Positions 1-63,245 of a DNA stretch of 63,245 nt are shown in pieces (position 1 is the first letter of the stretch; the number at the start of each line of letters is the position of its first letter). A program made the position numbers and the translations under genes. Origin of the DNA: Gemmatimonadota bacterium (lineage in GTDB: Bacteria > Gemmatimonadota > Gemmatimonadetes > Longimicrobiales > Gaopeijiaceae). Below the pieces are notes generated by a model. That model did not search any database and was not told the origin of the DNA. It saw nothing but the letters and a program-made list of their open reading frames with translations. The stretch lies in contig SLBA01000070.1 in assembly GCA_007126575.1 (NCBI GenBank), positions 1 to 63,245 of the forward strand, given 5' to 3'.

Positions 1-555
1 CGCGTCTTCGTGGCGGGAATCTCGGCGGGAGGCGCGCTGGCCGCGACGCTCGCCGCGACCTACCCGGATCGGATCTCGGGGGTTGCCGTGTATTCGGGCG
101 TCCCCTTCGGAGCCGCCCGGGGGCTGCCCGAGGCGCTCGAGGTGATGGGGGGAGAGGCCGAGACCCCCAACCGTGATCTGGCAGACGCGATGATCGACGC
201 GATGGGCGACCGGGCTCGCCCGGTCCCGCTCCTCGTCCTGCACGGGGAGCGCGACGAGGTGGTGTCCGCCCGAAACGCCGAGTGGTTCGCACTGCAGTGG
301 TCCCGGCTTCTGGCCGAACTCACCGGGATGCCCACGGTCGAGGAGCTGAATCCGGCCCGGGAGGGCGCCGGCCCCGGAGTTCGGGTCCGGGTGCTCAAGG
401 GCATCGCGGGCGAAATCCACTTCGAGATGTGGCGGCTCGCCGAGCTGGGTCATGCCTGGTCCGGAGGCTCCGACGAGGGCACCTACACCGATCCGGCTGG
501 GCCCGACGCGAGTCGGATCGTGCTGGAGTTCTTTCTCGATCGGAGCGCCCGATGA
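1..555 (+). CDS. PHB-depolymerase-family esterase, C-terminal part (5' end outside window)
   Basis: This is the C-terminal part of an alpha/beta hydrolase resembling extracellular PHB depolymerase or feruloyl-esterase-like (LpqC-type) enzymes. The frame is open from base 1, so the start lies outside the window. Visible family marks are the nucleophile elbow GISAGG (Gly-X-Ser-X-Gly), the acid strand VLHGERDEVV, and the catalytic-His segment ELGHAWSGG followed by a Tyr-Thr-Asp-Pro-Ala-Gly-Pro-Asp-Ala-Ser stretch that is typical of the family. The triad of Ser, Asp and His is therefore intact. The substrate cannot be told from this part; the family cleaves polyester or aromatic ester bonds, usually after export. 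The stop overlaps the next start (ATGA), implying translational coupling. Confidence 0.85.
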   Translation, partial: RVFVAGISAGGALAATLAATYPDRISGVAVYSGVPFGAARGLPEALEVMGGEAETPNRDLADAMIDAMGDRARPVPLLVLHGERDEVVSARNAEWFALQWSRLLAELTGMPTVEELNPAREGAGPGVRVRVLKGIAGEIHFEMWRLAELGHAWSGGSDEGTYTDPAGPDASRIVLEFFLDRSAR

Positions 556-1124
556 CCCGGGTCGAGGAGCGCACCGCCCGCGGGGGTGTGGCCCGGGCGA
601 CCCTCGACTTCGTGCGGGCGGAGCTCGGAGAGGACGGGGTCGTGGCGATCCTCGACGGGCTCTGTGAGGATGCGGCCGAGCGGCTCCGCGACGCCGGACC
701 GAACGACGAGGTCGCCATGGAGCTCCTCTTCGATCTGTGGCGCGCAGTGGACCGGAGGCTCGGGCCGGAGGATCCCGAGTGGGCCGAGCGGGCCGGGGCC
801 TTCTCGATCGAGTCGGCCGGAACCCAGCAGTACGGGGGGATCGTGGGCAAGCCCTCGCCGCTCGAGTTCCTGACGCAGCGGGTCTCCCTCTTTCGCCTCT
901 TCTACCGGTCGGGTCGGATGGATGTCGTCTGGCACGACGAGGGGAAGGCGCTCCTCAGGCTCGTGGATTTCGGAGAGTCGGATCCCCTCTTCTGCCGACG
1001 ACAGACCGGGGGGCTGGCCCGAGCCCTGATCCTCGCGCGCGGCGGGGAGCCCAGCGTTCGCCACGTCCGATGCGTGCACGACGGCGACGCTTTCTGCGAG
1101 TGGTCTCTCGGCTGGGAGGGCTGA
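552..1124 (+). CDS. V4R/DUF2378-like small putative sensor protein
   Basis: A 190-residue soluble protein with no signal peptide or membrane segment. The C-terminal stretch, with a cysteine before HDGD and then FCEWSLGW, resembles the end of V4R (4-vinyl reductase-like) domains and of the myxobacterial TIGR02265/DUF2378 family. Those families bind small ligands or relay signals; the assignment here rests on pattern only. The ATG at 552 overlaps the esterase stop, so the two are co-translated. A membrane histidine kinase follows 159 bases downstream. A signalling role is inference. It could instead be an uncharacterised lineage-specific protein. Confidence 0.5.
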   Translation: MTRVEERTARGGVARATLDFVRAELGEDGVVAILDGLCEDAAERLRDAGPNDEVAMELLFDLWRAVDRRLGPEDPEWAERAGAFSIESAGTQQYGGIVGKPSPLEFLTQRVSLFRLFYRSGRMDVVWHDEGKALLRLVDFGESDPLFCRRQTGGLARALILARGGEPSVRHVRCVHDGDAFCEWSLGWEG

Positions 1125-1223
1125 GGGAGGGCTTCGAGCCTTTCGGGTTGGGTTGCGGCCCTCACTTTATGGGCTACTTTGTCCGATGCGGGCGCTCGCC
1201 TCCTCGCGGCGTGGGCCCGCTAC

Positions 1224-1240
1224 GGACGCTCGCTGCGTCC
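1224..1240 (+). other. Short hairpin in the leader of the histidine kinase gene
   Basis: GGACGC, five-base loop, GCGTCC forms a six-base-pair stem in the 159-base gap between the V4R-like gene and the kinase. It may be a weak terminator for the upstream pair or part of the kinase leader. No T tract follows beyond TT. Confidence 0.3.
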
Positions 1241-1283
1241 TTGCCATGGAGTACGAGCATCCTCAGGGTGGAGGTCTGTCTTC

Positions 1284-3131
1284 ATGCCGGGTTCCGCGAG
1301 TTCGTCACGACCCCCTCTGTTTTCCGGTCGTGTGGTCGCTTTCGCATCGGTGTTCGGCCTGGTGCTGCTCCTGCTGCTCTGCGTGAGCTTTGCGGGAATC
1401 TACGGGCTCTCGGGGATCCGGGGGTACGTCCTGGGAGAAGGGCTCTGGTCGAAGGCGCAGAAGCGTTCGGTGATCGCCCTCCACCAGTACGCCTTCACCG
1501 GCGATGAGCGGTTCCACCAGGCCTTCCACGACGAGATCGAGATCACGCGCGGGGATCGACGGGCCCGCGAGGAGCTGGAGCGCCCGGATCCGGACATGTC
1601 GGTCGTGCGCGAGGGTTTTCGCCAGGGACAGATCCCCGAGAGTGCCATCACGCCCATGGCACGGCTCTTTCGCTGGGGTCGAAACGTCGGTTTCGTGGAC
1701 CACTCGATCGAGGCCTGGGACCGGGGCGATCAGGCGATCGATGAGCTCGAGGAGCTCGCCGACGCCCTCCATCGGGAATTCGAGGCCGACGCTCCCGATA
1801 CCCTTCGCCTTCTGGAAATCCTGGGCACGATCGGCGAGGTCGACGATCGCCTGACGCAACTCGAAGACGACTTCAGCCGGACCTTCAATGAAGGGGCTTC
1901 CCAGGTCGAACGGGCGCTCTTCGCGGTGCTGGCCCTCCTCACCCTCGCGTTGCTGGTGGCGGGAGTCCTGGGGACCCGCTTCTTCCTGCGGCAGATCGAA
2001 CGGCGGGACGAGGCCCTGCGCGGCTCCGAACTGCGCTATCGCGAGCTGTTCGAGCGCAATGTCGTGGGCGTGCTCCTGGCCACCGACGACGGACGCGTCA
2101 TGGAGATGAACGAGGCGTTTGCGCACGCCCTCGGGTATCCGGACCCGAAGGAGGTCGAGGGGCGCAGCGTGCGGGACTTCTTCTCACTCGACCCGCAGGA
2201 ACTGACCGAGTCCGTCGAGCCCCGCGTGGTTCCCGCCAGTGGCGCCGGAGGCCTGCGACGATATCTGCTCCTGGCGGCCACCCCCGTGCGGACCGCCACC
2301 AGTGGTGCCAACCAGATCCTCGTCACGGCAACCGATGTCACGGAGCGACGGACGCTGGAGGAACGGCTCGCACGTGCCCGCAAGATGGAAGCGATGGGGC
2401 AGCTCGCCGGGGGGGTCGCACACGACTTCAACAACCTCCTGACGGTGATCCTGGGTCACGCCGAGATCCTCGAGGCCGACCTGCGGTCGCAGGCGAACGC
2501 GGATCCGGCGATGATGGAGTCGATCCACGAGATCCTGCGGACGAGCCGGACCGCGGCCGGACTGACCCGGCAGCTGCTCACCTTCAGTCGCAGCCGGATC
2601 ATGGAGCAGAGGGTGCTCGATGTGAACGAGGCCGTCGAGGCGGCGCACTCCCTGATCACACGACTCCTGCCCAGCATCATCGAATGTCGTCTGGAGCTGG
2701 CCGTGCCGCTGGAGCCCGTGAAGCTGAGCCCGGTCCATCTGGAGCAGCTCCTCCTGAACATGACGATCAACGCCCGGGACGCGATGGCCGAGGGGGGGAT
2801 CCTGACCCTTCGCACCGCCATGCGCTCCGTGTCGGAGGGGCGCCGGGCCGAGCGTCTCGAGCTCACGCCGGGGACCTACGTGATGCTCGAGGTCGAGGAT
2901 ACCGGCCACGGGATGGACTCCGAGACCGTCGCGCGGATCTTCGAGCCCTTCTTCACCACCAAGGAGCAGGAGCGCGGGACCGGGATGGGGCTCGCCACGG
3001 TCTACGGGATCGTGACCCAGGCGGGGGGGACGATCGACGTGCGCACCGCCCCCGGCGAGGGCACGATCTTTACGATCTATCTGCCGGCGGTACCTTCGGC
3101 GGTGACGGCGGGATCGCCCGAGTCGAGCTGA
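1284..3131 (+). CDS. Membrane-bound PAS-domain sensor histidine kinase
   Basis: A 615-residue hybrid-free sensor kinase. A membrane segment near residues 12-35 and a second near 210-235 flank an extracytoplasmic, helix-rich sensor region. A PAS domain follows (from about residue 250, ELRYRELFERN), then the HisKA dimerisation helix with the phospho-acceptor His380 in AHDFNNLL. The HATPase domain has N-box INARDAM, G1 DTGHGMD, F-box FEPFFTTK and G2 GTGMGLATVYGIV, so all catalytic boxes are intact. The AHDFNN H-box belongs to the HPK4-like class. ATG 1284 is chosen because GGAGG lies nine bases upstream. No response regulator is adjacent, so the partner is unknown. Its 3' end overlaps the convergent PAP2 gene by 55 bases. 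Confidence 0.9.
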   Translation: MPGSASSSRPPLFSGRVVAFASVFGLVLLLLLCVSFAGIYGLSGIRGYVLGEGLWSKAQKRSVIALHQYAFTGDERFHQAFHDEIEITRGDRRAREELERPDPDMSVVREGFRQGQIPESAITPMARLFRWGRNVGFVDHSIEAWDRGDQAIDELEELADALHREFEADAPDTLRLLEILGTIGEVDDRLTQLEDDFSRTFNEGASQVERALFAVLALLTLALLVAGVLGTRFFLRQIERRDEALRGSELRYRELFERNVVGVLLATDDGRVMEMNEAFAHALGYPDPKEVEGRSVRDFFSLDPQELTESVEPRVVPASGAGGLRRYLLLAATPVRTATSGANQILVTATDVTERRTLEERLARARKMEAMGQLAGGVAHDFNNLLTVILGHAEILEADLRSQANADPAMMESIHEILRTSRTAAGLTRQLLTFSRSRIMEQRVLDVNEAVEAAHSLITRLLPSIIECRLELAVPLEPVKLSPVHLEQLLLNMTINARDAMAEGGILTLRTAMRSVSEGRRAERLELTPGTYVMLEVEDTGHGMDSETVARIFEPFFTTKEQERGTGMGLATVYGIVTQAGGTIDVRTAPGEGTIFTIYLPAVPSAVTAGSPESS

Positions 3132-4036
3132 GGCGGCTCCCGACCGGCGAGGCCGAGTCGCACGAAGAGAAGGGGTGCGCCGGCGGTCAGCCAGAGCCCG
3201 AGCAGGGAATAGCGGAGTACCCGCGCGATCTCTTCCGATGGCCAGGCGACCCCGCGCAGCCCGAGCCAGATCGCCGCCGCCACCGGAAGGCCCACCAGAA
3301 GTCGCAGAAGTCGGTGGCGAAGGGTACCCGAGCTGTCGAAGCGAAGGTGCCGGCGGTCGAACCAGGCGCCGATTCCCGCGCCCAGGAGGGTAGCGGCCGC
3401 CGGGAGTGCCGTGTGCCCGCGGTAGATCCACAGGAGGGCGAGGGGCGCGAATACCCCGACCGGACCCGCCTTCGAGAGGGCGCCCCTGAAGGCCTCCCCG
3501 GAACGCTCGACGGCCAGGATCCACCCGCACAGGTAGAGCGCCCCGACCCCCCACCCGACCACGACGTCGTGAGGGAAGTGGACGCCCAGATAGAGCCGGC
3601 TGACGCCGATCAGGAGGATCAGCGCCAGCGCCCCCGGCAGGGCCAAGCGGGTTGCCGGGTGGGGACGGGTGCCGGACCCGGATCGGGCGCGCGCGCGGAC
3701 CACCCATAGCAGGTATCCCCACACGACCACCGCGTGCTGCGCGTGACCGCTGGGGACCCCGCCCCCGTCTTCCTCGATCAGGACTGCGACGTCGGCGGGT
3801 GAGGGGCGCGGCAGATCGACCCAGCCCTTGAGCGCGGCGTTCAGCCAGGCCGAGACCAGGAAGAGGATCGTGAGGCGCAGCCCCGTGGAGCGATCCACCG
3901 CCCAGTAGAGAAGGGGGATCAGCAGGAGGTAGAAGGGCTCGTCGCCCAGAAAGCTGAGGCCCCGTGCCAGCGCGTCGAGTGCTGGGGTCCGGAGCTCCTG
4001 GAGTTGCAGGATGATCCGGACGCCGAGCTCTTCCAT
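3077..4036 (-). CDS. PAP2-superfamily membrane phosphatase
   Basis: A 319-residue polytopic membrane protein with the three phosphatase signatures of the PAP2 superfamily: K-X6-RP (KGWVDLPRP), PSGHA, and SR-X5-H-X3-D (SRLYLGVHFPHD). These supply the phosphate-binding Lys/Arg and the two catalytic histidines. Members dephosphorylate undecaprenyl pyrophosphate, phosphatidic acid or similar lipid phosphates at the membrane surface. The protein is longer than a minimal PAP2 domain and has extra membrane helices in its C-terminal third. It sits 46 bases downstream of the MutS-like gene on the same strand, so the two probably form an operon. The substrate is not predictable. Confidence 0.85.
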   Translation of the reverse strand: MEELGVRIILQLQELRTPALDALARGLSFLGDEPFYLLLIPLLYWAVDRSTGLRLTILFLVSAWLNAALKGWVDLPRPSPADVAVLIEEDGGGVPSGHAQHAVVVWGYLLWVVRARARSGSGTRPHPATRLALPGALALILLIGVSRLYLGVHFPHDVVVGWGVGALYLCGWILAVERSGEAFRGALSKAGPVGVFAPLALLWIYRGHTALPAAATLLGAGIGAWFDRRHLRFDSSGTLRHRLLRLLVGLPVAAAIWLGLRGVAWPSEEIARVLRYSLLGLWLTAGAPLLFVRLGLAGREPPQLDSGDPAVTAEGTAGR

Positions 4037-4082
4037 GGTCGCTCCCTGTCGGAGGGGTGGAGGGGTCTGGGTGACGAGGAGG

Positions 4083-5717
4083 CTATGCGGGCGGCCTGCG
4101 GGCCCCCTCGGTCGTTTCCGAGAGCTCCTCGAAGCGTGCCCTGGCCGAGGCGATCACGTTCGCGGGAGCCCCCGAGCGCTCGAGAAGCGCGATCGCGGTG
4201 CGGGTGGTGGCCGGCCCCGGTCGGCAGCGATAGTCGAAGAGGAGCCGGTCGGCGGTGACCGTCTCGCGGAAGTGCCTCGGCTCGTAGAGTGGCGCGAGGA
4301 GAGCACGCAGGTCGTCGTCGTGGGTCGCGACCATCACCGAATGTGGCGAGGGCTCGCCATCCTCCCCTTCGAGGAGTACCCTGAGCACCGCCTCGCCCGC
4401 CGCGATCCGCTCGATGGTGTTCGTTCCCCGCAGGGGTTCGTCGAGCAGGTAGAGGGTGGGCCCGCAGTCGCGGGCTTCCCGGATGAAGCCGATCACCGTG
4501 TCGACCTCGACCTGATAGTAGCTTCGGCCCCCCTCGAGGTCATCGGTGCGGCTCATCAGGCTCCGGACCCGACGTGTCCCCCCGGACCAGGATTCGGCGG
4601 GACAGGTACCCAGGGTGCGGGCCAGGTGGTTCGCGATCGCGACCGCCCGCAGGTAGGTCGACTTTCCAGCCATGTTCGCTCCGGTCACCACGATCCCCCG
4701 CCCGGGGACCAGGTCGACGTCGTTTCCGACCGGATCGGTGATCAGGGGGTGCCACACCCCTCGGCCGCGGATCGGGTCCCCCTCGGGGTCGGGGATGGAC
4801 CAGGGACCCGGCTCCTCTCGCAGCGAGGCCACCGCACGCCCCAGGTCCACCTGGCCGACCCAGGTGGCGATCGCCTCGAGCCTCGGGGCATGTCGGCGGA
4901 GCTCCCGGGCGGAGACCAGGAGTGCGTTCGGGTCCAGGAGGAGCATCAGGTTCAGGTACCCCCAGAGCCCCGCGGCCAGCTCGCCCGAGCGCAGCGGGTC
5001 GCGGCTCACGAGTGTGGCCACTGCCTGGAGGCGACCGAGCCTGGCGAGATCGGCACGGATCCCGGGGGCGCCGGGAAGCGAGCCGTCGTCCAGCCGGGCG
5101 AGGGCATCGGCGGTCCGAAGGAGGGGACCGATCTGCCGGATGGGAGCGACGGCCGGGCCCATCCGGCGGGCCGTGAAGGAGATCATCGTCATGTTCACGG
5201 CGGCCAGCGGGAGCGCGAGCAGGAGGGCGCGGGGCTCGAAGGGGAAGGCGGCGAGCGAGCCGACCATGAGAAGGGCGAGGATCGGGAAGATCCAGTACCA
5301 GATCGGAGCCCGGATCACCCCGGGCCGGGTGAGGATCCAGAGGCCCGGGCCGAGCTCCCGGCCGGCGCCTTCGAGTGGGACGCCGACCTCGACGTGGAAG
5401 CCCGGCTCCTCGGAGCACCGCCGCGCCGTCGCTTGCAGTATCGGAGCGTCCGACCAGCGGATGCCGGCTCGCAGGTGGCGATACAGGAGCTGCCTGCCCA
5501 GCCCGGTGCGGGTCCGATCCAGCTGACCGATCAGACTCTCCATACCGAGATCGTGCCAGCTCTGGGGTTCGAGGCGGTCGTCTCCGGTGGCGTCGCCGTC
5601 CAGCTCCTCGAAGGCGTCCGCTTCGCCGACTCCGTCGAGGAGACGGTCCTTGGGGGTGCGGCCCCATTCCCTCTCGAGCCGACGGGTGAGCCGCCGGCGG
5701 TGCCTACCGAAGAGCAT
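4083..5717 (-). CDS. Membrane-anchored MutS-like ATPase
   Basis: A 544-residue protein whose C-terminal half is a MutS domain V ATPase: Walker A TGANMAGKST (Lys352), a signature region MSRTDDLEGGRSYY, and Walker B YLLDEPLRGTN followed by a switch segment VATHD. The N-terminal half has a weak clamp/lever-like helical region (MESLIGQLDRTRTGLGRQL) but no mismatch-recognition domain and no Phe-X-Glu motif. Two hydrophobic helices lie near residues 140-180 (IWYWIFPILALLMVGS and a following LLLALPLAA). Related membrane MutS-like proteins are known in Bacteroidota, with no settled function. This is not canonical mismatch repair. It is co-directional with a PAP2 phosphatase. Confidence 0.8.
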   Translation of the reverse strand: MLFGRHRRRLTRRLEREWGRTPKDRLLDGVGEADAFEELDGDATGDDRLEPQSWHDLGMESLIGQLDRTRTGLGRQLLYRHLRAGIRWSDAPILQATARRCSEEPGFHVEVGVPLEGAGRELGPGLWILTRPGVIRAPIWYWIFPILALLMVGSLAAFPFEPRALLLALPLAAVNMTMISFTARRMGPAVAPIRQIGPLLRTADALARLDDGSLPGAPGIRADLARLGRLQAVATLVSRDPLRSGELAAGLWGYLNLMLLLDPNALLVSARELRRHAPRLEAIATWVGQVDLGRAVASLREEPGPWSIPDPEGDPIRGRGVWHPLITDPVGNDVDLVPGRGIVVTGANMAGKSTYLRAVAIANHLARTLGTCPAESWSGGTRRVRSLMSRTDDLEGGRSYYQVEVDTVIGFIREARDCGPTLYLLDEPLRGTNTIERIAAGEAVLRVLLEGEDGEPSPHSVMVATHDDDLRALLAPLYEPRHFRETVTADRLLFDYRCRPGPATTRTAIALLERSGAPANVIASARARFEELSETTEGARRPPA

Positions 5718-5832
5718 GGGCGGCTACCTTCGCCGGGTGGGTCCGCCTGGCTGGGCTCCTCGTCTCCATCGATCCCCCCTGGATCGTGTGTTCCGTTGGT
5801 CGCGCGCCCGCATCATATCGCCTACGGCATGG

Positions 5833-5852
5833 CCTCCGTAACCCTTCGGAGG
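5833..5852 (+). other. Hairpin in the leader of the DEAD-box helicase gene
   Basis: CCTCCG, eight-base loop, CGGAGG lies in the 212-base divergent gap, 78 bases upstream of the helicase ATG. The right arm contains a perfect anti-anti-Shine-Dalgarno GGAGG. A role in autoregulation of helicase translation is speculation; the stem itself is directly visible. Confidence 0.35.
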
Positions 5853-5929
5853 AAATGGGGAGGGGATTGAGTCCGGGGGCAGCTCCCGTTAGCCTCCTCC
5901 TTTCCCACCCTAGGCAGGATATCCAATTG

Positions 5930-7267
5930 ATGACCGGCACCAATGGGCGCTCCAGTGCGTCCTCGACCTCTTCGCATACACCGTCTGACTCGTCCCCCGA
6001 CTCCGACCTGAGCTTCGCCTCGTTCGATCTCGACCAGCGCCTGCTCTCGGCGATCCGGGGGATGGGATTCGACTCCCCGACGCCCATTCAGGGTGCGGCC
6101 ATCCCACCGGCCATCGAGGGGAAGGACGTGCTCGCGACCGCGATGACCGGGAGCGGGAAGACGGCCGCCTTCCTCCTGCCGATCCTCCAGCGGCTTCTCT
6201 CGACGCCGGGGCAGGGGACGAGGGCGCTGATCGTGACGCCGACCCGCGAGCTGGCGGCGCAGATCGTCGAGCACTTCGACGACCTGTCGAAGGGCACGGG
6301 GCTCAAGGCGATCGCGATCTTCGGTGGTGTGGGGGCCAAGCCCCAGGAGAAGGCGCTGCGCAGGGGGGTCGACGTCGTCGTGGCAACGCCGGGACGGCTC
6401 CTGGACCACTTCCAGTACGATTACGCCCGCCTGCCCGGAATCGAGGTGGTCGTGCTCGACGAGGCCGACCGGATGCTCGACATGGGATTTCTGCCCGAGA
6501 TCCGGAAGATCCTGCGGCACCTGCCCAAGGGACCCCGGCAGACGCTCCTCTTCTCGGCGACCATGCCGGGGCCGATCGCGAAGCTCGCGAGCGAGATGCT
6601 CCGCAACCCCGTGCGGGTCGAGGCCCAGACGAAGCAGGCGCCCCCGTCGGCCATCACCCAGGCGCTCTACCCGGTACCGGCCGAGCTCAAGGTCGACCTG
6701 CTGGCCGAGCTCCTGCGCCGGAAGGAAGTCGGCAACGTGATCGTCTTCTGCCGCACGAAGCACCGGGCGAAGCGCCTGTCGAAGAAGCTTGGCCAGCGGG
6801 GGATCGCGGCGGCCGAAATCCACGGGAACCGGAGCCAGAAGCAGCGCACCGACGCCCTGGCCGGATTCCGCGACGGGCGATACGACGTGCTCGCGGCCAC
6901 CGACATCCTGGCGCGGGGGATCGACGTGGTCGAACTCGACCACGTGGTCAACTTCGATGTCCCGGGGGCTCCCGAGGACTACATCCACCGGATCGGGCGG
7001 ACCGCTCGCGCCGGTGCCAGCGGCGAGGCCTACACCTTCGTGGCACCCGAGGAGGAGAGCGGGGTCCGCGACATCGAGCGCGCGCTCGGACGGTCGCTTC
7101 CCCGGCGGACCCTCGCCGACTTCGACTATTCGGCGAAGGCGGACGAGCGCTTCGAGGTTCCGGTCTCGGAGCGGCTGGCCAAGCACCGCGCCCGCCGCAA
7201 GGACGAGCGCGAACGGGCCAAGAAGAACGAGGAGCGCCGGAGCCGGAACTCGGGCGGGCGTCGCTGA
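5930..7267 (+). CDS. DEAD-box ATP-dependent RNA helicase (RhlE/CsdA-like)
   Basis: A 445-residue helicase with both RecA domains. Visible motifs in order: Q-motif region GFDSPTPIQ, Walker A TGSGKT (Lys77), PTRELAAQ, TPGRLLDH, DEAD (177-180), SAT, then in domain 2 VIVFCRTKHRAKRL, TDILARGIDV and HRIGRTARAG. A basic tail (KHRARRKDERERAKK and onwards) likely contacts RNA. Such enzymes unwind short RNA duplexes in ribosome assembly or mRNA decay. ATG 5930 is chosen over an upstream in-frame ATG because homology starts there, after a Ser/Asp-rich linker. The gene ends at a strong hairpin shared with the convergent gene. Confidence 0.93.
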   Translation: MTGTNGRSSASSTSSHTPSDSSPDSDLSFASFDLDQRLLSAIRGMGFDSPTPIQGAAIPPAIEGKDVLATAMTGSGKTAAFLLPILQRLLSTPGQGTRALIVTPTRELAAQIVEHFDDLSKGTGLKAIAIFGGVGAKPQEKALRRGVDVVVATPGRLLDHFQYDYARLPGIEVVVLDEADRMLDMGFLPEIRKILRHLPKGPRQTLLFSATMPGPIAKLASEMLRNPVRVEAQTKQAPPSAITQALYPVPAELKVDLLAELLRRKEVGNVIVFCRTKHRAKRLSKKLGQRGIAAAEIHGNRSQKQRTDALAGFRDGRYDVLAATDILARGIDVVELDHVVNFDVPGAPEDYIHRIGRTARAGASGEAYTFVAPEEESGVRDIERALGRSLPRRTLADFDYSAKADERFEVPVSERLAKHRARRKDERERAKKNEERRSRNSGGRR

Positions 7268-7282
7268 GACGGGATCGAACGC

Positions 7283-7331
7283 GACCACCGGTCACCGGCG
7301 GCCCTCGCGGGGCTGCCGGCGCCCGGTGGTC
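7283..7331. terminator. Long two-tier hairpin between convergent genes
   Basis: GACCACCGG (7283-7291) pairs with CCGGTGGTC (7323-7331), and inside it CCGGCGGCCC pairs with GGGCTGCCGG with one G-U. It fills most of the 78-base gap between the helicase stop and the stop of the convergent hydrolase gene, so it can act in both directions. No U tract follows, as is common in high-GC terminators. Confidence 0.75.
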
Positions 7332-7345
7332 GACCGATCGACGGA

Positions 7346-8464
7346 TCAGAGCAGCGACTCGAAGGGCACCATCTCGGGGCCGTTCTCGGTGCAGATGGCG
7401 TAGTTTCCTCCACCCCGCAGGGTGACGCCCGCGTGCTCCCCGGCCGCATTCAGGATGTAGAAGCGGATTCCGAAATTCGGCTCACCCTGCTCGTTGAGCA
7501 GGCGGGGCTCGATCGTGTTCTGCTGGATCCGGCGGATCGCATCCATCCCCGCGTCGAGCGGGGTCATCCCGCGCCGCAGGTTCTCGACGATCAGAAAGGA
7601 GGTGAGGTTGTAGAGGTTCGCCTCGCCCCGCCCGGTCGATCCCGCCGCGCCCACCTCGCCGTCGACGTAGAGCCCGGCCCCCAGGATCGGCGAATCGCCG
7701 ACACGCCCCGGGATCTTCCAGGCGAGTCCACTCGTCGTGGTGCACCCCGCGATCTCACCGGCCGCATTGACCGCGTTGCAGTTGATCGTGCCCCAGTAGT
7801 GTTCGGCGTCGATCAGGCCCTCTTCGACCATCTCCATCCCGCTCAGGAAGCCGATCCGCTGCGGGTCGTCCTCGCCCGGCCAGCGCGACGGGTCGGTGCG
7901 CCGGCGCCAGTCGAGCCACCGGGCACGAGAGACGTCGCTGTTCAGGTCGTCTTCGATCGTGAACCCCATGTTCCGGGCGAAGCGCTGGGCGTCGGGTCCG
8001 ACCAGGAGGTGGTGGTCGGTCTCGTGCATCACGGCGCGGGCCACCGCTGCCGGGGTCCGCACGCCCTCGAGGCAGGCCACGCTGCCGGCCCTCTTCATGG
8101 GGCCGTGCATGACCGACGCGTCGAGCTGCACCACGCCGTCTCCGTTCGGGAGGCCGCCGTAGCCCACACTGGTGTCCCCCGGGTCGAGCTCGTTGATGCG
8201 TACCCCGGCGATCACCGAATCCAGGATGTCGTCGCCCTGGGTCATGCGCTGAAAGACGGTCTCGACGCAGGTCAGGTCCCCATCGTGGCGGTACTGGTGG
8301 CCGTTGCCCGAAGAGACGACCGCGGGCCGACTGCGTCGGGGGATCACGCCCGGGGCCTCGGGAAGGGCGCCGGCGAGCGCTGCGGGGGCGGCGAGCCCCA
8401 GTCCGGCGGCCGCGGATCCGGTCTTGATGAAGTCGCGGCGGGAATAACCGGTGGGTTTCGACAT
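7346..8464 (-). CDS. Tat-exported N4-(beta-N-acetylglucosaminyl)-L-asparaginase (Ntn hydrolase)
   Basis: A 372-residue glycosylasparaginase-type enzyme. It would cleave the GlcNAc-Asn bond of glycopeptides or act as an isoaspartyl/L-asparaginase. The N-terminus has a twin-arginine signal, SRRDFIKTG, followed by an Ala-rich hydrophobic stretch, so the folded enzyme is exported. The autoproteolysis site is Gly225-Thr226 in WGTINCNAV; Thr226 becomes the new N-terminal nucleophile. The strongly conserved block PGRVGDSPILGAG follows, and GRGE lies further on. ATG 8464 is used because the Tat motif begins eight residues in. It lies 29 bases downstream of the aminotransferase gene on the same strand and probably shares its transcript. 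Confidence 0.9.
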   Translation of the reverse strand: MSKPTGYSRRDFIKTGSAAAGLGLAAPAALAGALPEAPGVIPRRSRPAVVSSGNGHQYRHDGDLTCVETVFQRMTQGDDILDSVIAGVRINELDPGDTSVGYGGLPNGDGVVQLDASVMHGPMKRAGSVACLEGVRTPAAVARAVMHETDHHLLVGPDAQRFARNMGFTIEDDLNSDVSRARWLDWRRRTDPSRWPGEDDPQRIGFLSGMEMVEEGLIDAEHYWGTINCNAVNAAGEIAGCTTTSGLAWKIPGRVGDSPILGAGLYVDGEVGAAGSTGRGEANLYNLTSFLIVENLRRGMTPLDAGMDAIRRIQQNTIEPRLLNEQGEPNFGIRFYILNAAGEHAGVTLRGGGNYAICTENGPEMVPFESLL

Positions 8465-8493
8465 CGGGTTCGGTCTCCTGTGGAGTGAGGGGG

Positions 8494-9819
8494 TCAGGCG
8501 ATTCCGTGGCGGATCGCATGGTGCATGGCGTCGACGAAACGGTCGAGCTCTTCGGTGGTCGTGTAGACCGATGGGCTGATGCGCAGACCGGGGCAGTCGG
8601 GGTGCCCGATCGGGGTCACGATGATCCGGTGCCGATCCCAGAGCCAGCCCGCGAGCTCCGCGGGGGCAAGCCCGTCGAACTCGACGGTGGCGATGCCGGC
8701 GGCGAATCCGGGCTCCAGGCTGGTGTGCAGGCGGACCCGGTCTTCGGCGAGCAGCTCGCGGGCCCATCGGTCACGCAGGTACACGAGGCGGGCCTCCTTG
8801 CGGGCCGCCCCGATCCCCTCGTGAAAGGTGAGCGCCGCCCCGATCGCCAGGTAGTTTGGGGCGGGATGGGTGCCGATCTCCTCGAACTTTCGGATGTCGC
8901 TGTCGAGCGATTCCGGGGAGGCCATGAGGGGCCAGAGGTCCTCGATGCGTTCCCTGCGCACGTACAGGAAGCCCGTGCCGAAGGGTGCGAAGAGCCACTT
9001 GTGCAGCGAGGTGGCGTAGTAGTCGCAGCCCAGATCGTCGTGGTCGAAGCCGAAGTGGGCATAGGCGTGCGCGCCATCGACGATCACGGGAATCCCCCGG
9101 GCCCGGGCCATCTCGACGACCGGCTTCACCGGCAGGATCTGGCCGGTGATGTTGATCATGTGGCAGATCAGGATGAGCCGGGTGCGGGGGGTGATCCGCT
9201 CTTCGAAGCGCCGCACGATCTCGTCGGGGTCCTCGGCCGGCACGGGGATCGGGAAGGTCACGAGCTTGATCCCCTCGCGGCGCTCCCGCTGTTCGAAGGT
9301 GGTGAGCATGCGGGGGTAGTCCTGGTCGGTCGTGAGCACCTCGTCTCCCGCCTCCAGGTCGAAGCCGAACTGGCAGATCTGCAGCCCTTCCGAGGCGTTG
9401 CGGGTGATCGCCATCTCTTCCGGGTCACACCCGAAGTTGCGGGCGAGCCGCTGCCGGATCCCCTCCTTCTGGGGCTCCAGCACGCGCCACATCGTGCGGA
9501 CCGGGGCCTCGTTCGCGAAGGCCAGGTACCGGGCCATGGCGTCCTGCACCACCCCGGGGGCCGGGCTGACTCCCCCGTTGTTCAGGTTCACCAGGGAGCG
9601 GTCGACCCGAAACGCCGACTGGACCTCTCGCCAGAGGGGCTCGTCGCGGGCGGCCTCAGACGGGGGACGGTCGTCGCCCGCAAAGGCCTCCATGACCCGA
9701 TCGATGCCCCATGGATCGAGCGATCCCACCGCGGAGCGCGCCGCGGCGTGAAGGGGGGCGAGCCCGGCCGCCATCCCGGCGCCGGCCAGCCCTCCCAGAA
9801 ACGAACGTCGATCGAGCAA
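8494..9819 (-). CDS. Tat-exported class V aminotransferase-fold PLP enzyme (isopenicillin-N-epimerase-like)
   Basis: A PLP fold-type I protein related to cysteine desulfurase and isopenicillin N epimerase. The PLP-binding Lys274 lies in SLHKW and the cofactor Asp248 in VIVDGAHAYAH. With the TTG start at 9819 the protein is 441 residues and begins MLDRRSFLGG, a clear Tat signal. GGGAGG sits just upstream of that TTG. An ATG at 9918 is in frame but would put 33 residues before the Tat motif. Export of a PLP enzyme is unusual, but Tat-tagged epimerase-like proteins occur. It precedes a Tat-exported asparaginase-family hydrolase, suggesting periplasmic amino-acid or peptide modification. The exact reaction is unknown. 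Confidence 0.85.
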   Translation of the reverse strand: MLDRRSFLGGLAGAGMAAGLAPLHAAARSAVGSLDPWGIDRVMEAFAGDDRPPSEAARDEPLWREVQSAFRVDRSLVNLNNGGVSPAPGVVQDAMARYLAFANEAPVRTMWRVLEPQKEGIRQRLARNFGCDPEEMAITRNASEGLQICQFGFDLEAGDEVLTTDQDYPRMLTTFEQRERREGIKLVTFPIPVPAEDPDEIVRRFEERITPRTRLILICHMINITGQILPVKPVVEMARARGIPVIVDGAHAYAHFGFDHDDLGCDYYATSLHKWLFAPFGTGFLYVRRERIEDLWPLMASPESLDSDIRKFEEIGTHPAPNYLAIGAALTFHEGIGAARKEARLVYLRDRWARELLAEDRVRLHTSLEPGFAAGIATVEFDGLAPAELAGWLWDRHRIIVTPIGHPDCPGLRISPSVYTTTEELDRFVDAMHHAIRHGIA

Positions 9820-9993
9820 GGGGCCTCCCGAGGCTGACCGGAATCTGGAGTGGATCTTCGCCCAAGGTGCGGCCTGATCGGCTCCGCGGCAAATGGGGAG
9901 GGAGTTCCCGCGTGACATCAGGGGTGGCGGCGAGGGGGCGCGCCGGGTGGCGCTCTGGGATGGGGCGGGTGGCCGTCAGGGGCGGGGCGCCGG

Positions 9994-11310
9994 TCAGCCT
10001 CCGGCCAGCGCAGCACTCCGGGCCGGGAGGGATTCGGCGTACAGCCAGAGTTCGGTCTCGGCGTGAAAGGCCTCCCAGGCGAACCAGAAGGCCACGTACC
10101 CGTTGGGCATGCGGACCAGTGACTGGCCTGCGAGGGGGCCGTCGATCGCGTGGCCGTCCACGCTCCACTCGCTGCCCGTCTCCGCATCGATCAAGGCTCC
10201 GTCGGACGCCTCGATGTGCACGCGCACGCCCCCGTCGGTGATGGGACGGAAGAAGGCACCGCCCTGCGCGGCCCGGCTCCAAAGGACGATCGATTCGTCG
10301 CCCTCGATTTCGACGGGGATCGCGGCGACCCCGGCGTGGGGTGCGGCGGCCCGATCGAGTTCACCGAAGGGGAGGGCGACCCCGCCCATGGGCTGGCTGG
10401 GAGAGGACCCGTCGATCGGGTAGCCGAGGATGCGCTCCTTGGCCGGCCGTCGGTCGTCGAGCGAATTGACCGGGAAGAGGAACTCGCTGTTCTCCTCGTA
10501 GTTGCCGTAGGGGTACCGGGTGTAGTCGCGAGCGAATCCGGTGTTTCCGCTCAGGACCAGGGTGCCGGGGTGGAGTTCGACCCACTCCGACCAGTTCATC
10601 TCGATCGTGGGGACCATGGGGAGCCGAAGGCCGTCCTGGGAGCCGCAGCGCGCGGTGCGCATCATTTGCGGGAAGAGCGTGGTTCCGGTGCGGTCGAACA
10701 TCATCAGATTGTTCTGGAAGATGAGGCCGGACACGCCCAGGGTGCCGCCCCGGATCACCTCGCGGTCGAAGGTGAGCGCCGACCCGGTGAGGGGGCAGTA
10801 GGTGACGGCGACGCGGGTTTCGGAATCGAAGTCGATGTTCGCGATCTCGTGCCACCACAGGATGTTGTGGGGCACGGCGTAGGCCTGGCCGTCGTGTTCG
10901 ATCCCGATGACCCGGACGTCGGGGAAGGGGTGCTGGAGCTCGAGGAAGCTCACCGACGGATGGTTCGCCGGCACGAAGCCCGGGTCCTGAAGCGACGGGA
11001 TCCCATCTGCGCCGACCCCGCCGTCGAAGATCTGCGACGAGGGGAGGCTGCACTGGAGCCCGCTGAAGTCGCGCGGGGGGTTCTGGGAGTCGGACTGGGT
11101 GGTCAGGTCCTGGCACCCCGCGAGGACCAGGACGGTGGCCCAGGCGGCCCACAGGAGTGCTGTGGCGCGCGGGCGTCCTGGGGCCGGGTCGGTGGGTGGT
11201 CCCGCGGGTGGGTGCGTGGGCGGGCCGGCCGGCGGGTGCCCGGGGGCGGGGTGAGCGGGGGACGGGTGCACGGGGAGTTCGCCGTGGGGATCGTCGGACC
11301 TGCGGGTCAT
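9994..11310 (-). CDS. DUF3179-family lipoprotein with proline-rich leader
   Basis: A 438-residue protein with a DUF3179 domain: VIGIEHDGQAYAVPHNILWWHE, then VTYCPLTGSALTFDR and SGLIFQNNLMMFDR. Its function is not established. A lipobox (VLVLAGC) places it on a membrane as a lipoprotein, but the lipobox is preceded by about 48 residues rich in Pro, Ala, His and Gly, which is far longer than a usual leader. ATG 11310 is supported by AGGAG five bases upstream. An internal start giving a normal leader is possible, though no obvious RBS marks one. Downstream lie the two Tat-exported enzymes, after a 174-base gap. Confidence 0.8.
   Translation of the reverse strand: MTRRSDDPHGELPVHPSPAHPAPGHPPAGPPTHPPAGPPTDPAPGRPRATALLWAAWATVLVLAGCQDLTTQSDSQNPPRDFSGLQCSLPSSQIFDGGVGADGIPSLQDPGFVPANHPSVSFLELQHPFPDVRVIGIEHDGQAYAVPHNILWWHEIANIDFDSETRVAVTYCPLTGSALTFDREVIRGGTLGVSGLIFQNNLMMFDRTGTTLFPQMMRTARCGSQDGLRLPMVPTIEMNWSEWVELHPGTLVLSGNTGFARDYTRYPYGNYEENSEFLFPVNSLDDRRPAKERILGYPIDGSSPSQPMGGVALPFGELDRAAAPHAGVAAIPVEIEGDESIVLWSRAAQGGAFFRPITDGGVRVHIEASDGALIDAETGSEWSVDGHAIDGPLAGQSLVRMPNGYVAFWFAWEAFHAETELWLYAESLPARSAALAGG
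11206..11224 (+). other. G-quadruplex-type motif
   Basis: Four GGG runs with loops of one, five and one bases occur on the plus strand, inside the proline-rich leader of the DUF3179 gene. The G-rich strand is the template strand of that gene, so the mRNA is C-rich here. Confidence 0.4.
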
Positions 11311-11899
11311 GGGTGCTCCTGGGACGGGGTCAAGGGCGCGACCTGGGGCCTCTGTGCAGGGGAATCCGTGGTGTTCGCGATGGGTTCCGGGGTGCGGGTC
11401 GGCGCCCTGCCAGCCGCCCCGCCCCCTGCCCACGACCCGCTCCGTGCCAGCCGCCCCCCCTTCGCCGAGGACCAGACGCGAAAGTCCACACTCATGGGTC
11501 TCCGCGGGACGGTTGTGGAGTACCGCGTCGTATGGGAGACAAAGTCCACAATCGTTGTTCGCCAGTATTGGCGCGCGTGGACTGAGCGGTCTATACGGAG
11601 ACGCAGAGCGCAAGCGTCCGAAAACGAGCTGTCTAGTGTGTAGAAACGGTTCTCTGCCGCGAAAGTCCGCCCGCGCCACCGCGACGACCTGCCCGTCCCT
11701 CGGCGAAGACCCGCCCGCCCTGGGAAAGTCCGCTCGAGGCGGTGCGGCAGCGATCAACTCCGCGGACGCCACCAGCGGAGGAACCGTTTTTCGGAGCACC
11801 GGGACGCAGGGGAGCTTTTCGAGCGGGATCGGGGTTGATACCAACCGAAGCCTTGGAGATCCCTGATTTCCGGAACCGTTACCGGGGAGTTGATAGCGT
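11311..11899. promoter_or_regulatory. 589-base divergent intergenic region with repeated AAAGTCC motif
   Basis: This gap separates the DUF3179 gene (minus) and the TonB receptor gene (plus). No convincing gene is in it. Four copies of AAAGTCC lie on the plus strand at 11481, 11541, 11662 and 11725; the first two extend to AAAGTCCACA and are exactly 60 bases apart, the third is 121 and the fourth 63 bases on. CCAGTATTGG (11562-11571) is a local inverted repeat. The spacing suggests repeated protein-binding sites on one face of the DNA. A single clear sigma-70 promoter was not found. Confidence 0.5.
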
Positions 11900-13999
11900 A
11901 TGCGACCGTTGGCCTTGTCCGTGTTGTGCCTTCTGATGATCGGTGTTCCCCTTGTGGCGAGCGCGCAGGATCCGCCCCTTCCCGACACGATCCGGATCGA
12001 CCCGGTCGAGGTCACCGTGCTGCGCACCCCGGTGCAGCTCGCCGATGCGCCCCTTGCGATCTCGGTTCGGGGTGAAGAGGAGCTTCGTCGGGCCCGCAGC
12101 GGTGCCTTTCTCGAGGAGGCCCTCCAGGGGCTACCCGGCGTTCAGGTGCAGAACCGGTTCAACCCGGCCGTCGGCGAGCGGATCGCGATTCGCGGGTTCG
12201 GCGCGAGAGCCCAGTTCGGGGTTCGCGGGGTCCGGGTGATCGTCGACGGGATCCCGGCGACCCTGCCCGATGGGCAGTCGACGCTGGACCACCTCGACAT
12301 CGGGTCGCTCGGACGGGTCGAGGCGATCCGGGGACCCGCATCGGCGCTGTATGGAAACGCGTCCGGCGGGGTGCTCTCCTTCCAGACCCGGGCCCCGTCG
12401 CAGTCTCCGGTGCGGGTTGAGGTCGAGACGGTCGCGGGCAGTCACGGACTCCAGCGGGGACAGGCCACGGCCTCGGGAACGGTCGGCGAGACCGGCTACC
12501 TGGTCACGTTGTCGTCGCTGAGCTGGGACGGGTACCGCTCGCTTCCGGGTGAGGGTGCCGAGGGGACGTACGGAAGCTCGGAGCGCCAAGGGTTCAATGC
12601 GCGCGTGCTGCATCCCCTGGCGGGCGGCGAGCTGTCGCTGACGCTGAATGCGGTGGAGCTCGATGCCGAGAATCCCGGTTCGCTGCCCGAGGATCAGCGA
12701 GGGCTGGAGACGCGGCCCGCCTGGGGCTTCAACACGGTTCAGGGGGCGGGCAAGGAGGTCAGCCAGCAGCAGGCGGGGGTGCGATGGGTCGGTGCGCCTT
12801 CGGGCTGGCAGACCGAGCTCTCGGGGTTCTGGATCGGCCGCCACGTGATCAACCCCATTCCGTCGGACATCATCGACCTGGACCGCGACGCCCTCGGGCT
12901 TCGGGCGCAGGTCGGCCGCAATCACGTCCTGGGAGCCGGCACCCTGCAGTGGGTGGCCGGAGTCGAGGCCGACCAGCAGTGGGACGACCGGCTGAATTTC
13001 CAGAACCAGCAGGGCAGCCGGGGGGACCTGACGCTCGACCAGGAAGAGACGGTGCGCGGGGTCGCCCTCTTCCTTCAGGGTACGGCGCCCCTGCCCGGCC
13101 GGGGTGAAGTGCTGGCCGGCATCCGGTGGGATCGCCACACCTTCGAGGCGGTCGACCGATTCCCCCGCTCCGGCGACGAGGCCGACGGGACGGGGCAGCG
13201 GGCCATGGACGCGGTGAGCCCCTCGCTGGGAGTGCACCTGAACGTGGGCGACCGGACCGACCTGTTCGCCTCGGCCAGCACCTTCTTCGAGACGCCCTCG
13301 ACCACCGAGCTGGCCAACCGGCCCGATGGAGCCGGTGGATTCAACCCCGATCTCGAGCCGCTTCGCGGGATTTCGGGTGAGGTCGGGCTGCGGGGTCGGC
13401 TGAACGGGAGCGTCAGCTGGGAGCTGACCGGGTACCGCACCAACCTGGAGAACGAGCTGGTCCCCTTCGAGGTCCCACAGGCGCCGGGACGCACCTTCTT
13501 CCGGAACGCGGGATCGTCCTATCACCAGGGGGTCGAGGCCACCCTGGCCACCCAGCCGGTGCCGGGGCTCTTCCGCACCGAGCTCACGTACTCGTGGACC
13601 GATGCCCGCTTCCGGAGCTACGCGACCGAGTCCGAGACCTTCGACGGGAACCGGGTTCCCGGGGTCGCTCCCCACCGGGCGCGGGTCCTGGCCGCGTGGA
13701 CTCCCGAGAACGCTCGGCTCGAGATCTCGGGTAACTACCTGCACGCGGTTCCGGTCAATGACCTGAACACGGCCGAGGCTCCGTCCCACCTGCTGTGGGA
13801 CCTGAGGGTCGCCGCGCCCGAGTGGGCGCCGGGTGGGGGGGCCGTCAGCTTCGCTCCCTGGATGGCCGTGACCAACCTTCTGGATCGTGGGCACACCGCA
13901 TCGGTGGTCGTGAACGCCTTCGGCGGTCGCTACTTCGAGCCGGGGCCGGGCCGCTCGCTCCAGCTCGGGGTCCGCGGGGTCTGGGGGAGTGCTCGATAG
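11900..13999 (+). CDS. TonB-dependent outer-membrane receptor
   Basis: A 699-residue TonB-dependent receptor of the siderophore/cobalamin type. It has a signal peptide ending near ASAQ, a TonB-box-like stretch (VEVTVLRTP) at about residue 37, and a plug domain with EALQGLPGVQVQ, IAIRGFGAR and RVEAIRGPASALYGN. The rest is a 22-strand-type barrel with conserved NLEPLRGISGEVGLRG and NLLDRGHTASVVVNAFGGRYFEPGPGRS near the end. The ligand is unknown; iron chelates are most likely by family. GGGGAG lies 11 bases upstream of the ATG. The long upstream region with AAAGTCC repeats may control it. Confidence 0.92.
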   Translation: MRPLALSVLCLLMIGVPLVASAQDPPLPDTIRIDPVEVTVLRTPVQLADAPLAISVRGEEELRRARSGAFLEEALQGLPGVQVQNRFNPAVGERIAIRGFGARAQFGVRGVRVIVDGIPATLPDGQSTLDHLDIGSLGRVEAIRGPASALYGNASGGVLSFQTRAPSQSPVRVEVETVAGSHGLQRGQATASGTVGETGYLVTLSSLSWDGYRSLPGEGAEGTYGSSERQGFNARVLHPLAGGELSLTLNAVELDAENPGSLPEDQRGLETRPAWGFNTVQGAGKEVSQQQAGVRWVGAPSGWQTELSGFWIGRHVINPIPSDIIDLDRDALGLRAQVGRNHVLGAGTLQWVAGVEADQQWDDRLNFQNQQGSRGDLTLDQEETVRGVALFLQGTAPLPGRGEVLAGIRWDRHTFEAVDRFPRSGDEADGTGQRAMDAVSPSLGVHLNVGDRTDLFASASTFFETPSTTELANRPDGAGGFNPDLEPLRGISGEVGLRGRLNGSVSWELTGYRTNLENELVPFEVPQAPGRTFFRNAGSSYHQGVEATLATQPVPGLFRTELTYSWTDARFRSYATESETFDGNRVPGVAPHRARVLAAWTPENARLEISGNYLHAVPVNDLNTAEAPSHLLWDLRVAAPEWAPGGGAVSFAPWMAVTNLLDRGHTASVVVNAFGGRYFEPGPGRSLQLGVRGVWGSAR

Positions 14000-14023
14000 G
14001 GTGCCGGCCCCTCCGGTGCGTCC

Positions 14024-14902
14024 GTGATCACCCCGGGTCTCACCCCGGCCGGTCCCGCCGACGTCGCCCGTCACTACGACGAGCTCGATGGGTTCTATCG
14101 GGCGCTCTGGGGGGAGCACCTTCACCACGGACTCTTCGAGCACCGAGGCGAGGACCCGGCGGTCGCGACCGAGCGGCTCGTCGATCGGGTGGCCGACCTG
14201 GGTGAAATCGGGGCCGGCACCGAGGTCTGCGACGTCGGATGCGGGTACGGGGCGACGGCCCGGAAGCTGGCGGTCGAGAGGGGCGCCCGGGTCCGTGGGC
14301 TGACCCTGTCGGCCGCGCAGGTGAAGGTCGCCCGCGCTCGAACTCCCGACACGCTGCCCCCGGGCGCCTCGCTCGAGCTGCTCCAGGGGGACTGGCTGCG
14401 AAACGACTTTCCCGATGGCTCCTTCGACACAATCGTCGCGATCGAGTGCCTGACGCACATGCCGGACCAGGCCGCCTTCTTCGCCGAGGCGACTCGTACG
14501 CTTCGGCCGGGGGGGCGACTGGTGGTCTGCGCCTGGCTCACCGGAGACGACCCGGGGCGGGCGGCGCGACGCTGGCTCCTGGAGCCCATCTGCCGCGAAG
14601 GGGAGCTTCCGGGAATGGGCTCCGTGGCCGAGACCCGCGAGCTGATATCCCGGGCCGGGCTCGAGCTGCTGGCCTTTCAGGACTGGTCGGGGGCGGTGCG
14701 TCGGACCTGGACGGTCTGTGCGCGGCGGGTGGCCTCGGCCCTGGCGACGGATCCTGCCGCCCGGCGCCTCCTGCGGGACCCGGCCGTGCGAAGCCGGGGG
14801 TTTGCCCGCTCGGTCTTCCGGATCTGGCTCGCCTACCGGGTGGGCGCGATGCGCTACGGCCTCTTCGTGGCCCGAAGACCGGTCGCCGGGTCCGGCAGAT
14901 GA
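14024..14902 (+). CDS. SAM-dependent class I methyltransferase
   Basis: A 292-residue methyltransferase similar to the tocopherol/sterol/cyclopropane-type small-molecule methyltransferases. Motif I is VCDVGCGYGATA (about residues 68-79), the acidic post-I region follows, and a later segment FDTIVAIECLTHMPD marks motif IV. The N-terminal YRALWGEHLHHGLF stretch is typical of that group. The start is GTG. The substrate is unknown, perhaps a lipid quinone or isoprenoid. It lies 24 bases after the TonB receptor gene and its stop overlaps the next ATG, so the three may be co-transcribed. Confidence 0.82.
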   Translation: MITPGLTPAGPADVARHYDELDGFYRALWGEHLHHGLFEHRGEDPAVATERLVDRVADLGEIGAGTEVCDVGCGYGATARKLAVERGARVRGLTLSAAQVKVARARTPDTLPPGASLELLQGDWLRNDFPDGSFDTIVAIECLTHMPDQAAFFAEATRTLRPGGRLVVCAWLTGDDPGRAARRWLLEPICREGELPGMGSVAETRELISRAGLELLAFQDWSGAVRRTWTVCARRVASALATDPAARRLLRDPAVRSRGFARSVFRIWLAYRVGAMRYGLFVARRPVAGSGR

Positions 14903-15294
14903 AGGGGGTCGGGGCGGCGCTCCGGGGCCGGTTCCTTCGCTTCCGCCGCGAGATCATCGTGGTGGCCTACGCGATCCGGCATCCGGAGACGCCCCTGCGG
15001 CTTCGCCTGGCAGGCGGCTTCTTCCTGCTCTACCTGGCCAGTCCGGTCGACCTGATCCCCATCGTGGTGCCCGTAGTGGGGCTGCTCGACGACCTGGTGA
15101 TCGTACCATGGGGCCTCAGTCAGGTCGTGGGTCGTCTGCCCCCGACCACCCGGGCCGACGCCGAAGAGAAGGCGCAGCGGTTCATCGGGCGATGGGTGAA
15201 GCGACCGCTCGTCTTCCTGCTCGTACTGATCGTCACCCTGATGCTCCTGTGGGCGCTGCTCCTCGCACTCCTCTGGTGGATTTTCTTCGGGTGA
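14899..15294 (+). CDS. YkvA/DUF1232 small membrane protein
   Basis: A 131-residue protein with the DUF1232 core: a hydrophobic helix followed by LLYLASPVDLIPIVVPVVGLLDDL, here seen as YLASPVDLIP and GLLDDLVIV. A second strong membrane helix (LLVLIVTLMLLWALLLALL) ends the protein. The family has no proven function. It overlaps the methyltransferase stop (ATGA) and so is translationally coupled to it. Confidence 0.85.
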   Translation: MKGVGAALRGRFLRFRREIIVVAYAIRHPETPLRLRLAGGFFLLYLASPVDLIPIVVPVVGLLDDLVIVPWGLSQVVGRLPPTTRADAEEKAQRFIGRWVKRPLVFLLVLIVTLMLLWALLLALLWWIFFG

Positions 15295-15400
15295 TTTCGA
15301 GCTTGTCCGGGGCGGACCGATGCGGCCACCCCGGTTGCGTCCGACTCGCGGGTTTCCAATCCTATTTCGTGCCATTCCTGTGACTCGAGATGGGAACGAC

Positions 15401-17128
15401 ATGGAGACGCTGCGGCAGGTTGCGGAAACATTGGAGGGGTGGGTCTGGGCCTCGGGGATCGATCTCGGCGAAGAGACGATTCCCTTCGTGGTCATCCTTC
15501 TGCTCGGAGCCGGACTCTACTTCACCCTTCGACTGGGCTTCATCCAGGTCCGACGTCTGGGACACGGAGTAGCGGTCGCCACGGGCCGATATGACGATCC
15601 CGACGAGCCGGGGGATGTCACCCACTTCCAGGCGCTGTCGACGGCGCTGTCGGCCACGGTCGGGATCGGAAACATCGCCGGCGTCGCGATCGCCCTGCAC
15701 TGGGGCGGCCCGGGTGCCCTCTTCTGGATGTGGATGACCGCGATCTTCGGGATGGCCACCAAGTTCGCCGAGGTCACCCTCGCCCAGGAGTACCGTGACG
15801 TGAAGGAGCGGGGCCCCGATCACCCGGTATGGGAGGGGACGGTCAGCGGAGGGCCCATGTACTACATCGAGCGGGGGCTCGGCAAGCGCTGGAAGCCCCT
15901 GGCCGTCCTCTTCGCCGTGGGTCTCGGGCTGGCGGCCTTCCTGACCGGAAACGGGATCCAGGCCAACACCGTGGCCGACGTGATGCGTGACGAGTTCAGC
16001 GTCCCGATCTGGATCAGCGGGCTGATCACCGCCGGGGTCGTCGCGGCGGTGATTCTCGGCGGGATCTCGCGGATCGGGAGGGTGACCGGGATCCTCGCCC
16101 CCGCCATGGCCACCGTGTACGTGGCGGGAGCGATGGTGATCATCGTGATGAACTACGACCAGGTCCTGCCGTCTCTCGCCCTGATCGTGACCGAGGCCTT
16201 CAACCCCAGCGCCGGAGTGGCCGGGGTGGGGGTGGGAGCCTTCCTGGTGACCCTCATGTGGGGAGCCCGCCGGGGTCTGTTCTCGAACGAAGCGGGAATG
16301 GGCTCGGCCCCGATCGCCCACGCGGCCGCAAAGACCGATGAGCCGGTGTCCGAAGGGGTCGTCGCCCTCCTCGAACCCTTCATCGACACGATCCTGGTCT
16401 GCACCATGACGGCGCTCGTGATCATCATGACCGGTGCCTGGGGCGACCGCTTCGAGACCGAACTCACCTTCACGGGGGGGCACATGAGCTTCCTCGAGGA
16501 GCTCGACGAGGGGCGCTTCGACTTCTACGTGAGTGCGCCTGACGAGATCGAGGTCGTCGACGGGGTTCCGGTCGACACCGGGCCCGGCGCCCGCCGTCTC
16601 GCGTGGCACGAGGTCGCGATCGGCACCTTCTACACCGACGAGGCCCAGACCCTGCTCTTCACCGGCGTGATCCTCCCGGGCGAGAACCGGGCGGTCGCCG
16701 CCGACGGGACCCAGTACAGCTCGCTCTTCGGAAACGCGCCGCTGAACGGCGCACCCCTCACCATGGCCGCCTTCCAGCGGGGCCTTCCGGGAGACTGGGG
16801 CCAGTACATCGTGATCCTGACCGTCCTGCTCTTCGCGATCTCGACCGCGATTGCGTGGAGCTATTACGGGGACCGGTGTGCCTTCTACCTTTTCGGATCG
16901 CGGGCGGTACTCCCCTACAAGGTCGCCTTTGTCGGCATGCACTTCCTGGGTGCCGTGGTCCCGCTCACGGTGGCATGGACCATCGGAGATGTCTTCCTGG
17001 GGCTCGTCATCATTCCGAACCTGTTGGCCGTCATCCTGTTGACCCCGAAGGTCCGGAAGCTCGCGAAGGACTACTTCGAGCGACGCCCCTGGGAGACAGT
17101 CGGCCACCCCCCGGCGGACCGTCGTTGA
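15401..17128 (+). CDS. Sodium:alanine symporter (AGCS family)
   Basis: A 575-residue polytopic transporter of the alanine/glycine:cation symporter family, which imports small neutral amino acids with Na+. Signatures are [59 protein letters not shown] and the late [13 protein letters not shown] soluble-looking insert at about residues 350-450 (from the helix ending MTGAWG to the segment before GDWGQYIVI) makes it longer than the usual 450-490 residues. ATG 15401 gives a short cytoplasmic N-terminus before the first helix. It is a single gene; its 3' end faces a convergent outer-membrane protein gene. Confidence 0.92.
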
Positions 17129-17160
17129 TCGGTCGGGGGGGTGACCGCATGATCGTCACC
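17105..17160. terminator. Hairpins between convergent genes
   Basis: GACCG pairs with CGGTC and flanking C and G runs extend the stem around the symporter stop. A second stem, GGTGAC (17140-17145) with GTCACC (17155-17160), fills the rest of the 34-base gap. Together they likely end transcription from both sides. Confidence 0.5.
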
Positions 17161-17162
17161 GG

Positions 17163-17828
17163 TCAGAAGCGAACGCCGAGACTCACGCTGAAGAAGGGGT
17201 CGACGTCGTCGGCAGAGTCGAGCCCGGCCTCCCCGCGCACGAAGAACTCGTCGACCGAGATCGTGCCGCCCCCGATCACGAACAGGGAATTGTCGGTCTC
17301 GGTGATCGACTCCTGGGTGAAGCGCCGGTGCGCGACCCCGGCGCGGGCCGATGGGATGAGCGCCGGTCCGCCGTCGGAGAGGGCGATCCGGCCGCCGACC
17401 GAGAGTCCCAGCGGGATCCGGATCCGGGTGGTCGAGACCTCGTTGATCGACCGCGAGGTGTAATCGGCCCCGGTGACCGGGCAGATGCTGAGGCCATTCG
17501 AGCGGATGTCGTACGAGACCCGCCCCTCGAAGCGGGCCACCCGCTCGTCGGAGGCGTCCTCTTCGAGCGAGACCCCGGCCCGAAGCCCGAGGGGCCCAGG
17601 GACGTTCGCCTCGACCCCGACACCGAAGTCGTTCGTGCGTTCGGTGATGTTCGCGTCGCCGGTGAGCGAGAACTGCCCCGGTGCGTTCGGGCTTCCCAGG
17701 CAGACCTGCGCGAGCGCCGAGATCGGGGTGAACAGGAGGGTGGCCCCGGCCAGGAGGAGAACGGCCGGAAGGGCCATCGGCGATCGGGAGGGGGCTCGGG
17801 AGGTATGGGGAGCACAGGGACGGTTCAT
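17163..17828 (-). CDS. Predicted outer-membrane beta-barrel protein
   Basis: A 221-residue exported protein. A hydrophobic leader (LPAVLLLAGATLLFTPISALA) is followed by a region of alternating polar and hydrophobic residues with frequent glycines, and the chain ends SLGVRF. A C-terminal Phe is typical of substrates of the BAM complex. Two cysteines (CLGS and ICPV) could pair. I do not recognise a named family. The leader has an extended basic N-region, so a later start at Met18 is possible. The upstream region is the repeat-rich stretch 17829-18079. Confidence 0.65.
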   Translation of the reverse strand: MNRPCAPHTSRAPSRSPMALPAVLLLAGATLLFTPISALAQVCLGSPNAPGQFSLTGDANITERTNDFGVGVEANVPGPLGLRAGVSLEEDASDERVARFEGRVSYDIRSNGLSICPVTGADYTSRSINEVSTTRIRIPLGLSVGGRIALSDGGPALIPSARAGVAHRRFTQESITETDNSLFVIGGGTISVDEFFVRGEAGLDSADDVDPFFSVSLGVRF

Positions 17829-17916
17829 CGGGTGGCCTCGGTTCGAGAAGGGGACGAAATCCTACAGCCCCTTATGCGAAACCCGGGGCCCTCACCCGCC
17901 ATCGCCCGCCACCGTG

Positions 17917-17969
17917 ACCGGAAATCGTACTTTCGAGGAGTTTTCGGGGACGTTTGTACGATTTCCGGT
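17917..17969. repeat. Perfect 14-base inverted repeat with 25-base spacer
   Basis: ACCGGAAATCGTAC (17917-17930) and its exact reverse complement (17956-17969) flank 25 bases. Immediately downstream GCCGGGA-AGCC-TCCCGGC (17979-17996) is another perfect stem. They lie in non-coding DNA upstream of the outer-membrane protein gene and downstream of the CopC-like gene. Possible roles are operator, structured RNA or remnant of a small mobile element. Confidence 0.7.
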
Positions 17970-18007
17970 ACCCCATCCGCCGGGAAGCCTCCCGGCCGAC
18001 CCGGGCT

Positions 18008-18069
18008 GGAGCTGGGAGGACCGGATGGCGGGCCTGGGGCCAGCCGGGGAGGAGCTGGGAGGACCGGAT
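18008..18069. repeat. Two 19-base direct repeats
   Basis: GGAGCTGGGAGGACCGGAT occurs at 18008-18026 and again, without mismatch, at 18051-18069 (43-base period). They sit just past the stop of the CopC-like gene. With the inverted repeat at 17917 they make most of this 250-base gap repetitive. Confidence 0.8.
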
Positions 18070-18079
18070 CCAAGGCCGA

Positions 18080-18505
18080 CTACTCCGGCTGGAGCCGGAA
18101 GCTGAAGTCGCCGCGCTGGGAATGACCGTCCTGGGCGATCACCCGCCAGTGCACGGTGTAGTCGCCGGGCATGATGCCCTCTTCGGCCAGCTCGATGTAC
18201 ACCTGGCGCGGGTCGCTCTCGTCGGCGGTCGCTTCACCGGTCGGGACCAGTTCCTCGGCGGGGTCCGCCAGACGAACGGTGGTTCCACTCATCACGGGGG
18301 GCTCCGAGAAGAAGAGACGGATCTCGGTGGGGGATTCGACGATCGTGGAATCCGCCATCGGCTCCGAGCGCAGGAGCTCCAGATGGGGAGGGGCGAGGGA
18401 ATCGGCCGAGGTCGGAGCCGCTACTCCGGCTCCCAGCGACATGACGATCAGGGCCATGGCGACCAGGGCGCGCTTCTCCGAGGCGGGGCGTGCAGAAGGA
18501 TTCAT
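18080..18505 (-). CDS. CopC-domain periplasmic protein
   Basis: A 141-residue exported protein with one CopC/YobA-type beta-sandwich domain. After a signal peptide come PHLELLRSEP, SPTEIRLFFSEPP and the C-terminal block DYTVHWRVIAQDGHSQRGDFSFRL, which match the family. CopC proteins bind copper in the periplasm and often work with CopD. Here the His of PHLELL and of DGHSQ are present, but no CopD-like membrane gene is adjacent. A perfect palindrome AAGCATGCTT lies 27 bases upstream of the ATG and could be an operator. Confidence 0.85.
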   Translation of the reverse strand: MNPSARPASEKRALVAMALIVMSLGAGVAAPTSADSLAPPHLELLRSEPMADSTIVESPTEIRLFFSEPPVMSGTTVRLADPAEELVPTGEATADESDPRQVYIELAEEGIMPGDYTVHWRVIAQDGHSQRGDFSFRLQPE

Positions 18506-18653
18506 CGGTGTCGGAACTCCGTGTTGAGTTGAAGCATGCTTGGGTTCCTACGCCGGGAATATCGAGAAGGGTCCGCCCGCCCGGTGCGGCCCGCGACGGG
18601 TAGTCATCGGCTCCGACTTCCGGTAGCTTTTCCCGCGCCGAGCGGCCGGCCAT

Positions 18654-18690
18654 GCGGGAATGCCTGATCGGGGGCTGCGGGAATGCCTGA
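18654..18690. repeat. Short direct repeat upstream of the decarboxylase gene
   Basis: GCGGGAATGCCTGA occurs at 18654-18667 and 18677-18690, a 23-base period. A third, degenerate copy starting GCGGGAACG follows at about 18700. The set lies between the divergent CopC-like and decarboxylase genes. Confidence 0.6.
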
Positions 18691-18770
18691 CTGGCGACCG
18701 CGGGAACGCGGTGACGCCCGGACAGGATACCTGAACTCGCCCCTGCCCATCTCCAACACGCGGACCCTTC

Positions 18771-20246
18771 GTGCCCACTTCCGACCGACCCCTTCCCGAA
18801 CGATCCCTCGATCCTCAGGACTGGGAGGCCTTCCGGGCGCTCTCGCACCGCGCGGTGGACGACATGGTGGACTGGCTTCGACAGCGCGACGACGAGCCCG
18901 CCTGGCGTGAGGTACCCGACGAGGTCGCCGAGGCGCTGAGCGAGCCGCTGGCCCCCGGCGGAGAAACCGAAGAGGCGATATACGCCGATTTCCTCGAGAC
19001 GGTACTCCCGTACAGTCTGGGCAACACCCATCCCCGCTTCTTCGGGTGGGTCCACGGCAGCGGCACTCCGATCGGGGCGCTGTCGGGCTTCCTGGCCGCG
19101 ACGATGAATGCGAATCTCGGGGGGCGTGCACAGGCACCGGTGCTGGTCGAGCGGCAGGTGCTGGACTGGGCCCGCGAGCTCTTCGGATTCCCGTCGGGCT
19201 CCGGAGGCATCCTGCTGAGCGGTACCTCGATGGCGACCGTGGTGGGACTCGCGGTCGCCCGCCACCGAGCGACCGGGGGCCGCGACCGCGTCGAGGGGGT
19301 CCAGGACATGCCCCGACTCGTCGGGTACACGTCGTCCGAGGCCCACAACTCGATAGCAAAGGCCTTCGAACTTCTCGGGCTGGGGAGCGACGCCCTTCGG
19401 GAGATCCCCGTCGACGCCGAGGGTGGCCTGGATCCCGAGCAGCTGGAGCGGGCGGTTCGAGAGGACCGCGCGGCCGGACACCACCCCTTCGCCGTCGTGG
19501 CGACGGTCGGCTCGGTCAACACCGGTGGGTTCGACGACCTGGAGACGCTCAGGAGGGTGGCGGACCGCCACGACCTTTGGCTGCACGTCGATGGCGCGTT
19601 CGGCGCCGCAGCCCAGCTCTCGCCCCGGTTCGCTCCCATTCTGAGGGGCATCGACGAGGTGGACTCGCTGGCCTTCGACTTCCACAAGTGGCTGCAGGTG
19701 CCGTATGACGCGGGATGCGTCCTGATCCGCGACGGAGAGCTGCACCGGGCGACCTTCGAGTCCCGACGCGACTACCTGACCTCGCAGGAGAGTGGAGCGG
19801 CGAGTGGCGAGCCCTGGTTCTGCGACTTCGGTCCCGAACTGAGCCGGGGCTTCCGTGCACTCAAGGTCTGGTTCACCCTCCGGCACTACGGTACCGAGCG
19901 CCTCGGACAGATGGTGGAGCGGTCCTGCGACCAGGCGACCCGGCTGGGGGCCCGGGTCGAGGCCGAGGCGGAGCTGGAGCTGATGGCCCCCGTGACGCTC
20001 AACGTGGTCTGCTTCCGGTACCGGGCCCCGACGGCCTCTCCCGAGGAACTGGATCGGCTGAACCGCGAGATCCTGATCGAGCTTCACGAACAGGGGCTCG
20101 CCGTGCCATCGCCCACCCGGGTCGGGGGCCGGTTCGCCCTGCGCGTATGCATCTGCAATCATCGCACGGGCCCGGAGGACATCGACGCGCTCGCCGAGGC
20201 CACCCTGGCCATCGGACAGGAGGTCTCGGGGCTGGTCGCCGTGTAG
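18771..20246 (+). CDS. Group II pyridoxal-dependent decarboxylase (aromatic-amino-acid type)
   Basis: A 491-residue PLP enzyme of the aromatic-L-amino-acid/tyrosine decarboxylase group. The PLP lysine is Lys306 in FDFHKWLQVPYDAGC; the cofactor-binding DGAFGAAAQ segment precedes it. N-terminal GNTHPRFFGWVHGSG and GGILLSGTSMAT are family blocks. It removes CO2 from an L-amino acid, most likely an aromatic one (Tyr, Trp or Phe), giving an amine. The start is GTG 18771. The gene is monocistronic, with a minus-strand gene downstream. Substrate choice cannot be read with confidence. Confidence 0.9.
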   Translation: MPTSDRPLPERSLDPQDWEAFRALSHRAVDDMVDWLRQRDDEPAWREVPDEVAEALSEPLAPGGETEEAIYADFLETVLPYSLGNTHPRFFGWVHGSGTPIGALSGFLAATMNANLGGRAQAPVLVERQVLDWARELFGFPSGSGGILLSGTSMATVVGLAVARHRATGGRDRVEGVQDMPRLVGYTSSEAHNSIAKAFELLGLGSDALREIPVDAEGGLDPEQLERAVREDRAAGHHPFAVVATVGSVNTGGFDDLETLRRVADRHDLWLHVDGAFGAAAQLSPRFAPILRGIDEVDSLAFDFHKWLQVPYDAGCVLIRDGELHRATFESRRDYLTSQESGAASGEPWFCDFGPELSRGFRALKVWFTLRHYGTERLGQMVERSCDQATRLGARVEAEAELELMAPVTLNVVCFRYRAPTASPEELDRLNREILIELHEQGLAVPSPTRVGGRFALRVCICNHRTGPEDIDALAEATLAIGQEVSGLVAV

Positions 20247-20267
20247 CGCAAGGGGCGTCCCCCGGCG

Positions 20268-20831
20268 TCAGCTCGGCTCGGCGACCTGGACGGGAACCGA
20301 CATGCGGAGCTCACCCTCGGCGGGGAGGACGACGGCCTCGATGGTATAGGATCCCGGCTGCTCCGGGGCCTCGATCTCGGCCTCCCAGAGCTCGCCCTCC
20401 TCACCCGAAGCGATCCGCTTCTCGGTGATCATCTGGGCAAAGGACCGATCCTGGCTCCAGCGAGTGACCTCGTCGCCTGCCTCGGTGGTGAGGATCACGT
20501 CGAAGAGCTGCGCGGTCCGGAAGTTCAGGGTCCGAGTCTCGGTCCCACGGTTCGAGAGCTGAAGGGTCAGCGTCACCGTCTCTCCCGGCTGGTACTCCAC
20601 CCGTTCCAGGCCCACGGTGAGCTGAAGCCCGTCCATCGGGTCGGCGGGGATGTCGGGTCCGGTGTCGGTCTCGGAGACTGGCTCCTCGGCGATCGGGGCC
20701 TCTTCGTCGGCACCGCAGGCGGTGATGCCCGACAGAAGCAGGAGGGGGAGGAGGGCCGCGGCGAGCGTGGAGGCGGTCCGGCCTCGGGCTCCGCAGCGCG
20801 GGGCGATCGGACGGTCACGGTTCGGAGACAT
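20268..20831 (-). CDS. BsuPI-like domain lipoprotein
   Basis: A 187-residue lipoprotein. The leader ends at LLLLSGITAC, a lipobox-like site, followed by an acidic linker. The rest is one immunoglobulin-like domain resembling the BsuPI intracellular proteinase-inhibitor family: EYQPGETVTLTLQLSNRGTETRTLNF, RTAQLFDVIL and EVTRWSQDRSFAQM. In this family the domain occurs on many exported proteins and inhibitor activity is rarely shown. Two ATGs are in frame; 20831 is chosen because GGAGG lies six bases before it. The start overlaps the upstream gene by 17 bases, so the two are coupled. Confidence 0.75.
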   Translation of the reverse strand: MSPNRDRPIAPRCGARGRTASTLAAALLPLLLLSGITACGADEEAPIAEEPVSETDTGPDIPADPMDGLQLTVGLERVEYQPGETVTLTLQLSNRGTETRTLNFRTAQLFDVILTTEAGDEVTRWSQDRSFAQMITEKRIASGEEGELWEAEIEAPEQPGSYTIEAVVLPAEGELRMSVPVQVAEPS

Positions 20832-21591
20832 CGACATCCTCCAGTCGGATTTCGGAAACGAGGGTGAGAAGGCCGTCTTCGAACCAGCGGTCGTAGTCGG
20901 CGACGTCGGTGATCCGCGGATCGGCGGTGTAGTTCTCATAGTCCTGGATGAGTATACCCCCGAGAGTCCTTCGGTTCACCGCTCGCCGGAATCGGGTCCC
21001 CCCATCTCCCGTGTGGTAGAGGTAGGCGAGGTAGTCGAGTGTTCCGCGCTCCCTGTCGAACCAGTAGATGAATCGGTCCTCCCAGTCGCGGCCTCCGCCC
21101 TCCTGCTCGAAGGTCACCTCGATCTTTCGCTGCACTCGACCCTCGAGCTCCGCCTCGCCCAGATCCCGCAGGATCACCGCGGGATCGTCGAGCCGAAAGG
21201 GGAGGAAGGCGAAGTAGACGACCGAGTTGACCGCGGTCTCGATCGAGGCCCGGGCGTCGGGGTCCAGCTCCACCGGCGCGTCGCCGACCCAGGCCCGGGT
21301 GCCGTCGTTGTCCATGACCTCGCGGGTTGCACGGCCCTCGTCATCGACGCCCATCCGCTCGTAGCGGAAGGCTCCCCGGTCCCGGTGAACATGGAAGGTG
21401 TGATCCCTGAAGCGGAATTCGACCTGCACCTGCTCGAAATGCTCGCCGCCGTGCACGTCGATCGCCCGCTGCACGACCCGGTGCGCGTCCGAGCCGGCGG
21501 TGTCGCATGCAGCCGCGGCGAGCGCGGTGAGCAGGAGAAGGGCCGCACGCCGAAGGCCCGGGGCGATGGAATCGTTCGTCGAGAGGGTCAT
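20815..21591 (-). CDS. DUF6503-like lipoprotein
   Basis: A 258-residue exported protein. The leader ends ALAAAACDT, a lipobox-like site. The body matches the pattern of DUF6503 proteins: an early AIDVHGGEHFEQVQVEFRFRDH, a central VVYFAFLPFRLDD, and YWFDRERGTLDYLAYLYHTGDGGTRFRRAVN. The fold is probably LolA/LppX-like, a lipid-carrying half barrel, by analogy. No catalytic motif is seen. It is followed by the overlapping BsuPI-like lipoprotein gene, so the two exported proteins are made together. Confidence 0.7.
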   Translation of the reverse strand: MTLSTNDSIAPGLRRAALLLLTALAAAACDTAGSDAHRVVQRAIDVHGGEHFEQVQVEFRFRDHTFHVHRDRGAFRYERMGVDDEGRATREVMDNDGTRAWVGDAPVELDPDARASIETAVNSVVYFAFLPFRLDDPAVILRDLGEAELEGRVQRKIEVTFEQEGGGRDWEDRFIYWFDRERGTLDYLAYLYHTGDGGTRFRRAVNRRTLGGILIQDYENYTADPRITDVADYDRWFEDGLLTLVSEIRLEDVDVSEP

Positions 21592-21649
21592 GCGCGTCCC
21601 TTCGGTCCGTGTGCGAACCCTTGTCCCCGGTGGAGGGAGCGGTGTATGG

Positions 21650-21678
21650 TTCTCAAATGCACCCCATGACCGTATGAT
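21650..21678 (+). promoter_or_regulatory. Candidate sigma-70 promoter for the 21725-23631 genes
   Basis: TTCTCA (21650-21655), a 17-base spacer and TATGAT (21673-21678). The -10 hexamer equals that of two better promoters in this window. A transcript from here would include the small ORF at 21725. Confidence 0.4.
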
Positions 21679-21724
21679 GGTGCCGACCCGGAAGCGATCG
21701 CCGTTCAGGTGCAGGAGTGAAGCT

Positions 21725-21859
21725 ATGTTCCGATCTGTCCCAGGAAAAGCCATGCGAGGGCCCCGTGGTTCCCGCTCGGGCTGCGGTGCGCCGGCCGGGT
21801 CGGGTCTGCCCCTTCGAGCCCCCGACTCCCGGCTCCGACTGGGCTGTGCGAAGCGGTGA
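21725..21859 (+). CDS. Possible 44-residue leader ORF coupled to the GYF-like gene
   Basis: A short ATG-started frame with AGGAG eight bases upstream. It encodes a very basic peptide (many Arg; two Cys) with no recognised domain. Its stop overlaps the GTG start of the next gene (GTGA), while that GTG has no good ribosome-binding site of its own. Translation of the small frame would bring ribosomes to the GTG. The peptide may have no function beyond this. It could be a chance frame in GC-rich DNA. Confidence 0.4.
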   Translation: MFRSVPGKAMRGPRGSRSGCGAPAGSGLPLRAPDSRLRLGCAKR

Positions 21860-23631
21860 CGGGTACGGGGCGGTTCCGGTACCGAGACGAGTCCGGAGAG
21901 GAGCACGAGCTTGCATCGGTCGAGGTGCTCTCCCGGAGGGTCGAGGAGGGGGCCCTGTCTCCGGACACTTCGCTGTTCGACGCGGGGACCGGCCAGTGGG
22001 GGCGCGCCGGCGACCTCCCCGTCTTCCAGTTCATCGTCGACGAACTCCGACGCGAAGGGCGGCTCCCCGAGGGCTTCGATTCCATCGATCCGGGCCCTGC
22101 CGCGCCGAAGTCCGAATCGAAGCCGGAGTCGGAACCCGATGCGGAGTCGTCGGCGCCACCCCCGTCGGAGTCCCCGCCGGAGTCCGAGGGCACGGCGCCC
22201 GAGGCACCCGAAGCGCCCTCCGAAGAGGACCCCGTGTCCGCCCCCGACACGCTGGAGCTCGAAGACGAGGATACCCCGATCGGGTCGGATCTCGAGGAGC
22301 TCCCCCTGACTCCGGACCCCTTCGAGATGCACCTTCCGCGGACGATGCAGGATGCGGCCGACGAGAAGGACGAGCCCGACGACGAGGACGCAGCGTCGAG
22401 CGATGACGGGCTGGACAACAGCCCGCTGCACGAGTGGATGCTGTCGCAGTCGCCACGCCCCGAGCGGGGGCCGGGCGACAAGCCGCCTCCGCCGACGCCT
22501 CCGCCGACGCCTCCCCCGGCGGAGGATTCTCCCCGCAGGCGGCTCAAGGGGATCGAGCCCCTCGCCTCGCAGGCCACCGGATTCGAGCCGACGGGGCCGG
22601 CTCCGAGCCTGGAGCGCGAGACCGAGGATGCGAGCGACGGCTCGGAGTGGGACACCCGCAGCCTCGATGCCGGTGTGGCGCCGGCCGGGGAAATCCGCTC
22701 CCGTCCCCCCCCTCCTCGTCGCGATGGACGGAGCCGGTCCCGACACCGGCTGAAGGATCGGCGGAAGGGGATGATCGCCGGGGCGACGGCGTTGGGGGGT
22801 GTGATCCTCCTGATCGCGGTGTTCATGCTCACGCCGGGCTCCGACGATCTCGCGGACCCGGTGCGTTCGACGGGGCCTCAGGCTCCCTCGGGGGTCTCGG
22901 ATCCGCTGCCCGAGCTCCCGCCCTTTCCACTCCCCGACGGGTCCATCGGGTGGGCACCCACGGCGGACGAGGCCCCGGAGTCCGCCGAAGGCCGGGTCGC
23001 CGAACTCCTGCAGGAGGCGGTGACGAGCGAGTTCGAGTGGCTCCTGGACTCGGTGCGGGTCGCGGGCGCGCTCGATGTCGTTCCTCCGGCGGGATGGCTC
23101 GGGGGCCGGTATCTGTCCGGCGCCTCGGACTTCGACGACGTCCCGGCGTTCTGGGAGGGCTATACCGCCTATATCGGGCAGCTCATGGAGGAAGACGAGG
23201 CGCTCTATCTCGAGGCTGCCCGCCGCGGGTGGGAGGCGCTGGCTCAGGCCGGTGACCTCGAGGAGGCGGGGGTGGAGGCTCCCGGGGGGCCGAACGCCTT
23301 CACGGCAGCCATGGCCGAGCGCTATGCGATCCTTGCCGAGGCTCGCGCGTCGCGCTATGAACGCCGACTCAGGGTTGCGACGGCCGCCGAAGAGCTCCAC
23401 GAGTTCCTCGTTCGAAACGAGGGCTCGATCGAGTACGCCCCGGCACTCGGGGGCGGGGTGTCGGCCGATCCGGTCCTCGAAGCCGTGCCCATGAACCAGG
23501 AGACCCGTCGAGGGCTGGAGGCCCACCTGGACCGACTCTTCCAGGCCCTCGACGAGACGCGCCGCGGTGTTCCCCCCGCGCTGGGGGGGCTCCGGACCGA
23601 GCTCTTCAACCGGCTGCGCGAGCCCGTCTGA
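21856..23631 (+). CDS. Membrane protein with N-terminal GYF_2/DUF4339-like domain
   Basis: A 591-residue protein. Residues 1-65 resemble a GYF_2 (DUF4339) domain: FRYRDESGEEH, VLSRRVEEGALSPDT, TGQWGRAGDLPVF. An acidic, proline-rich low-complexity region (about 75-300) contains a PPPPTPPPTPPP tract. A basic stop-transfer (RHRLKDRRKGM) precedes one membrane helix (about 312-330, IAGATALGGVILLIAVFML). The C-terminal 250 residues are helical and face the other side; no family is recognised. GYF_2 domains usually bind proline-rich peptides, and the internal Pro tract may be a self ligand. The start is GTG. Its last 26 bases overlap the convergent gene. Confidence 0.7.
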   Translation: MTGTGRFRYRDESGEEHELASVEVLSRRVEEGALSPDTSLFDAGTGQWGRAGDLPVFQFIVDELRREGRLPEGFDSIDPGPAAPKSESKPESEPDAESSAPPPSESPPESEGTAPEAPEAPSEEDPVSAPDTLELEDEDTPIGSDLEELPLTPDPFEMHLPRTMQDAADEKDEPDDEDAASSDDGLDNSPLHEWMLSQSPRPERGPGDKPPPPTPPPTPPPAEDSPRRRLKGIEPLASQATGFEPTGPAPSLERETEDASDGSEWDTRSLDAGVAPAGEIRSRPPPPRRDGRSRSRHRLKDRRKGMIAGATALGGVILLIAVFMLTPGSDDLADPVRSTGPQAPSGVSDPLPELPPFPLPDGSIGWAPTADEAPESAEGRVAELLQEAVTSEFEWLLDSVRVAGALDVVPPAGWLGGRYLSGASDFDDVPAFWEGYTAYIGQLMEEDEALYLEAARRGWEALAQAGDLEEAGVEAPGGPNAFTAAMAERYAILAEARASRYERRLRVATAAEELHEFLVRNEGSIEYAPALGGGVSADPVLEAVPMNQETRRGLEAHLDRLFQALDETRRGVPPALGGLRTELFNRLREPV

Positions 23632-25525
23632 TCACGAGGCGGGTGACCGGGTGTCCGATCCGGGCGGGGCGGTCGCGGAGGACCACCCGGGCTCCCATGC
23701 GACGGGCGGTGTCCTCCCACTGATCGGATCGCCGATAGTGGATCGGGGCGGCGGGTCCCATCGAGCCGTCGCCCCGCTTCGCGTTCACCCAGCGGTCCAG
23801 CACCTCGAGGAGGCGGGAGCCGAGCGCGGTGCTCGGGGTCGACTCGAGGATCACGACCCGGTCCGCCGTCACCCTCAGCGCTTCGGCCAGCACCCGATCC
23901 GGTTCCGCGGTGTGATGAAGGACGAAGGAGAGGACCACCGAGTCGACGGCGCCGTCCCGGAAGGGGAGCCGTTCTCCCTCGGCCCGGACTCGGGTCTCGT
24001 CGCTGAAGGGCATCGCCATCGGGTCGACGACCCAGGCGCTCGCTCCTCGGTCGGGGGATCGTCGCTCGAGTGCCCGGGCGACCTCGCCTTCGCCCCCGCC
24101 CACGTCGAGCCATCGGTGCCCCGTCAGGTGGGGGCCGATCCATCCCGCCTTCCGGCGGGCCGCGATCCGGCGGAGGGGGCGGAAGGCCAGCTCGCGGTAC
24201 TGGTGCAGCGCGAAAAGGAGCCATCCCCCCCAGAAGAGGGCGACGAGGGGCCAGTGGGGCACCCCCGTATAGGTGAGATAGGTCGGGAGTGCGGCCGCCG
24301 AGGCCCAGAGCCAGGCCGGCCGGAGGGTGTCGGTGAAGGGCAGGAAGGCGAGCACCCAGACCAGGTACCAGGGGTGCACCGTCGTGGCCATCACGAGGTA
24401 GAGGCTGAAGACGAGGACGGCGGCCCGGGAGAGGTCGTCGACACCGCGGACCCGGTGAAGGGTCACGACGAAGAGGGCGCCCACCAGAAAGGCCAGCCCC
24501 ATCGCGGTGCCCAGCCCCGCGTACGTCGCACCCGGAAGCGCCTCGAGCGCACCCTTGAGCAGGTAGTAGAGCCCGGCGTTGAACTCGAACAGACCGGTGT
24601 ACAGCCGCGCCGACTGCGCGATCCCCAGCAGGTCGCCCGGACGGAGGAAGGGAAGGGAGAGAAGCCCCATCGCCAGAAGCACCCCGAGGGGGGCGCGGAG
24701 CCCCCGAAGGACCTCCCCGAACCCGCGACGGGGGGCGTCGGCCGGGGGACCCAGGGCTCGCCAGACCAGGGGGGCCAGGATCAGGGGGATGCCCTTCGAG
24801 AGGACCGCGAGGCCCCAGCCCGCCCAGCCGAGCCATGCAGCGGAGGGTCGCGGCGCGTGGGTCAGCCCGTAGAGGAGGAGGCCGATGCCGAGGACCAATC
24901 CGCCCTCGGTGTGCCCGCCCCCGGCGATGGTGACGAGGACGAGGGGGTTCCAGGCGTAGAGCGCGAGGGCGGCGGGGGGGCGGCGCAGGCGGCGAAGCGT
25001 AGCGTGCAGGAGGAGGACGCCGAGCGTCTCGAGCAGGAGGAAGCCGCCCTTGATCGCCCAGGCCGCGGCCGGCCATCCCCAGAACCGGTAGGCGAGCGCG
25101 CCGGGCAGGAAGATCCACTGCGAGAGGGGAGGGTAGATCGAGAAATATCCAGGGGAGTTCATTTCCCGGAAGAGGTCGGTCCCGTGCAGGTGCGAGAGTG
25201 CGGGGTCGGCGGGCACCAGGGTGTAGGGGCGCACGCCCTCGAGGGTGAGGAGTCCGTCCCAGAGGTAGCGATACAGGTCGTCGGAGAGGTCGGGCAGGGG
25301 GATCAGGAAGACGACCCTGAGCAGGAGGGCTCCCCCGACCAGGACCCGGGGGCGCGCAAGCCAGCGGCGGTGCGAGGTCCAGAGGTGCGCGAGAGCGCCG
25401 AAGGCCAGGGCCCAGGGGAGGAGCGCGGGCACGAGCGATGCCCGCTGCGGGCCGAGGATCGCCAGGGCGACCGCGGACCCGAAGAGGAGGAGTGCGGATG
25501 GGAGGGGAGAGCGATTCGGGTGCAC
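23606..25525 (-). CDS. GT87-like polyprenol-phosphate glycosyltransferase fused to a methyltransferase
   Basis: A 639-residue protein. About 440 N-terminal residues form some 11 membrane helices with a GT-C signature: an early acidic site in LPDLSDDLYRYLWDG, and STKG-like helices with GGGHTEGG and a later TVHPWYLVW. This matches the mannosyltransferase families that use polyprenol-phosphate sugars. The C-terminal 180 residues are a class I methyltransferase with motif I WLDVGGGEGEVARAL, a post-I VVDPMAMPF, and LPFRDGAVDSVVLSFVLHHTAEPD. No stop or frameshift separates them, so the fusion appears genuine. A coupled glycosylation and methylation of an envelope lipid is inference. Confidence 0.82.
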   Translation of the reverse strand: MHPNRSPLPSALLLFGSAVALAILGPQRASLVPALLPWALAFGALAHLWTSHRRWLARPRVLVGGALLLRVVFLIPLPDLSDDLYRYLWDGLLTLEGVRPYTLVPADPALSHLHGTDLFREMNSPGYFSIYPPLSQWIFLPGALAYRFWGWPAAAWAIKGGFLLLETLGVLLLHATLRRLRRPPAALALYAWNPLVLVTIAGGGHTEGGLVLGIGLLLYGLTHAPRPSAAWLGWAGWGLAVLSKGIPLILAPLVWRALGPPADAPRRGFGEVLRGLRAPLGVLLAMGLLSLPFLRPGDLLGIAQSARLYTGLFEFNAGLYYLLKGALEALPGATYAGLGTAMGLAFLVGALFVVTLHRVRGVDDLSRAAVLVFSLYLVMATTVHPWYLVWVLAFLPFTDTLRPAWLWASAAALPTYLTYTGVPHWPLVALFWGGWLLFALHQYRELAFRPLRRIAARRKAGWIGPHLTGHRWLDVGGGEGEVARALERRSPDRGASAWVVDPMAMPFSDETRVRAEGERLPFRDGAVDSVVLSFVLHHTAEPDRVLAEALRVTADRVVILESTPSTALGSRLLEVLDRWVNAKRGDGSMGPAAPIHYRRSDQWEDTARRMGARVVLRDRPARIGHPVTRLVIRRARAAG

Positions 25526-25795
25526 GGCGGACGATACCCCCCGGCGGGGGTCGCGGGCAAGTCGGGGTCACCCGGTGTCCGCAATCGAGGACGGTTTTGG
25601 GGGATTGGGAGGGGGGGCGGGGTTCGGCGGCGAAGGGGGAGTTCGCCGTGATTCGCTGTGGGAGAGGGCGTTTCGGGCGGCGTAGGGCTTGGGCCGGGTG
25701 GCCGAGGCATCTTCGGCACGCCCGTTGCCCTCCTACGGGTCGAAGGGCCGAGGCGAGCCCCGTACGGGGGAATTCATCCTGCGCAGGAGGCGGTC

Positions 25796-26479
25796 ATGAG
25801 ACGGTTGAACTGGATTCTGGTGGGCGCCCTGGCGCTCGCCCTGGGAAGCCCCGCACCGGCGCAGGGCCAGGTGAGCGCGGGCGTCGTGCTCGACCGCGAT
25901 GGGCTGCGGGTGCTGCAGGTGGCGATCGGCCAGGTCTACCGGGCGCCGGTGCGCGAGGTGCAGCGCTACGGGCCCTCGCGGATCCACCCGGACGAGCTGC
26001 CCGTGGTCTACTTCATCGCGAGGGAGGCGAGGGTGAGTCCCGAAGCGGTGGTCGCGCTGAGAGACCGCGGGTGGAGCTGGATGGACGTGAGTCGGCACCT
26101 GGGGCTCTCGCCGAACGTCTTCGTGCGGCACCTGCCCCGGCAGGGGCCTCCGTACGGAAACGCGCACGGCTACTGGGCCCGGCAGGACCGGAATCTGCAC
26201 CGGCTCAGTGATCGCCAGATCGTCGACTACGTGAATCTCGCTTTCTGGAGCGACTACCACCGCCAGCCCGTTCAGCGGGTGATCACGGTGCGGGAGCAGC
26301 GGGGGGGCTGGAGCAGCCTGACGCAGGGGGTGTTCCTGCAGGGAAGCTCGGCCGGGCCCCCGGGTCTGCAGCGGCAGGGAGCCGCGGGCCCCGGTCGCGG
26401 GCAGGCCGGACCGGGGCGTGGGCGGGGCGGTCCCCCCGCGCATGCGGGTCGGGGGGGACGGGGACCGGGCGGGTGGTGA
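25796..26479 (+). CDS. Exported protein of unknown function with Gly/Pro/Arg-rich tail
   Basis: A 227-residue protein with a clear signal peptide (MRRLNWILVGALALALGS, cleaved near PAQGQ). The middle contains REARVSPEAVVALRDRGWSWMDVSRHLGLSPNVFV, a helix-turn-helix-like pattern seen in small exported proteins of unknown role. The last 50 residues are rich in Gly, Arg, Pro and Gln and are probably disordered. GCAGGAGG lies seven bases upstream of ATG 25796, which decides the start over in-frame alternatives from 25658. I do not recognise a function. Confidence 0.65.
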   Translation: MRRLNWILVGALALALGSPAPAQGQVSAGVVLDRDGLRVLQVAIGQVYRAPVREVQRYGPSRIHPDELPVVYFIAREARVSPEAVVALRDRGWSWMDVSRHLGLSPNVFVRHLPRQGPPYGNAHGYWARQDRNLHRLSDRQIVDYVNLAFWSDYHRQPVQRVITVREQRGGWSSLTQGVFLQGSSAGPPGLQRQGAAGPGRGQAGPGRGRGGPPAHAGRGGRGPGGW

Positions 26480-26488
26480 CGCCTCCGG

Positions 26489-28594
26489 TCAGAGGGGGCT
26501 GATCCCCATCAGGTCGATCCGGACCGGCTGTCCCGTGAACTCCTGGCGAACCATGAGGTGCGGGGCGTCCCGCATCAGGTAGAGGGTGAGCGGCGCGGGC
26601 CCCCCGCTCACCTCGACGCGCCACACATCGAAACTCCGGCCCTCGCCCAGGTCGAGCGTCTCACTCCCGGTGACGCGCGCCTGTAGCTGGACCGGCTCGC
26701 CACTGGTGGCATCGAGGTAGGGGATGTCGATGCGGGCGCCCTCGGAGAGCTCCGAGATGGCCAGGGCGTACTCGTCCATCCCCGGCAGGAGCATTCCCGG
26801 GCTCAGGGGCTGGTCGAATTCCGTCGTTCCGCCGAGCTGCTCAGGGAGTTCGACCTGTCCGACCAGCTGGCCGTCCTCGACCCGCAGGTCGACGTCGATC
26901 TGAATCGCGCCCTGCGACTGGGTCTGTCGCAGCGAGCGCGGGGTGAAGTCGGTGGCGTCGAAGCGCAGCTCGGTCTCCTGGGTGCTCCCGGCCGCCGTGA
27001 CCGACACGGTCGAGACCCAGTCGTCGGCCTGGCGCTCGAGTCGATATTCGGCGGCGCCCATCGGATTGCCCTGTACGAAGTACTCGTAGCGGCGCACTCC
27101 CTCTTCGAGGATCGCCGGGTTCCAGGACACGGGCTCCCGCTCTCCGACGACGTCCTCGCGGGCGATCGGCGCTCCCTCGATGTCGAAGAGCTCGACCGGT
27201 GCCACGGCCTCGAGGGGCTCGAGAATTCGGGCCCCGTCGCCGACCACGATGATCGCGGCCCGGTCGGGGTGGAGGTGGGCCTGCGCGACCCGCTGCACAT
27301 CCGCGGCGGTCACACTCCGGATCCTCGTGGGATACTCGGTCACGTCGGTGACCGGCAGGCCGAGCAGGAAGGTGGTGGCGAGCTGGCCTGCCACCTGGTC
27401 GGCGGTCTCGAGGCGCAGGGGGAAGCTGCCCGCCAGGAAGTTTCGGGCCGCGTCGAGCTCCTCCTCGGGCACCGGCTCGGTGCGGAGTCGCTCCATCTGG
27501 CGCAGGATTTCGACGGTGGTCGAATCGGTCACCTCGGTGCGCACCTCGGCCGTAGCCGAAAAGGAGCCCAGGTCGGCGGGGCGGCTGAACGACGAGTAGG
27601 CCCCGTAGGTCCAGCCCCGCTCCTCGCGCAGGATCTGGAAGAGTCGGGCGTCGGCGCCCCCGCCGAGCACCCGGTTCATCACCACGAGGGGGAAGTAGTC
27701 GGGGTGGTCGGGCTCGACGCCGGGGTGCCCGACGCGCACGACCGACTGCACCGAACCGGGGCGATTCACCAGGTAGATGCGGGTCTCGCCGCGCGTGGGG
27801 ACGTCCGGAAAGTCGACTTCGGGGGGTGTGCCCGGTGCCCAGTCTCCGAAGTGCTCGCGCACCCGGGTCTCGATCTCGGCGCGCTCGACCTGTCCGGCAA
27901 CGACGAGCAGCGCTCCGCTCGGCTGCAGGAGCCGGTCACGAAGCGCGACCATGTCGTCGCGCGTGATCGACTCGACGGTCGACGGCGTCGAGCTCACACC
28001 GTAGGGGTGATCTCCGTAGACCACCGTCGAGAACCTGCGGTTCGCGATCGCCTGCGGCTGGCCGAGCTGCGCCTGCAGGCTCGAGAGCGTCTGGCGTCGG
28101 GCGAGCTCCACCTCGTCTTCGGGGAAGGTGGCTCGCAGCACGACGTCTTCTAGGAGCTCGAAGGCGGTGTCCATGTGCTCGGTGAGCGCCGAGACGCTGA
28201 CCGAGAAGAAATCCTGGCCTCCCGATGCACCCACCGACCCCCCGACGCCCTCGATGAACTCCGAGATCTCATCGGCGGTCCGGCTCTCGGTCCCCTTCGT
28301 CAGGACCGTGGCGGTGAGTCCCGCCAACCCTGCCTGCGAGGGGTCGAGCAGTGCCGCCCCGCCCGGGGCGTACAGCCGGGCGCTCATCACCGGCTGCGTC
28401 CCGTAGGAGAGCACGATCACCCGAAGCCCGTTTTCGAGGGTGAACTCCTCGAAGGGCGGGAACTCGATCGGGCGCTCCGTCATGGGGGGCGGGGGGTCGG
28501 CCTGTGCCACCAGCTCCGCGGGCCCGAGCGCGACCAGGGTGAACAGGGCGAACGAATACAGGAGTGCGGTGAGACTGCTCTGGAGCCGGCTCAT
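26489..28594 (-). CDS. M16-family protein, inactive-type subunit with extra C-terminal domain
   Basis: A 701-residue exported protein (signal peptide before AQADPPPP). Two M16 half-domains are present (about 45-250 and 250-470), with RREERGWTYGAYSSFSRPADLG typical of the second. The zinc motif HXXEH is absent: the usual position reads AGLAGLTATVLTKGT. In paired M16B peptidases this is the non-catalytic partner that supplies the substrate-binding R/Y residues. An extra C-terminal domain of about 200 residues follows, rich in beta strands and resembling DUF3108-like domains. The ATG overlaps the catalytic partner's stop (ATGA). Confidence 0.88.
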   Translation of the reverse strand: MSRLQSSLTALLYSFALFTLVALGPAELVAQADPPPPMTERPIEFPPFEEFTLENGLRVIVLSYGTQPVMSARLYAPGGAALLDPSQAGLAGLTATVLTKGTESRTADEISEFIEGVGGSVGASGGQDFFSVSVSALTEHMDTAFELLEDVVLRATFPEDEVELARRQTLSSLQAQLGQPQAIANRRFSTVVYGDHPYGVSSTPSTVESITRDDMVALRDRLLQPSGALLVVAGQVERAEIETRVREHFGDWAPGTPPEVDFPDVPTRGETRIYLVNRPGSVQSVVRVGHPGVEPDHPDYFPLVVMNRVLGGGADARLFQILREERGWTYGAYSSFSRPADLGSFSATAEVRTEVTDSTTVEILRQMERLRTEPVPEEELDAARNFLAGSFPLRLETADQVAGQLATTFLLGLPVTDVTEYPTRIRSVTAADVQRVAQAHLHPDRAAIIVVGDGARILEPLEAVAPVELFDIEGAPIAREDVVGEREPVSWNPAILEEGVRRYEYFVQGNPMGAAEYRLERQADDWVSTVSVTAAGSTQETELRFDATDFTPRSLRQTQSQGAIQIDVDLRVEDGQLVGQVELPEQLGGTTEFDQPLSPGMLLPGMDEYALAISELSEGARIDIPYLDATSGEPVQLQARVTGSETLDLGEGRSFDVWRVEVSGGPAPLTLYLMRDAPHLMVRQEFTGQPVRIDLMGISPL

Positions 28595-29961
28595 CGGTCG
28601 TCCTCCTGGCTGGCGGGGCGGGTGAAGATCACGGCGCGGTTGTCCGGTCTGAGGTAGTCGCGGGCGACCCGCTGCACGTCGTCGGCCGTGACCGCTTCGA
28701 TCTGCGCCACGGCGGTCGCGATCGCGTCGGGGGTCCCGTAGAAGCGATTGGCCGACTGGAGCGCTTCGGCTCGGCCCATGACGGACTGGCGGCTGAAAAT
28801 CGTGCCGGCGCGCACCTGGTTGCGTGCCCGTTCGAGCTCCTCCTCGGTGACGCCGTCTTCGATCAGTCGATCGATCTCTTCGTCGATCAGCTCCAGGAGA
28901 CGCTCGGCCTGGACCCCCTGGTTCGAGATGCCGATGAACTGGAAGATGCCGGGCCCGAGCCGGGGCGAGGCTCCGGCGCTCGCCTGCAGGGCCACCTGTT
29001 CGTCGCGGACGAGCCGGCGGTTCAGCCGGGCGCTCTGCCCGGCGCCCAGGACCTGCCCCAGCACGCTGAGCGCGGCCGCGTCGGGGTGACTGCGCTCGAC
29101 GATCCCGTACGAGATCCAGACCGCGGGCAGCTGGGCGTTCGGATCGGTCACCTCGAGCTCGACGGGCAGGTGCGAGAAGGGCTCCTCGCAGACGGCCTCC
29201 TGGGGATCCGGCCCGCGGGGAATCTCGCCGAAGTACTCGTCGATCAGGGCACGGGCCTCGGCTTCGTCGAAGGCTCCGACGACGGTGAGGGTGGCGTTGT
29301 TCGGGGCGTAGTAGCGGTCGAAGAACTCCTGGACATCGGGGAGCTCCGCCGCGTCGAGGTCTTCGGGGGATCCGATCACCGAGTGGGCGTAGGGGAAGCA
29401 CGAGGTGGAGTCGTAGGCCGCGTAGAAGGCCGCCTGGAGCTGCGATGTCCCGTAGGGGGAGTTGTCGATCCGCAGGCGGCGCTCCTCCTTCACGACCTCG
29501 ACTTCGCGCGCCATGTTCTCGGCCGTGATCCGCAGCGACCGCATCCGGTCGGCCTCGAGCCAGAGCGCCAGGTTCATCCGCTCGGGCGGGACGGTCTGGA
29601 AGTAGTTGGTGCGATCTTCGGTGATCGACGCGTTCAGGGAGCCCCCCGCCCGCTCGACGAGCTGGAAGTGGGCCCCTTCGGGCACATTCTCGGAGCCCTG
29701 GAACATGAGGTGCTCGAAGAGGTGTGCGAAGCCGGACCGGCCGGGCCTCTCGTTGCGGCTTCCCACGGCATACCAGAGATTGACGGCCACGGCGGTCGAT
29801 CCGTCGTCGGGAGCCAGGATCACGTGGAGCCCGTTGTCGAGGTGATAGGCCTCGAATGGGAAGTCGCCGGTGGTCTGTGCGGTCTGTGCCGGAAGCGGGG
29901 ACACCCCGAAGGCTCCGGCCAGAGCGAGGGTGCAGAGGACGGTTGAAAGTCTTGGGCGCAT
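28591..29961 (-). CDS. M16-family zinc metallopeptidase, catalytic subunit
   Basis: A 456-residue exported zinc peptidase of the insulinase/processing-peptidase family. A signal peptide ends near PLPAQT. The inverted zinc motif HXXEH is HLFEH at residues 80-84, and the distal glutamate lies in the helix EVEVVKEERRLRIDN. It probably degrades peptides or small unfolded proteins in the periplasm as a heterodimer with the next gene product, which lacks the motif. The two genes overlap by four bases. A divergent promoter region of 130 bases separates it from the SRAP gene. Confidence 0.93.
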   Translation of the reverse strand: MRPRLSTVLCTLALAGAFGVSPLPAQTAQTTGDFPFEAYHLDNGLHVILAPDDGSTAVAVNLWYAVGSRNERPGRSGFAHLFEHLMFQGSENVPEGAHFQLVERAGGSLNASITEDRTNYFQTVPPERMNLALWLEADRMRSLRITAENMAREVEVVKEERRLRIDNSPYGTSQLQAAFYAAYDSTSCFPYAHSVIGSPEDLDAAELPDVQEFFDRYYAPNNATLTVVGAFDEAEARALIDEYFGEIPRGPDPQEAVCEEPFSHLPVELEVTDPNAQLPAVWISYGIVERSHPDAAALSVLGQVLGAGQSARLNRRLVRDEQVALQASAGASPRLGPGIFQFIGISNQGVQAERLLELIDEEIDRLIEDGVTEEELERARNQVRAGTIFSRQSVMGRAEALQSANRFYGTPDAIATAVAQIEAVTADDVQRVARDYLRPDNRAVIFTRPASQEDDR

Positions 29962-30028
29962 GGTCGGCAGGGGTTCTGCATCGGCCGGTGGGCGGCGAAT
30001 GCGGTGGTGGGAACGTCATCGCTCGATT

Positions 30029-30056
30029 CAACTTGATACTACGAAAAGCGAAGTTG
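30029..30056. promoter_or_regulatory. Inverted repeat in the M16/SRAP divergent promoter region
   Basis: CAACTT and AAGTTG are separated by 16 bases in an AT-rich island between the two divergent genes. It resembles an operator controlling one or both. No known LexA box pattern was seen, although SRAP genes are often SOS-linked. Confidence 0.4.
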
Positions 30057-30091
30057 GTTTCTTCAACGGCCTTCCAGGGGAGAGAACGAGG

Positions 30092-30811
30092 ATGTGTGGT
30101 CGATACTCGTTGACGACGGAGCAGGAGGCCCTGGCGGTCGCGCTCGGGGTCGAGGGTCTCGTGCACCCGACGCCCCGGTACAACATCGCCCCCACGCAGC
30201 AGGTGCCGGTGCTTTCCTGGGGAGATGGGAGTGGGCGAGCCGGGACGCTCCAGGCCGGGGTGCAGCGATGGGGGCTGGTGCCCTCGTGGGCGGAGTCCCC
30301 GTCGTCCGGAGCCCCGCTGATCAACGCGCGGTCGGAGACGGCCCACCGAAAGCCCTCCTTTCGAGAGCCCTTTCGCCGATCCCGATGCCTGGTTCCGGCC
30401 GACGGCTTCTTCGAATGGGTATCGGGTGCGGGGGGGAAGGTGCCCTTCTGGATCCACCGCCCGGACCGCGCGCCCTTCACCTTCGCCGGGCTCTCGGACG
30501 CGTGGCGGTCGCCCGAGGGAGAGGTCGTCGAGAGCTTCACGATCCTCACCACCGAGGCCGATGATGCACTCCGCCGAATCCATCACCGCATGCCCGTGGT
30601 GATCGAGGAGCGCCGCCGGGCGGAGTGGCTCGATCCCGAGGCATCCCTCGAGGGGCTGAGAGCGGTCCTCGCGGGCGCCCGATCGGAGGGACTGGTCACG
30701 ACCGAAGTCTCGACTCGAGTGAACTCACCGGCGAACGACGATCCCGATTGTGTCGTCCCGGTCGAGGACTCCGGCCCGCGGGGCATCGTGGAGCAGACCT
30801 CACTCTTCTGA
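30092..30811 (+). CDS. SOS-response-associated peptidase family protein (SRAP; YedK/HMCES-like)
   Basis: A 239-residue SRAP protein. The family forms a covalent thiazolidine crosslink with abasic sites in single-stranded DNA, shielding them. Cys2 (MCGRYSL) becomes N-terminal after Met removal and is the crosslinking residue. Asn78 (INARSET), Glu108 (GFFEW) and His165 (IHHRMPVV) complete the active site, so the protein should be functional. ATG 30092 must be the start because Cys2 has to be terminal. It is monocistronic and divergent from the M16 operon. Confidence 0.93.
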   Translation: MCGRYSLTTEQEALAVALGVEGLVHPTPRYNIAPTQQVPVLSWGDGSGRAGTLQAGVQRWGLVPSWAESPSSGAPLINARSETAHRKPSFREPFRRSRCLVPADGFFEWVSGAGGKVPFWIHRPDRAPFTFAGLSDAWRSPEGEVVESFTILTTEADDALRRIHHRMPVVIEERRRAEWLDPEASLEGLRAVLAGARSEGLVTTEVSTRVNSPANDDPDCVVPVEDSGPRGIVEQTSLF

Positions 30812-30865
30812 GGGCCCCGGCGAGCTGGGGCGACCCTCCTCGTCCGCGGCCGAGGGGGCTGAGAA

Positions 30866-30895
30866 TTGACGCGGGTTCGTTCGACAGCCTATGAT
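30866..30895 (+). promoter_or_regulatory. Strong sigma-70 promoter of the S9 peptidase gene
   Basis: TTGACG (30866-30871), 18-base spacer, TATGAT (30890-30895). Transcription would begin near 30902, leaving a leader of about 100 bases. Because in-frame ATGs at 30891 and 30894 fall inside the -10 box, this supports the later start at 31005. Confidence 0.75.
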
Positions 30896-31004
30896 GCCTC
30901 CATCACCGATTCCAACCGCCGCCCCTCGAGGGCGGTGGATTTCGCAGTTCAACGACCACGTCGTCGGGGACACGTCCCCCGATCGGCCAGAGGGAACGAA
31001 TTCC

Positions 31005-33341
31005 ATGCGACGAATCCTCCTTGCACTCTCGATCCTGGTGCTGATTCCGATCCAGGTGTCGGCCCAGGAAACCCGGACCATCGAGCCCGAGGACTACTAC
31101 CGGGTCCAGAGCCTGGGCAGCCCGGCTCTCTCCCCCGACGGGCGGCACCTCCTGTACACGATCCAGACGATCCGCCAGTCGTCGAACGATCGGATCACCC
31201 ACATCTGGTGGACGGATCTCGAGACCGGCACCAACCAGCGTCTGAGCACGCGCGGGGTGAATTCGACCAATCCGAACTGGACCCCCGATGGACGACGGAT
31301 CTACTTCAACACGCAGCGAGGGGACGAGAGCGGCGTTCACTTCCTGAACTTCGCCGAGCCCGGGGGAGAGGCCTACCGGATTCCGGGGCTGACCGGCGGG
31401 TTCACCTTCCATCCGAGTGGGGAATGGGCGCTGGTGACGCGCCAGGTCGAGGTCGAGTCCGACGAGGAGCAAGAGGAGGAGGAGCGGAGTGAGCGGGCCG
31501 AACGCAGCTACTGGCCCAGCGGGACGCCGGGGCTGACCGGCCCCACGCACGAATCCACGCGGGGCATGACCGAAGAGGAGCGCAATCGCGACGTGTACGT
31601 GATCACGCACCCGAACTACAAGCGCGACGGCACCCTCTCCTTCGTCGGCCCGGGTCAGGGTGGCTGGGGCGGACAGGGCGGAAACGACTCGTTCACCCAG
31701 TTCTTCCGCGTTCCGGCGGACGGACTTCCCGAGGGGGAAGAGGCCGAGCAGATCACCTTCGACGAGGTGAACAAGAGCTTTCAGGGGTTCTCCGATGACG
31801 GACGATACATCCTCTACACGGTCAATCTGACCGCGGCCGAAGAGGCGGAAGAGGAGCAGGCGCCCGAGCCCGAAGCGCCTGAAGAGGAAGAGGTCCAGGA
31901 GGCCGAAGAGGAAGAAGAGGAGATGTCCGAGATCGCGGTCTACCGGATCCCGGTGGCCGGTGGGGAGCCCGAAGAGCTCTTCCGCGCTCGCTCGAACCTG
32001 CGGGGAATCACCACGTCGCCGAACGGAAGCCATCTGGCCCTCGTCCGGACCGATGCCCCGCGCACCGACCCCTACATCCAGGTGATCTCGATCCCCGGGG
32101 GTGAGGTGCAGGCCGAACTGGCCAAGGACGACTGGGTCTACTCGGTGGGCAACCCGACCTGGAGCACCGACAGCCGTGAGCTCCTCTTCACCTCGGCGAT
32201 CGGGGGCGAGGACCAGCTGGTCAGGGTCGCGGCCGCCGGAGGCCGGGTGGAGCGGGTAACCGAGGGTCGACACACCTTCAGCGGTCTCGACATGAATCTG
32301 GAGCAGAACCGGATCGCGTACGTGAAGAGCACGGCGGAGAGGCCGTGGGAGGCCTTCGTGGCCGATCTGAGTGGCGCGAACGAGCGGCAGGTGACCTCGG
32401 TGAACGCAGACTGGCTCGCCGAGGTGCGCCTCTCCGAGGTGGAGCACTTCTCCTTCGAGGGGGTGCCCCACAACCGCGACTGGCTCGATGAGCTGCCGCG
32501 GCGGGGCGTCGAGTACATGCTGGCCAACAACGCCCCGAACGGGGATTCCTTCGAGGTCGATGCCTGGCTCGTCTACCCGATCGACTACGAGCCGGGGCAG
32601 ACCTATCCCATGGTGTTGTCGATCCACGGCGGCCCGCACTCGCGCTACGCGGAGACCTGGTTCCACGAGTTCCAGATGCTCGCCGCCGAGGGGATGTTCG
32701 TGCTGTACCCGAACCCGCGCGGGTCTTCGGGCTACGGAATGGACTTCCAGTTCTCGACCCTCAACGCCTGGGGGATCGATGACATGAAGGACATCATTCA
32801 GGCGGTCGACATCGTGGTGGACCGCGGGCTGGTTGATCCGGAGCGAATCGGGATCACCGGTGGCTCGTATGGCGGGTTCATGACCAGCTGGATCACCGCG
32901 CACGACCAGCGCTGGGCCGCCGCGCTCACCGCACGTGGCATCGTGAACTGGCTCTCGTTCTACGGGGTATCCGATGCGTCGGGTCTGCTCGAGGCGGAGT
33001 TCGGAGGGATGCCGTGGCCCTTCCTGAGCGAGGACGAGGGCAGCTACAACCTGGCGATGATGCTCTCGCCGCTCGTCTGGGCCGACCGTGTCGAGACCCC
33101 CACCCTGATCGTCCACTCGATCAACGACTACCGGACGCCGCTGGTCGAGGGAGAGCAGTGGTACCGGGCCCTGCACAAGCAGGAGGTCCCGGTCAAGATG
33201 GTCCTCTTCCCCGACTCGTCGCACGGTCTCTCGCGTACGGGTGAGCCGTGGCTCCTGGTCCGGCGACTCCACGAGTACATGGACTGGTTCCGCTCGTACC
33301 TGGTCGAGGACAACCCCGTGGTCGTCGTCGACAACAACTGA
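31005..33341 (+). CDS. Exported S9-family serine peptidase (acylaminoacyl/dipeptidyl peptidase type)
   Basis: A 778-residue prolyl-oligopeptidase-family enzyme with a signal peptide (RRILLALSILVLIPIQVSA). A beta-propeller made of WD40-like TolB repeats (for example PALSPDGRHLLYT, NPNWTPDGRRIYF) precedes the hydrolase domain. The nucleophile is Ser621 in GGSYGG, the acid is in HSINDYRTP and the histidine in PDSSHGLSR. The triad is complete. It removes dipeptides or acyl-amino acids from peptides in the periplasm. An acidic insert of about 30 residues (nt 31834-31926), mostly Glu with Pro and Ala, interrupts the propeller. The preferred start is ATG 31005, as the promoter overlaps the earlier ones. 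Confidence 0.92.
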   Translation: MRRILLALSILVLIPIQVSAQETRTIEPEDYYRVQSLGSPALSPDGRHLLYTIQTIRQSSNDRITHIWWTDLETGTNQRLSTRGVNSTNPNWTPDGRRIYFNTQRGDESGVHFLNFAEPGGEAYRIPGLTGGFTFHPSGEWALVTRQVEVESDEEQEEEERSERAERSYWPSGTPGLTGPTHESTRGMTEEERNRDVYVITHPNYKRDGTLSFVGPGQGGWGGQGGNDSFTQFFRVPADGLPEGEEAEQITFDEVNKSFQGFSDDGRYILYTVNLTAAEEAEEEQAPEPEAPEEEEVQEAEEEEEEMSEIAVYRIPVAGGEPEELFRARSNLRGITTSPNGSHLALVRTDAPRTDPYIQVISIPGGEVQAELAKDDWVYSVGNPTWSTDSRELLFTSAIGGEDQLVRVAAAGGRVERVTEGRHTFSGLDMNLEQNRIAYVKSTAERPWEAFVADLSGANERQVTSVNADWLAEVRLSEVEHFSFEGVPHNRDWLDELPRRGVEYMLANNAPNGDSFEVDAWLVYPIDYEPGQTYPMVLSIHGGPHSRYAETWFHEFQMLAAEGMFVLYPNPRGSSGYGMDFQFSTLNAWGIDDMKDIIQAVDIVVDRGLVDPERIGITGGSYGGFMTSWITAHDQRWAAALTARGIVNWLSFYGVSDASGLLEAEFGGMPWPFLSEDEGSYNLAMMLSPLVWADRVETPTLIVHSINDYRTPLVEGEQWYRALHKQEVPVKMVLFPDSSHGLSRTGEPWLLVRRLHEYMDWFRSYLVEDNPVVVVDNN

Positions 33342-33420
33342 GGATTCTTCGGTGGGGTCGGGACCCGTTGCGGGCACCCCGGCCCCGCCATTCCCCTGAA
33401 CCCGGACTCCGCTGAATTCC

Positions 33421-34857
33421 ATGGCTCAGCCCTTCGGCGGTCGTGCTCGTGAATCCAGGCCGGTTCCCCTCAGGGCGCTCGGCCTTTCCCTGCTCGCGCT
33501 CAGCGCTCCCGTGGTGGGCGCGCTCGCGGCCCCCGACTGGATGGTCGAGGAGTCGGGGGTGCTGCTCTGGCTGACCGTGCTGATCCCCCCCTTCCTGCTC
33601 ACCTACTATCGCGGGTGGCAGGGGGCGTCGGTGGGATTGGCCGGAGGCATGGCCGCCCTGGCCATGGCCCAGGTCCTCCTCGTCGTCCTGGACCTGGCCG
33701 CGCCCAACTTCCAGATCATCTTCTGGATGGTGTGCACCTACATCGGCGTCTGCATCGGGATCGGACTCCTGGCGGAGCTTCTGCGCCGCGAGCGGGCCGA
33801 GGCCGAGGCGATGGCCCTGACCGATCCGCTCACCCAGCTTCCGAACCGCCGGCACGCATCGATCTTCATCGACGCGGCCTTCGCGGCGGGAATCCGGGGG
33901 GAGCCGGTCTCGGCGGTCCTGATGGATCTCGACCACTTCAAGCAGTTCAACGATCGGCACGGGCACAGCGCGGGCGACGACGTACTCTGCTCGTTCGCCG
34001 CGGCCCTGCATCGGGCGACCCGTCGGATGGACCTGTCCTGCCGCTGGGGGGGCGAGGAGTTCCTGAGCATTCTCTCGAACTGTACCGCCGAGGGGGCGCG
34101 GATCTTCGTGGGCCGTGTCCGCTCGGAGTTCGCGAAGGAGGAGTTCGAGTGGGGGGAGGTCACCTTCTCGGCGGGGATCGCCCAGTACGCGTCGGGGATG
34201 CGCTCCTCCGACGAGATGGTGGCCGCGGCGGACCGCGCCCTCTACGATGCGAAGGATGCGGGCCGCAACTGCACCCGGATCTCGGAAGCGCCCCCCGTCG
34301 AGGTGGACCTGGTCCCGGGCTCACCGGGCGACCCGGCGACATCGGGCGGCCCCCCCATCGTCAAGGTTGTGCTTCGCCCCGACGAGGAGGCCGGTCTGGG
34401 ATTCGATCCGGTCGAGGAGGAGGCGAGCCTCGCCGAGGCGATCGAGGGCGGACTGCCGACCGGAGAGGGGTCGATCCTGGTGGTGGACGACCACGCCCCG
34501 ACCCGTCGGGGAATCGGGCGATTCCTGCGCCGCCTCGGGTATTCCGTGGTCGAGGCCCCGGACGGGCGCAGCGCTCTGGCCTCGGCCCGGTCGATGGAGT
34601 CGCTCGACCTGCTGCTGACGGACCTGGTGATGCCGGGGATGAGCGGGTTCACCCTCATGCAGAAGCTCGAAGAAGAGCATGGACCGCGTCGAGTCCTCTA
34701 CATTTCGGGCCACGAGCAGAGCGAAGTGATCTGGGACGGCGCGCCGGGGGCACTGATCGAGTATCTTTCGAAGCCGATGGAGCCCGCGGTGCTCGCCCGG
34801 GCGGTCCGAGATCTGCTCGACCGTCCGGTACCCGAGGTCGCGAACACTCCATCCTGA
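33421..34857 (+). CDS. Membrane diguanylate cyclase with C-terminal receiver domain
   Basis: A 478-residue protein with four predicted N-terminal membrane helices (residues 16-120), a coiled-coil link, then a GGDEF domain with active-site GGEEF at 210-214 and LTDPLTQLPNRR at its start. After a Pro/Glu-rich linker (about 285-350) a CheY-like receiver domain ends the protein: phospho-acceptor Asp401 in LTDLVMPG, conserved Lys451 in LSKPMEP, acidic pocket VVDDH. It should make cyclic di-GMP. The receiver being C-terminal is the reverse of the usual PleD/WspR order. An RXXD inhibitory site is not obvious. No kinase is adjacent. Confidence 0.9.
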   Translation: MAQPFGGRARESRPVPLRALGLSLLALSAPVVGALAAPDWMVEESGVLLWLTVLIPPFLLTYYRGWQGASVGLAGGMAALAMAQVLLVVLDLAAPNFQIIFWMVCTYIGVCIGIGLLAELLRRERAEAEAMALTDPLTQLPNRRHASIFIDAAFAAGIRGEPVSAVLMDLDHFKQFNDRHGHSAGDDVLCSFAAALHRATRRMDLSCRWGGEEFLSILSNCTAEGARIFVGRVRSEFAKEEFEWGEVTFSAGIAQYASGMRSSDEMVAAADRALYDAKDAGRNCTRISEAPPVEVDLVPGSPGDPATSGGPPIVKVVLRPDEEAGLGFDPVEEEASLAEAIEGGLPTGEGSILVVDDHAPTRRGIGRFLRRLGYSVVEAPDGRSALASARSMESLDLLLTDLVMPGMSGFTLMQKLEEEHGPRRVLYISGHEQSEVIWDGAPGALIEYLSKPMEPAVLARAVRDLLDRPVPEVANTPS

Positions 34858-34907
34858 CCGAAGCTCCGGTCGGTCCGCCTCCTTCATTCCGATTCTCGAG
34901 GTCCTAC

Positions 34908-36404
34908 ATGATCCCTGCTCCGATCGCTCGACTTCTGACCCTGTTCGTGGCCGTGGTCCTGGCGGGATGCGGCGAGTTCGATCCCGATGTGGCGGGGACC
35001 CCCGAGGGGCGCGCGATCGAGGAGCTGGCGCTGGGCGAGCTGGCCACCCGCGCATTGGCCAACAACGAGGTATCCGCCAACGCCGATGTCCTGCTCGACG
35101 AGATCGGGGCGCGGATCTCGGCGCTCCCGTCGGGGCAGGAAGCGCAGGACTTCGCCGACGAGCGGTTCCGGGACTACGGTCTCGACAACGTCCGCCAGGA
35201 GCCGTTCGACCTTCTGGCCTGGGACCGCCGCGACGCGTCTCTCACCGTGACCGAGTCCGTGGAGGCCGTCAGTGGGGAGCTGAACGTCCTGTCGCTGGGA
35301 CACGTCGGAAGCTACGAGGTCGAGGCGCTCCTCCTCGATGCGGGCTACGGCACCGCCGAAGAGATCGAAGCGCTGGGCGACGCGGTCGAGGGCACCATCG
35401 TGCTCGTCGACGTGGGGTCGCCCGAAGGCTACGGGCGCGGGGTCCACCGAACCGAGAAGGTAACGCTCGCGACCGAGGCCGGCGCGGTGGGGTTCATCCA
35501 GGTGAACGATCGGGAGGGGCCCCTCGTTCCCATCGGGGTCGCCACACTGGGTGACGAGCCGACCGAGATTCCGGCCGCGGCGATCGACTACGATTCCGGC
35601 GCCCGCCTCATGGCCGCCCTTTCGGCCGGAGATGTCCGCGTACGCCTGGTCCTCGACAACTGGATGGAGCGGTCGACGGCCGCGAACGTCCTGGGTGACA
35701 TCCTCGGGCAGACCGACGAAGTGATCCTCGTCGGGGGGCACCTGGACTCCTGGGACCTGGCGGTCGGTGCGGTCGACAACGGCTCCGGCACGCTGGCGGT
35801 GCTCGATGCCGCCCGTGCCCTGGCCCGACACGTCGAGGAGACGGGGGAGCAGCCCCTGCGGACGCTCCGCTTCGCCCTCTGGATGGGCGAGGAGCTCGGG
35901 CTCTACGGGTCCAACGCCCACGTCGAGGCCATGATGCGCGAGCAGCTGGTCGAAGGGTATGCCGCGGTGCTGAATCTGGACGTGGTCGGCGACCCGGTGG
36001 GGTTCGGGGCGATGGCTCGCCCGGAGGCAGCCGATTTCATGAGCCGGGTGCGCGCCCCCCTGGACGCATCGGGGTTCGAACTGGATGAAGACCATTCGAC
36101 GGGTGGGGGGATCTATTCCGATCATCAGCCCTTCCTCCTGCAAGGTGTGCCGATCGTGACCGTGCGCAGCCGCCAACTTCCCGAGGCCGCGGGGGTATCG
36201 CATACGACGGCGGACACCCGGGATCGAATCGACGAAGAGGGAATCGCCCGCAGCGCGGCGGTTTCAGCCGCACTCCTCTGGGCCCTGGCGAACGAGCCGG
36301 AGCTGCCCCTGCAGAGCTGGAGCGAAGAGGAGATCGGGGTGAAGCTCGAGGAGCTCGGGGTTCGAGACCCGCTCGAACGCGCCGGAGACTGGCGCTGGGA
36401 CTGA
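34908..36404 (+). CDS. M28-family zinc aminopeptidase lipoprotein
   Basis: A 498-residue lipoprotein (lipobox VVLAGC) of peptidase family M28 with an inserted protease-associated (PA) domain. Dinuclear zinc ligands are visible: His278 in GGHLDSWD, Asp in VDNGSGT, Glu pair in GEELGLYGS, Asp in NLDVVGD and His in SHTTADTRD. It removes N-terminal residues from peptides outside the cytoplasm. It is 50 bases downstream of the GGDEF-REC gene and 10 bases upstream of the PBP gene, so co-transcription with the PBP gene is likely. Confidence 0.92.
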   Translation: MIPAPIARLLTLFVAVVLAGCGEFDPDVAGTPEGRAIEELALGELATRALANNEVSANADVLLDEIGARISALPSGQEAQDFADERFRDYGLDNVRQEPFDLLAWDRRDASLTVTESVEAVSGELNVLSLGHVGSYEVEALLLDAGYGTAEEIEALGDAVEGTIVLVDVGSPEGYGRGVHRTEKVTLATEAGAVGFIQVNDREGPLVPIGVATLGDEPTEIPAAAIDYDSGARLMAALSAGDVRVRLVLDNWMERSTAANVLGDILGQTDEVILVGGHLDSWDLAVGAVDNGSGTLAVLDAARALARHVEETGEQPLRTLRFALWMGEELGLYGSNAHVEAMMREQLVEGYAAVLNLDVVGDPVGFGAMARPEAADFMSRVRAPLDASGFELDEDHSTGGGIYSDHQPFLLQGVPIVTVRSRQLPEAAGVSHTTADTRDRIDEEGIARSAAVSAALLWALANEPELPLQSWSEEEIGVKLEELGVRDPLERAGDWRWD

Positions 36405-36414
36405 GGGAGACGAA

Positions 36415-39400
36415 GTGAGTGACGCGGGCAAAGGGAAGGAGGCCCGAACCGGTGAGCAGCCCCCTTCGGGGCGACGGTCGAGACGGAAGCTCTGGCTGGT
36501 GGGGCTCACGCTCCTGGCCGGGGCGGTCCTGGTGGGTCTTGCGATCCTCGCAGCCTGGGAGATGCGAACGTCGCACTTTCAGGCCCGCTTCCTGGTGCCC
36601 ATCGCCTCCGAGACCACCTGGTGGGTCGAGGAGGGTCGGGCCGACCGGATGGTCATCGCTCCCGAGGGCGCCTACGACCTGCGCCTCGGATACGTGCAGC
36701 TTCCCGATCGCGTCGCCCGGGCCGAGGAGCTCGGCTTCGAAGTGGTCGAACAGGCCCGGGTGTCGGATCGATTCCTCTCGCTCGTCGAGGATCGGGGGCT
36801 CTTCCCGATCTACAGGCCGAAGACCCAGGCCGGCCTCGCCATCTTCGACCGTGATTCGGAGTTTCTCTTCACGCATCGGCTGCCCTCGCGGGTCTACCCC
36901 GAGTTCGACGACATTCCGCCGGTCGTCTGGCAGACCTTGCTGTTCATCGAGAACCGGAGCGCGCTGGACCCGTCCCAACCGCTGAAGAACCCGGCCGTCG
37001 AGTGGGGCCGTCTCTTCCGCAGTACGGCCGAGCTGGGCCTCCGCTACATCGGCCGCGAGGGGAATGTCGCCGGGGCGAGCACGCTGGCCACGCAGATCGA
37101 GAAGTTCCGGCATGCCCCCGACGGGCTCACCGAGTCTCCGGCGGACAAGCTCGCACAGATGGCGTCGGCCTCGGTCCGCGCCTACCTCGATGGCCCCGAG
37201 ACGCTCGAGCACCGGCAGCGAGTCGTTCGCGACTACCTGAACTCGGTCCCCCTGGCCGCGATCCGCGGGGAGGGAGAGATCAATGGACTCGGAGACGGGC
37301 TGTGGGCCTGGTTCGGGTCGGATTTCACCGAGGTCAACCGGGCCCTTCACCCGGTCCCGGCGCGGCGTGTGGGGGGCATTCCGGCGCCCGAGGAGCTGAG
37401 GGCCGAAGACGAGCGGCTCGCGGGTCCCCCGACTTCGAGGCGGATCGAAACGCCCGAGGAGATGGAGGAGTCGGCGCGCTACTATCGACAGGTGCTCAGC
37501 CTGATCCTTTCGCAGCGGCGCCCGACGTACTTCCTGGCGACCGCGGAGGGCCGCGCCGCCCTTCACCGGCTGGCGGACCGCTACCTGAACGTGCTCGAGA
37601 GCGAAGGGCTGCTCGAGCCGGCCTTCGCCGAGGCCGCACGAGCCCAGCGGCCCGAGGTGCGGATCCTGCCCCCCGATCGGCCTCCCTTCTCCTTCGTGGA
37701 ACGAAAGGCGATCAACACGGTTCGCACCGGGCTGCTCTCCCTGCTCGACGTGCCCAGGCTCTACGACCTGGACCGCACCGACCTGACGGTGCGCTCGACG
37801 ATCGACGCCGGCGTGCAGCGGGCGGCGACCGAACTGCTCGCGAACATGTACGACCCGGCCTTCATCCGGGAGCGCGGTTTCGACGGCTTCCGGCTCCTGG
37901 ACCGCGGTGACCCGCAGCAGCTCATCTACTCGATCGCCCTGCACGAGCGGACCCCGCAAGGGAACCTCGTTCGACTGCAGGTCGACAACCTCGACGCCCC
38001 CTTCAACCTGAACGAGTCGGCCCGGCTGGAGCTCGGCTCCACCGCCAAGCTGCGGACGCTGGCGAGCTACCTCGAGATCATCGCCGAGCTGCACGACCAG
38101 TTCGGGGAGCTGGAGCCGGACTCCCTTCGACGCTACCGGATCGCCAGCCAGGATCGGCTCTCGACCTGGACCCGTGACCGGGTGCTGGCCCGCCCCGACG
38201 AGACGCAGGACGAGATCCTCAGCGCCGCGATGAACCGCACCTACTCGGCCAACCCGGCCGAGCGCTTCGTGACCGGGGGCGGCGTGCAGGCCTTCACGAA
38301 CTTCGACAACACCTACGACCAGCAGGTCCTTTCGGTCACGGTGGGGTTCCGCCACTCGGTGAATCTCGTCTTCGTGCGCATGATGCGCGACGTGGCGAAT
38401 CACTACATGTACCGGGTCCCCGGCTCCACGGCGCACGTGCTCGAGGAGCGCGACTCTCCCCTCCGCCAGGAGTACCTGGCCCGCTTCGCCGACCGCGAGG
38501 GCATCCAGTTTCTGAACCAGTTCATCCCCAAGTACCGGGGCCAGAGTCGAGTCGAGATCCTCGAGGCGCTCTTCGGCGAGAGGCGGCTGACGCCACAGCG
38601 GATGGCCTGGACCTATCGATCGGCGATCCCCGACGCCACGGTCCAGGAGTTCGAGCGGGTGCTCCGGGCGAACCTGCCCGATGGCGAGTTTTCGGCCGCG
38701 GCGATCGAGGACCTCTACCGTCGCGCCGACGTCACCCCCCACTCGCTGGCGGATCAGGGGTACCTGGCGAGCGTTCACCCCCTGGAGCTCTGGGCGGCCC
38801 GGTACTTCATCGAAAATCCCGACGCCTCGGGGGCCGACGCGATCCGCGCGAGTGAATCGGCCCGGCAGGACGTCTACCAGTGGCTCTTCCGCACGAGCCG
38901 GACCCGGGCGCAGGACCAGCGGATCCGGGCGCTCCTCGAGGTCGAGGCCTTCACCGAGGTCCTCAAGGGCTGGCAGCGGCTCGGGTACCCGTTCGCCAAC
39001 ATCGTCCCCTCGCTCGGGACCTCGATCGGAAGCTCGGGAGACCGTCCGGCGGCGCTCAACGAGCTCGTCGGGATCATCCTGAACGATGGCCGCCGGCTCC
39101 CCACCTATCGGGTCGAGGAGCTGCACCTGGCGCCCGGCACCCCATGGGAGACCCGGATGGAGCGGCGAGGGGTCGAGGGCGAGCAGGTCATGGCCCCCGC
39201 CGTGGCGCGGGCGCTGCGGGATGCGATGGTCGACGTGGTCGAGGAAGGGACCGCCCGCCGCGCCCGAGGGGTGATTCGGGATCCCGACGGCACCCCCCAG
39301 GCGATCGGGGGAAAGACCGGGACCGGCGACAACCGCTATCGCGTGTTCGGAAGCGGCGGGCGCCTGATCGAGTCGCGGAGCGTGAATCGCACCTCGACCT

Positions 39401-39597
39401 TCGTCTTCTTCATCGGGGATCGGTACTACGGGGTGGTCAGCGCCTATGTCCCGGGCGCGCAGGCAGACCAGTACCGCTTCACCTCGGCGCTTCCGACCCA
39501 GATCCTGCGGGAGCTGGGACCGGCGATCGAGGCGCTGATCGCCGAAGACGTCGAGGATCCCGACGACCCCTCGGCCCCCGTGGGCCCTCCGCTATGA
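36415..39597 (+). CDS. Divergent class A penicillin-binding protein
   Basis: A 1060-residue bifunctional peptidoglycan synthase with one N-terminal membrane anchor (about 25-47). The GT51 transglycosylase region keeps Glu179 (LFIENRS), GASTLATQIEKF in place of the usual GGSTITQQ, and YLNSVPLAAI. The transpeptidase has Ser542-Thr-Ala-Lys545, Ser648-Val-Asn650 and Lys967-Thr-Gly969, all intact. The gap between the SXN and KTG boxes is about 310 residues, far more than usual, and includes a region ending in FANIVPSLGTSIGSSGDRP. The start is GTG 36415, ten bases past the M28 stop. The 3' end overlaps the convergent gene by six bases. Confidence 0.9.
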   Translation: MSDAGKGKEARTGEQPPSGRRSRRKLWLVGLTLLAGAVLVGLAILAAWEMRTSHFQARFLVPIASETTWWVEEGRADRMVIAPEGAYDLRLGYVQLPDRVARAEELGFEVVEQARVSDRFLSLVEDRGLFPIYRPKTQAGLAIFDRDSEFLFTHRLPSRVYPEFDDIPPVVWQTLLFIENRSALDPSQPLKNPAVEWGRLFRSTAELGLRYIGREGNVAGASTLATQIEKFRHAPDGLTESPADKLAQMASASVRAYLDGPETLEHRQRVVRDYLNSVPLAAIRGEGEINGLGDGLWAWFGSDFTEVNRALHPVPARRVGGIPAPEELRAEDERLAGPPTSRRIETPEEMEESARYYRQVLSLILSQRRPTYFLATAEGRAALHRLADRYLNVLESEGLLEPAFAEAARAQRPEVRILPPDRPPFSFVERKAINTVRTGLLSLLDVPRLYDLDRTDLTVRSTIDAGVQRAATELLANMYDPAFIRERGFDGFRLLDRGDPQQLIYSIALHERTPQGNLVRLQVDNLDAPFNLNESARLELGSTAKLRTLASYLEIIAELHDQFGELEPDSLRRYRIASQDRLSTWTRDRVLARPDETQDEILSAAMNRTYSANPAERFVTGGGVQAFTNFDNTYDQQVLSVTVGFRHSVNLVFVRMMRDVANHYMYRVPGSTAHVLEERDSPLRQEYLARFADREGIQFLNQFIPKYRGQSRVEILEALFGERRLTPQRMAWTYRSAIPDATVQEFERVLRANLPDGEFSAAAIEDLYRRADVTPHSLADQGYLASVHPLELWAARYFIENPDASGADAIRASESARQDVYQWLFRTSRTRAQDQRIRALLEVEAFTEVLKGWQRLGYPFANIVPSLGTSIGSSGDRPAALNELVGIILNDGRRLPTYRVEELHLAPGTPWETRMERRGVEGEQVMAPAVARALRDAMVDVVEEGTARRARGVIRDPDGTPQAIGGKTGTGDNRYRVFGSGGRLIESRSVNRTSTFVFFIGDRYYGVVSAYVPGAQADQYRFTSALPTQILRELGPAIEALIAEDVEDPDDPSAPVGPPL

Positions 39598-40764
39598 CGC
39601 GGTCGGAACCCGGCCGAAGAGGCACTTGAGGTACTCGCCCTCGGGGTGACGCACCGGATGGTCCAGCGGATGGCCGGTCTGCGCGAGAACCTCGAGGGAT
39701 CGGTCGGCGGAGCGCGCCGTGTTGAGGACGCTCAGGAAGAAGGTCTCGGCGTCGATGCGGGCCGTGCACGAGGCCTGCACCAGGATCCCCCCCGGCTCGA
39801 GCAGCTTCAGCGCGAGCTGCGTGAGCTTTCCGTATGCCCGCAGCGCCCCCGCTTCCTGGCCCTTCTCCCGGGCGAAGGAGGGGGGGTCGACCACGACCAT
39901 TCCGAAACGATCCCCTGCGGTGTCGAGCGCCTCCATCACCTCGAAGGCGTCGCCGGTCCGGGACTCGTGCGCCGAGGATCGAACGGCCTCGATGCCCGCG
40001 TTGAGCTCGAAGTGGCGCTCCGCCTCGCGCAGGGCCGGCTCGCTCAGGTCGGTGCTCAGCACTCGGGGTGCGCCCCCCGCCGCCGCGGCGAGAGAGAATC
40101 CCCCGGTGTAGCTGAAGACGTTCAGCACGCGCTGCCCCCGCGCGAGTTCGCGGACCCGGGCCCGGTTCTCGCGCTGGTCGAGGTAGAATCCGGTCTTGTG
40201 GCCCACGAAGGGATGAGCCCGATAGCGGAGGCCTCCCTCGAGGAACTCGAGTCCGTCGTCGAGCGGGGGACCTGCGAGGAGCGCGGGGGAGCGCAGGGGG
40301 TCGGGGGTGGCCGCGGAACTCGACACCCCCCGCGAGGGCAGATACGCCAGCACCCGCGAAGGGAGGCGATCACCGATGGCCTCCCGCAGCTCGTCGAGCC
40401 AGGGTAGCCAGGCGGGGGTATAGCACTTCAGGACCAGGCCGTCGCCGTACTGGTCGAGGACGAGTCCGGGCATCCGGTCACCCTCGCCCGAGAGGATCCG
40501 GAGGCCGGTGGTCTCGGGGTCGTCGACGAGGGGCCGGCGCAGCTCCAGCGCTTCGGACAGGCGGGTCCGAAAGAGTTCCACTCCGATCTTCGCGGGGCTC
40601 TCCGCCGAGAGAATCCGCACCCGGATCGGGCTTTCGGGATCGAAGAGCCCGACGGCCAGAAACCGGTTCTTGCGGTCGAAGAGGACCGCGACGTCACCGG
40701 CGATCCCCTGGCGGTTGACCTCGCGGATCGAGTTCTCGAATACCCAGGGGTGTCCATCGCGCAC
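39592..40764 (-). CDS. 23S rRNA (cytosine-C5) methyltransferase, RlmI-like
   Basis: A class I methyltransferase of the RlmI/RlmK group, which makes m5C in 23S rRNA. It has an N-terminal PUA-like domain (GHPWVFENS start), the linker block GHKTGFYLDQRENR, motif I VLNVFSYTGGFSLAAA, VVVDPPSFAREKG, and a catalytic Cys in VQASC. The GTG at 40764 gives 390 residues, but the ten codons upstream (reading VRVTPAAERA) match the family N-terminus, and no ATG, GTG or TTG is found there. The true start may therefore be an unusual codon, or those residues may be dispensable. It is downstream of the cyanophycinase-like gene. Confidence 0.88.
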   Translation of the reverse strand: MRDGHPWVFENSIREVNRQGIAGDVAVLFDRKNRFLAVGLFDPESPIRVRILSAESPAKIGVELFRTRLSEALELRRPLVDDPETTGLRILSGEGDRMPGLVLDQYGDGLVLKCYTPAWLPWLDELREAIGDRLPSRVLAYLPSRGVSSSAATPDPLRSPALLAGPPLDDGLEFLEGGLRYRAHPFVGHKTGFYLDQRENRARVRELARGQRVLNVFSYTGGFSLAAAAGGAPRVLSTDLSEPALREAERHFELNAGIEAVRSSAHESRTGDAFEVMEALDTAGDRFGMVVVDPPSFAREKGQEAGALRAYGKLTQLALKLLEPGGILVQASCTARIDAETFFLSVLNTARSADRSLEVLAQTGHPLDHPVRHPEGEYLKCLFGRVPTAS

Positions 40765-40853
40765 CGCGCGCTCCGCCGCGGGGGTGACGCGTACAGCGAG
40801 AGGGGGGCCGGGGGTGGTGGGAGCGTCGTCGGGGCCCGGCGGGTTCGACGCGC

Positions 40854-41801
40854 TCAGCGGAGCGTTTCCCTGCCCGCGTCCTCGGGGGCGACCGTCGAGG
40901 AGATTGAGCGCCGCTCGCCCAGGTCGAAGACCGATCCGGCGCGAAGCGAGAGAGGCTGCCGAAGGGGAGTGGCGGAGTCGTAGATGAGCACCTGGCTCGT
41001 GCCGATGACCTCGGCGCGATCACCCTGGACCACCAGGGCGGTGCCCTCGTCGACCCCGATCCCCAGCAGGTGCGGCTCCCGGTCGAGCAGCTCCCAGAGA
41101 TCATTTTCGCGACCGCGGGCGAGCAGGTGCTGGTCCACCGCGGTGCCGCTGAGGAAGCCGAAGCCCTCTTCGTAGCCCGGGGCCATCAGCACCTGGTTCG
41201 TCTCCGGGTCTCCGCGCACCAGGTAGGAGCCCTGGATCGAGGCTCCGGCCGAGGTGCCACCGACGACCCCGCCGCGCTCCAGGAGCGCCCGGAGTTCGCC
41301 GTGGGTGCGGGTGTCCAGGTACGCATCGACGAGACGCCACTGACGGCCTCCCGGAATCCAGACGCCGGTGGCGGACTCCAGGGGGGCGGTGAAGATGGGG
41401 GAATCGGCGACCGCGGGGTCGCGCGTGTGCAGGATCGTGACCTGCGCGGCGCCCGCCTCGAGGAGGGGAAGGATCCCAGCCCAGTTCTCGGGGAACTCGT
41501 CGGAGGCGTCGGCGGTCGGGATCACCACGATCCGGGCCTGATGCCCCCCGGCGAGCTCCAGGAAGCGAGCCCAGATCTCCGGGCCCAGCTGGCCCCCTCC
41601 GGCCACGATCAGGGAGCCGGTGGCTGGGCCGACCTCGGGGAAGTCCTGCGGCGAGGTGTCCGACGATGGAGGGGACGACGAAGTGGAGCACCCCGCCAGG
41701 AAGAGCGCGATGAGGAGCAGCGCGAGTCTGAACGCGGGCGGCCGCAAGGTCGGCTCAGGCCGAGAAGTAGGGGTTCTCGCCCGAGGCGTGATCCGTGACA
41801 T
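40854..41801 (-). CDS. Cyanophycinase-like S51-family lipoprotein
   Basis: A serine hydrolase of peptidase family S51 (cyanophycinase and dipeptidase E). The nucleophile Ser sits in VGGTSAGASI; supporting blocks are SLIVAGGGQLG, RIVVIPTADAS, GVWIPGGRQWRLVDAYL and a later GIGVDEGTALVV. A lipobox (LFLAGC) makes it a lipoprotein. ATG 41801 yields 315 residues and overlaps the nfuA-like 3' end by 47 bases; a TTG at 41747 would give 297 residues with a normal 20-residue lipoprotein leader. No cyanophycin synthetase is present, so another beta-linked Asp dipeptide or peptide is the likely substrate. Confidence 0.85.
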   Translation of the reverse strand: MSRITPRARTPTSRPEPTLRPPAFRLALLLIALFLAGCSTSSSPPSSDTSPQDFPEVGPATGSLIVAGGGQLGPEIWARFLELAGGHQARIVVIPTADASDEFPENWAGILPLLEAGAAQVTILHTRDPAVADSPIFTAPLESATGVWIPGGRQWRLVDAYLDTRTHGELRALLERGGVVGGTSAGASIQGSYLVRGDPETNQVLMAPGYEEGFGFLSGTAVDQHLLARGRENDLWELLDREPHLLGIGVDEGTALVVQGDRAEVIGTSQVLIYDSATPLRQPLSLRAGSVFDLGERRSISSTVAPEDAGRETLR

Positions 41802-42336
41802 CGTGGATCGCCGTGATCTCGGGCACCGCCTGTCTCAGCATCTTCTCGACCCCCTGACGGAGTGTCATGCGCGACATCGCGCAGCCCTGACAGCCTCCGG
41901 TCATCTCCATGTAGATCTCGGTGTCCTTTACGTCGACCAGGAGAATCTTGCCTCCGTGCGAGGCGATCTGCGGGTTCACCTGCTGGTCGAGGACCGTCTG
42001 CACCTTGTCGGCGATCGCACCCTTCGGTGCCTCGACCGGGCGGGACGGGGTCGCCGGGGTGATCTCGAAGCCACTCTCGTTGACCCGCTGGACGAAGTCC
42101 ACATTCGCCCCGTCGAGCCGTTCGGCGCTGGACTTGTCGACGAGCACAGTGAAGCCGCCCCCATCGACCTCGACATCGTCTCCCGAACGATCGTCGGGCC
42201 CCACGAGGGTGAGCTCGAAGGCGGGCGCCACCGGGCTCCCGCCCGTCAGCACGATGCGCAGGGCTTCGAGTTCGCCCTCGCTCTGGTCCATGAAGGTCCG
42301 GACCATGTCCCGGGCCTTGTCGGTGAAGGTGAGCAT
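41755..42336 (-). CDS. nfuA: NfuA-like iron-sulfur cluster carrier
   Basis: A 193-residue protein combining a degenerate A-type N-terminal domain, lacking its cysteines, with a C-terminal NifU domain. The cluster ligands are Cys149 and Cys152 in GGCQGCAMS, at the same positions as in the 191-residue E. coli NfuA. It holds a 4Fe-4S cluster at the dimer interface and delivers it to target enzymes. ATG 42336 is chosen because AGGAG lies seven bases upstream and the family starts there. Possible clients nearby include endonuclease III. It is divergent from the glycyl-tRNA synthetase gene. Confidence 0.9.
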   Translation of the reverse strand: MLTFTDKARDMVRTFMDQSEGELEALRIVLTGGSPVAPAFELTLVGPDDRSGDDVEVDGGGFTVLVDKSSAERLDGANVDFVQRVNESGFEITPATPSRPVEAPKGAIADKVQTVLDQQVNPQIASHGGKILLVDVKDTEIYMEMTGGCQGCAMSRMTLRQGVEKMLRQAVPEITAIHDVTDHASGENPYFSA

Positions 42337-42690
42337 GCAGCGCTCCTGGGCAATGTATTTTTTTTGAAGAGGGGTGTCGTGGGTTCGCCCGTGGCCGGGG
42401 ATCCCGCTACCACTGCTACACACAGGGTACGGATGAAGTTCGCACGATGTTTCGTTGCCCGGCCCGGGAGACACCCAATGATGGGGGCGTGAGCCTCGCG
42501 GGGCAATCACGCGGGCCGGCGGCGCCACCGTGACGGGGTGTGCAGGTCGCAGGAGGGGGGCGGTTGCTCGCCTCCCCGGCCTCCTCTATGATTCGGGCCT
42601 TCGGGGCACTGCGAAAAGGAAGAGCGCGGTGTGACCGGACCCCGCCCCGGGTTTCGGGGACCTATTCCACGGTACGGAACGGACAAAGTC
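42337..42690. promoter_or_regulatory. 354-base divergent region between nfuA and the glycyl-tRNA synthetase gene
   Basis: No gene is seen. The part next to nfuA has a run of eight T on the plus strand (about 42358-42365). The right half contains the synthetase promoter. No T-box leader pattern was recognised. Confidence 0.5.
42564..42592 (+). promoter_or_regulatory. Sigma-70 promoter of the glycyl-tRNA synthetase gene
   Basis: TTGCTC (42564-42569), 17-base spacer, TATGAT (42587-42592), leaving a leader of about 92 bases before ATG 42691. Confidence 0.65.
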
Positions 42691-44022
42691 ATGGCGGAGC
42701 ACGACGTGATGGACAAGCTGGTCTCGCTGGCCAAGCGACGCGGATTCATCTTTCAGTCTTCGGAGATCTACGGGGGCACCGGCTCCGTCTGGGACTACGG
42801 CCCGCTCGGGGTCGAACTGAAGCGGAATGTGAAGAACCTGTGGTGGTCGCGCATGGTCCATCAGCGCGACGACGTCGAGGGGATGGACACCTCGATCCTG
42901 ATGAACCCGAAGGTCTGGGAGGCGTCGGGCCACGTCGAGGGCTTCACCGACCCGCTCGTCGAGTGCAAGGTCTGCAAGAAGCGCTTTCGCGAGGACCAGC
43001 TCGCGAGCCAGGAGTGCGGTCGCAAGCCCTCGAAGCACCCGGGGGAGCACGACGACTGCGAGCTCGGGGAGCCCCGGATGTTCAACCTGATGTTCCGGAC
43101 CTTCATGGGGCCCGTCGAGGACGGGGGCTCCACCGTGTACCTGCGCCCCGAGACCGCGCAGGGCTCGTACGTGAATTTCCTGAACGCCCAGATGACCTCG
43201 CGCCAGAAGGTCCCCTTCGGGATCGCGCAGATCGGCAAGGCCTTCCGCAACGAGATCACCCCGGGCAACTTCATCTTCCGGACCCGCGAGTTCGAGCAGG
43301 CCGAGATGCAGTTCTTCGTCAAACCGGGCTCCGACGAGGAGTGGTTCGAGTACTGGCTCGAGCAGCGCATGGACTGGCACCGGGCGCTCGGCGTGCGCGA
43401 AGAGAACCTCCGCATTCACGAGCACGGGGCCGACGAACTCGCCCACTATGCCCGTCGGGCGGTCGACATCGAGTACCGCTTCCCCTTCGGCTGGAAGGAG
43501 CTCGAGGGGATCCACAACCGCACCGACTTCGACCTGGCCCGTCACGAGGAGTACTCGGGCAAGCGGCTCGAGTATATCGACTCGGGGGCCGGGGAGCGCT
43601 TCCTGCCCTACGTGGTCGAGACCGCGGTGGGGGTGGACCGCACCCTCCTGGCTGTCCTGTCCGACGCGTATCACGAGGAGGACGTCGATGGCGACGAGCG
43701 GGTCGTCCTGCGTCTCGATCCCGGGCTGGCCCCGATCAAGGCGGCGATCTTCCCTCTGGTCAAGAAGGACGGGCTCCCCGAGATCGCCCGGAAACTGGCC
43801 GACGAGCTCAGGGGCGCCTCGATCAACTCCTTCTACGACGAATCGGGCTCGATCGGGCGTCGCTACCGCCGCCAGGACGAGGCGGGCACCCCCTTCTGCA
43901 TCACGGTCGACGGGCAGACGGCCGAGGACCAGACCGTGACGCTGCGGGATCGCGACTCGCTCGAGCAGACCCGGGTGGAGCTCTCGCAGGTCCGCGGCTG
44001 GCTGCGCGACCGGATCGACTGA
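42691..44022 (+). CDS. glyS: Glycyl-tRNA synthetase, dimeric single-chain type
   Basis: A 443-residue class II synthetase of the archaeal/eukaryal-like alpha2 type that charges tRNA-Gly. Motif 1 region [19 protein letters not shown], motif 2 [21 protein letters not shown] and motif 3 [10 protein letters not shown] are visible, with YLRPETAQG between. Four cysteines (CKVC, then two more about 15 and 30 residues later) make a zinc-ribbon-like insertion. The C-terminal anticodon domain starts at [15 protein letters not shown] 42691 is preferred over an upstream in-frame GTG because the family begins at [13 protein letters not shown]. The NSS transporter gene follows 108 bases on, across tandem repeats. 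Confidence 0.95.
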
Positions 44023-44118
44023 CGGCGCGCCCGGACCGACGGACGGCACGTCCGGATCGACGGACCTTCAAGCTCGAAAGGCACGCTGAACTGCCACGCT
44101 GAACAGGCAAGCTGACAA
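44011..44118. repeat. Two families of short tandem repeats at the end of glyS
   Basis: A 21-base unit starting CGGAYCGAC is present about 2.7 times from 44011 (it contains the glyS stop). It is followed by four 13-base units at 44067-44118: TTCAAGCTCGAAA, GGCACGCTGAACT, GCCACGCTGAACA, GGCAAGCTGACAA. The array ends just before the AGGAG of the transporter gene. Units 2 and 3 differ at two positions. Confidence 0.7.
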
Positions 44119-44130
44119 AAGGAGACGGAC

Positions 44131-45642
44131 TTGGCTTCCAAATCGCGCGTCTTCACCTCTCGCTGGGGCATGCTGCTCGCGATGGTCGGGATGGCCGTCG
44201 GGACCGGAAACATCTGGCGGTTCCCCCGCATCGCCGCGACCAACGGGGGAGGCTCCTTCCTCGTCGCCTGGGTCTGCTTCCTGCTGATCTGGTCGATCCC
44301 GCTGCTCATCCTGGAATTCGGGATGGGCAAGGGGACGCGCTCCGGCCCGATCGGGGCCTTCGTCAAGACGCTCGGCCCGAAGTTCGGCTGGATGGGGGCG
44401 TGGATTGCCTGGACTGCCACGGCGATCATGTTCTACTACTCGGTCGTCATGGGGTGGACGATCCGCTTCTTCGCGGCGTCGATCACCGGCGAAGTCCCCG
44501 GCGATCCTCCGGGGGCGTTCTGGGAGGGCTATGCGGGGACCCCCGAGGCCCTCCTGACCCACGCCATCGCCATGGGCCTGGCGGTCTTCGTGGTCTCGAA
44601 GGGGGTGCGCGGGATCGAGACGGCGGCCCGGATCCTGATCCCCTCGCTGATCATCCTGGTGGTAGTGCTCGCGATCCGGGCGCTGACCCTGCCGGGGGCC
44701 TCCGAGGGGCTCGCCTTCCTGTTCACCCCGCAGTGGTCGGAGCTCGCCAGCTACGAGATCTGGCTGCAGGCGCTCACCCAGAACGCCTGGGACACCGGGG
44801 CGGGCTGGGGGCTCGTGCTCTGCTACGCGATCTACATGCGTCAGCGCGAGGACACCGCCCTGAACGCCTTCGTGATCGGGTTCGGCAACAACGCCATGTC
44901 GCTGCTGGCCGGCATCATGGTGCTCTGCACGGTCTTCTCGGTCATGCCGAACGCGGCCAGCGAGATCGTCGGGGCGGGCAACGAGGGGCTCACCTTCATC
45001 TGGGTGCCGCAGCTGTTCGCCGAGATTCCCTTCGGCCAGTTCTTCATGGCGATCTTCTTCCTGGCGCTCGTCTTTGCGGCCTGGAGTTCGCTGATCGCGA
45101 TGATCGAGCTGGCGAGCCGGGTGGTCATGGACCTGGGGCTCGCGCGCGGGCCGGCGATCGCGGTGGTCGGCATTTCCGGGCTGCTGATGGGGGTGCCCTC
45201 GGCGCTCTCGATGGACTTCTTCGGCAACCAGGACTTCGTGTGGGGCGTCGGCCTGATGCTCTCGGGCTTCTTCTTCGCCTTCGCTGTACTCCGCTACGGG
45301 GTCACCGACTGGCGCAACACCTTCATCAACACCGGCGATTCCGACATCCACATCGGCGCCTGGTGGGACTGGGCGATCCGCCTGATCATGGTGCAGGCCG
45401 TGGTCCTGATCGGCTGGTGGCTCTGGCAGGTGCGCGGCGATGACTTCTCGGCCACCTGGAACCCGATCGCCACCTTCAATATCGGCACCGTGGTGGCCCA
45501 GTGGGGCATCGTGCTCGCGATCTTCATCGCGCTGAACCGATGGATGGTGAAGCGCACGGTCGAAGGTGGCAGCGCCTTCCAGATGGAAGGGCGCACAGGA
45601 GGGGGCGGGGCAGGGCGCGGGGATCCGCCCGGCGAGTCATGA
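44131..45642 (+). CDS. Sodium-dependent NSS-family amino-acid transporter
   Basis: A 503-residue neurotransmitter:sodium symporter. The N-terminus carries the family block MVGMAVGTGNIWRFPRIAATNGGG, with the unwound helix 1 that binds Na+ and substrate; about 11-12 membrane helices follow. Helix 6 region NAWDTGAGWGLVLCYAIYM and helix 8 AAWSSLIAMIELASRV are also typical. Bacterial members import tryptophan, methionine, alanine or leucine. The start is TTG 44131, set by AGGAGA seven bases before. Its stop overlaps the next start (ATGA). A MetS-like small subunit is encoded 7 kb downstream, beside tnaA. Confidence 0.93.
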   Translation: MASKSRVFTSRWGMLLAMVGMAVGTGNIWRFPRIAATNGGGSFLVAWVCFLLIWSIPLLILEFGMGKGTRSGPIGAFVKTLGPKFGWMGAWIAWTATAIMFYYSVVMGWTIRFFAASITGEVPGDPPGAFWEGYAGTPEALLTHAIAMGLAVFVVSKGVRGIETAARILIPSLIILVVVLAIRALTLPGASEGLAFLFTPQWSELASYEIWLQALTQNAWDTGAGWGLVLCYAIYMRQREDTALNAFVIGFGNNAMSLLAGIMVLCTVFSVMPNAASEIVGAGNEGLTFIWVPQLFAEIPFGQFFMAIFFLALVFAAWSSLIAMIELASRVVMDLGLARGPAIAVVGISGLLMGVPSALSMDFFGNQDFVWGVGLMLSGFFFAFAVLRYGVTDWRNTFINTGDSDIHIGAWWDWAIRLIMVQAVVLIGWWLWQVRGDDFSATWNPIATFNIGTVVAQWGIVLAIFIALNRWMVKRTVEGGSAFQMEGRTGGGGAGRGDPPGES

Positions 45643-46493
45643 CCGAAGCGACGATCCCGGAGTCGGCCGGCAAAGGCCTCCCCGAACACCCGGTCTTCGA
45701 AGCCCGCGCGCACGCCATGTGGGAGGAGATCCCCGAGATCTACAGGGAGGGGATCGATGGGATCGTGGTGCGCCCCGAGGTCGAGGCCCATCCCGATCAC
45801 GACGACTACTTCACCCTGGGGATGTGTTTCACCGAGCCCTACCCGTCGGGGTACATGGGCCCGGACTCGACGCGTTCGATCGTGGCGATCTACTACGGCT
45901 CCTTCGCGAAGCTCGCCGAGCGCAGCCCGCACTTCGACTGGGAGGAGGAGCTCTGGGAGACGATCACCCACGAGCTGCGGCACCACCTGGAATTCCTGGC
46001 CGAAGACGATGCCCTCGAGGGGCTCGACTACGCCATGGAGGAGACCTACAAGCGGGGGCAGGGAGAGGAGTTCGACCCCTGGTACTACCAGTACGGGATC
46101 CCCCTGGCGCCGGGGATCTTCCGGGTCGAGTACGACGTCTACCTGGAGCAGCGGTGGAGCGAGGCGGAGCTGCGCGAGGCGGGGCGCGTGGAGTTCGAGT
46201 GGGACGGATCCCTGTGGGCCTTCGCGGCGCCCGAGGAGCTGGGCGACGTCCACTACGTCTGGATGGAAGGAGTCGAGGCCGGAGGAGGGTGGGTGCAGGT
46301 CGTGCTGGTGCGGCAGCGGCCTCTGATGGAGCGGCTCAAGGGACTCTTCGGCTCGTCGCCCCTCGATCTGCTCGAGTCCGAGGCCCAGCCCGAGGTGGTG
46401 GGCAAGGCGCCCGATTCGCCCGATGCCTCGGATGGCGCGCCGGGACGGGCGGCCGGAGGCCCTCCGGCGGATCGGTCGGGAGAGAGCTCGTGA
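45639..46493 (+). CDS. Zincin-like metallopeptidase family protein (PF06262-like)
   Basis: A 284-residue soluble protein with a metallopeptidase motif H111-E112-L-R-H115 (THELRHHLE) placed after a strand SIVAIYYGSFAKL. The layout, with an acidic region and a surface loop CFTEPYPSGYMGPDS before the motif, resembles the PF06262 zincin family. The C-terminal half (from about 150) has no recognised domain and ends in a low-complexity Gly/Ala/Ser/Pro tail. Activity in this family is largely unproven. It overlaps the transporter stop (ATGA) and the following unknown gene (GTGA), placing it in a tightly coupled operon. Confidence 0.75.
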   Translation: MTEATIPESAGKGLPEHPVFEARAHAMWEEIPEIYREGIDGIVVRPEVEAHPDHDDYFTLGMCFTEPYPSGYMGPDSTRSIVAIYYGSFAKLAERSPHFDWEEELWETITHELRHHLEFLAEDDALEGLDYAMEETYKRGQGEEFDPWYYQYGIPLAPGIFRVEYDVYLEQRWSEAELREAGRVEFEWDGSLWAFAAPEELGDVHYVWMEGVEAGGGWVQVVLVRQRPLMERLKGLFGSSPLDLLESEAQPEVVGKAPDSPDASDGAPGRAAGGPPADRSGESS

Positions 46494-47299
46494 GCGGGGG
46501 AGACGCGACGGCCGGCCGAGCGGACGGGGGCCGGGTGAGCCCCTTCGAGATGGGATTGCCCGACGGGGAGTTCGCCCGCGAGTGCTTCGGGTTGATCGCC
46601 GAAGAGATCGAGAGCCGCGAGGCGGACGGGTGGGACCCGGGGGCCTTTCTCCTGCTGGGCCAGGTCGGACGGGCCGTGCGGGAACTGCGCGAGGGGGAGG
46701 GGGGCGCCGAGCTGCTTCGGACGATGGGTGCCTTTCTCTTTCACGCCTTTCACTTCGATCGGGCCAGGCGACCCCTGTACGAGATCGAGAAGGGGGCCGC
46801 GCGCTACCTCGTCGAGAGCAACCCGGTGCCCGAGGGGTGGGACCGGTCGCTGCCCGCGCCCTCCGGGTACCTGCGGCTTCCCGAGTACCTCTTCTGGACC
46901 CGCCCCGACGAGGAAGGGCCGGCCGAGGCGGTCGACGGGATCTTCTGGACGGCCTCGAGCGGGGCGTCGCTCTCGCTCCTGGTGGTGACCGGGATGCGCC
47001 CCGATCGGGCGGGGTTCTCGGTGATTCCCCTGGATCCGGTGCCGATGGCCGACGCCGGGGCCTGGATCGAGCGGCCGGCGCGCGACGAGGGCGTGGATTT
47101 CGAGACCACCCTGCCGGGAGGCGAGCTCGACCGGCTCTACTCGCTCGAGACCGCGGGCGAGGTGCTGAAGCTGGCGGCGCGCGCCCTGGGGTACATCCAG
47201 ACGGTGCCCGGTGCGGTCGCGGAGCCAGGCGAGGGCGGGGAGCCCGGCGAAGACCCGGTGGTGCGGGTGCACCGCGTGCGCCTGAGTGGAGAGCGCTGA
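46490..47299 (+). CDS. Conserved-looking protein of unknown function
   Basis: A 269-residue soluble protein without signal peptide, membrane helix or a motif I recognise. It reads as an alpha-helical N-terminal part (ARECFGLIAEEIESREADGW, LGQVGRAVREL) and a mixed C-terminal part with strands (GIFWTASSGASLSLLVVTGM, GFSVIPLDPVPM). The start is GTG 46490, overlapping the zincin gene stop; its stop overlaps the endonuclease III start (TGATG). Coding potential is well supported by its length and by the couplings on both sides. A partner role for the zincin protein is a guess. Confidence 0.6.
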   Translation: MSGGDATAGRADGGRVSPFEMGLPDGEFARECFGLIAEEIESREADGWDPGAFLLLGQVGRAVRELREGEGGAELLRTMGAFLFHAFHFDRARRPLYEIEKGAARYLVESNPVPEGWDRSLPAPSGYLRLPEYLFWTRPDEEGPAEAVDGIFWTASSGASLSLLVVTGMRPDRAGFSVIPLDPVPMADAGAWIERPARDEGVDFETTLPGGELDRLYSLETAGEVLKLAARALGYIQTVPGAVAEPGEGGEPGEDPVVRVHRVRLSGER

Positions 47300-47949
47300 T
47301 GGCCAGGGAGTCGTTGACCCGCAAGCGCGAGCGGGCGGCCGAGATCTTCGATCGCCTGCACGAGGAGTACCCGGACGCCCACTGCGCGCTCGATCACCGC
47401 AACCCGTACGAGCTCACGGTGGCCACGATCCTGTCGGCGCAGTGCACCGACGCGCGGGTCAACAAGGTCACCCCGGCGCTCTTCGACCGGTACCCGGACC
47501 CCGAGAGCCTGGCCGGCGCCCGGCAGGAGGATGTCGAGGAGCTGGTGCACTCGACCGGATTCTTTCGCAACAAGGCGAAGAACCTGATCGGGATGGCCGA
47601 TGCGGTCGTCGATGAGCACGGGGGCGAGATTCCGCGCACCATGGAGGAGCTGAGCGCATTGCCCGGGGTGGGACGCAAGACCGCCAACGTGGTGCTGGGC
47701 AACGCCTTCGGGATCGACGAGGGGGTCGTGGTCGACACGCACGTGAAGCGGCTGGCGAAGCGGATGGGTCTCACCCGGGAGACCAGTCCGGTCAAGGTGG
47801 AGCGCGACCTGGTGAAGATCTTTCCGCGGGAGCGGTGGACCCTGCTCTCGCATCTGCTCATCTTTCATGGCAGAGAGGTCTGCGACGCCCGAAACCCCCG
47901 ATGCGAGCGGTGCGTGGTTTCGGACCTTTGTCCTTCGTCCCGCGTGTGA
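47299..47949 (+). CDS. nth: Endonuclease III (DNA glycosylase/AP lyase)
   Basis: A 216-residue base-excision repair enzyme for oxidised pyrimidines. The helix-hairpin-helix LPGVGRKTANVVL contains the catalytic Lys, and the catalytic Asp is in VVVDTHVKRLAKRMG. The 4Fe-4S cluster is bound by CDARNPRCERCVVSDLC (C-X6-C-X2-C-X5-C), all four present. It starts at ATG 47299, overlapping the previous stop, and its stop overlaps the dsbD-like ATG. Length matches the family. Confidence 0.96.
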   Translation: MARESLTRKRERAAEIFDRLHEEYPDAHCALDHRNPYELTVATILSAQCTDARVNKVTPALFDRYPDPESLAGARQEDVEELVHSTGFFRNKAKNLIGMADAVVDEHGGEIPRTMEELSALPGVGRKTANVVLGNAFGIDEGVVVDTHVKRLAKRMGLTRETSPVKVERDLVKIFPRERWTLLSHLLIFHGREVCDARNPRCERCVVSDLCPSSRV

Positions 47950-50306
47950 TGAGAGATCCAGCCGAGCGATCCACCTTCCGGGGCCGTGAGCCCGGACCCT
48001 CGACCGGGCGTGCGGTTGCCCGTGCGCGATGGATTCTGTTCGCGCTGTGCGCGCTGATGGTGGCGGGGGCGGCACCCCTCGCCGGGCAGGCGACCCCGCC
48101 GGTCGCCGCCGAGGCGATCTACGAGGATCCCTCGCTCCTCTCGCAGGCCGAGCTGGTCTCGGAGCGCCGCTCGATCCTGCCGGGTGAGCGGATCCAGATC
48201 GGGCTGTCGATCCGGGTGCCCGAGGGGTGGCACACCTACTGGATCAATCCGGGCGACGCGGGCGCCGAGGCCGTGGTGCACTGGGAGGAGGTCCCCGAAG
48301 GCTTCGAGATCTCGGAGATCCTCTGGCCCCGCCCGGAACGCTACGAAGTGCCCCCCCTGATGAGCTACGGGTACGGCGACGAGACCCTCCTGCTCATGGA
48401 CCTGCAGGTGCCCGACGGGGCCGAGCCCGGCAGCGCGATCACCCTGGGCGGGGTGGCCGAGTGGCTCTTCTGCGACGAGATCTGCCTGTTCACCGACGCC
48501 CCGGTCTCGCTCGAGCTCGCGGTGGTGGCCGATGGGCCCGAGCCGGACCCCGAGTGGGCCGAGCGCTTCGCCGAGGCACGGTCGCTCCTGCCCGTCGCTG
48601 TGAGGGGGACCGACGATCCGTCGGGCTGGTCGCTCGGCGCCCTGTACGGCGACGAGACCTTCGTGCTCCAGGTCGAGGCCCCGGCCGGCTGGCAGGGCGA
48701 GCTCGACGCGCTCTACTTCTTTCCGCGGAGCCCCTCGCTCCTGGAGCACGCCGCCCCGCAGCCCGTGGTGGTCGAGGCCCGCTCGGGCGCGGCCCGGCTG
48801 ATCCTGGAGCCCAGCCGCTACATGGGCGATCTGCCCGAGCGGCTCGAAGGGGTGCTCGCGCCCCCGGTCGGCACCCCCGGGTGGGAGCCGGGCGCGATAC
48901 CGGCGCTGGACATCGCGGTCGCGATCGAGTCGGCCACGCCCGAGCGGATCGCCGCCCTCCTGCCGCCGGAATCGCAGGTCGGCCCGGCCACCGACGAGGC
49001 CGGGTCGGGGATCCCCACCCTGCTCGTGGCGCTGGTGCTGGCCTTCCTGGGCGGGCTGATGCTGAACCTGATGCCGTGCGTCTTTCCGGTGATCTCGCTC
49101 AAGATCCTGAGCTTCGTGAACCAGGCCGGCTCCGAGCCCCGGCGCGTCCGCCGCCACGGCTACGTCTTCGGGCTGGGAGTGGTGCTCTCATTTCTGGCGC
49201 TGGCCGGGCTCCTCCTTGCGATCCGGGCCGCCGGGGCCGATGTGGGGTGGGGTTTCCAGCTCCAGGACCCCCGGATCGTGGCGGCGCTGACCGCTCTGCT
49301 CTTCCTGATCGGGCTCAACCTGCTGGGCGTCTTCGAGATCGGCACCTCGCTCACCCGCCTGGGTCGGGTGGGGTCGGGAGGGGGCTATCGTGACTCTTTC
49401 CTGACCGGGGTGCTGGCCACGATCGTGGCGACCCCCTGCACGGCTCCCCTGATGGGGGTGGCGATCGGCGCCGCCTTCATCCGGCCGCCGGTCGAGAGCC
49501 TGGCGATCTTCGCCGGGCTGGGGCTGGGGATGGCGACCCCCTACATGGTGCTCTCGAGCGCTCCCGGGCTCCTCGAGAAGCTCCCCGCCCCCGGCCGCTG
49601 GATGGAGACCTTCCGGCAGCTCATGGCCTTCCCGATGTTCGCGGTCGCCCTCTGGCTCCTGTGGGTCTTCGGTCTGCAGACCGGGATCGACGGGGCGACG
49701 GCGCTCCTGGCGGGGCTCCTGCTCCTGGGGCTCGCGGGCTGGATCCTGGGCCGCTGGTCGGGGGGCTCGGCCGGGAGCTCGGCGGGAAGTTCGGGGTCGG
49801 GAAGGGCGATCTGGAGCCGGTCGGCCGCCGCGCTCTCGATTCTGGCGGGAATCGCCTTCGCCGCGTACGGCTGGGGGATGCAGCCCACGGGATCCCCGGC
49901 GGGGTCCGCGGTGGCGGGGGGGGTCTCGGCGGCCGGCGAGGTGACCTGGGAGGAGTACTCGATCGAGGCGGTCGAGTCGTACCAGCAGCAGGGCCGGGCG
50001 GTCTTCGTCGACTTCACCGCGGCCTGGTGCCTGAGCTGCCAGGTGAACAAGCGCACCGTGCTCAGCTCGAACCGGATCGAGGAGGCCTTTTCCCAGGCCG
50101 ATGTGGCCCTCCTTCGGGCCGACTGGACTCGGCGCGACGCCCGGATCGCCGATGCCCTGCAGTCGCTCGGCCGGAGCGGCGTGCCGGTCTATGCGCTCTA
50201 CCCGCCCGTGCCCGGGGCCGCCCCGGAGCTGCTCCCCGAGATCCTGACGCACGGGATCGTGCTGCGGGCGCTTGACCGCCTGCCGGGGAGCACCGCGCTG
50301 CGCTGA
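47949..50306 (+). CDS. dsbD: DsbD/ScsB-like thiol:disulfide interchange protein
   Basis: A 785-residue inner-membrane electron carrier that moves reducing power from cytoplasmic thioredoxin to the periplasm. After a signal peptide comes a periplasmic DsbC-like domain (about 50-340) with the cysteine pair CDEIC. The eight-helix CcdA-like core has the conserved Cys in NLMPCVFPV and ATPCTAPLM. The C-terminal thioredoxin domain has Cys694-Leu-Ser-Cys697 (AWCLSCQVNK). All three redox pairs are present. The long N-terminal domain points to the ScsB-like branch. ATG 47949 overlaps the nth stop (TGATG). It ends the operon that starts with the NSS transporter. Confidence 0.9.
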   Translation: MRDPAERSTFRGREPGPSTGRAVARARWILFALCALMVAGAAPLAGQATPPVAAEAIYEDPSLLSQAELVSERRSILPGERIQIGLSIRVPEGWHTYWINPGDAGAEAVVHWEEVPEGFEISEILWPRPERYEVPPLMSYGYGDETLLLMDLQVPDGAEPGSAITLGGVAEWLFCDEICLFTDAPVSLELAVVADGPEPDPEWAERFAEARSLLPVAVRGTDDPSGWSLGALYGDETFVLQVEAPAGWQGELDALYFFPRSPSLLEHAAPQPVVVEARSGAARLILEPSRYMGDLPERLEGVLAPPVGTPGWEPGAIPALDIAVAIESATPERIAALLPPESQVGPATDEAGSGIPTLLVALVLAFLGGLMLNLMPCVFPVISLKILSFVNQAGSEPRRVRRHGYVFGLGVVLSFLALAGLLLAIRAAGADVGWGFQLQDPRIVAALTALLFLIGLNLLGVFEIGTSLTRLGRVGSGGGYRDSFLTGVLATIVATPCTAPLMGVAIGAAFIRPPVESLAIFAGLGLGMATPYMVLSSAPGLLEKLPAPGRWMETFRQLMAFPMFAVALWLLWVFGLQTGIDGATALLAGLLLLGLAGWILGRWSGGSAGSSAGSSGSGRAIWSRSAAALSILAGIAFAAYGWGMQPTGSPAGSAVAGGVSAAGEVTWEEYSIEAVESYQQQGRAVFVDFTAAWCLSCQVNKRTVLSSNRIEEAFSQADVALLRADWTRRDARIADALQSLGRSGVPVYALYPPVPGAAPELLPEILTHGIVLRALDRLPGSTALR

Positions 50307-50363
50307 AAGTCGGCGAAGTTCAGTGATACTGAAGGAGTCTAAGTGCGCTTCAGGAAATATTAA
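50303..50363 (+). promoter_or_regulatory. Candidate operator array and promoter of the HD-tnaA operon
   Basis: Half-sites CTGAA or TTCAG lie at 50303, 50319, 50329 and 50349. The central pair forms a 15-base inverted repeat TTCAGT-GAT-ACTGAA (50319-50333). Start-to-start distances are 16, 10 and 20 bases. TATTAA (50358-50363) could be a -10 box, without a good -35 at 17 bases, which suits an activator-dependent promoter. All but the first half-site is in the 80-base gap after the dsbD stop. Confidence 0.55.
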
Positions 50364-50386
50364 GCCCCACAGCCCCGAGCCCGACC

Positions 50387-50971
50387 ATGCCCGATCGCCA
50401 GGATGCCCTCGAACTCCTCCACGAATGGGTCCCGAACCCGAACCTGCGGGCGCACATGCTCGCGGTCGAAGCCGCGGTCCGCCACTACGCCGACCTGCGC
50501 GGGGGCGACCCCGATCTCTGGGGGCTCGCCGGACTCCTCCATGACCTGGACTGGGAGGCCCATCCCGAGGAGCATCCGCTGAAGGCGGTCGACGCCCTGC
50601 GGGAGCGAAACTACCCCGAGGAGGTCATCCATGCGATCCTGGCCCACCGCCCCGACTTCACGGGGGTCGAGCCCGAGACCGAGCTGGACCGGGTGCTCTA
50701 CGCCTGCGACGAGCTCTCGGGGCTGGTGGTGGCCTGCTGCCTGGTGCGGCCCAACGGGATCGACGACCTGAAGCCGAAGTCGGTGACCAAGAAGATCAAG
50801 GACAAGGCCTTCGCCGCCGGGGTGGACCGCGACGACGTGCAGCGAGGGATCGAGCTCATCGGGCTCGAACGCAGCGTGCACATCCAGAACGTGATCGACG
50901 GGATCCGCGCCGAAGCCGAGGCACTGGGGCTGCGCGGCGAGGATCTCGCCCGCCAGCGGAGCGGCGGATGA
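50387..50971 (+). CDS. HD-domain hydrolase
   Basis: A 194-residue protein of the HD superfamily, with metal-binding His52-Asp53 in GLLHDLDWE and further family blocks HPLKAVDAL and HAILAHRPD. These proteins are phosphohydrolases, often of nucleotides or related small molecules. The substrate is unknown. Its stop overlaps the tnaA start (ATGA), a fixed coupling that suggests a shared job, perhaps with a metabolite of tryptophan or indole breakdown, though this is inference. Start ATG 50387 follows the candidate operator region. Confidence 0.85.
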   Translation: MPDRQDALELLHEWVPNPNLRAHMLAVEAAVRHYADLRGGDPDLWGLAGLLHDLDWEAHPEEHPLKAVDALRERNYPEEVIHAILAHRPDFTGVEPETELDRVLYACDELSGLVVACCLVRPNGIDDLKPKSVTKKIKDKAFAAGVDRDDVQRGIELIGLERSVHIQNVIDGIRAEAEALGLRGEDLARQRSGG

Positions 50972-52374
50972 AGACGATCATCGAACCCTTCCGGATCCGG
51001 AGTGTGGAGCCGATCCGGATGACGACGCCCACCGAGCGGGCGCGGCTCCTCGAAGAGGCCTCGTACAACCCCTTCCTCCTGCGCTCCGATGACGTGCTCC
51101 TCGACCTGCTGACCGACTCGGGCACCTCGGCGATGAGCGCGGCGCAGTGGGCGGGGATCCAGCGCGGCGACGAGTCGTACGCCGGAAGCCCCTCCTTCTA
51201 CCGCTTCGAGGCGGCGGTGCAGGAGATCTTCGGCTTCGAACAGGTGATACCCACGCACCAGGGACGGGCGGCCGAGCGGATCCTCTTCAGCACACTGTGC
51301 GGGCCGGGAGATATCGTGCCCTCGAACACGCACTTCGACACGACCCGCGCCAATGTCGAGGCCACGGGGGCCCGCGCGCTCGACCTGCCCTCGCCGCAGG
51401 GCCTCGATCCGGCGGTGCCCCACCCCTTCAAGGGGGACATGGACGCCGATCGGCTGGCCGAGGTGCTCGAGGAGCACGCCCCCGATCGGATTCCCCTGGT
51501 GATGCTCACCGTCACGAACAACACGGGCGGGGGGCAGCCGGTCTCGATGGCGAATGTGCGCCGGGTGTCGGAGCTGTGCGCGCAGCACGGCGTGCCCTTC
51601 TACATCGATGCGTGTCGATTCGCCGAGAATGCATATTTTATAAAGCTCAGGGAAGAGGGCTATGCGGAGCGATCGATCCCCGAGATCGTGCGGGAGCTCT
51701 TCTCGCTGGCGGACGGGTGCACCATGTCGGCCAAGAAGGACGGGCTCGCGAACATCGGGGGCTTCCTGGCCTCGAACGACGAGTCGCTCGCCCGCAAGGA
51801 GAAGAACCTGCTGATCCTGACCGAGGGCTTTCCCACCTATGGGGGGCTCGCGGGACGGGACCTCGAGGCGATCGCGGTGGGGCTGCGCGAAGTGCTCGAA
51901 GAGGACTACCTGGAGTACCGGCTGGCCTCGGTCCGCTACCTGGGCGAGCGGATCGCCGCCGGGGGCGTGCCGATCATGCAGCCACCGGGTGGGCACGCCG
52001 TCTACATCGACGCCGCCCGGCTCCTGCCGCACGTGCCCCCCCTGGAGCTGCCGGGCCAGACCGTGGTGGCCGAGCTCTACCTGGAAGGCGGGATCCGGGC
52101 CGTCGAGGTGGGGACCGTGATGTTCGGCACCCGGGACTCCGAGACCGGAGAGGAGAGCCCGGCCGCGATGGAGCTCGTCCGGCTGGCCCTTCCCCGACGC
52201 GTCTATACGCAGAGCCACGTCGACTACATGGTCGAGGCGATCCTGAACTTCCACGCGCGCCGGGAATCGGTCGGGGGCTTCCGGATCGTCGAGCAGGAGC
52301 CCGTGCTGCGGCACTTCACTGCCCGTTTCGAGCCGCTCTACGAACTCGCCGTGTCGGGGACTTCGGGTGGCTGA
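50968..52374 (+). CDS. tnaA: Tryptophanase (tryptophan indole-lyase)
   Basis: A 468-residue PLP beta-eliminating lyase that splits L-tryptophan into indole, pyruvate and ammonia. The PLP lysine is Lys257 in MSAKKDGLANIGG. It resembles both tryptophanase and tyrosine phenol-lyase, and specificity residues decide: GIRAVEVG has Val where the lyase for tyrosine has Arg381, and VLRHFTARF keeps the His that is Phe in tyrosine phenol-lyase. Both point to tryptophanase. THQGRAAE, SNTHFDTTRAN and FAENAYFIK are family blocks. An AT-rich codon cluster (GCA TAT TTT ATA AAG) at 51631-51645 is odd for this GC-rich gene. It is coupled to the HD gene. Confidence 0.92.
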   Translation: MKTIIEPFRIRSVEPIRMTTPTERARLLEEASYNPFLLRSDDVLLDLLTDSGTSAMSAAQWAGIQRGDESYAGSPSFYRFEAAVQEIFGFEQVIPTHQGRAAERILFSTLCGPGDIVPSNTHFDTTRANVEATGARALDLPSPQGLDPAVPHPFKGDMDADRLAEVLEEHAPDRIPLVMLTVTNNTGGGQPVSMANVRRVSELCAQHGVPFYIDACRFAENAYFIKLREEGYAERSIPEIVRELFSLADGCTMSAKKDGLANIGGFLASNDESLARKEKNLLILTEGFPTYGGLAGRDLEAIAVGLREVLEEDYLEYRLASVRYLGERIAAGGVPIMQPPGGHAVYIDAARLLPHVPPLELPGQTVVAELYLEGGIRAVEVGTVMFGTRDSETGEESPAAMELVRLALPRRVYTQSHVDYMVEAILNFHARRESVGGFRIVEQEPVLRHFTARFEPLYELAVSGTSGG

Positions 52375-52500
52375 CTCCGAGGGTGCCTTGATTTCAGAGT
52401 GTGGGCGGTCGAGTTTACCCCGACCCCCGGCCACCGGAGTGCTCCGCCACGGAGCCCCGGTGTGCCCGCCACGCACCCGAAGCCCGGAGCGAGACCGACC

Positions 52501-52611
52501 ATGACCACTGCCACCTGGGTCACCATGATCGTCATTACGGGTTTCGTCTGGGGGGGCTGCATCCTGGCCATCAGCACCGCGATGAGCAAGGAGTCGAAGA
52601 AGGGGGAGTGA
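52501..52611 (+). CDS. MetS-like small subunit of an NSS amino-acid transporter
   Basis: A 36-residue microprotein with one membrane helix. The sequence runs MTTATWVTMIVITGF, then VWGGCILAI and a polar tail KESKKGE. This closely fits the small-subunit family of methionine/alanine NSS importers (MetS): short N-terminus, one helix with a WGG motif, basic tail. Such subunits are needed for the large subunit's function in Corynebacterium. ATG 52501 follows GGAGCGAG with suitable spacing. An in-frame extension upstream has no such support. It lies between tnaA and carB, away from the NSS gene at 44131 that may be its partner. Confidence 0.8.
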   Translation: MTTATWVTMIVITGFVWGGCILAISTAMSKESKKGE

Positions 52612-52649
52612 CGGCCTCTCCTCCCGATGTATATTTATTCGCTCTCGGG
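52609..52649 (+). promoter_or_regulatory. Candidate promoter of carB with inverted repeat
   Basis: TGACGG (52609-52614), 15-base spacer and TATATT (52630-52635). CCCGA (52623-52627) and TCGGG (52645-52649) flank the AT-rich core as an inverted repeat. The -35 overlaps the end of the MetS-like gene. Confidence 0.45.
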
Positions 52650-52706
52650 CCTCCGGGGACGTCCCGGTCGCCACCTCCACATCTCTGAATCCCCTCGGAC
52701 GTCGCC

Positions 52707-55700
52707 GTGCCAAGACGAGACGACCTCGAATCCATCCTGATCCTGGGATCCGGCCCCATCATCATCGGGCAGGCCTGCGAATTCGACTACTCCGGAACCC
52801 AGGCGGTCCGGGCCCTCAAGGAAGAGGGCTACCGCGTGATCCTGGTCAATTCGAATCCGGCCACGATCATGACGGACCCCGAGCTGGCCGACCGCACCTA
52901 CGTGGAGCCGATCACGGCCGCCTGGGTGGAGCGGATCATCGAGAAGGAGCGGCCCGACGCCATCCTGCCCACCATGGGGGGACAGACCGCGCTGACCGTG
53001 GCGATGGAACTGCACGAGAACGGGGTCCTGGAGCGCTACGGGGTGGAGCTGATCGGGGCGAACGCCCGCTCGATCGAGATGGCCGAGGACCGCGAGGAGT
53101 TCTCGGACGCGATGGCGCGGATCGGGCTGGCCGTGCCCCACGGCGGCTTCGTGCGGACGATGGAGGAAGCCCTCGAGCTGGTCGAGGACACGGGATTCCC
53201 TGCCATCATTCGCCCCTCGTACACCATGGGGGGCACGGGCGGGGGGATCGCCTACAACCGCAAGGAGTTCGAGGCCGCGGTCCGCAAGGGGCTCGACGCC
53301 TCGCCGATCACCGAGGTCCTGATCGACCGGTCGGTGATCGGGTGGAAGGAGTACGAGCTCGAGGTGGTGCGTGACGGTGACGACAGCGTCATCATCATCT
53401 GCGCGATCGAGAACTTCGATCCGATGGGGGTCCACACGGGCGACTCGATCACGGTTGCTCCGGCGCAGACGCTGACCGATGTCGAGTACCAGACGATGCG
53501 CGACGCCGCGATCGCGGTGATCCGCGAGATCGGGGTCGAGGCCGGCGGGTGCAACATCCAGTTCGCCGTGAACCCGGAAAATGGCGAGCTCCTGGTGATC
53601 GAGATGAACCCGCGGGTCTCGCGCTCCTCGGCGCTGGCCTCGAAGGCGACCGGTTTTCCGATCGCGCGGGTGGGAGCCAAGCTGGCAGTCGGCTACCGCC
53701 TGCACGAGCTGCCGAACGACATCACGAAGACGACCCCGGCCTCATTCGAGCCGACCCTCGACTACGTGGTCGCCAAGTTCCCCCGCTTCGCCTTCGAGAA
53801 GTTTCCCGAGGTGGATCCTGTCCTGGGGGTGCAGATGAAGGCCGTGGGCGAGACCATGGCGATCGGCCGCACCCTGAAGGCCGCATGGCAGAAGGGGCTG
53901 CGCGGGCTCGAGATCGGCCGCAGCGGATGGGTCGAGGGGGCCACCCTCTCGGACGACGGGCTCGAGTCCGAGGACCGCGAGTCGCTCCTGGCCGCCATGC
54001 GACGGCCCACCGCCGAGCGCCCCTTCCAGCTGAAGCGTGCCCTCACGCAGCTGGTGGCGTGGCAGGGGGCGGACGATGCCCCCGATCGTCCCGCGACGCT
54101 GGCCGAGATCCAGGAGGCGACGGGGATCGATCCGTGGTTCCTCGACCAGCTTCTGGAGCTGGTGGAGCTCGAATTCCGCTACCGGGACGCCGACGAGGTC
54201 ACCCCCCGGCTCGTGCACCTGATGAAGCGCAACGGATTCTCGGACGCGCAGCTGGGCAGCTTCCGCGGCCAGACCGAGGCCGAGGTGCGCAGCCTGCGCT
54301 GGGAGATGGGGATCCGCCCCACCTTCAACGTGGTCGACACCTGCGCCGGGGAGTTCCCGGCCGAGACGCCCTACTATTACTCGTCGTACGAGACCGAAGA
54401 CGAGGTCCGTGAGTCGGACCGCGAGAAGATCGTGATCCTGGGCAGCGGCCCGAACCGGATCGGGCAGGGGATCGAGTTCGACTACTGCTGCGTGCAGGCG
54501 GTGCTCGAGCTACGCGAAGCGGGCTACGAGACGATCATGATCAACTCGAACCCCGAGACGGTCTCGACCGACTTCGACGTCTCGGACCGCCTCTACTTCG
54601 AGCCGCTCACCCTCGAGGACGTGCTCGAGGTGCTGCATCGCGAGAAGCCCATGGGGGTGATCGTGCAGCTCGGCGGGCAGACCCCGCTGAACCTGGCGCG
54701 CAAGCTCGAGGAGATGGGGGTGCCGATCCTGGGGACCTCGGTCGATGCGATCGACCGGGCCGAGGACCGCCGCCGCTTCGAAGAGGTCTGCCGCAAGGTG
54801 GGCGCCCTGGTGCCCCCGAACGGGACCGCCACCTCGCTCGACGAGGCCCGCAGGGTGGCCGGCGAGGTGGGCTACCCCGTGCTCGTGCGGCCCTCGTACG
54901 TGCTGGGGGGGCGCGGGATGGAGATCGTCTACGACGAGGCTTCTCTCGACGCCTACTTTCAGAAGGCCGTGAAGGCCTCTCCGGACCACCCGGTGCTGAT
55001 CGACCAGTTCATCGAGGACGCCTTCGAGGCCGATGTCGACGCCCTGTCGGACGGGGTCGACGTCGTGATCGGGGGCATCATGCAGCACATCGAGAACGCG
55101 GGGGTGCACTCGGGCGACTCGGCGTGCGTCCTGCCCCCCTACCGGCTGGAGCCGGAGGAGCTCGAGACGATCCGCGAACTGACCCGGGCCTTCGCCCTGG
55201 AGCTGGGCGTCGTGGGCCTCCTGAACATCCAGTACGCGATCCGCGACGGGAACGTCTACGTGCTCGAGGTCAATCCGCGCGCCTCGCGCACGATCCCCTT
55301 CGTGAGCAAGGCGACCGGCACCCCGCTGGCCCGCTACGCCGCGCGCGTCATGGCTGGCGAGTCGCTGGCCTCGCTCGGAGTGCCCCCGGAGCCCGAGGTA
55401 CCCGGGGTGGCGGTCAAGGAGGCCGTCTTCCCCTTCAACCGTTTCGATGTCGACATCCTTCTGGGGCCCGAGATGCGCTCCACCGGAGAGGTGATGGGCT
55501 TCGATGCCTCGCTGGGGATGGCCTACGCGAAGGCGCAGGACGCGGCCAGCAACCCGCTGCCCGAGGAGGCCGGCACGCTGGTGGTCACGGTCAACGACCG
55601 CGACAAGCCGACGGTGACCCCGATCCTGCGGCGCTTCCTGGACCTGGGCTTCCGGATCCGGGCCACGGGGGGGACGTACCGCTACATGAACGGGCTGGGG

Positions 55701-56012
55701 CTGCAGTGCGACCGGATCTTCAAGGTCGGAGAGGGGCGGCCCGACATCGTCGACGCGATCGTGTCGGGCGAGGTCCAGCTGCTGATCAACACCCCGCTCG
55801 GCAAGAAGTCGCAGTTCGACGACTACGCGATGCGCCGGGCGGCGATCACCTACAAGATCCCGTACCTGACCACGATGTCGGCCACGAACGCGGCCTGCGA
55901 TGCGATCCTGGCGCTGCGTACCGTCACCCCCTCGGTCTGCTCGCTGCAGGAGTGGGCCGAGCGGCGGGGGACCCCGGCCGCACCGGGTGCCGCCGACCTG
56001 ACGGTGGGGTGA
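52707..56012 (+). CDS. carB: Carbamoyl-phosphate synthase large subunit
   Basis: An 1101-residue synthetase that makes carbamoyl phosphate from glutamine-derived ammonia, bicarbonate and two ATP, for pyrimidine and arginine synthesis. Two homologous ATP-grasp halves are seen: [19 protein letters not shown] at the start, and [18 protein letters not shown] at about residue 573. [10 protein letters not shown] and [11 protein letters not shown] mark the two carboxyphosphate and carbamate sites. The C-terminal MGS-like regulatory domain follows from about 945 (VTVNDRDKP). The start is GTG 52707. No carA gene is adjacent; the small subunit must be elsewhere. Confidence 0.96.
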
Positions 56013-56047
56013 TGGCGTGACGACCCCGCTCGCGTGACCGGCACCGG

Positions 56048-57025
56048 ATGAGCGCCCCCGCCGGCTTCTACCTGCACCCCGCAGCGTCGCTCCACGACAC
56101 GGGGTGGAACCACCCCGAGCACCAGGGGCGCCTGCGCTCGCTGGCCTCGTCGGTCGGCAAGGACATGATGGCGCTGTACGGACGGGTCGAGCAGACCGAG
56201 CCCCCCGCGGCCGAGATCGCCACCCTGGCGCGGGTGCACCCGCAGCGCTACCTGGCCCGGCTCCGCGAGGCTTCGGTCGAGGCCGAGGTGACCGGCAGGG
56301 TCCTGGATCTGGATCCCGAGACCCGCGTCTCGGGGGCCACCTGGGAGGCGCTGCTGGGGAGTGCGGGCGCCGCCTGCCACGCGGTCGAGGAGGTCGCGGC
56401 CGGACGCCGCCACAACGCCTTCGTGGCCGCCCGCCCCCCCGGCCACCACGCCTCGGCCGAGCGGGCCATGGGCTTCTGCATGGTCAACCACGTGGCGGTC
56501 GCGGCACGGCACGCAATCGCCGAAGGGCTGGCCCGGCGGGTGGCGATCGTCGACTGGGACCTGCACCACGGCAACGGTACCCAGGACATCTTCTACGACG
56601 ACCCCGACGTCTTCTACCTCTCGCTGCACGAGTGGCCGCAGTTTCCCGGTACGGGAGCCTCGACGGAACGGGGCGAGGGGGCGGGCGAGGGCACGACGCA
56701 CAACGTGCCTCTGCCGGCGGGAACCGGCTTCACGAGCTATCGGCGGGCGATGGCCGGGGCGCTCGACGAGGTCGCCGGGGTCTTCGCCCCGGATCTGGTC
56801 CTGATCTCGGCCGGCTACGATACCCTGCGGGCCGATCCCCTGGGCAGCTTCGAGCTCGAACCGCCGCACTTCCACGAGCTGACCCGGCTCGTCATGGAGT
56901 GGGCGAAGGCGTCGGCCGAGGGCCGGGTAGTGGCCGTGCTCGAGGGGGGTTATGCGCCCTCTCCGACCGGCAAGGCGGTGGTGGCGACGGTGCGTGCGCT
57001 TGCCGGGGTCTCGCTCACGGAATGA
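56048..57025 (+). CDS. Histone-deacetylase-family zinc amidohydrolase
   Basis: A 325-residue class II HDAC-like enzyme, the family that includes acetoin-utilisation and acetylpolyamine amidohydrolases. Active-site blocks are ARPPGHHA (the two catalytic His), GFCMVNHVAVAA, IVDWDLHHGNGTQ (zinc Asp and His), SAGYDTLRADPLG (zinc Asp) and LEGGYAP. It removes acetyl groups from lysine side chains or polyamines. Metal ligands are all present. It lies 35 bases after carB on the same strand and may share its transcript. The substrate is unknown. Confidence 0.93.
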   Translation: MSAPAGFYLHPAASLHDTGWNHPEHQGRLRSLASSVGKDMMALYGRVEQTEPPAAEIATLARVHPQRYLARLREASVEAEVTGRVLDLDPETRVSGATWEALLGSAGAACHAVEEVAAGRRHNAFVAARPPGHHASAERAMGFCMVNHVAVAARHAIAEGLARRVAIVDWDLHHGNGTQDIFYDDPDVFYLSLHEWPQFPGTGASTERGEGAGEGTTHNVPLPAGTGFTSYRRAMAGALDEVAGVFAPDLVLISAGYDTLRADPLGSFELEPPHFHELTRLVMEWAKASAEGRVVAVLEGGYAPSPTGKAVVATVRALAGVSLTE

Positions 57026-57036
57026 GGGCCTGACGA

Positions 57037-57103
57037 GCCTTCCCTGGAGGTGTTCGGCCTCGCCGTATTCAGGGCTCTGCCCCCCTCCGCCTTGAGGGAA
57101 GGC
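57037..57103 (+). other. Inverted repeat in the leader of the CcmH-like gene
   Basis: GCCTTCCCT (57037-57045) and its exact reverse complement (57095-57103) are 49 bases apart. GGAGG and CCTCC next to the arms could pair alternatively. The gap is 141 bases. It may be a terminator for the HDAC gene or a structured leader. Confidence 0.4.
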
Positions 57104-57166
57104 CTCCGACCGGCGAGTTTAGGGAGTCAATTCACCGGCTCCGTTCCCCGTACCCCGGTGACGCCG

Positions 57167-57718
57167 ATGCTTCGAAAAACCCTGATGGTCACGCTGGGCC
57201 TCCTCGTAGTGGGGCTCATCGCCGCTCCCCCCCTCGAGGCGCAGATCCCCGAAGGGGTCGAGGGCACCTATATCCCTCACCCCGAGGCCGAGAAGGCCAC
57301 CTCGCGTCTCCTCTCGCCCTTCTGTCCGGGGCTCATGCTCGAGCAGTGCCCCGCCGAGGAGTCCCGTGTTCTGCGGGACTCGATCCAGATGCTCGCCCTG
57401 CAGGGAATGAACGCCCGCGAGCTCGAAGAGTGGATGCTGGCCAACCACGGAGAGGAGTACCGCGCGGTGCCGAAGAGCAGTGGGACCGGGCTCGCCGCCT
57501 GGGTCCTCCCGCCCTTCGCACTCCTGATGGGAATCGGCGCGGTCGTGCTCGTTCTCCGCAGGGTCCTCCCATCGCGTGAGGCGGGATTCGATGCCGACGA
57601 CGGCTCCGACGGTGATTCCGCGGACGGATCCGACACCCCGATCCTCTCGGCCGAAGAAGAGAAGCGGCTGCGAGAGGCGATTCGAGAGATCGAGCTCGCA
57701 GAGGATCCGGCGCTCTAG
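57167..57718 (+). CDS. CcmH-like cytochrome c maturation protein with altered cysteine motif
   Basis: A 183-residue membrane protein with a signal-anchor (LRKTLMVTLGLLVVGLIAA), a CcmH-like helical domain (SRVLRDSIQMLALQGMNARELEEWMLANHGEEYRAVP reads like the family) and a second membrane helix (about 118-140). CcmH reduces and delivers apocytochrome c using the motif LRCXXCQ. Here the place reads SPFCPGLMLEQCP, so the two Cys are seven residues apart, not two. Redox activity may differ. The C-terminal tail is acidic and Asp/Ser-rich. No other ccm gene is in the window. ATG 57167 or GTG 57158 are both possible. Confidence 0.65.
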   Translation: MLRKTLMVTLGLLVVGLIAAPPLEAQIPEGVEGTYIPHPEAEKATSRLLSPFCPGLMLEQCPAEESRVLRDSIQMLALQGMNARELEEWMLANHGEEYRAVPKSSGTGLAAWVLPPFALLMGIGAVVLVLRRVLPSREAGFDADDGSDGDSADGSDTPILSAEEEKRLREAIREIELAEDPAL

Positions 57719-57735
57719 CGGCGCGCCTCCACTAC

Positions 57736-58701
57736 ATGACTGATAACCGAACGGGTCGGGACGACTCCGATGTCCCCTCGATGCTGGATCTGATCCGGAT
57801 GAGTCCTCGTCCGATCTTTCCTCCCGGGGGACGCGACCTGTATCGCCAGATCGCGATCCTCACCGAGATGGCTCCGGGCAAGGAGGTCCTCGTGGCCTCG
57901 TGCGGCATCGGGGTGACGGCCGAGTTCTTCGTGCGCGAATTTGGGGTTCAGGGCTCCGGGGTCGACGAAGACGCCACGCTCATCGAGCGCTGCGAGGAGC
58001 GGACCCGGGTCGACGGGATCCAGGACCGACTCCAGTTCCAGCAGGCACCGATGGACAATCTGCCCTATCGCGACGGGGTCTTCGATGTGACGCTCGGCGA
58101 GCTGGGGCTGACGGCGCGCGCGACCCCCGAAGACGCGATCCGCGAGCTGGTGCGGGTGACCCGCCCCGGGGGACGCGTCGTGCTGGTGCAGCCGGTCTGG
58201 AAGGCGCCCGTCGACGACGAGCGGCAGGCAGTGCTCGCCGAGCACCTCGGGGCCCGGCCCCTGATGATGGTCGAGGTCAAGCAGATCCTGCGCGCCTCGG
58301 GGGTGCGAAAGCTGCACACCGAGGCGTGGTCCGACGAAGAGACCGCGTTTCGCAAGGAAGCCCGCAAGCCCTTTCCCGATTTCGCCGAGTTGTTCACCCT
58401 GTACGAGAAGGTCGGGATCCTGCGCCGGGCCTGGAAGCGCTGGGGCTGGCGGGGGGTGCGCGCCGCGATCGCCCGTGAGCAGCGGGTGCACCGGCTCCTG
58501 ACCCGCGAGCGCGTCCTGGGGCTCGACATGGTGTCGGGGCTGCGCACCGTGCCCGAAGCGCTCGAGCCCGACCCGCCGGAGCCGGACGACACCGAGACCG
58601 AGGACGCCCCGGACTCTTCGAACGACCCCGAGCACTCGAACGACCCCGGCCCTTCGAACGCCGACGAACCTTCGACGCCCCCACCACCGACTGCAACGTG
58701 A
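57736..58701 (+). CDS. SAM-dependent methyltransferase with repetitive acidic tail
   Basis: A 321-residue class I methyltransferase. Motif I is degenerate: VLVASCGIGVTAEFF in place of the usual DXGXGXG. The later blocks MDNLPYRDGVFDVTLGELGL and ELVRVTRPGGRVVLVQPVW are typical. Residues 150-270 are a helical region that probably binds substrate. The tail (about 275-321) is acidic and holds three copies of a six-residue unit (SNDPEH, SNDPGP, SNADEP; nt 58615-58668). The substrate is unknown. Its stop overlaps the M24 gene start (GTGA). Confidence 0.8.
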   Translation: MTDNRTGRDDSDVPSMLDLIRMSPRPIFPPGGRDLYRQIAILTEMAPGKEVLVASCGIGVTAEFFVREFGVQGSGVDEDATLIERCEERTRVDGIQDRLQFQQAPMDNLPYRDGVFDVTLGELGLTARATPEDAIRELVRVTRPGGRVVLVQPVWKAPVDDERQAVLAEHLGARPLMMVEVKQILRASGVRKLHTEAWSDEETAFRKEARKPFPDFAELFTLYEKVGILRRAWKRWGWRGVRAAIAREQRVHRLLTRERVLGLDMVSGLRTVPEALEPDPPEPDDTETEDAPDSSNDPEHSNDPGPSNADEPSTPPPPTAT

Positions 58702-59912
58702 CTTCCTTCGCCCCCACCGACCCGAGCCCCGAACTCCTCGACCCCGACCGCCTCGCCGCCCTGCAGGCGCGCATCGCCGAGATCGGCGCCGACGGCTGGC
58801 TCCTGTACGACTTTCGTGACCAGAACCCGCTGGCCCACCAGCTCCTGGGGCTGGGCAAGACGACCCGCCGGGCCTTCGCCCTCTTTCCGGTCGAGGGCGA
58901 GCCGGTCCTGCTGCGCCACGCGATCGAGGCGTCTTCGTGGCATGCGTGGCCCTGGGCGTCGCGCACCTACGCGGGGTGGAAGGAACTCGAGACGGAGCTC
59001 CCCCATCTCCTCGAGGGGCTCGACACCGTGGCCATGGAGGTCTCGCCGAAGAGCGCCGTGCCCACCGTGGACCGCGTCCCGTCGGGGATTGTCGAGCTGG
59101 TCCGCGCCACCGGAGTGACCCCGGTCACATCGGGGGACCTGGTCAGCCAGTACTACGCCCGCTGGCACGAGGGGGGGCTCGAGGCACACCGCCGCGCAGC
59201 CACCGTGGTCCGCGACGTGGCGCACGGCGCCTTCCAGCGGGCCGCGCAGCACGCCGCCGTGGGCGACCCGGTGAGCGAGGTCGCCCTGATGCAGTGGATC
59301 GAGCACGCCCTCGAGCGCGGGGGGGTGACCGAGCAGGTGGGCTGCATCGCGGCGCTGGGGCGCACCGCCTCGGATCCGCACTACCACCCGCGGGGGGAAG
59401 GGGAGCAGATCGAATCCGGCTCGCTCGTGCTCATCGACCTGTGGGGCACCGAGCCCGGGGGGATCCCCGCCGACCAGACCTGGATGGCGTGGATCGGCGA
59501 CGCCCCGGATGACCGCACCATCGAGGTCTGGACCGCGGTGCGCGACGCCCGCGACCGGGCGCTCGAGCTCCTCATGGCGCGCTACGCCGAGGGCGAGGAG
59601 ATCCGCGGCTGGGAGGTGGACCGCGCGGCTCGCGACCTGCTCGACGAGCGCGGCTTCGGGGAGTGGTTCGTGCACCGCCTGGGGCACTCGATGGACCGCG
59701 AGCTGCACGGCTCCGGCCCCAACCTTGACGACCTCGAGACGCGCGACGAGCGCCGGATCCTGCCCGGCGTGGGCTTCTCGATCGAGCCGGGGGTGTACAT
59801 TCCGGGCGAGATCGGCGTGCGCAGCGAGGTGAACGTTTACTGGGGCCCCGACGGTCCCGAGGGCACCCCGACCGAGATCCAGCGCGAGCTCCTGATCCTC
59901 TCCGGGGACTGA
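58698..59912 (+). CDS. M24-family metallopeptidase (Xaa-Pro aminopeptidase-like)
   Basis: A 404-residue pita-bread-fold enzyme. Residues 1-170 form the creatinase-type N-terminal domain; the catalytic domain follows. Metal ligands are visible: Asp in VLIDLWG, Asp in GIPADQTWM, His in VHRLGHSMDRE (with the companion His of ELHG), Glu in FSIEPGVY and Glu in VRSEVNVY. A functional dinuclear site is likely. It removes an N-terminal residue before Pro. The start is GTG 58698, overlapping the methyltransferase stop. PriA begins seven bases after its stop, so the three form one operon. Confidence 0.9.
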   Translation: MTSFAPTDPSPELLDPDRLAALQARIAEIGADGWLLYDFRDQNPLAHQLLGLGKTTRRAFALFPVEGEPVLLRHAIEASSWHAWPWASRTYAGWKELETELPHLLEGLDTVAMEVSPKSAVPTVDRVPSGIVELVRATGVTPVTSGDLVSQYYARWHEGGLEAHRRAATVVRDVAHGAFQRAAQHAAVGDPVSEVALMQWIEHALERGGVTEQVGCIAALGRTASDPHYHPRGEGEQIESGSLVLIDLWGTEPGGIPADQTWMAWIGDAPDDRTIEVWTAVRDARDRALELLMARYAEGEEIRGWEVDRAARDLLDERGFGEWFVHRLGHSMDRELHGSGPNLDDLETRDERRILPGVGFSIEPGVYIPGEIGVRSEVNVYWGPDGPEGTPTEIQRELLILSGD

Positions 59913-59919
59913 TCGACCG

Positions 59920-62430
59920 GTGCCGGAGCATGTGGAGGTCGCCCTCCCCCTGCCGCTCTTCCGGACCTTCACCTACCGGATCGACGAAGGCCCCCCGCCG
60001 GAGCCGGGGTGCCGGGTGCTGGTCCCCTTCCGCCGGCGCGAGCGGGTGGGCTGGGTCCTGGGCCCCGCGGACCCGGCCGGCATTCGCGGGATCCGCTCGG
60101 TGCACGACCGGCTCGAGACCGAGCCCTCGGTCACCCCGGAACTCCTGGAGCTGGCCCGCTGGATGGCCGAGTACTACGTCTGCCCCGTGGGGATCGTGCT
60201 GCGTTCGCTCCTCCCCTCGGTGCTCTCGGACGTGGCACGCGAGCGGGTCACCCTGACCCCGGCCGGTCGCACCCTGATCGAGGGCCGCCGCGCCGCGCTC
60301 CAGCCCCCCGGACCCGAGCTGCCCGACTCGGCGTGGACCCTGCTCGAGGCGCTCGAGTCAATGGAGGGCCCCGCCGCGCTCTCGACGCTGCGCAAGCACC
60401 TTGGGGGCTCTAGCGCGTGGCCCCCCCTGCGCCGCCTGTCGGCCGAGGGGCTGGTCGAGCACCACACCGAGCCCCCGCGAGCCCCCCCGGTCCGCACCCG
60501 CCGGGTGGTGCGGCTGACCGAGCGGGTGCCCGACCTGCTCGAGCGCGAGGAGCTCTTCGGGCGGGCCGACCGGCAGCGGGAGTGCTACGAGTACCTCGAG
60601 ACCGCCGAGGGCGCGGCCGAGCTGGCCGAGCTCACCGGCCGCCTGGGCTTCTCGCGCTCGGTGATCAGCGGGCTCGAGGACAAGGCGCTCGTCACCCTGG
60701 CCGACGAAGAGGTCCTTCGGGACCCCTTCCAGGGTCGGGAGCCCGCCGGCCCTCCCCCGGTTCTCACCCCGAACCCGGCCCAGCGGCTCGCCATCGACAC
60801 CCTGACGGGGGCGCTCGACGACGACGCCCGCGCCCCCTTCCTCCTGCACGGGGTGACGGGCTCGGGCAAGACGCTCGTCTACATCGAGCTGCTGCGCGAG
60901 GTGGTCGACCGGCGCGGACGCAGCGCGATCGTGCTCGTGCCCGAGATCGCGCTGACCCCCCAGACGGTGGGACGCTTCCGGGCCTGGTTCGGAGACCGGG
61001 TCGCGGTCCTCCACTCGGCGCTCTCGAATGGGGAGCGCTACGACGAGTGGCGCCAGCTGCGCTCGGGCGACAAGCGGATCGTGGTGGGCGCCCGCTCGGC
61101 GCTTTTCGCCCCCCTGGACGATCTGGGCGCAATCATCGTCGACGAGGAGCACGAGGGCACCTACAAGCAGTCCGAGGCCCCCCGCTACCATGCCCGCGAC
61201 CTGGCGGTGCTCAGGGCGCACCGTGCCGGGGCGGTCTGCGTGCTCGGCAGCGCCACCCCCTCGCTCGAAAGCTGGCGCAACGCCGAGCGGGGCAAGTTCC
61301 GGCGCCTCACGCTGCCCGACCGGGCCACCGGCGCCCTGCTGCCGAAGGTGGACGTGGTGGACCTGCGCAAGCTGCGCGCGCCCGGTGGGCAGAGTGGGCA
61401 GGGGAGCGCGAGGGCTTCTTCGTACGTCCTGACGCCCCCCCTGACCGCGGCGCTCACCGAGACGCTGAAGAGGGGCGAGCAGGCGATTCTTCTGCTGAAT
61501 CGCCGCGGCTACTCGTCCTTTCTGCAGTGCCGCGGCTGCGGAGAGGTCATGGAGTGCCCCCACTGCTCGGTCTCGCTCACCTACCACCGGGGCCGCCAGA
61601 TCCTGCTCTGCCATCACTGCCGCCACGAGGTCCGCGCGCCGAATCGCTGCCCCTCGTGCGGCGACCCCGAGCTGTCGCGCCGGGGCATGGGCACCGAGCA
61701 GGTCGAACAGGTGGTCGGGGAGGCCTTTCCGGGCGCCCGCATCGCCCGCATGGATGTCGATACCACCGGGGGGAAATGGGCGCACGCCGACATCCTCGGC
61801 CGGGTGGGCCGGGGCGAGGTCGACATCCTGCTGGGCACGCAGATGATCGCCAAGGGGCTGGACTTTCCGATGGTGACGCTGGTCGGGGTGGTCAACGCCG
61901 ACGTGGGGCTCCACCTGCCGGACTTTCGCGCCAGCGAGCGCGCCTTCCAGCTCCTCTCGCAGGTGGCCGGACGTGCGGGGCGGGGGGAGCGCGGGGGACG
62001 GGTGATCATCCAGAGCTCGCTGCCCGAGCACTACGCGGTGCAGTCGGCGCTCACCCACGACTTCGAGGGCTTCGCCCGCGCCGAGTTCGCCGAACGAAGG
62101 GAGCCCGCCTACCCACCCCACCTGCGCATGGCGAACGTGATCGTCAGTTCGCCCGACGCCGAGCTGGCCGCCTCGACCGCCGAGGGCGCCGCCGCCTGGC
62201 TGCGCGCCCGGATCGCCGGGCCGGATGGGGCCGGCGCGGGCCTCACCCTGGTCGGCCCCGCCCCGAGCCCGATCGAGCGGCTGCACACCCGCTGGCGCTG
62301 GCACTTCTTCCTGCGCGGCGCGGGCGTGGCCGAGATGACCCGGCTCCTGCACGCCTTCATGACCGGATACGATCCCCCGGCCGGCGATGTCCGCATCGCG
62401 CTGGACCGGGACCCGGTGGCGCTGCTCTGA
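59920..62430 (+). CDS. priA: Primosomal protein N', replication-restart helicase PriA
   Basis: An 836-residue superfamily 2 DNA helicase that reloads the replisome at stalled forks. The N-terminal DNA-binding domain (1-110) starts EVALPLPLFRTFTYR. Walker A is GVTGSGKT (Lys317), Walker B DEEHEG, and motif III GSATPSLES. The zinc domain has eight cysteines or near equivalents: CRGCGEVMECPHC and CHHC, then CPSCG. Motifs V and VI are GTQMIAKGLDFP and QVAGRAGRGERGG. The start is GTG 59920. The protein is about 100 residues longer than the E. coli enzyme (732), mainly in the N-terminal half. It closes the methyltransferase-M24 operon. Confidence 0.95.
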   Translation: MPEHVEVALPLPLFRTFTYRIDEGPPPEPGCRVLVPFRRRERVGWVLGPADPAGIRGIRSVHDRLETEPSVTPELLELARWMAEYYVCPVGIVLRSLLPSVLSDVARERVTLTPAGRTLIEGRRAALQPPGPELPDSAWTLLEALESMEGPAALSTLRKHLGGSSAWPPLRRLSAEGLVEHHTEPPRAPPVRTRRVVRLTERVPDLLEREELFGRADRQRECYEYLETAEGAAELAELTGRLGFSRSVISGLEDKALVTLADEEVLRDPFQGREPAGPPPVLTPNPAQRLAIDTLTGALDDDARAPFLLHGVTGSGKTLVYIELLREVVDRRGRSAIVLVPEIALTPQTVGRFRAWFGDRVAVLHSALSNGERYDEWRQLRSGDKRIVVGARSALFAPLDDLGAIIVDEEHEGTYKQSEAPRYHARDLAVLRAHRAGAVCVLGSATPSLESWRNAERGKFRRLTLPDRATGALLPKVDVVDLRKLRAPGGQSGQGSARASSYVLTPPLTAALTETLKRGEQAILLLNRRGYSSFLQCRGCGEVMECPHCSVSLTYHRGRQILLCHHCRHEVRAPNRCPSCGDPELSRRGMGTEQVEQVVGEAFPGARIARMDVDTTGGKWAHADILGRVGRGEVDILLGTQMIAKGLDFPMVTLVGVVNADVGLHLPDFRASERAFQLLSQVAGRAGRGERGGRVIIQSSLPEHYAVQSALTHDFEGFARAEFAERREPAYPPHLRMANVIVSSPDAELAASTAEGAAAWLRARIAGPDGAGAGLTLVGPAPSPIERLHTRWRWHFFLRGAGVAEMTRLLHAFMTGYDPPAGDVRIALDRDPVALL

Positions 62431-62481
62431 GGGGGTGCCCCCAACGGGGAGTGTACCCGCCGGGTAACGGCGCTGGCGGTG

Positions 62482-62514
62482 CGATTGCCCGCCCCCTAGA
62501 TTGGGGCGCAATCG
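62482..62514. terminator. Two-tier hairpin after priA
   Basis: CGATTGC pairs with GCAATCG, and inside it GCCCC pairs with GGGGC around a seven-base loop, with a two-base bulge. It lies in the 192-base gap before the HNH gene. Confidence 0.65.
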
Positions 62515-62622
62515 AATCGGGGGTCCCGGGGTATCAGGTGGGACGTTGGGGAGAACTCGGGAATTGGCAACCCGGAGCGCCCCCTTCGGCTGCGAACCCC
62601 TGTGCAATGGAGGAGTGCCGAG

Positions 62623-63186
62623 ATGGGCTGCCTGGCGCTGAACGCCTCATTCGAGCCCCTGACTCTCGTGGAACCCCGCCGGGCGATCCGGCTCGTGCTC
62701 GATCGCAAGGCCGAGATCCTCGAGGTCGACGAGCGCCGCCGATTCCGGTCGGAGCGCGACGAGTTCCCCTGCCCGACGGTGATCCGGCTGGTGCGCTACG
62801 TGCACGTGCCCCGTCGCTTCCGCCGCCAGGTCACCAACACCTTCCTGTTCGCGCGCGACGACTACACCTGCCAGTACTGCGGGCGACACCGGCGGCAGCT
62901 TCGCGGTCGCCAGTTCCTGACCCGCGACCACATCGTGCCGGTCTCCCGCGGGGGCGCAAACGACTGGGAGAACGTGGTCACCTCGTGCTCGCCCTGTAAC
63001 AACCGCAAGGCCAGCCGTACCCCGGAAGAGGCGCACATGCCCCTGCTGACCGTGCCGGGGGAGCCGAACTACGTGCACCTGGTGTGGGCGGTGCGACGGG
63101 TGACCCGCGCGCAGGCCAAGTACATCGAGATGTTCTACGGGGGCGAGGCGCTGCGGGCGATCGAGGGCAAGCGCGAACTGGCCTGA
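62623..63186 (+). CDS. HNH endonuclease
   Basis: A 187-residue protein with an N-terminal segment LALNASFEPLTLVEPRRAIRLVL typical of a widespread bacterial HNH family. The nuclease core is CQYCG, then TRDHIVPVSRGG (catalytic Asp-His), NVVTSCSPCNNRK, with four cysteines holding a structural zinc. Family members are annotated as HNH nucleases of unknown role and are often found as single chromosomal genes. ATG 62623 is chosen as GGAGGAG lies seven bases upstream, in preference to an in-frame GTG at 62602. Confidence 0.9.
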   Translation: MGCLALNASFEPLTLVEPRRAIRLVLDRKAEILEVDERRRFRSERDEFPCPTVIRLVRYVHVPRRFRRQVTNTFLFARDDYTCQYCGRHRRQLRGRQFLTRDHIVPVSRGGANDWENVVTSCSPCNNRKASRTPEEAHMPLLTVPGEPNYVHLVWAVRRVTRAQAKYIEMFYGGEALRAIEGKRELA

Positions 63187-63206
63187 GGCCGTTTCAGCCT
63201 GGCTGG

Positions 63207-63231
63207 CCCGGGGCCGTCTCAGCGCCCCGGG
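63207..63231. terminator. Hairpin after the HNH gene
   Basis: CCCGGGGC, nine-base loop, GCCCCGGG lies 21 bases after the HNH stop. The loop overlaps the second of two GGCCGTYTCAGC direct repeats (63188 and 63212). Confidence 0.6.
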
Positions 63232-63245
63232 GGCGAGAAGGGCCG

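Follow-up and report, generated by a model that had tools for sequence, protein, structure and literature searches.

A GT-C glycosyltransferase fused to a methyltransferase

The window analysed here, meaning the whole 63,245-nucleotide stretch of DNA from a Gemmatimonadota bacterium, contains a gene (positions 23606–25525, minus strand) that fuses a GT-C glycosyltransferase and a class I SAM-dependent methyltransferase in one 639-aa protein. Our main reading, to which we give a probability of roughly one half, is that the gene encodes a bifunctional inner-membrane protein that would methylate a lipid-linked sugar or glycolipid inside the cell and couple this step to sugar transfer outside it. 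GT-C enzymes and methyltransferases of these kinds are known; their combination and its spread appear to be undescribed.

The gene is a single stop-free frame of 639 codons with GTG as its first codon, and its GC content by codon position (0.75/0.53/0.89) is of the coding type. Together with the independent full-length relatives described below, this bears out the earlier note on this DNA, which had reported one uninterrupted frame joining two domains. The protein comprises a predicted GT-C domain (residues 1–442, positions 24200–25525; AF2 pLDDT 96, pTM 0.94), a positively charged and probably cytosolic linker (residues 443–466, positions 24128–24199; 0.28 K+R per residue), for which structure prediction with AF2 gave a helix at residues 444–466, and the methyltransferase domain (residues 467–636, positions 23618–24127), all on the minus strand, as are the other features located below.

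Identity of the two halves

In the window protein, the N-terminal half did not match any Pfam or NCBIfam glycosyltransferase model even at an E-value of 10. Its AF2 prediction, built with 75 relatives, resembled ALG3 (Z 23.8), GPI-mannosyltransferase I (Z 22.7), ALG6 (Z 19.7), ArnT (Z 16.7), and PimE (Z 15.7) in VIA and matched 9wno at 6e-5 in Foldseek, and its sequence profile gave matches of 1.5e-11 to GPI mannosyltransferase I and 5.8e-5 to PimE. Judged by predicted fold, this half is a GT-C protein, and it appears to be kin to enzymes that use polyprenyl-phosphate hexoses, a type of donor that it may share by kinship. The match to the core of ALG3 and GPI-mannosyltransferase I starts at residue 50 and is preceded by helices at residues 8–24 and 28–51. 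Among the 75 relatives, 36 matched GT87 (PF09594) and 24 matched MptB (NF038066) at an E-value of 0.1 or better (the best GT87 match being 2.4e-15), and 13 matched the MptA model (TIGR03459). Assignment of the window protein itself to GT87 or MptB was rejected because it matches neither model. The description "GT87-like" in the earlier note is thus apt at the level of the superfamily, where the GT-C half is probably related to GT87/MptB, and goes too far for a protein that matches no glycosyltransferase model.

Residues invariant across all 75 GT-C relatives include D83, R86, Y87, D90, Y131, H205, W386, and Y387. The invariant D83 and D90, putative catalytic or donor acidic residues, belong to an acidic DxD-like motif (S-D/E-D) of the first extracytoplasmic loop (DLSDDLYRYLWDG, residues 79–91, positions 25253–25291), whose outer location is suggested by charges. 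This loop ends with YPPLSQ (residues 131–136, positions 25118–25135), in which P132, P133, and Q136 are at least 90% conserved. Two further motifs are predicted at the outer face, namely H-T-E (residues 205–207, positions 24905–24913), whose E207 shows no variation among 12 fusions, and HPWY (residues 384–387, positions 24365–24376).

Residues 441–614 matched PF13489 (3.2e-11; 43.7 bits, gathering score 27) and PF08241 (3.7e-11; 44 bits, gathering score 21.2), both above the curated cut-off. In the METHYLTRANSFERASE half, the C-terminal methyltransferase, the fusions conserve motif I, the acidic residue after strand 2, an LHH motif, and E561. The claim that motif I of a class I methyltransferase is intact agrees with these matches and with the sequence LDVGGGEG (residues 473–480, positions 24086–24109), in which L473, D474, G476, E479, and G480 are invariant. 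D501, the acidic residue after strand 2, is kept in at least 90% of 12 aligned fusions, and both LHH (residues 536–538, positions 23912–23920) and E561, the acidic residue after the next strand (positions 23843–23845), are invariant in 12 fusions, LHH being aligned with the LHH of RebM and AtmM. The best structure match is RebM (3bus; Z 18.0, 2.7 Å), and AtmM (6uv6) reached Z 16.6; the RebM match is tied with several other small-molecule methyltransferases, and structure does not fix the substrate. The C-terminal half thus belongs to the class I SAM methyltransferases, and it is predicted to be catalytic.

Distribution, selection, and history of the fusion

A search of 98 related genomes revealed the fusion in 12 further genomes at 88 to 43% identity and without stops (one of the 12 is cut by a contig end), and a profile of 12 fusions detected both domains in one frame in 16 of 121 family genomes, from 10 genera. 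Sampling around a Rhodothermales MAG yielded 18 carriers among 296 genomes, and sampling around a Phycisphaerales MAG yielded 3 among 294; four of these carriers have the fusion on contigs of 4.0, 4.5, 4.8, and 9.5 Mb. The nearest carriers are Gemmatimonadota metagenome assemblies, many of which are CSSed sediment bins, along with one MAG each of Phycisphaerales and Rhodothermales and a proteobacterial bin that is impure. Translated in all six frames, the fetched fusion loci showed GT-C and methyltransferase in one shared stop-free frame, and the linker sequence is kept across the 12 aligned fusions. Judging from these homologues, the fusion is old and common to several bacterial phyla.

The window belongs to a draft genome of 205 contigs, where two genes might be joined by an assembly or sequencing artefact, and the earlier note had held that separate genes in relatives would expose such an error. 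Because many independent genomes (16 in the family, besides the 4.0–9.5 Mb contigs of other phyla) carry the full-length fusion with a conserved linker, there is no assembly error, and we regard an artefact as refuted, its chance being close to nil. In the genome G682, the gene lies in two overlapping frames; a reading of this case as separate domains was rejected, since the break falls within the GT-C half.

Compared with the closest relative, the GT-C half has 89% identity and a dN/dS of about 0.2 (0.059/0.302), and the methyltransferase half has 82% identity and a dN/dS of about 0.25 (0.113/0.445), indicating that purifying selection acts on both halves. All fusions occupy one part of a wide family in the GT-C tree, and the methyltransferase domains of the fusions group as a single clade relative to stand-alone homologues, with weak branch support (0.65); the Gemmatimonadota group is congruent between the two trees. 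Such a clade fits a single fusion event with later losses, which is our best reading of the trees although unproven. Several close GT-C relatives (L109, L119, L259, and the Salinivenus loci L112 and L113) have no methyltransferase, and because the trees put these among the fusions, loss of the methyltransferase appears to be the simpler reading; L109, L112, L113, and L259 suggest that sugar transfer can dispense with the methyltransferase, a point against the mechanism proposed below. An origin by joining of the stand-alone GT-C gene of sister genera to a neighboring methyltransferase gene was considered and rejected, as the synteny there differs (the neighbors being GT2, glutamate/oxoglutarate dehydrogenase, and nuclease-like genes) and this GT-C belongs to a different clade.

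Genomic context

The nearest stand-alone homologues of the methyltransferase (82–95 bits), which were chosen without regard to context, all lie near a GT2 gene of the AglJ/dolichyl-phosphate-hexose-transferase type (10 of 10), as opposed to none of 16 other methyltransferases from the family that served as a control. Several of these loci show a tight order of GT2-methyltransferase or GT2-methyltransferase-GT-C(PMT_2). A check for separate neighboring genes, as proposed in the earlier note, thus did find separate genes of this methyltransferase family adjoining those for GT2 and GT-C proteins in other members of the phylum, but the GT-C family is a different one. Similarly, 14 of 18 loci of stand-alone GT-C relatives adjoin an AglJ-like GT2 gene. 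These two independent lines of context point to polyprenyl-phosphate-sugar metabolism, and the fusion connects GT-C glycosylation with an orphan methyltransferase family whose other members in the phylum adjoin AglJ-like polyprenyl-phosphate-hexose synthases. An AglJ-like GT2 gene was found neither beside the fusion in any of the 18 fused loci examined nor within the window, and we therefore infer the donor pathway from relatives; such a gene is present elsewhere in the genome of the window (G000:C161).

Two M16 peptidase genes lie as a pair upstream of the fusion, in the same direction, in the window and 11 further Gemmatimonadota loci; the pair nearly abuts the fusion in six loci. By Pfam, the pair in the window consists of an M16-peptidase-related gene (M16_C and DUF3108; positions 26489–28000, start not fixed) and a second M16 peptidase gene (positions 28591–29961). 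This adjacent pair was not seen at the fusion loci of other phyla, in which the neighbors are housekeeping genes (for example miaA, a xerD-type recombinase gene, guaB, and pepQ). Six Rhodothermales/Salinivenus-type loci have phytoene-desaturase-like and lycopene-cyclase-like genes within a few kb; neither the Gemmatimonadota loci nor the other fusion loci tested have them. Such neighbors support at most a reading of the fusion as a carotenoid enzyme.

Topology and proposed mechanism

Judged by AF2 and the charge distribution, the GT-C half would have about 14 membrane helices, and not the 11 counted earlier. With the N-terminus assumed to be inside and helix 133–149 counted as non-spanning, a reading of this helix on which the topology depends, K+R per residue is 0.231 in assigned inside loops versus 0.059 outside. 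Under this topology, all conserved GT-C motifs would lie outside, and the charged linker and the methyltransferase would lie inside. The methyltransferase needs SAM, which is cytosolic, and because of this need and the charge distribution we place the methyltransferase on the cytosolic face, with the sugar-transfer site predicted on the outer face. GT-C enzymes are described as acting extracytoplasmically with lipid-linked donors (PMC11127046, PMC8035078). Since the active sites would thus be on opposite faces, methylation most likely precedes export and would act on a lipid-linked sugar or glycolipid.

We propose that the GT-C half could take a hexose (perhaps mannose or glucose, by kinship) from a polyprenyl-phosphate carrier and pass it to an envelope acceptor on the outside of the cytoplasmic membrane, in a manner like that of GPI-mannosyltransferase I, ALG3, PimE, and MptB. 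The methyltransferase half, using SAM at the cytosolic face, would probably add an O-methyl group to a glycolipid or lipid-linked sugar of the inner leaflet, and the methylated lipid might then be flipped by some flippase and used by the GT-C half as donor or acceptor. The analysis shows the fusion and its conservation in several phyla, the intact motifs, purifying selection, the predicted folds, and the linkage of stand-alone relatives of both halves to polyprenyl-phosphate-hexose synthase genes; in this model, we infer the activities, the topology (from the charge rule and AF2), the order of steps, and the substrates. The earlier suggestion that a sugar is attached and a product methylated in one complex is retained in part: the conserved fusion of the two enzymes with both sets of catalytic motifs is borne out, and the opposite faces argue against methylation of the transferred product in one complex. 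Somewhat less probable than the main reading is that the fusions form a new two-faced enzyme family in several phyla, in which the lipid methylated by a chain and flipped is the donor or acceptor for the same chain; this would tie modification physically to export and transfer. The fusion may indicate that Gemmatimonadota and relatives of Rhodothermales have an envelope glycan or glycolipid, so far uncharacterised, that bears an O-methylated sugar, and it offers one gene suited to testing whether the modification of a lipid-linked sugar in the cytosol and its use on the outside are coupled.

The main competitor of this mechanism, with something like one chance in four by our estimate, is that the methyltransferase has an unrelated substrate, some small molecule of the cytosol or the membrane such as a quinone, a phospholipid head group, or a carotenoid, and that the fusion is only a membrane anchor. 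Models and structures of UbiE/UbiG-type and phospholipid N-methyltransferases score about as well as those of sugar methyltransferases, and the phytoene-desaturase-like and lycopene-cyclase-like neighbors would suit a carotenoid substrate. However, these neighbors occur in a single lineage only, where the housekeeping gene miaA lies close by, and the association of the closest stand-alone homologues with polyprenyl-phosphate-hexose synthases (10/10 vs 0/16) argues against this reading.

Coupling of inside methylation to outside transfer was also weighed against two readings that we consider improbable, and to a similar degree. If glycosylation came before methylation, the product of the GT-C half would have to return to, or be made on, the cytosolic face; the order of the domains in the chain would then be simple to explain, and a product that flips back would be compatible with the measurements, but GT-C enzymes are extracytoplasmic (PMC11127046, PMC8035078), and the conserved motifs and the positive loops lie on opposite faces, with SAM in the cytosol. 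Alternatively, the methyltransferase domain might be a non-catalytic sensor of SAM or a metabolite that regulates sugar transfer. The apparent loss of this domain in some relatives that kept the GT-C half suggests that it may be accessory, and it diverges faster (82 vs 89% identity to the nearest relative); nevertheless, the conservation of motif I, of the acidic residue after strand 2, of LHH, and of E561 in the fusions, together with a dN/dS of about 0.25, speaks against such a sensor.

Comparison with known systems

The closest known structures are the Dol-P-Man-dependent GPI mannosyltransferase I (PIG-M/Gpi14, 9wno) and ALG3 (9s6r), which share the GT-C core (residues 50–445); these are eukaryotic, with acceptors that are not expected here, and have no methyltransferase domain, and the window protein has two extra N-terminal helices. 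Of the bacterial polyprenyl-phosphate-mannose-dependent mannosyltransferases, GT87, MptB, and MptA have models that many members of the wider family match and the window protein does not, and PimE is a structural match (Z 15.7). None of the actinobacterial enzymes is known to bear a methyltransferase. On the other side of the fusion, the sugar O-methyltransferases RebM and AtmM align over about 170 residues at 2.7 Å, with LHH in register; they are soluble natural-product enzymes of about 21% identity to the fused domain, and other methyltransferases tie with them.

Multi-component transmembrane glycosylation systems (GT2, flippase, and GT-C) share a GT-C enzyme with an acidic motif in an outer loop (PMC8035078, PMC11127046). 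They use a lipid-linked donor, as the fusion probably does, and they differ from it in that no AglJ-like GT2 gene occurs in the 18 fused loci and the methyltransferase is on the same chain. A GT-C-methyltransferase fusion was not found described in the open literature searched, most subscription papers being outside it. Chains that combine a methyltransferase with further modules for glycan assembly are known, among them ORF6 of Klebsiella O7, a multi-domain methyltransferase-glycosyltransferase protein, and WbdD (PMC11231755, PMC3482155); these proteins are soluble, no GT-C half is described for them, and their methylation (with a kinase) ends a growing polysaccharide chain.

Genes adjoining the fusion

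In the window, the gene encoding the glycosyltransferase-methyltransferase fusion is preceded by two co-directional M16 peptidase genes (25658-30000), an arrangement also present at 11 fusion loci, and in L062, L064, L066, L067, L071, and L074 the peptidase pair almost abuts the fusion. At its 3' end, the fusion overlaps by 26 bases with a convergent gene (21856-23631, + strand), which belongs to no known Pfam family and whose own family is found again beside several fusions (L002, L060, L072, and L075).

Neighborhoods of related fused and unfused genes

In the Gemmatimonadota loci L183-L191 and L076, a gene for an AglJ-like GT2 (polyprenyl-phosphate-hexose synthase type) is grouped with that of a methyltransferase of ~200 aa, and several of these groups also contain a PMT_2-like GT-C, making them a candidate unfused glycan-methylation module. 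The AglJ-like GT2 of this module has a 56% identical counterpart in the window's own genome (L197; G000:C161:6022-7167), which is adjoined by no stand-alone methyltransferase. In Rhodothermales/Salinivenus-type genomes (L111, L112, L113, L241, L255, and L259), phytoene-desaturase-like and lycopene-cyclase-like genes lie no more than a few kb from the GT-C gene, which is fused in some of these loci and unfused in others; miaA is also close in most of them.

Interrupted frames and a probable mixed bin

In L014/L071 (G003:C336, ~7040-7709), the GT-C frame is cut short near residue 350 and continues into a polyketide-synthase-like stretch (GYPFERQRHW), probably reflecting a chimeric contig end. 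In L258 (G682:C102:7652-9555), the fusion is made up of two overlapping frames split inside the GT-C half, which may represent a frameshift, a pseudogene, or a sequencing error. The 12 Mb bin G432, named 'uncultured proteobacterium', probably mixes different organisms; it holds a fusion as well as a close unfused GT-C (L106/L109).
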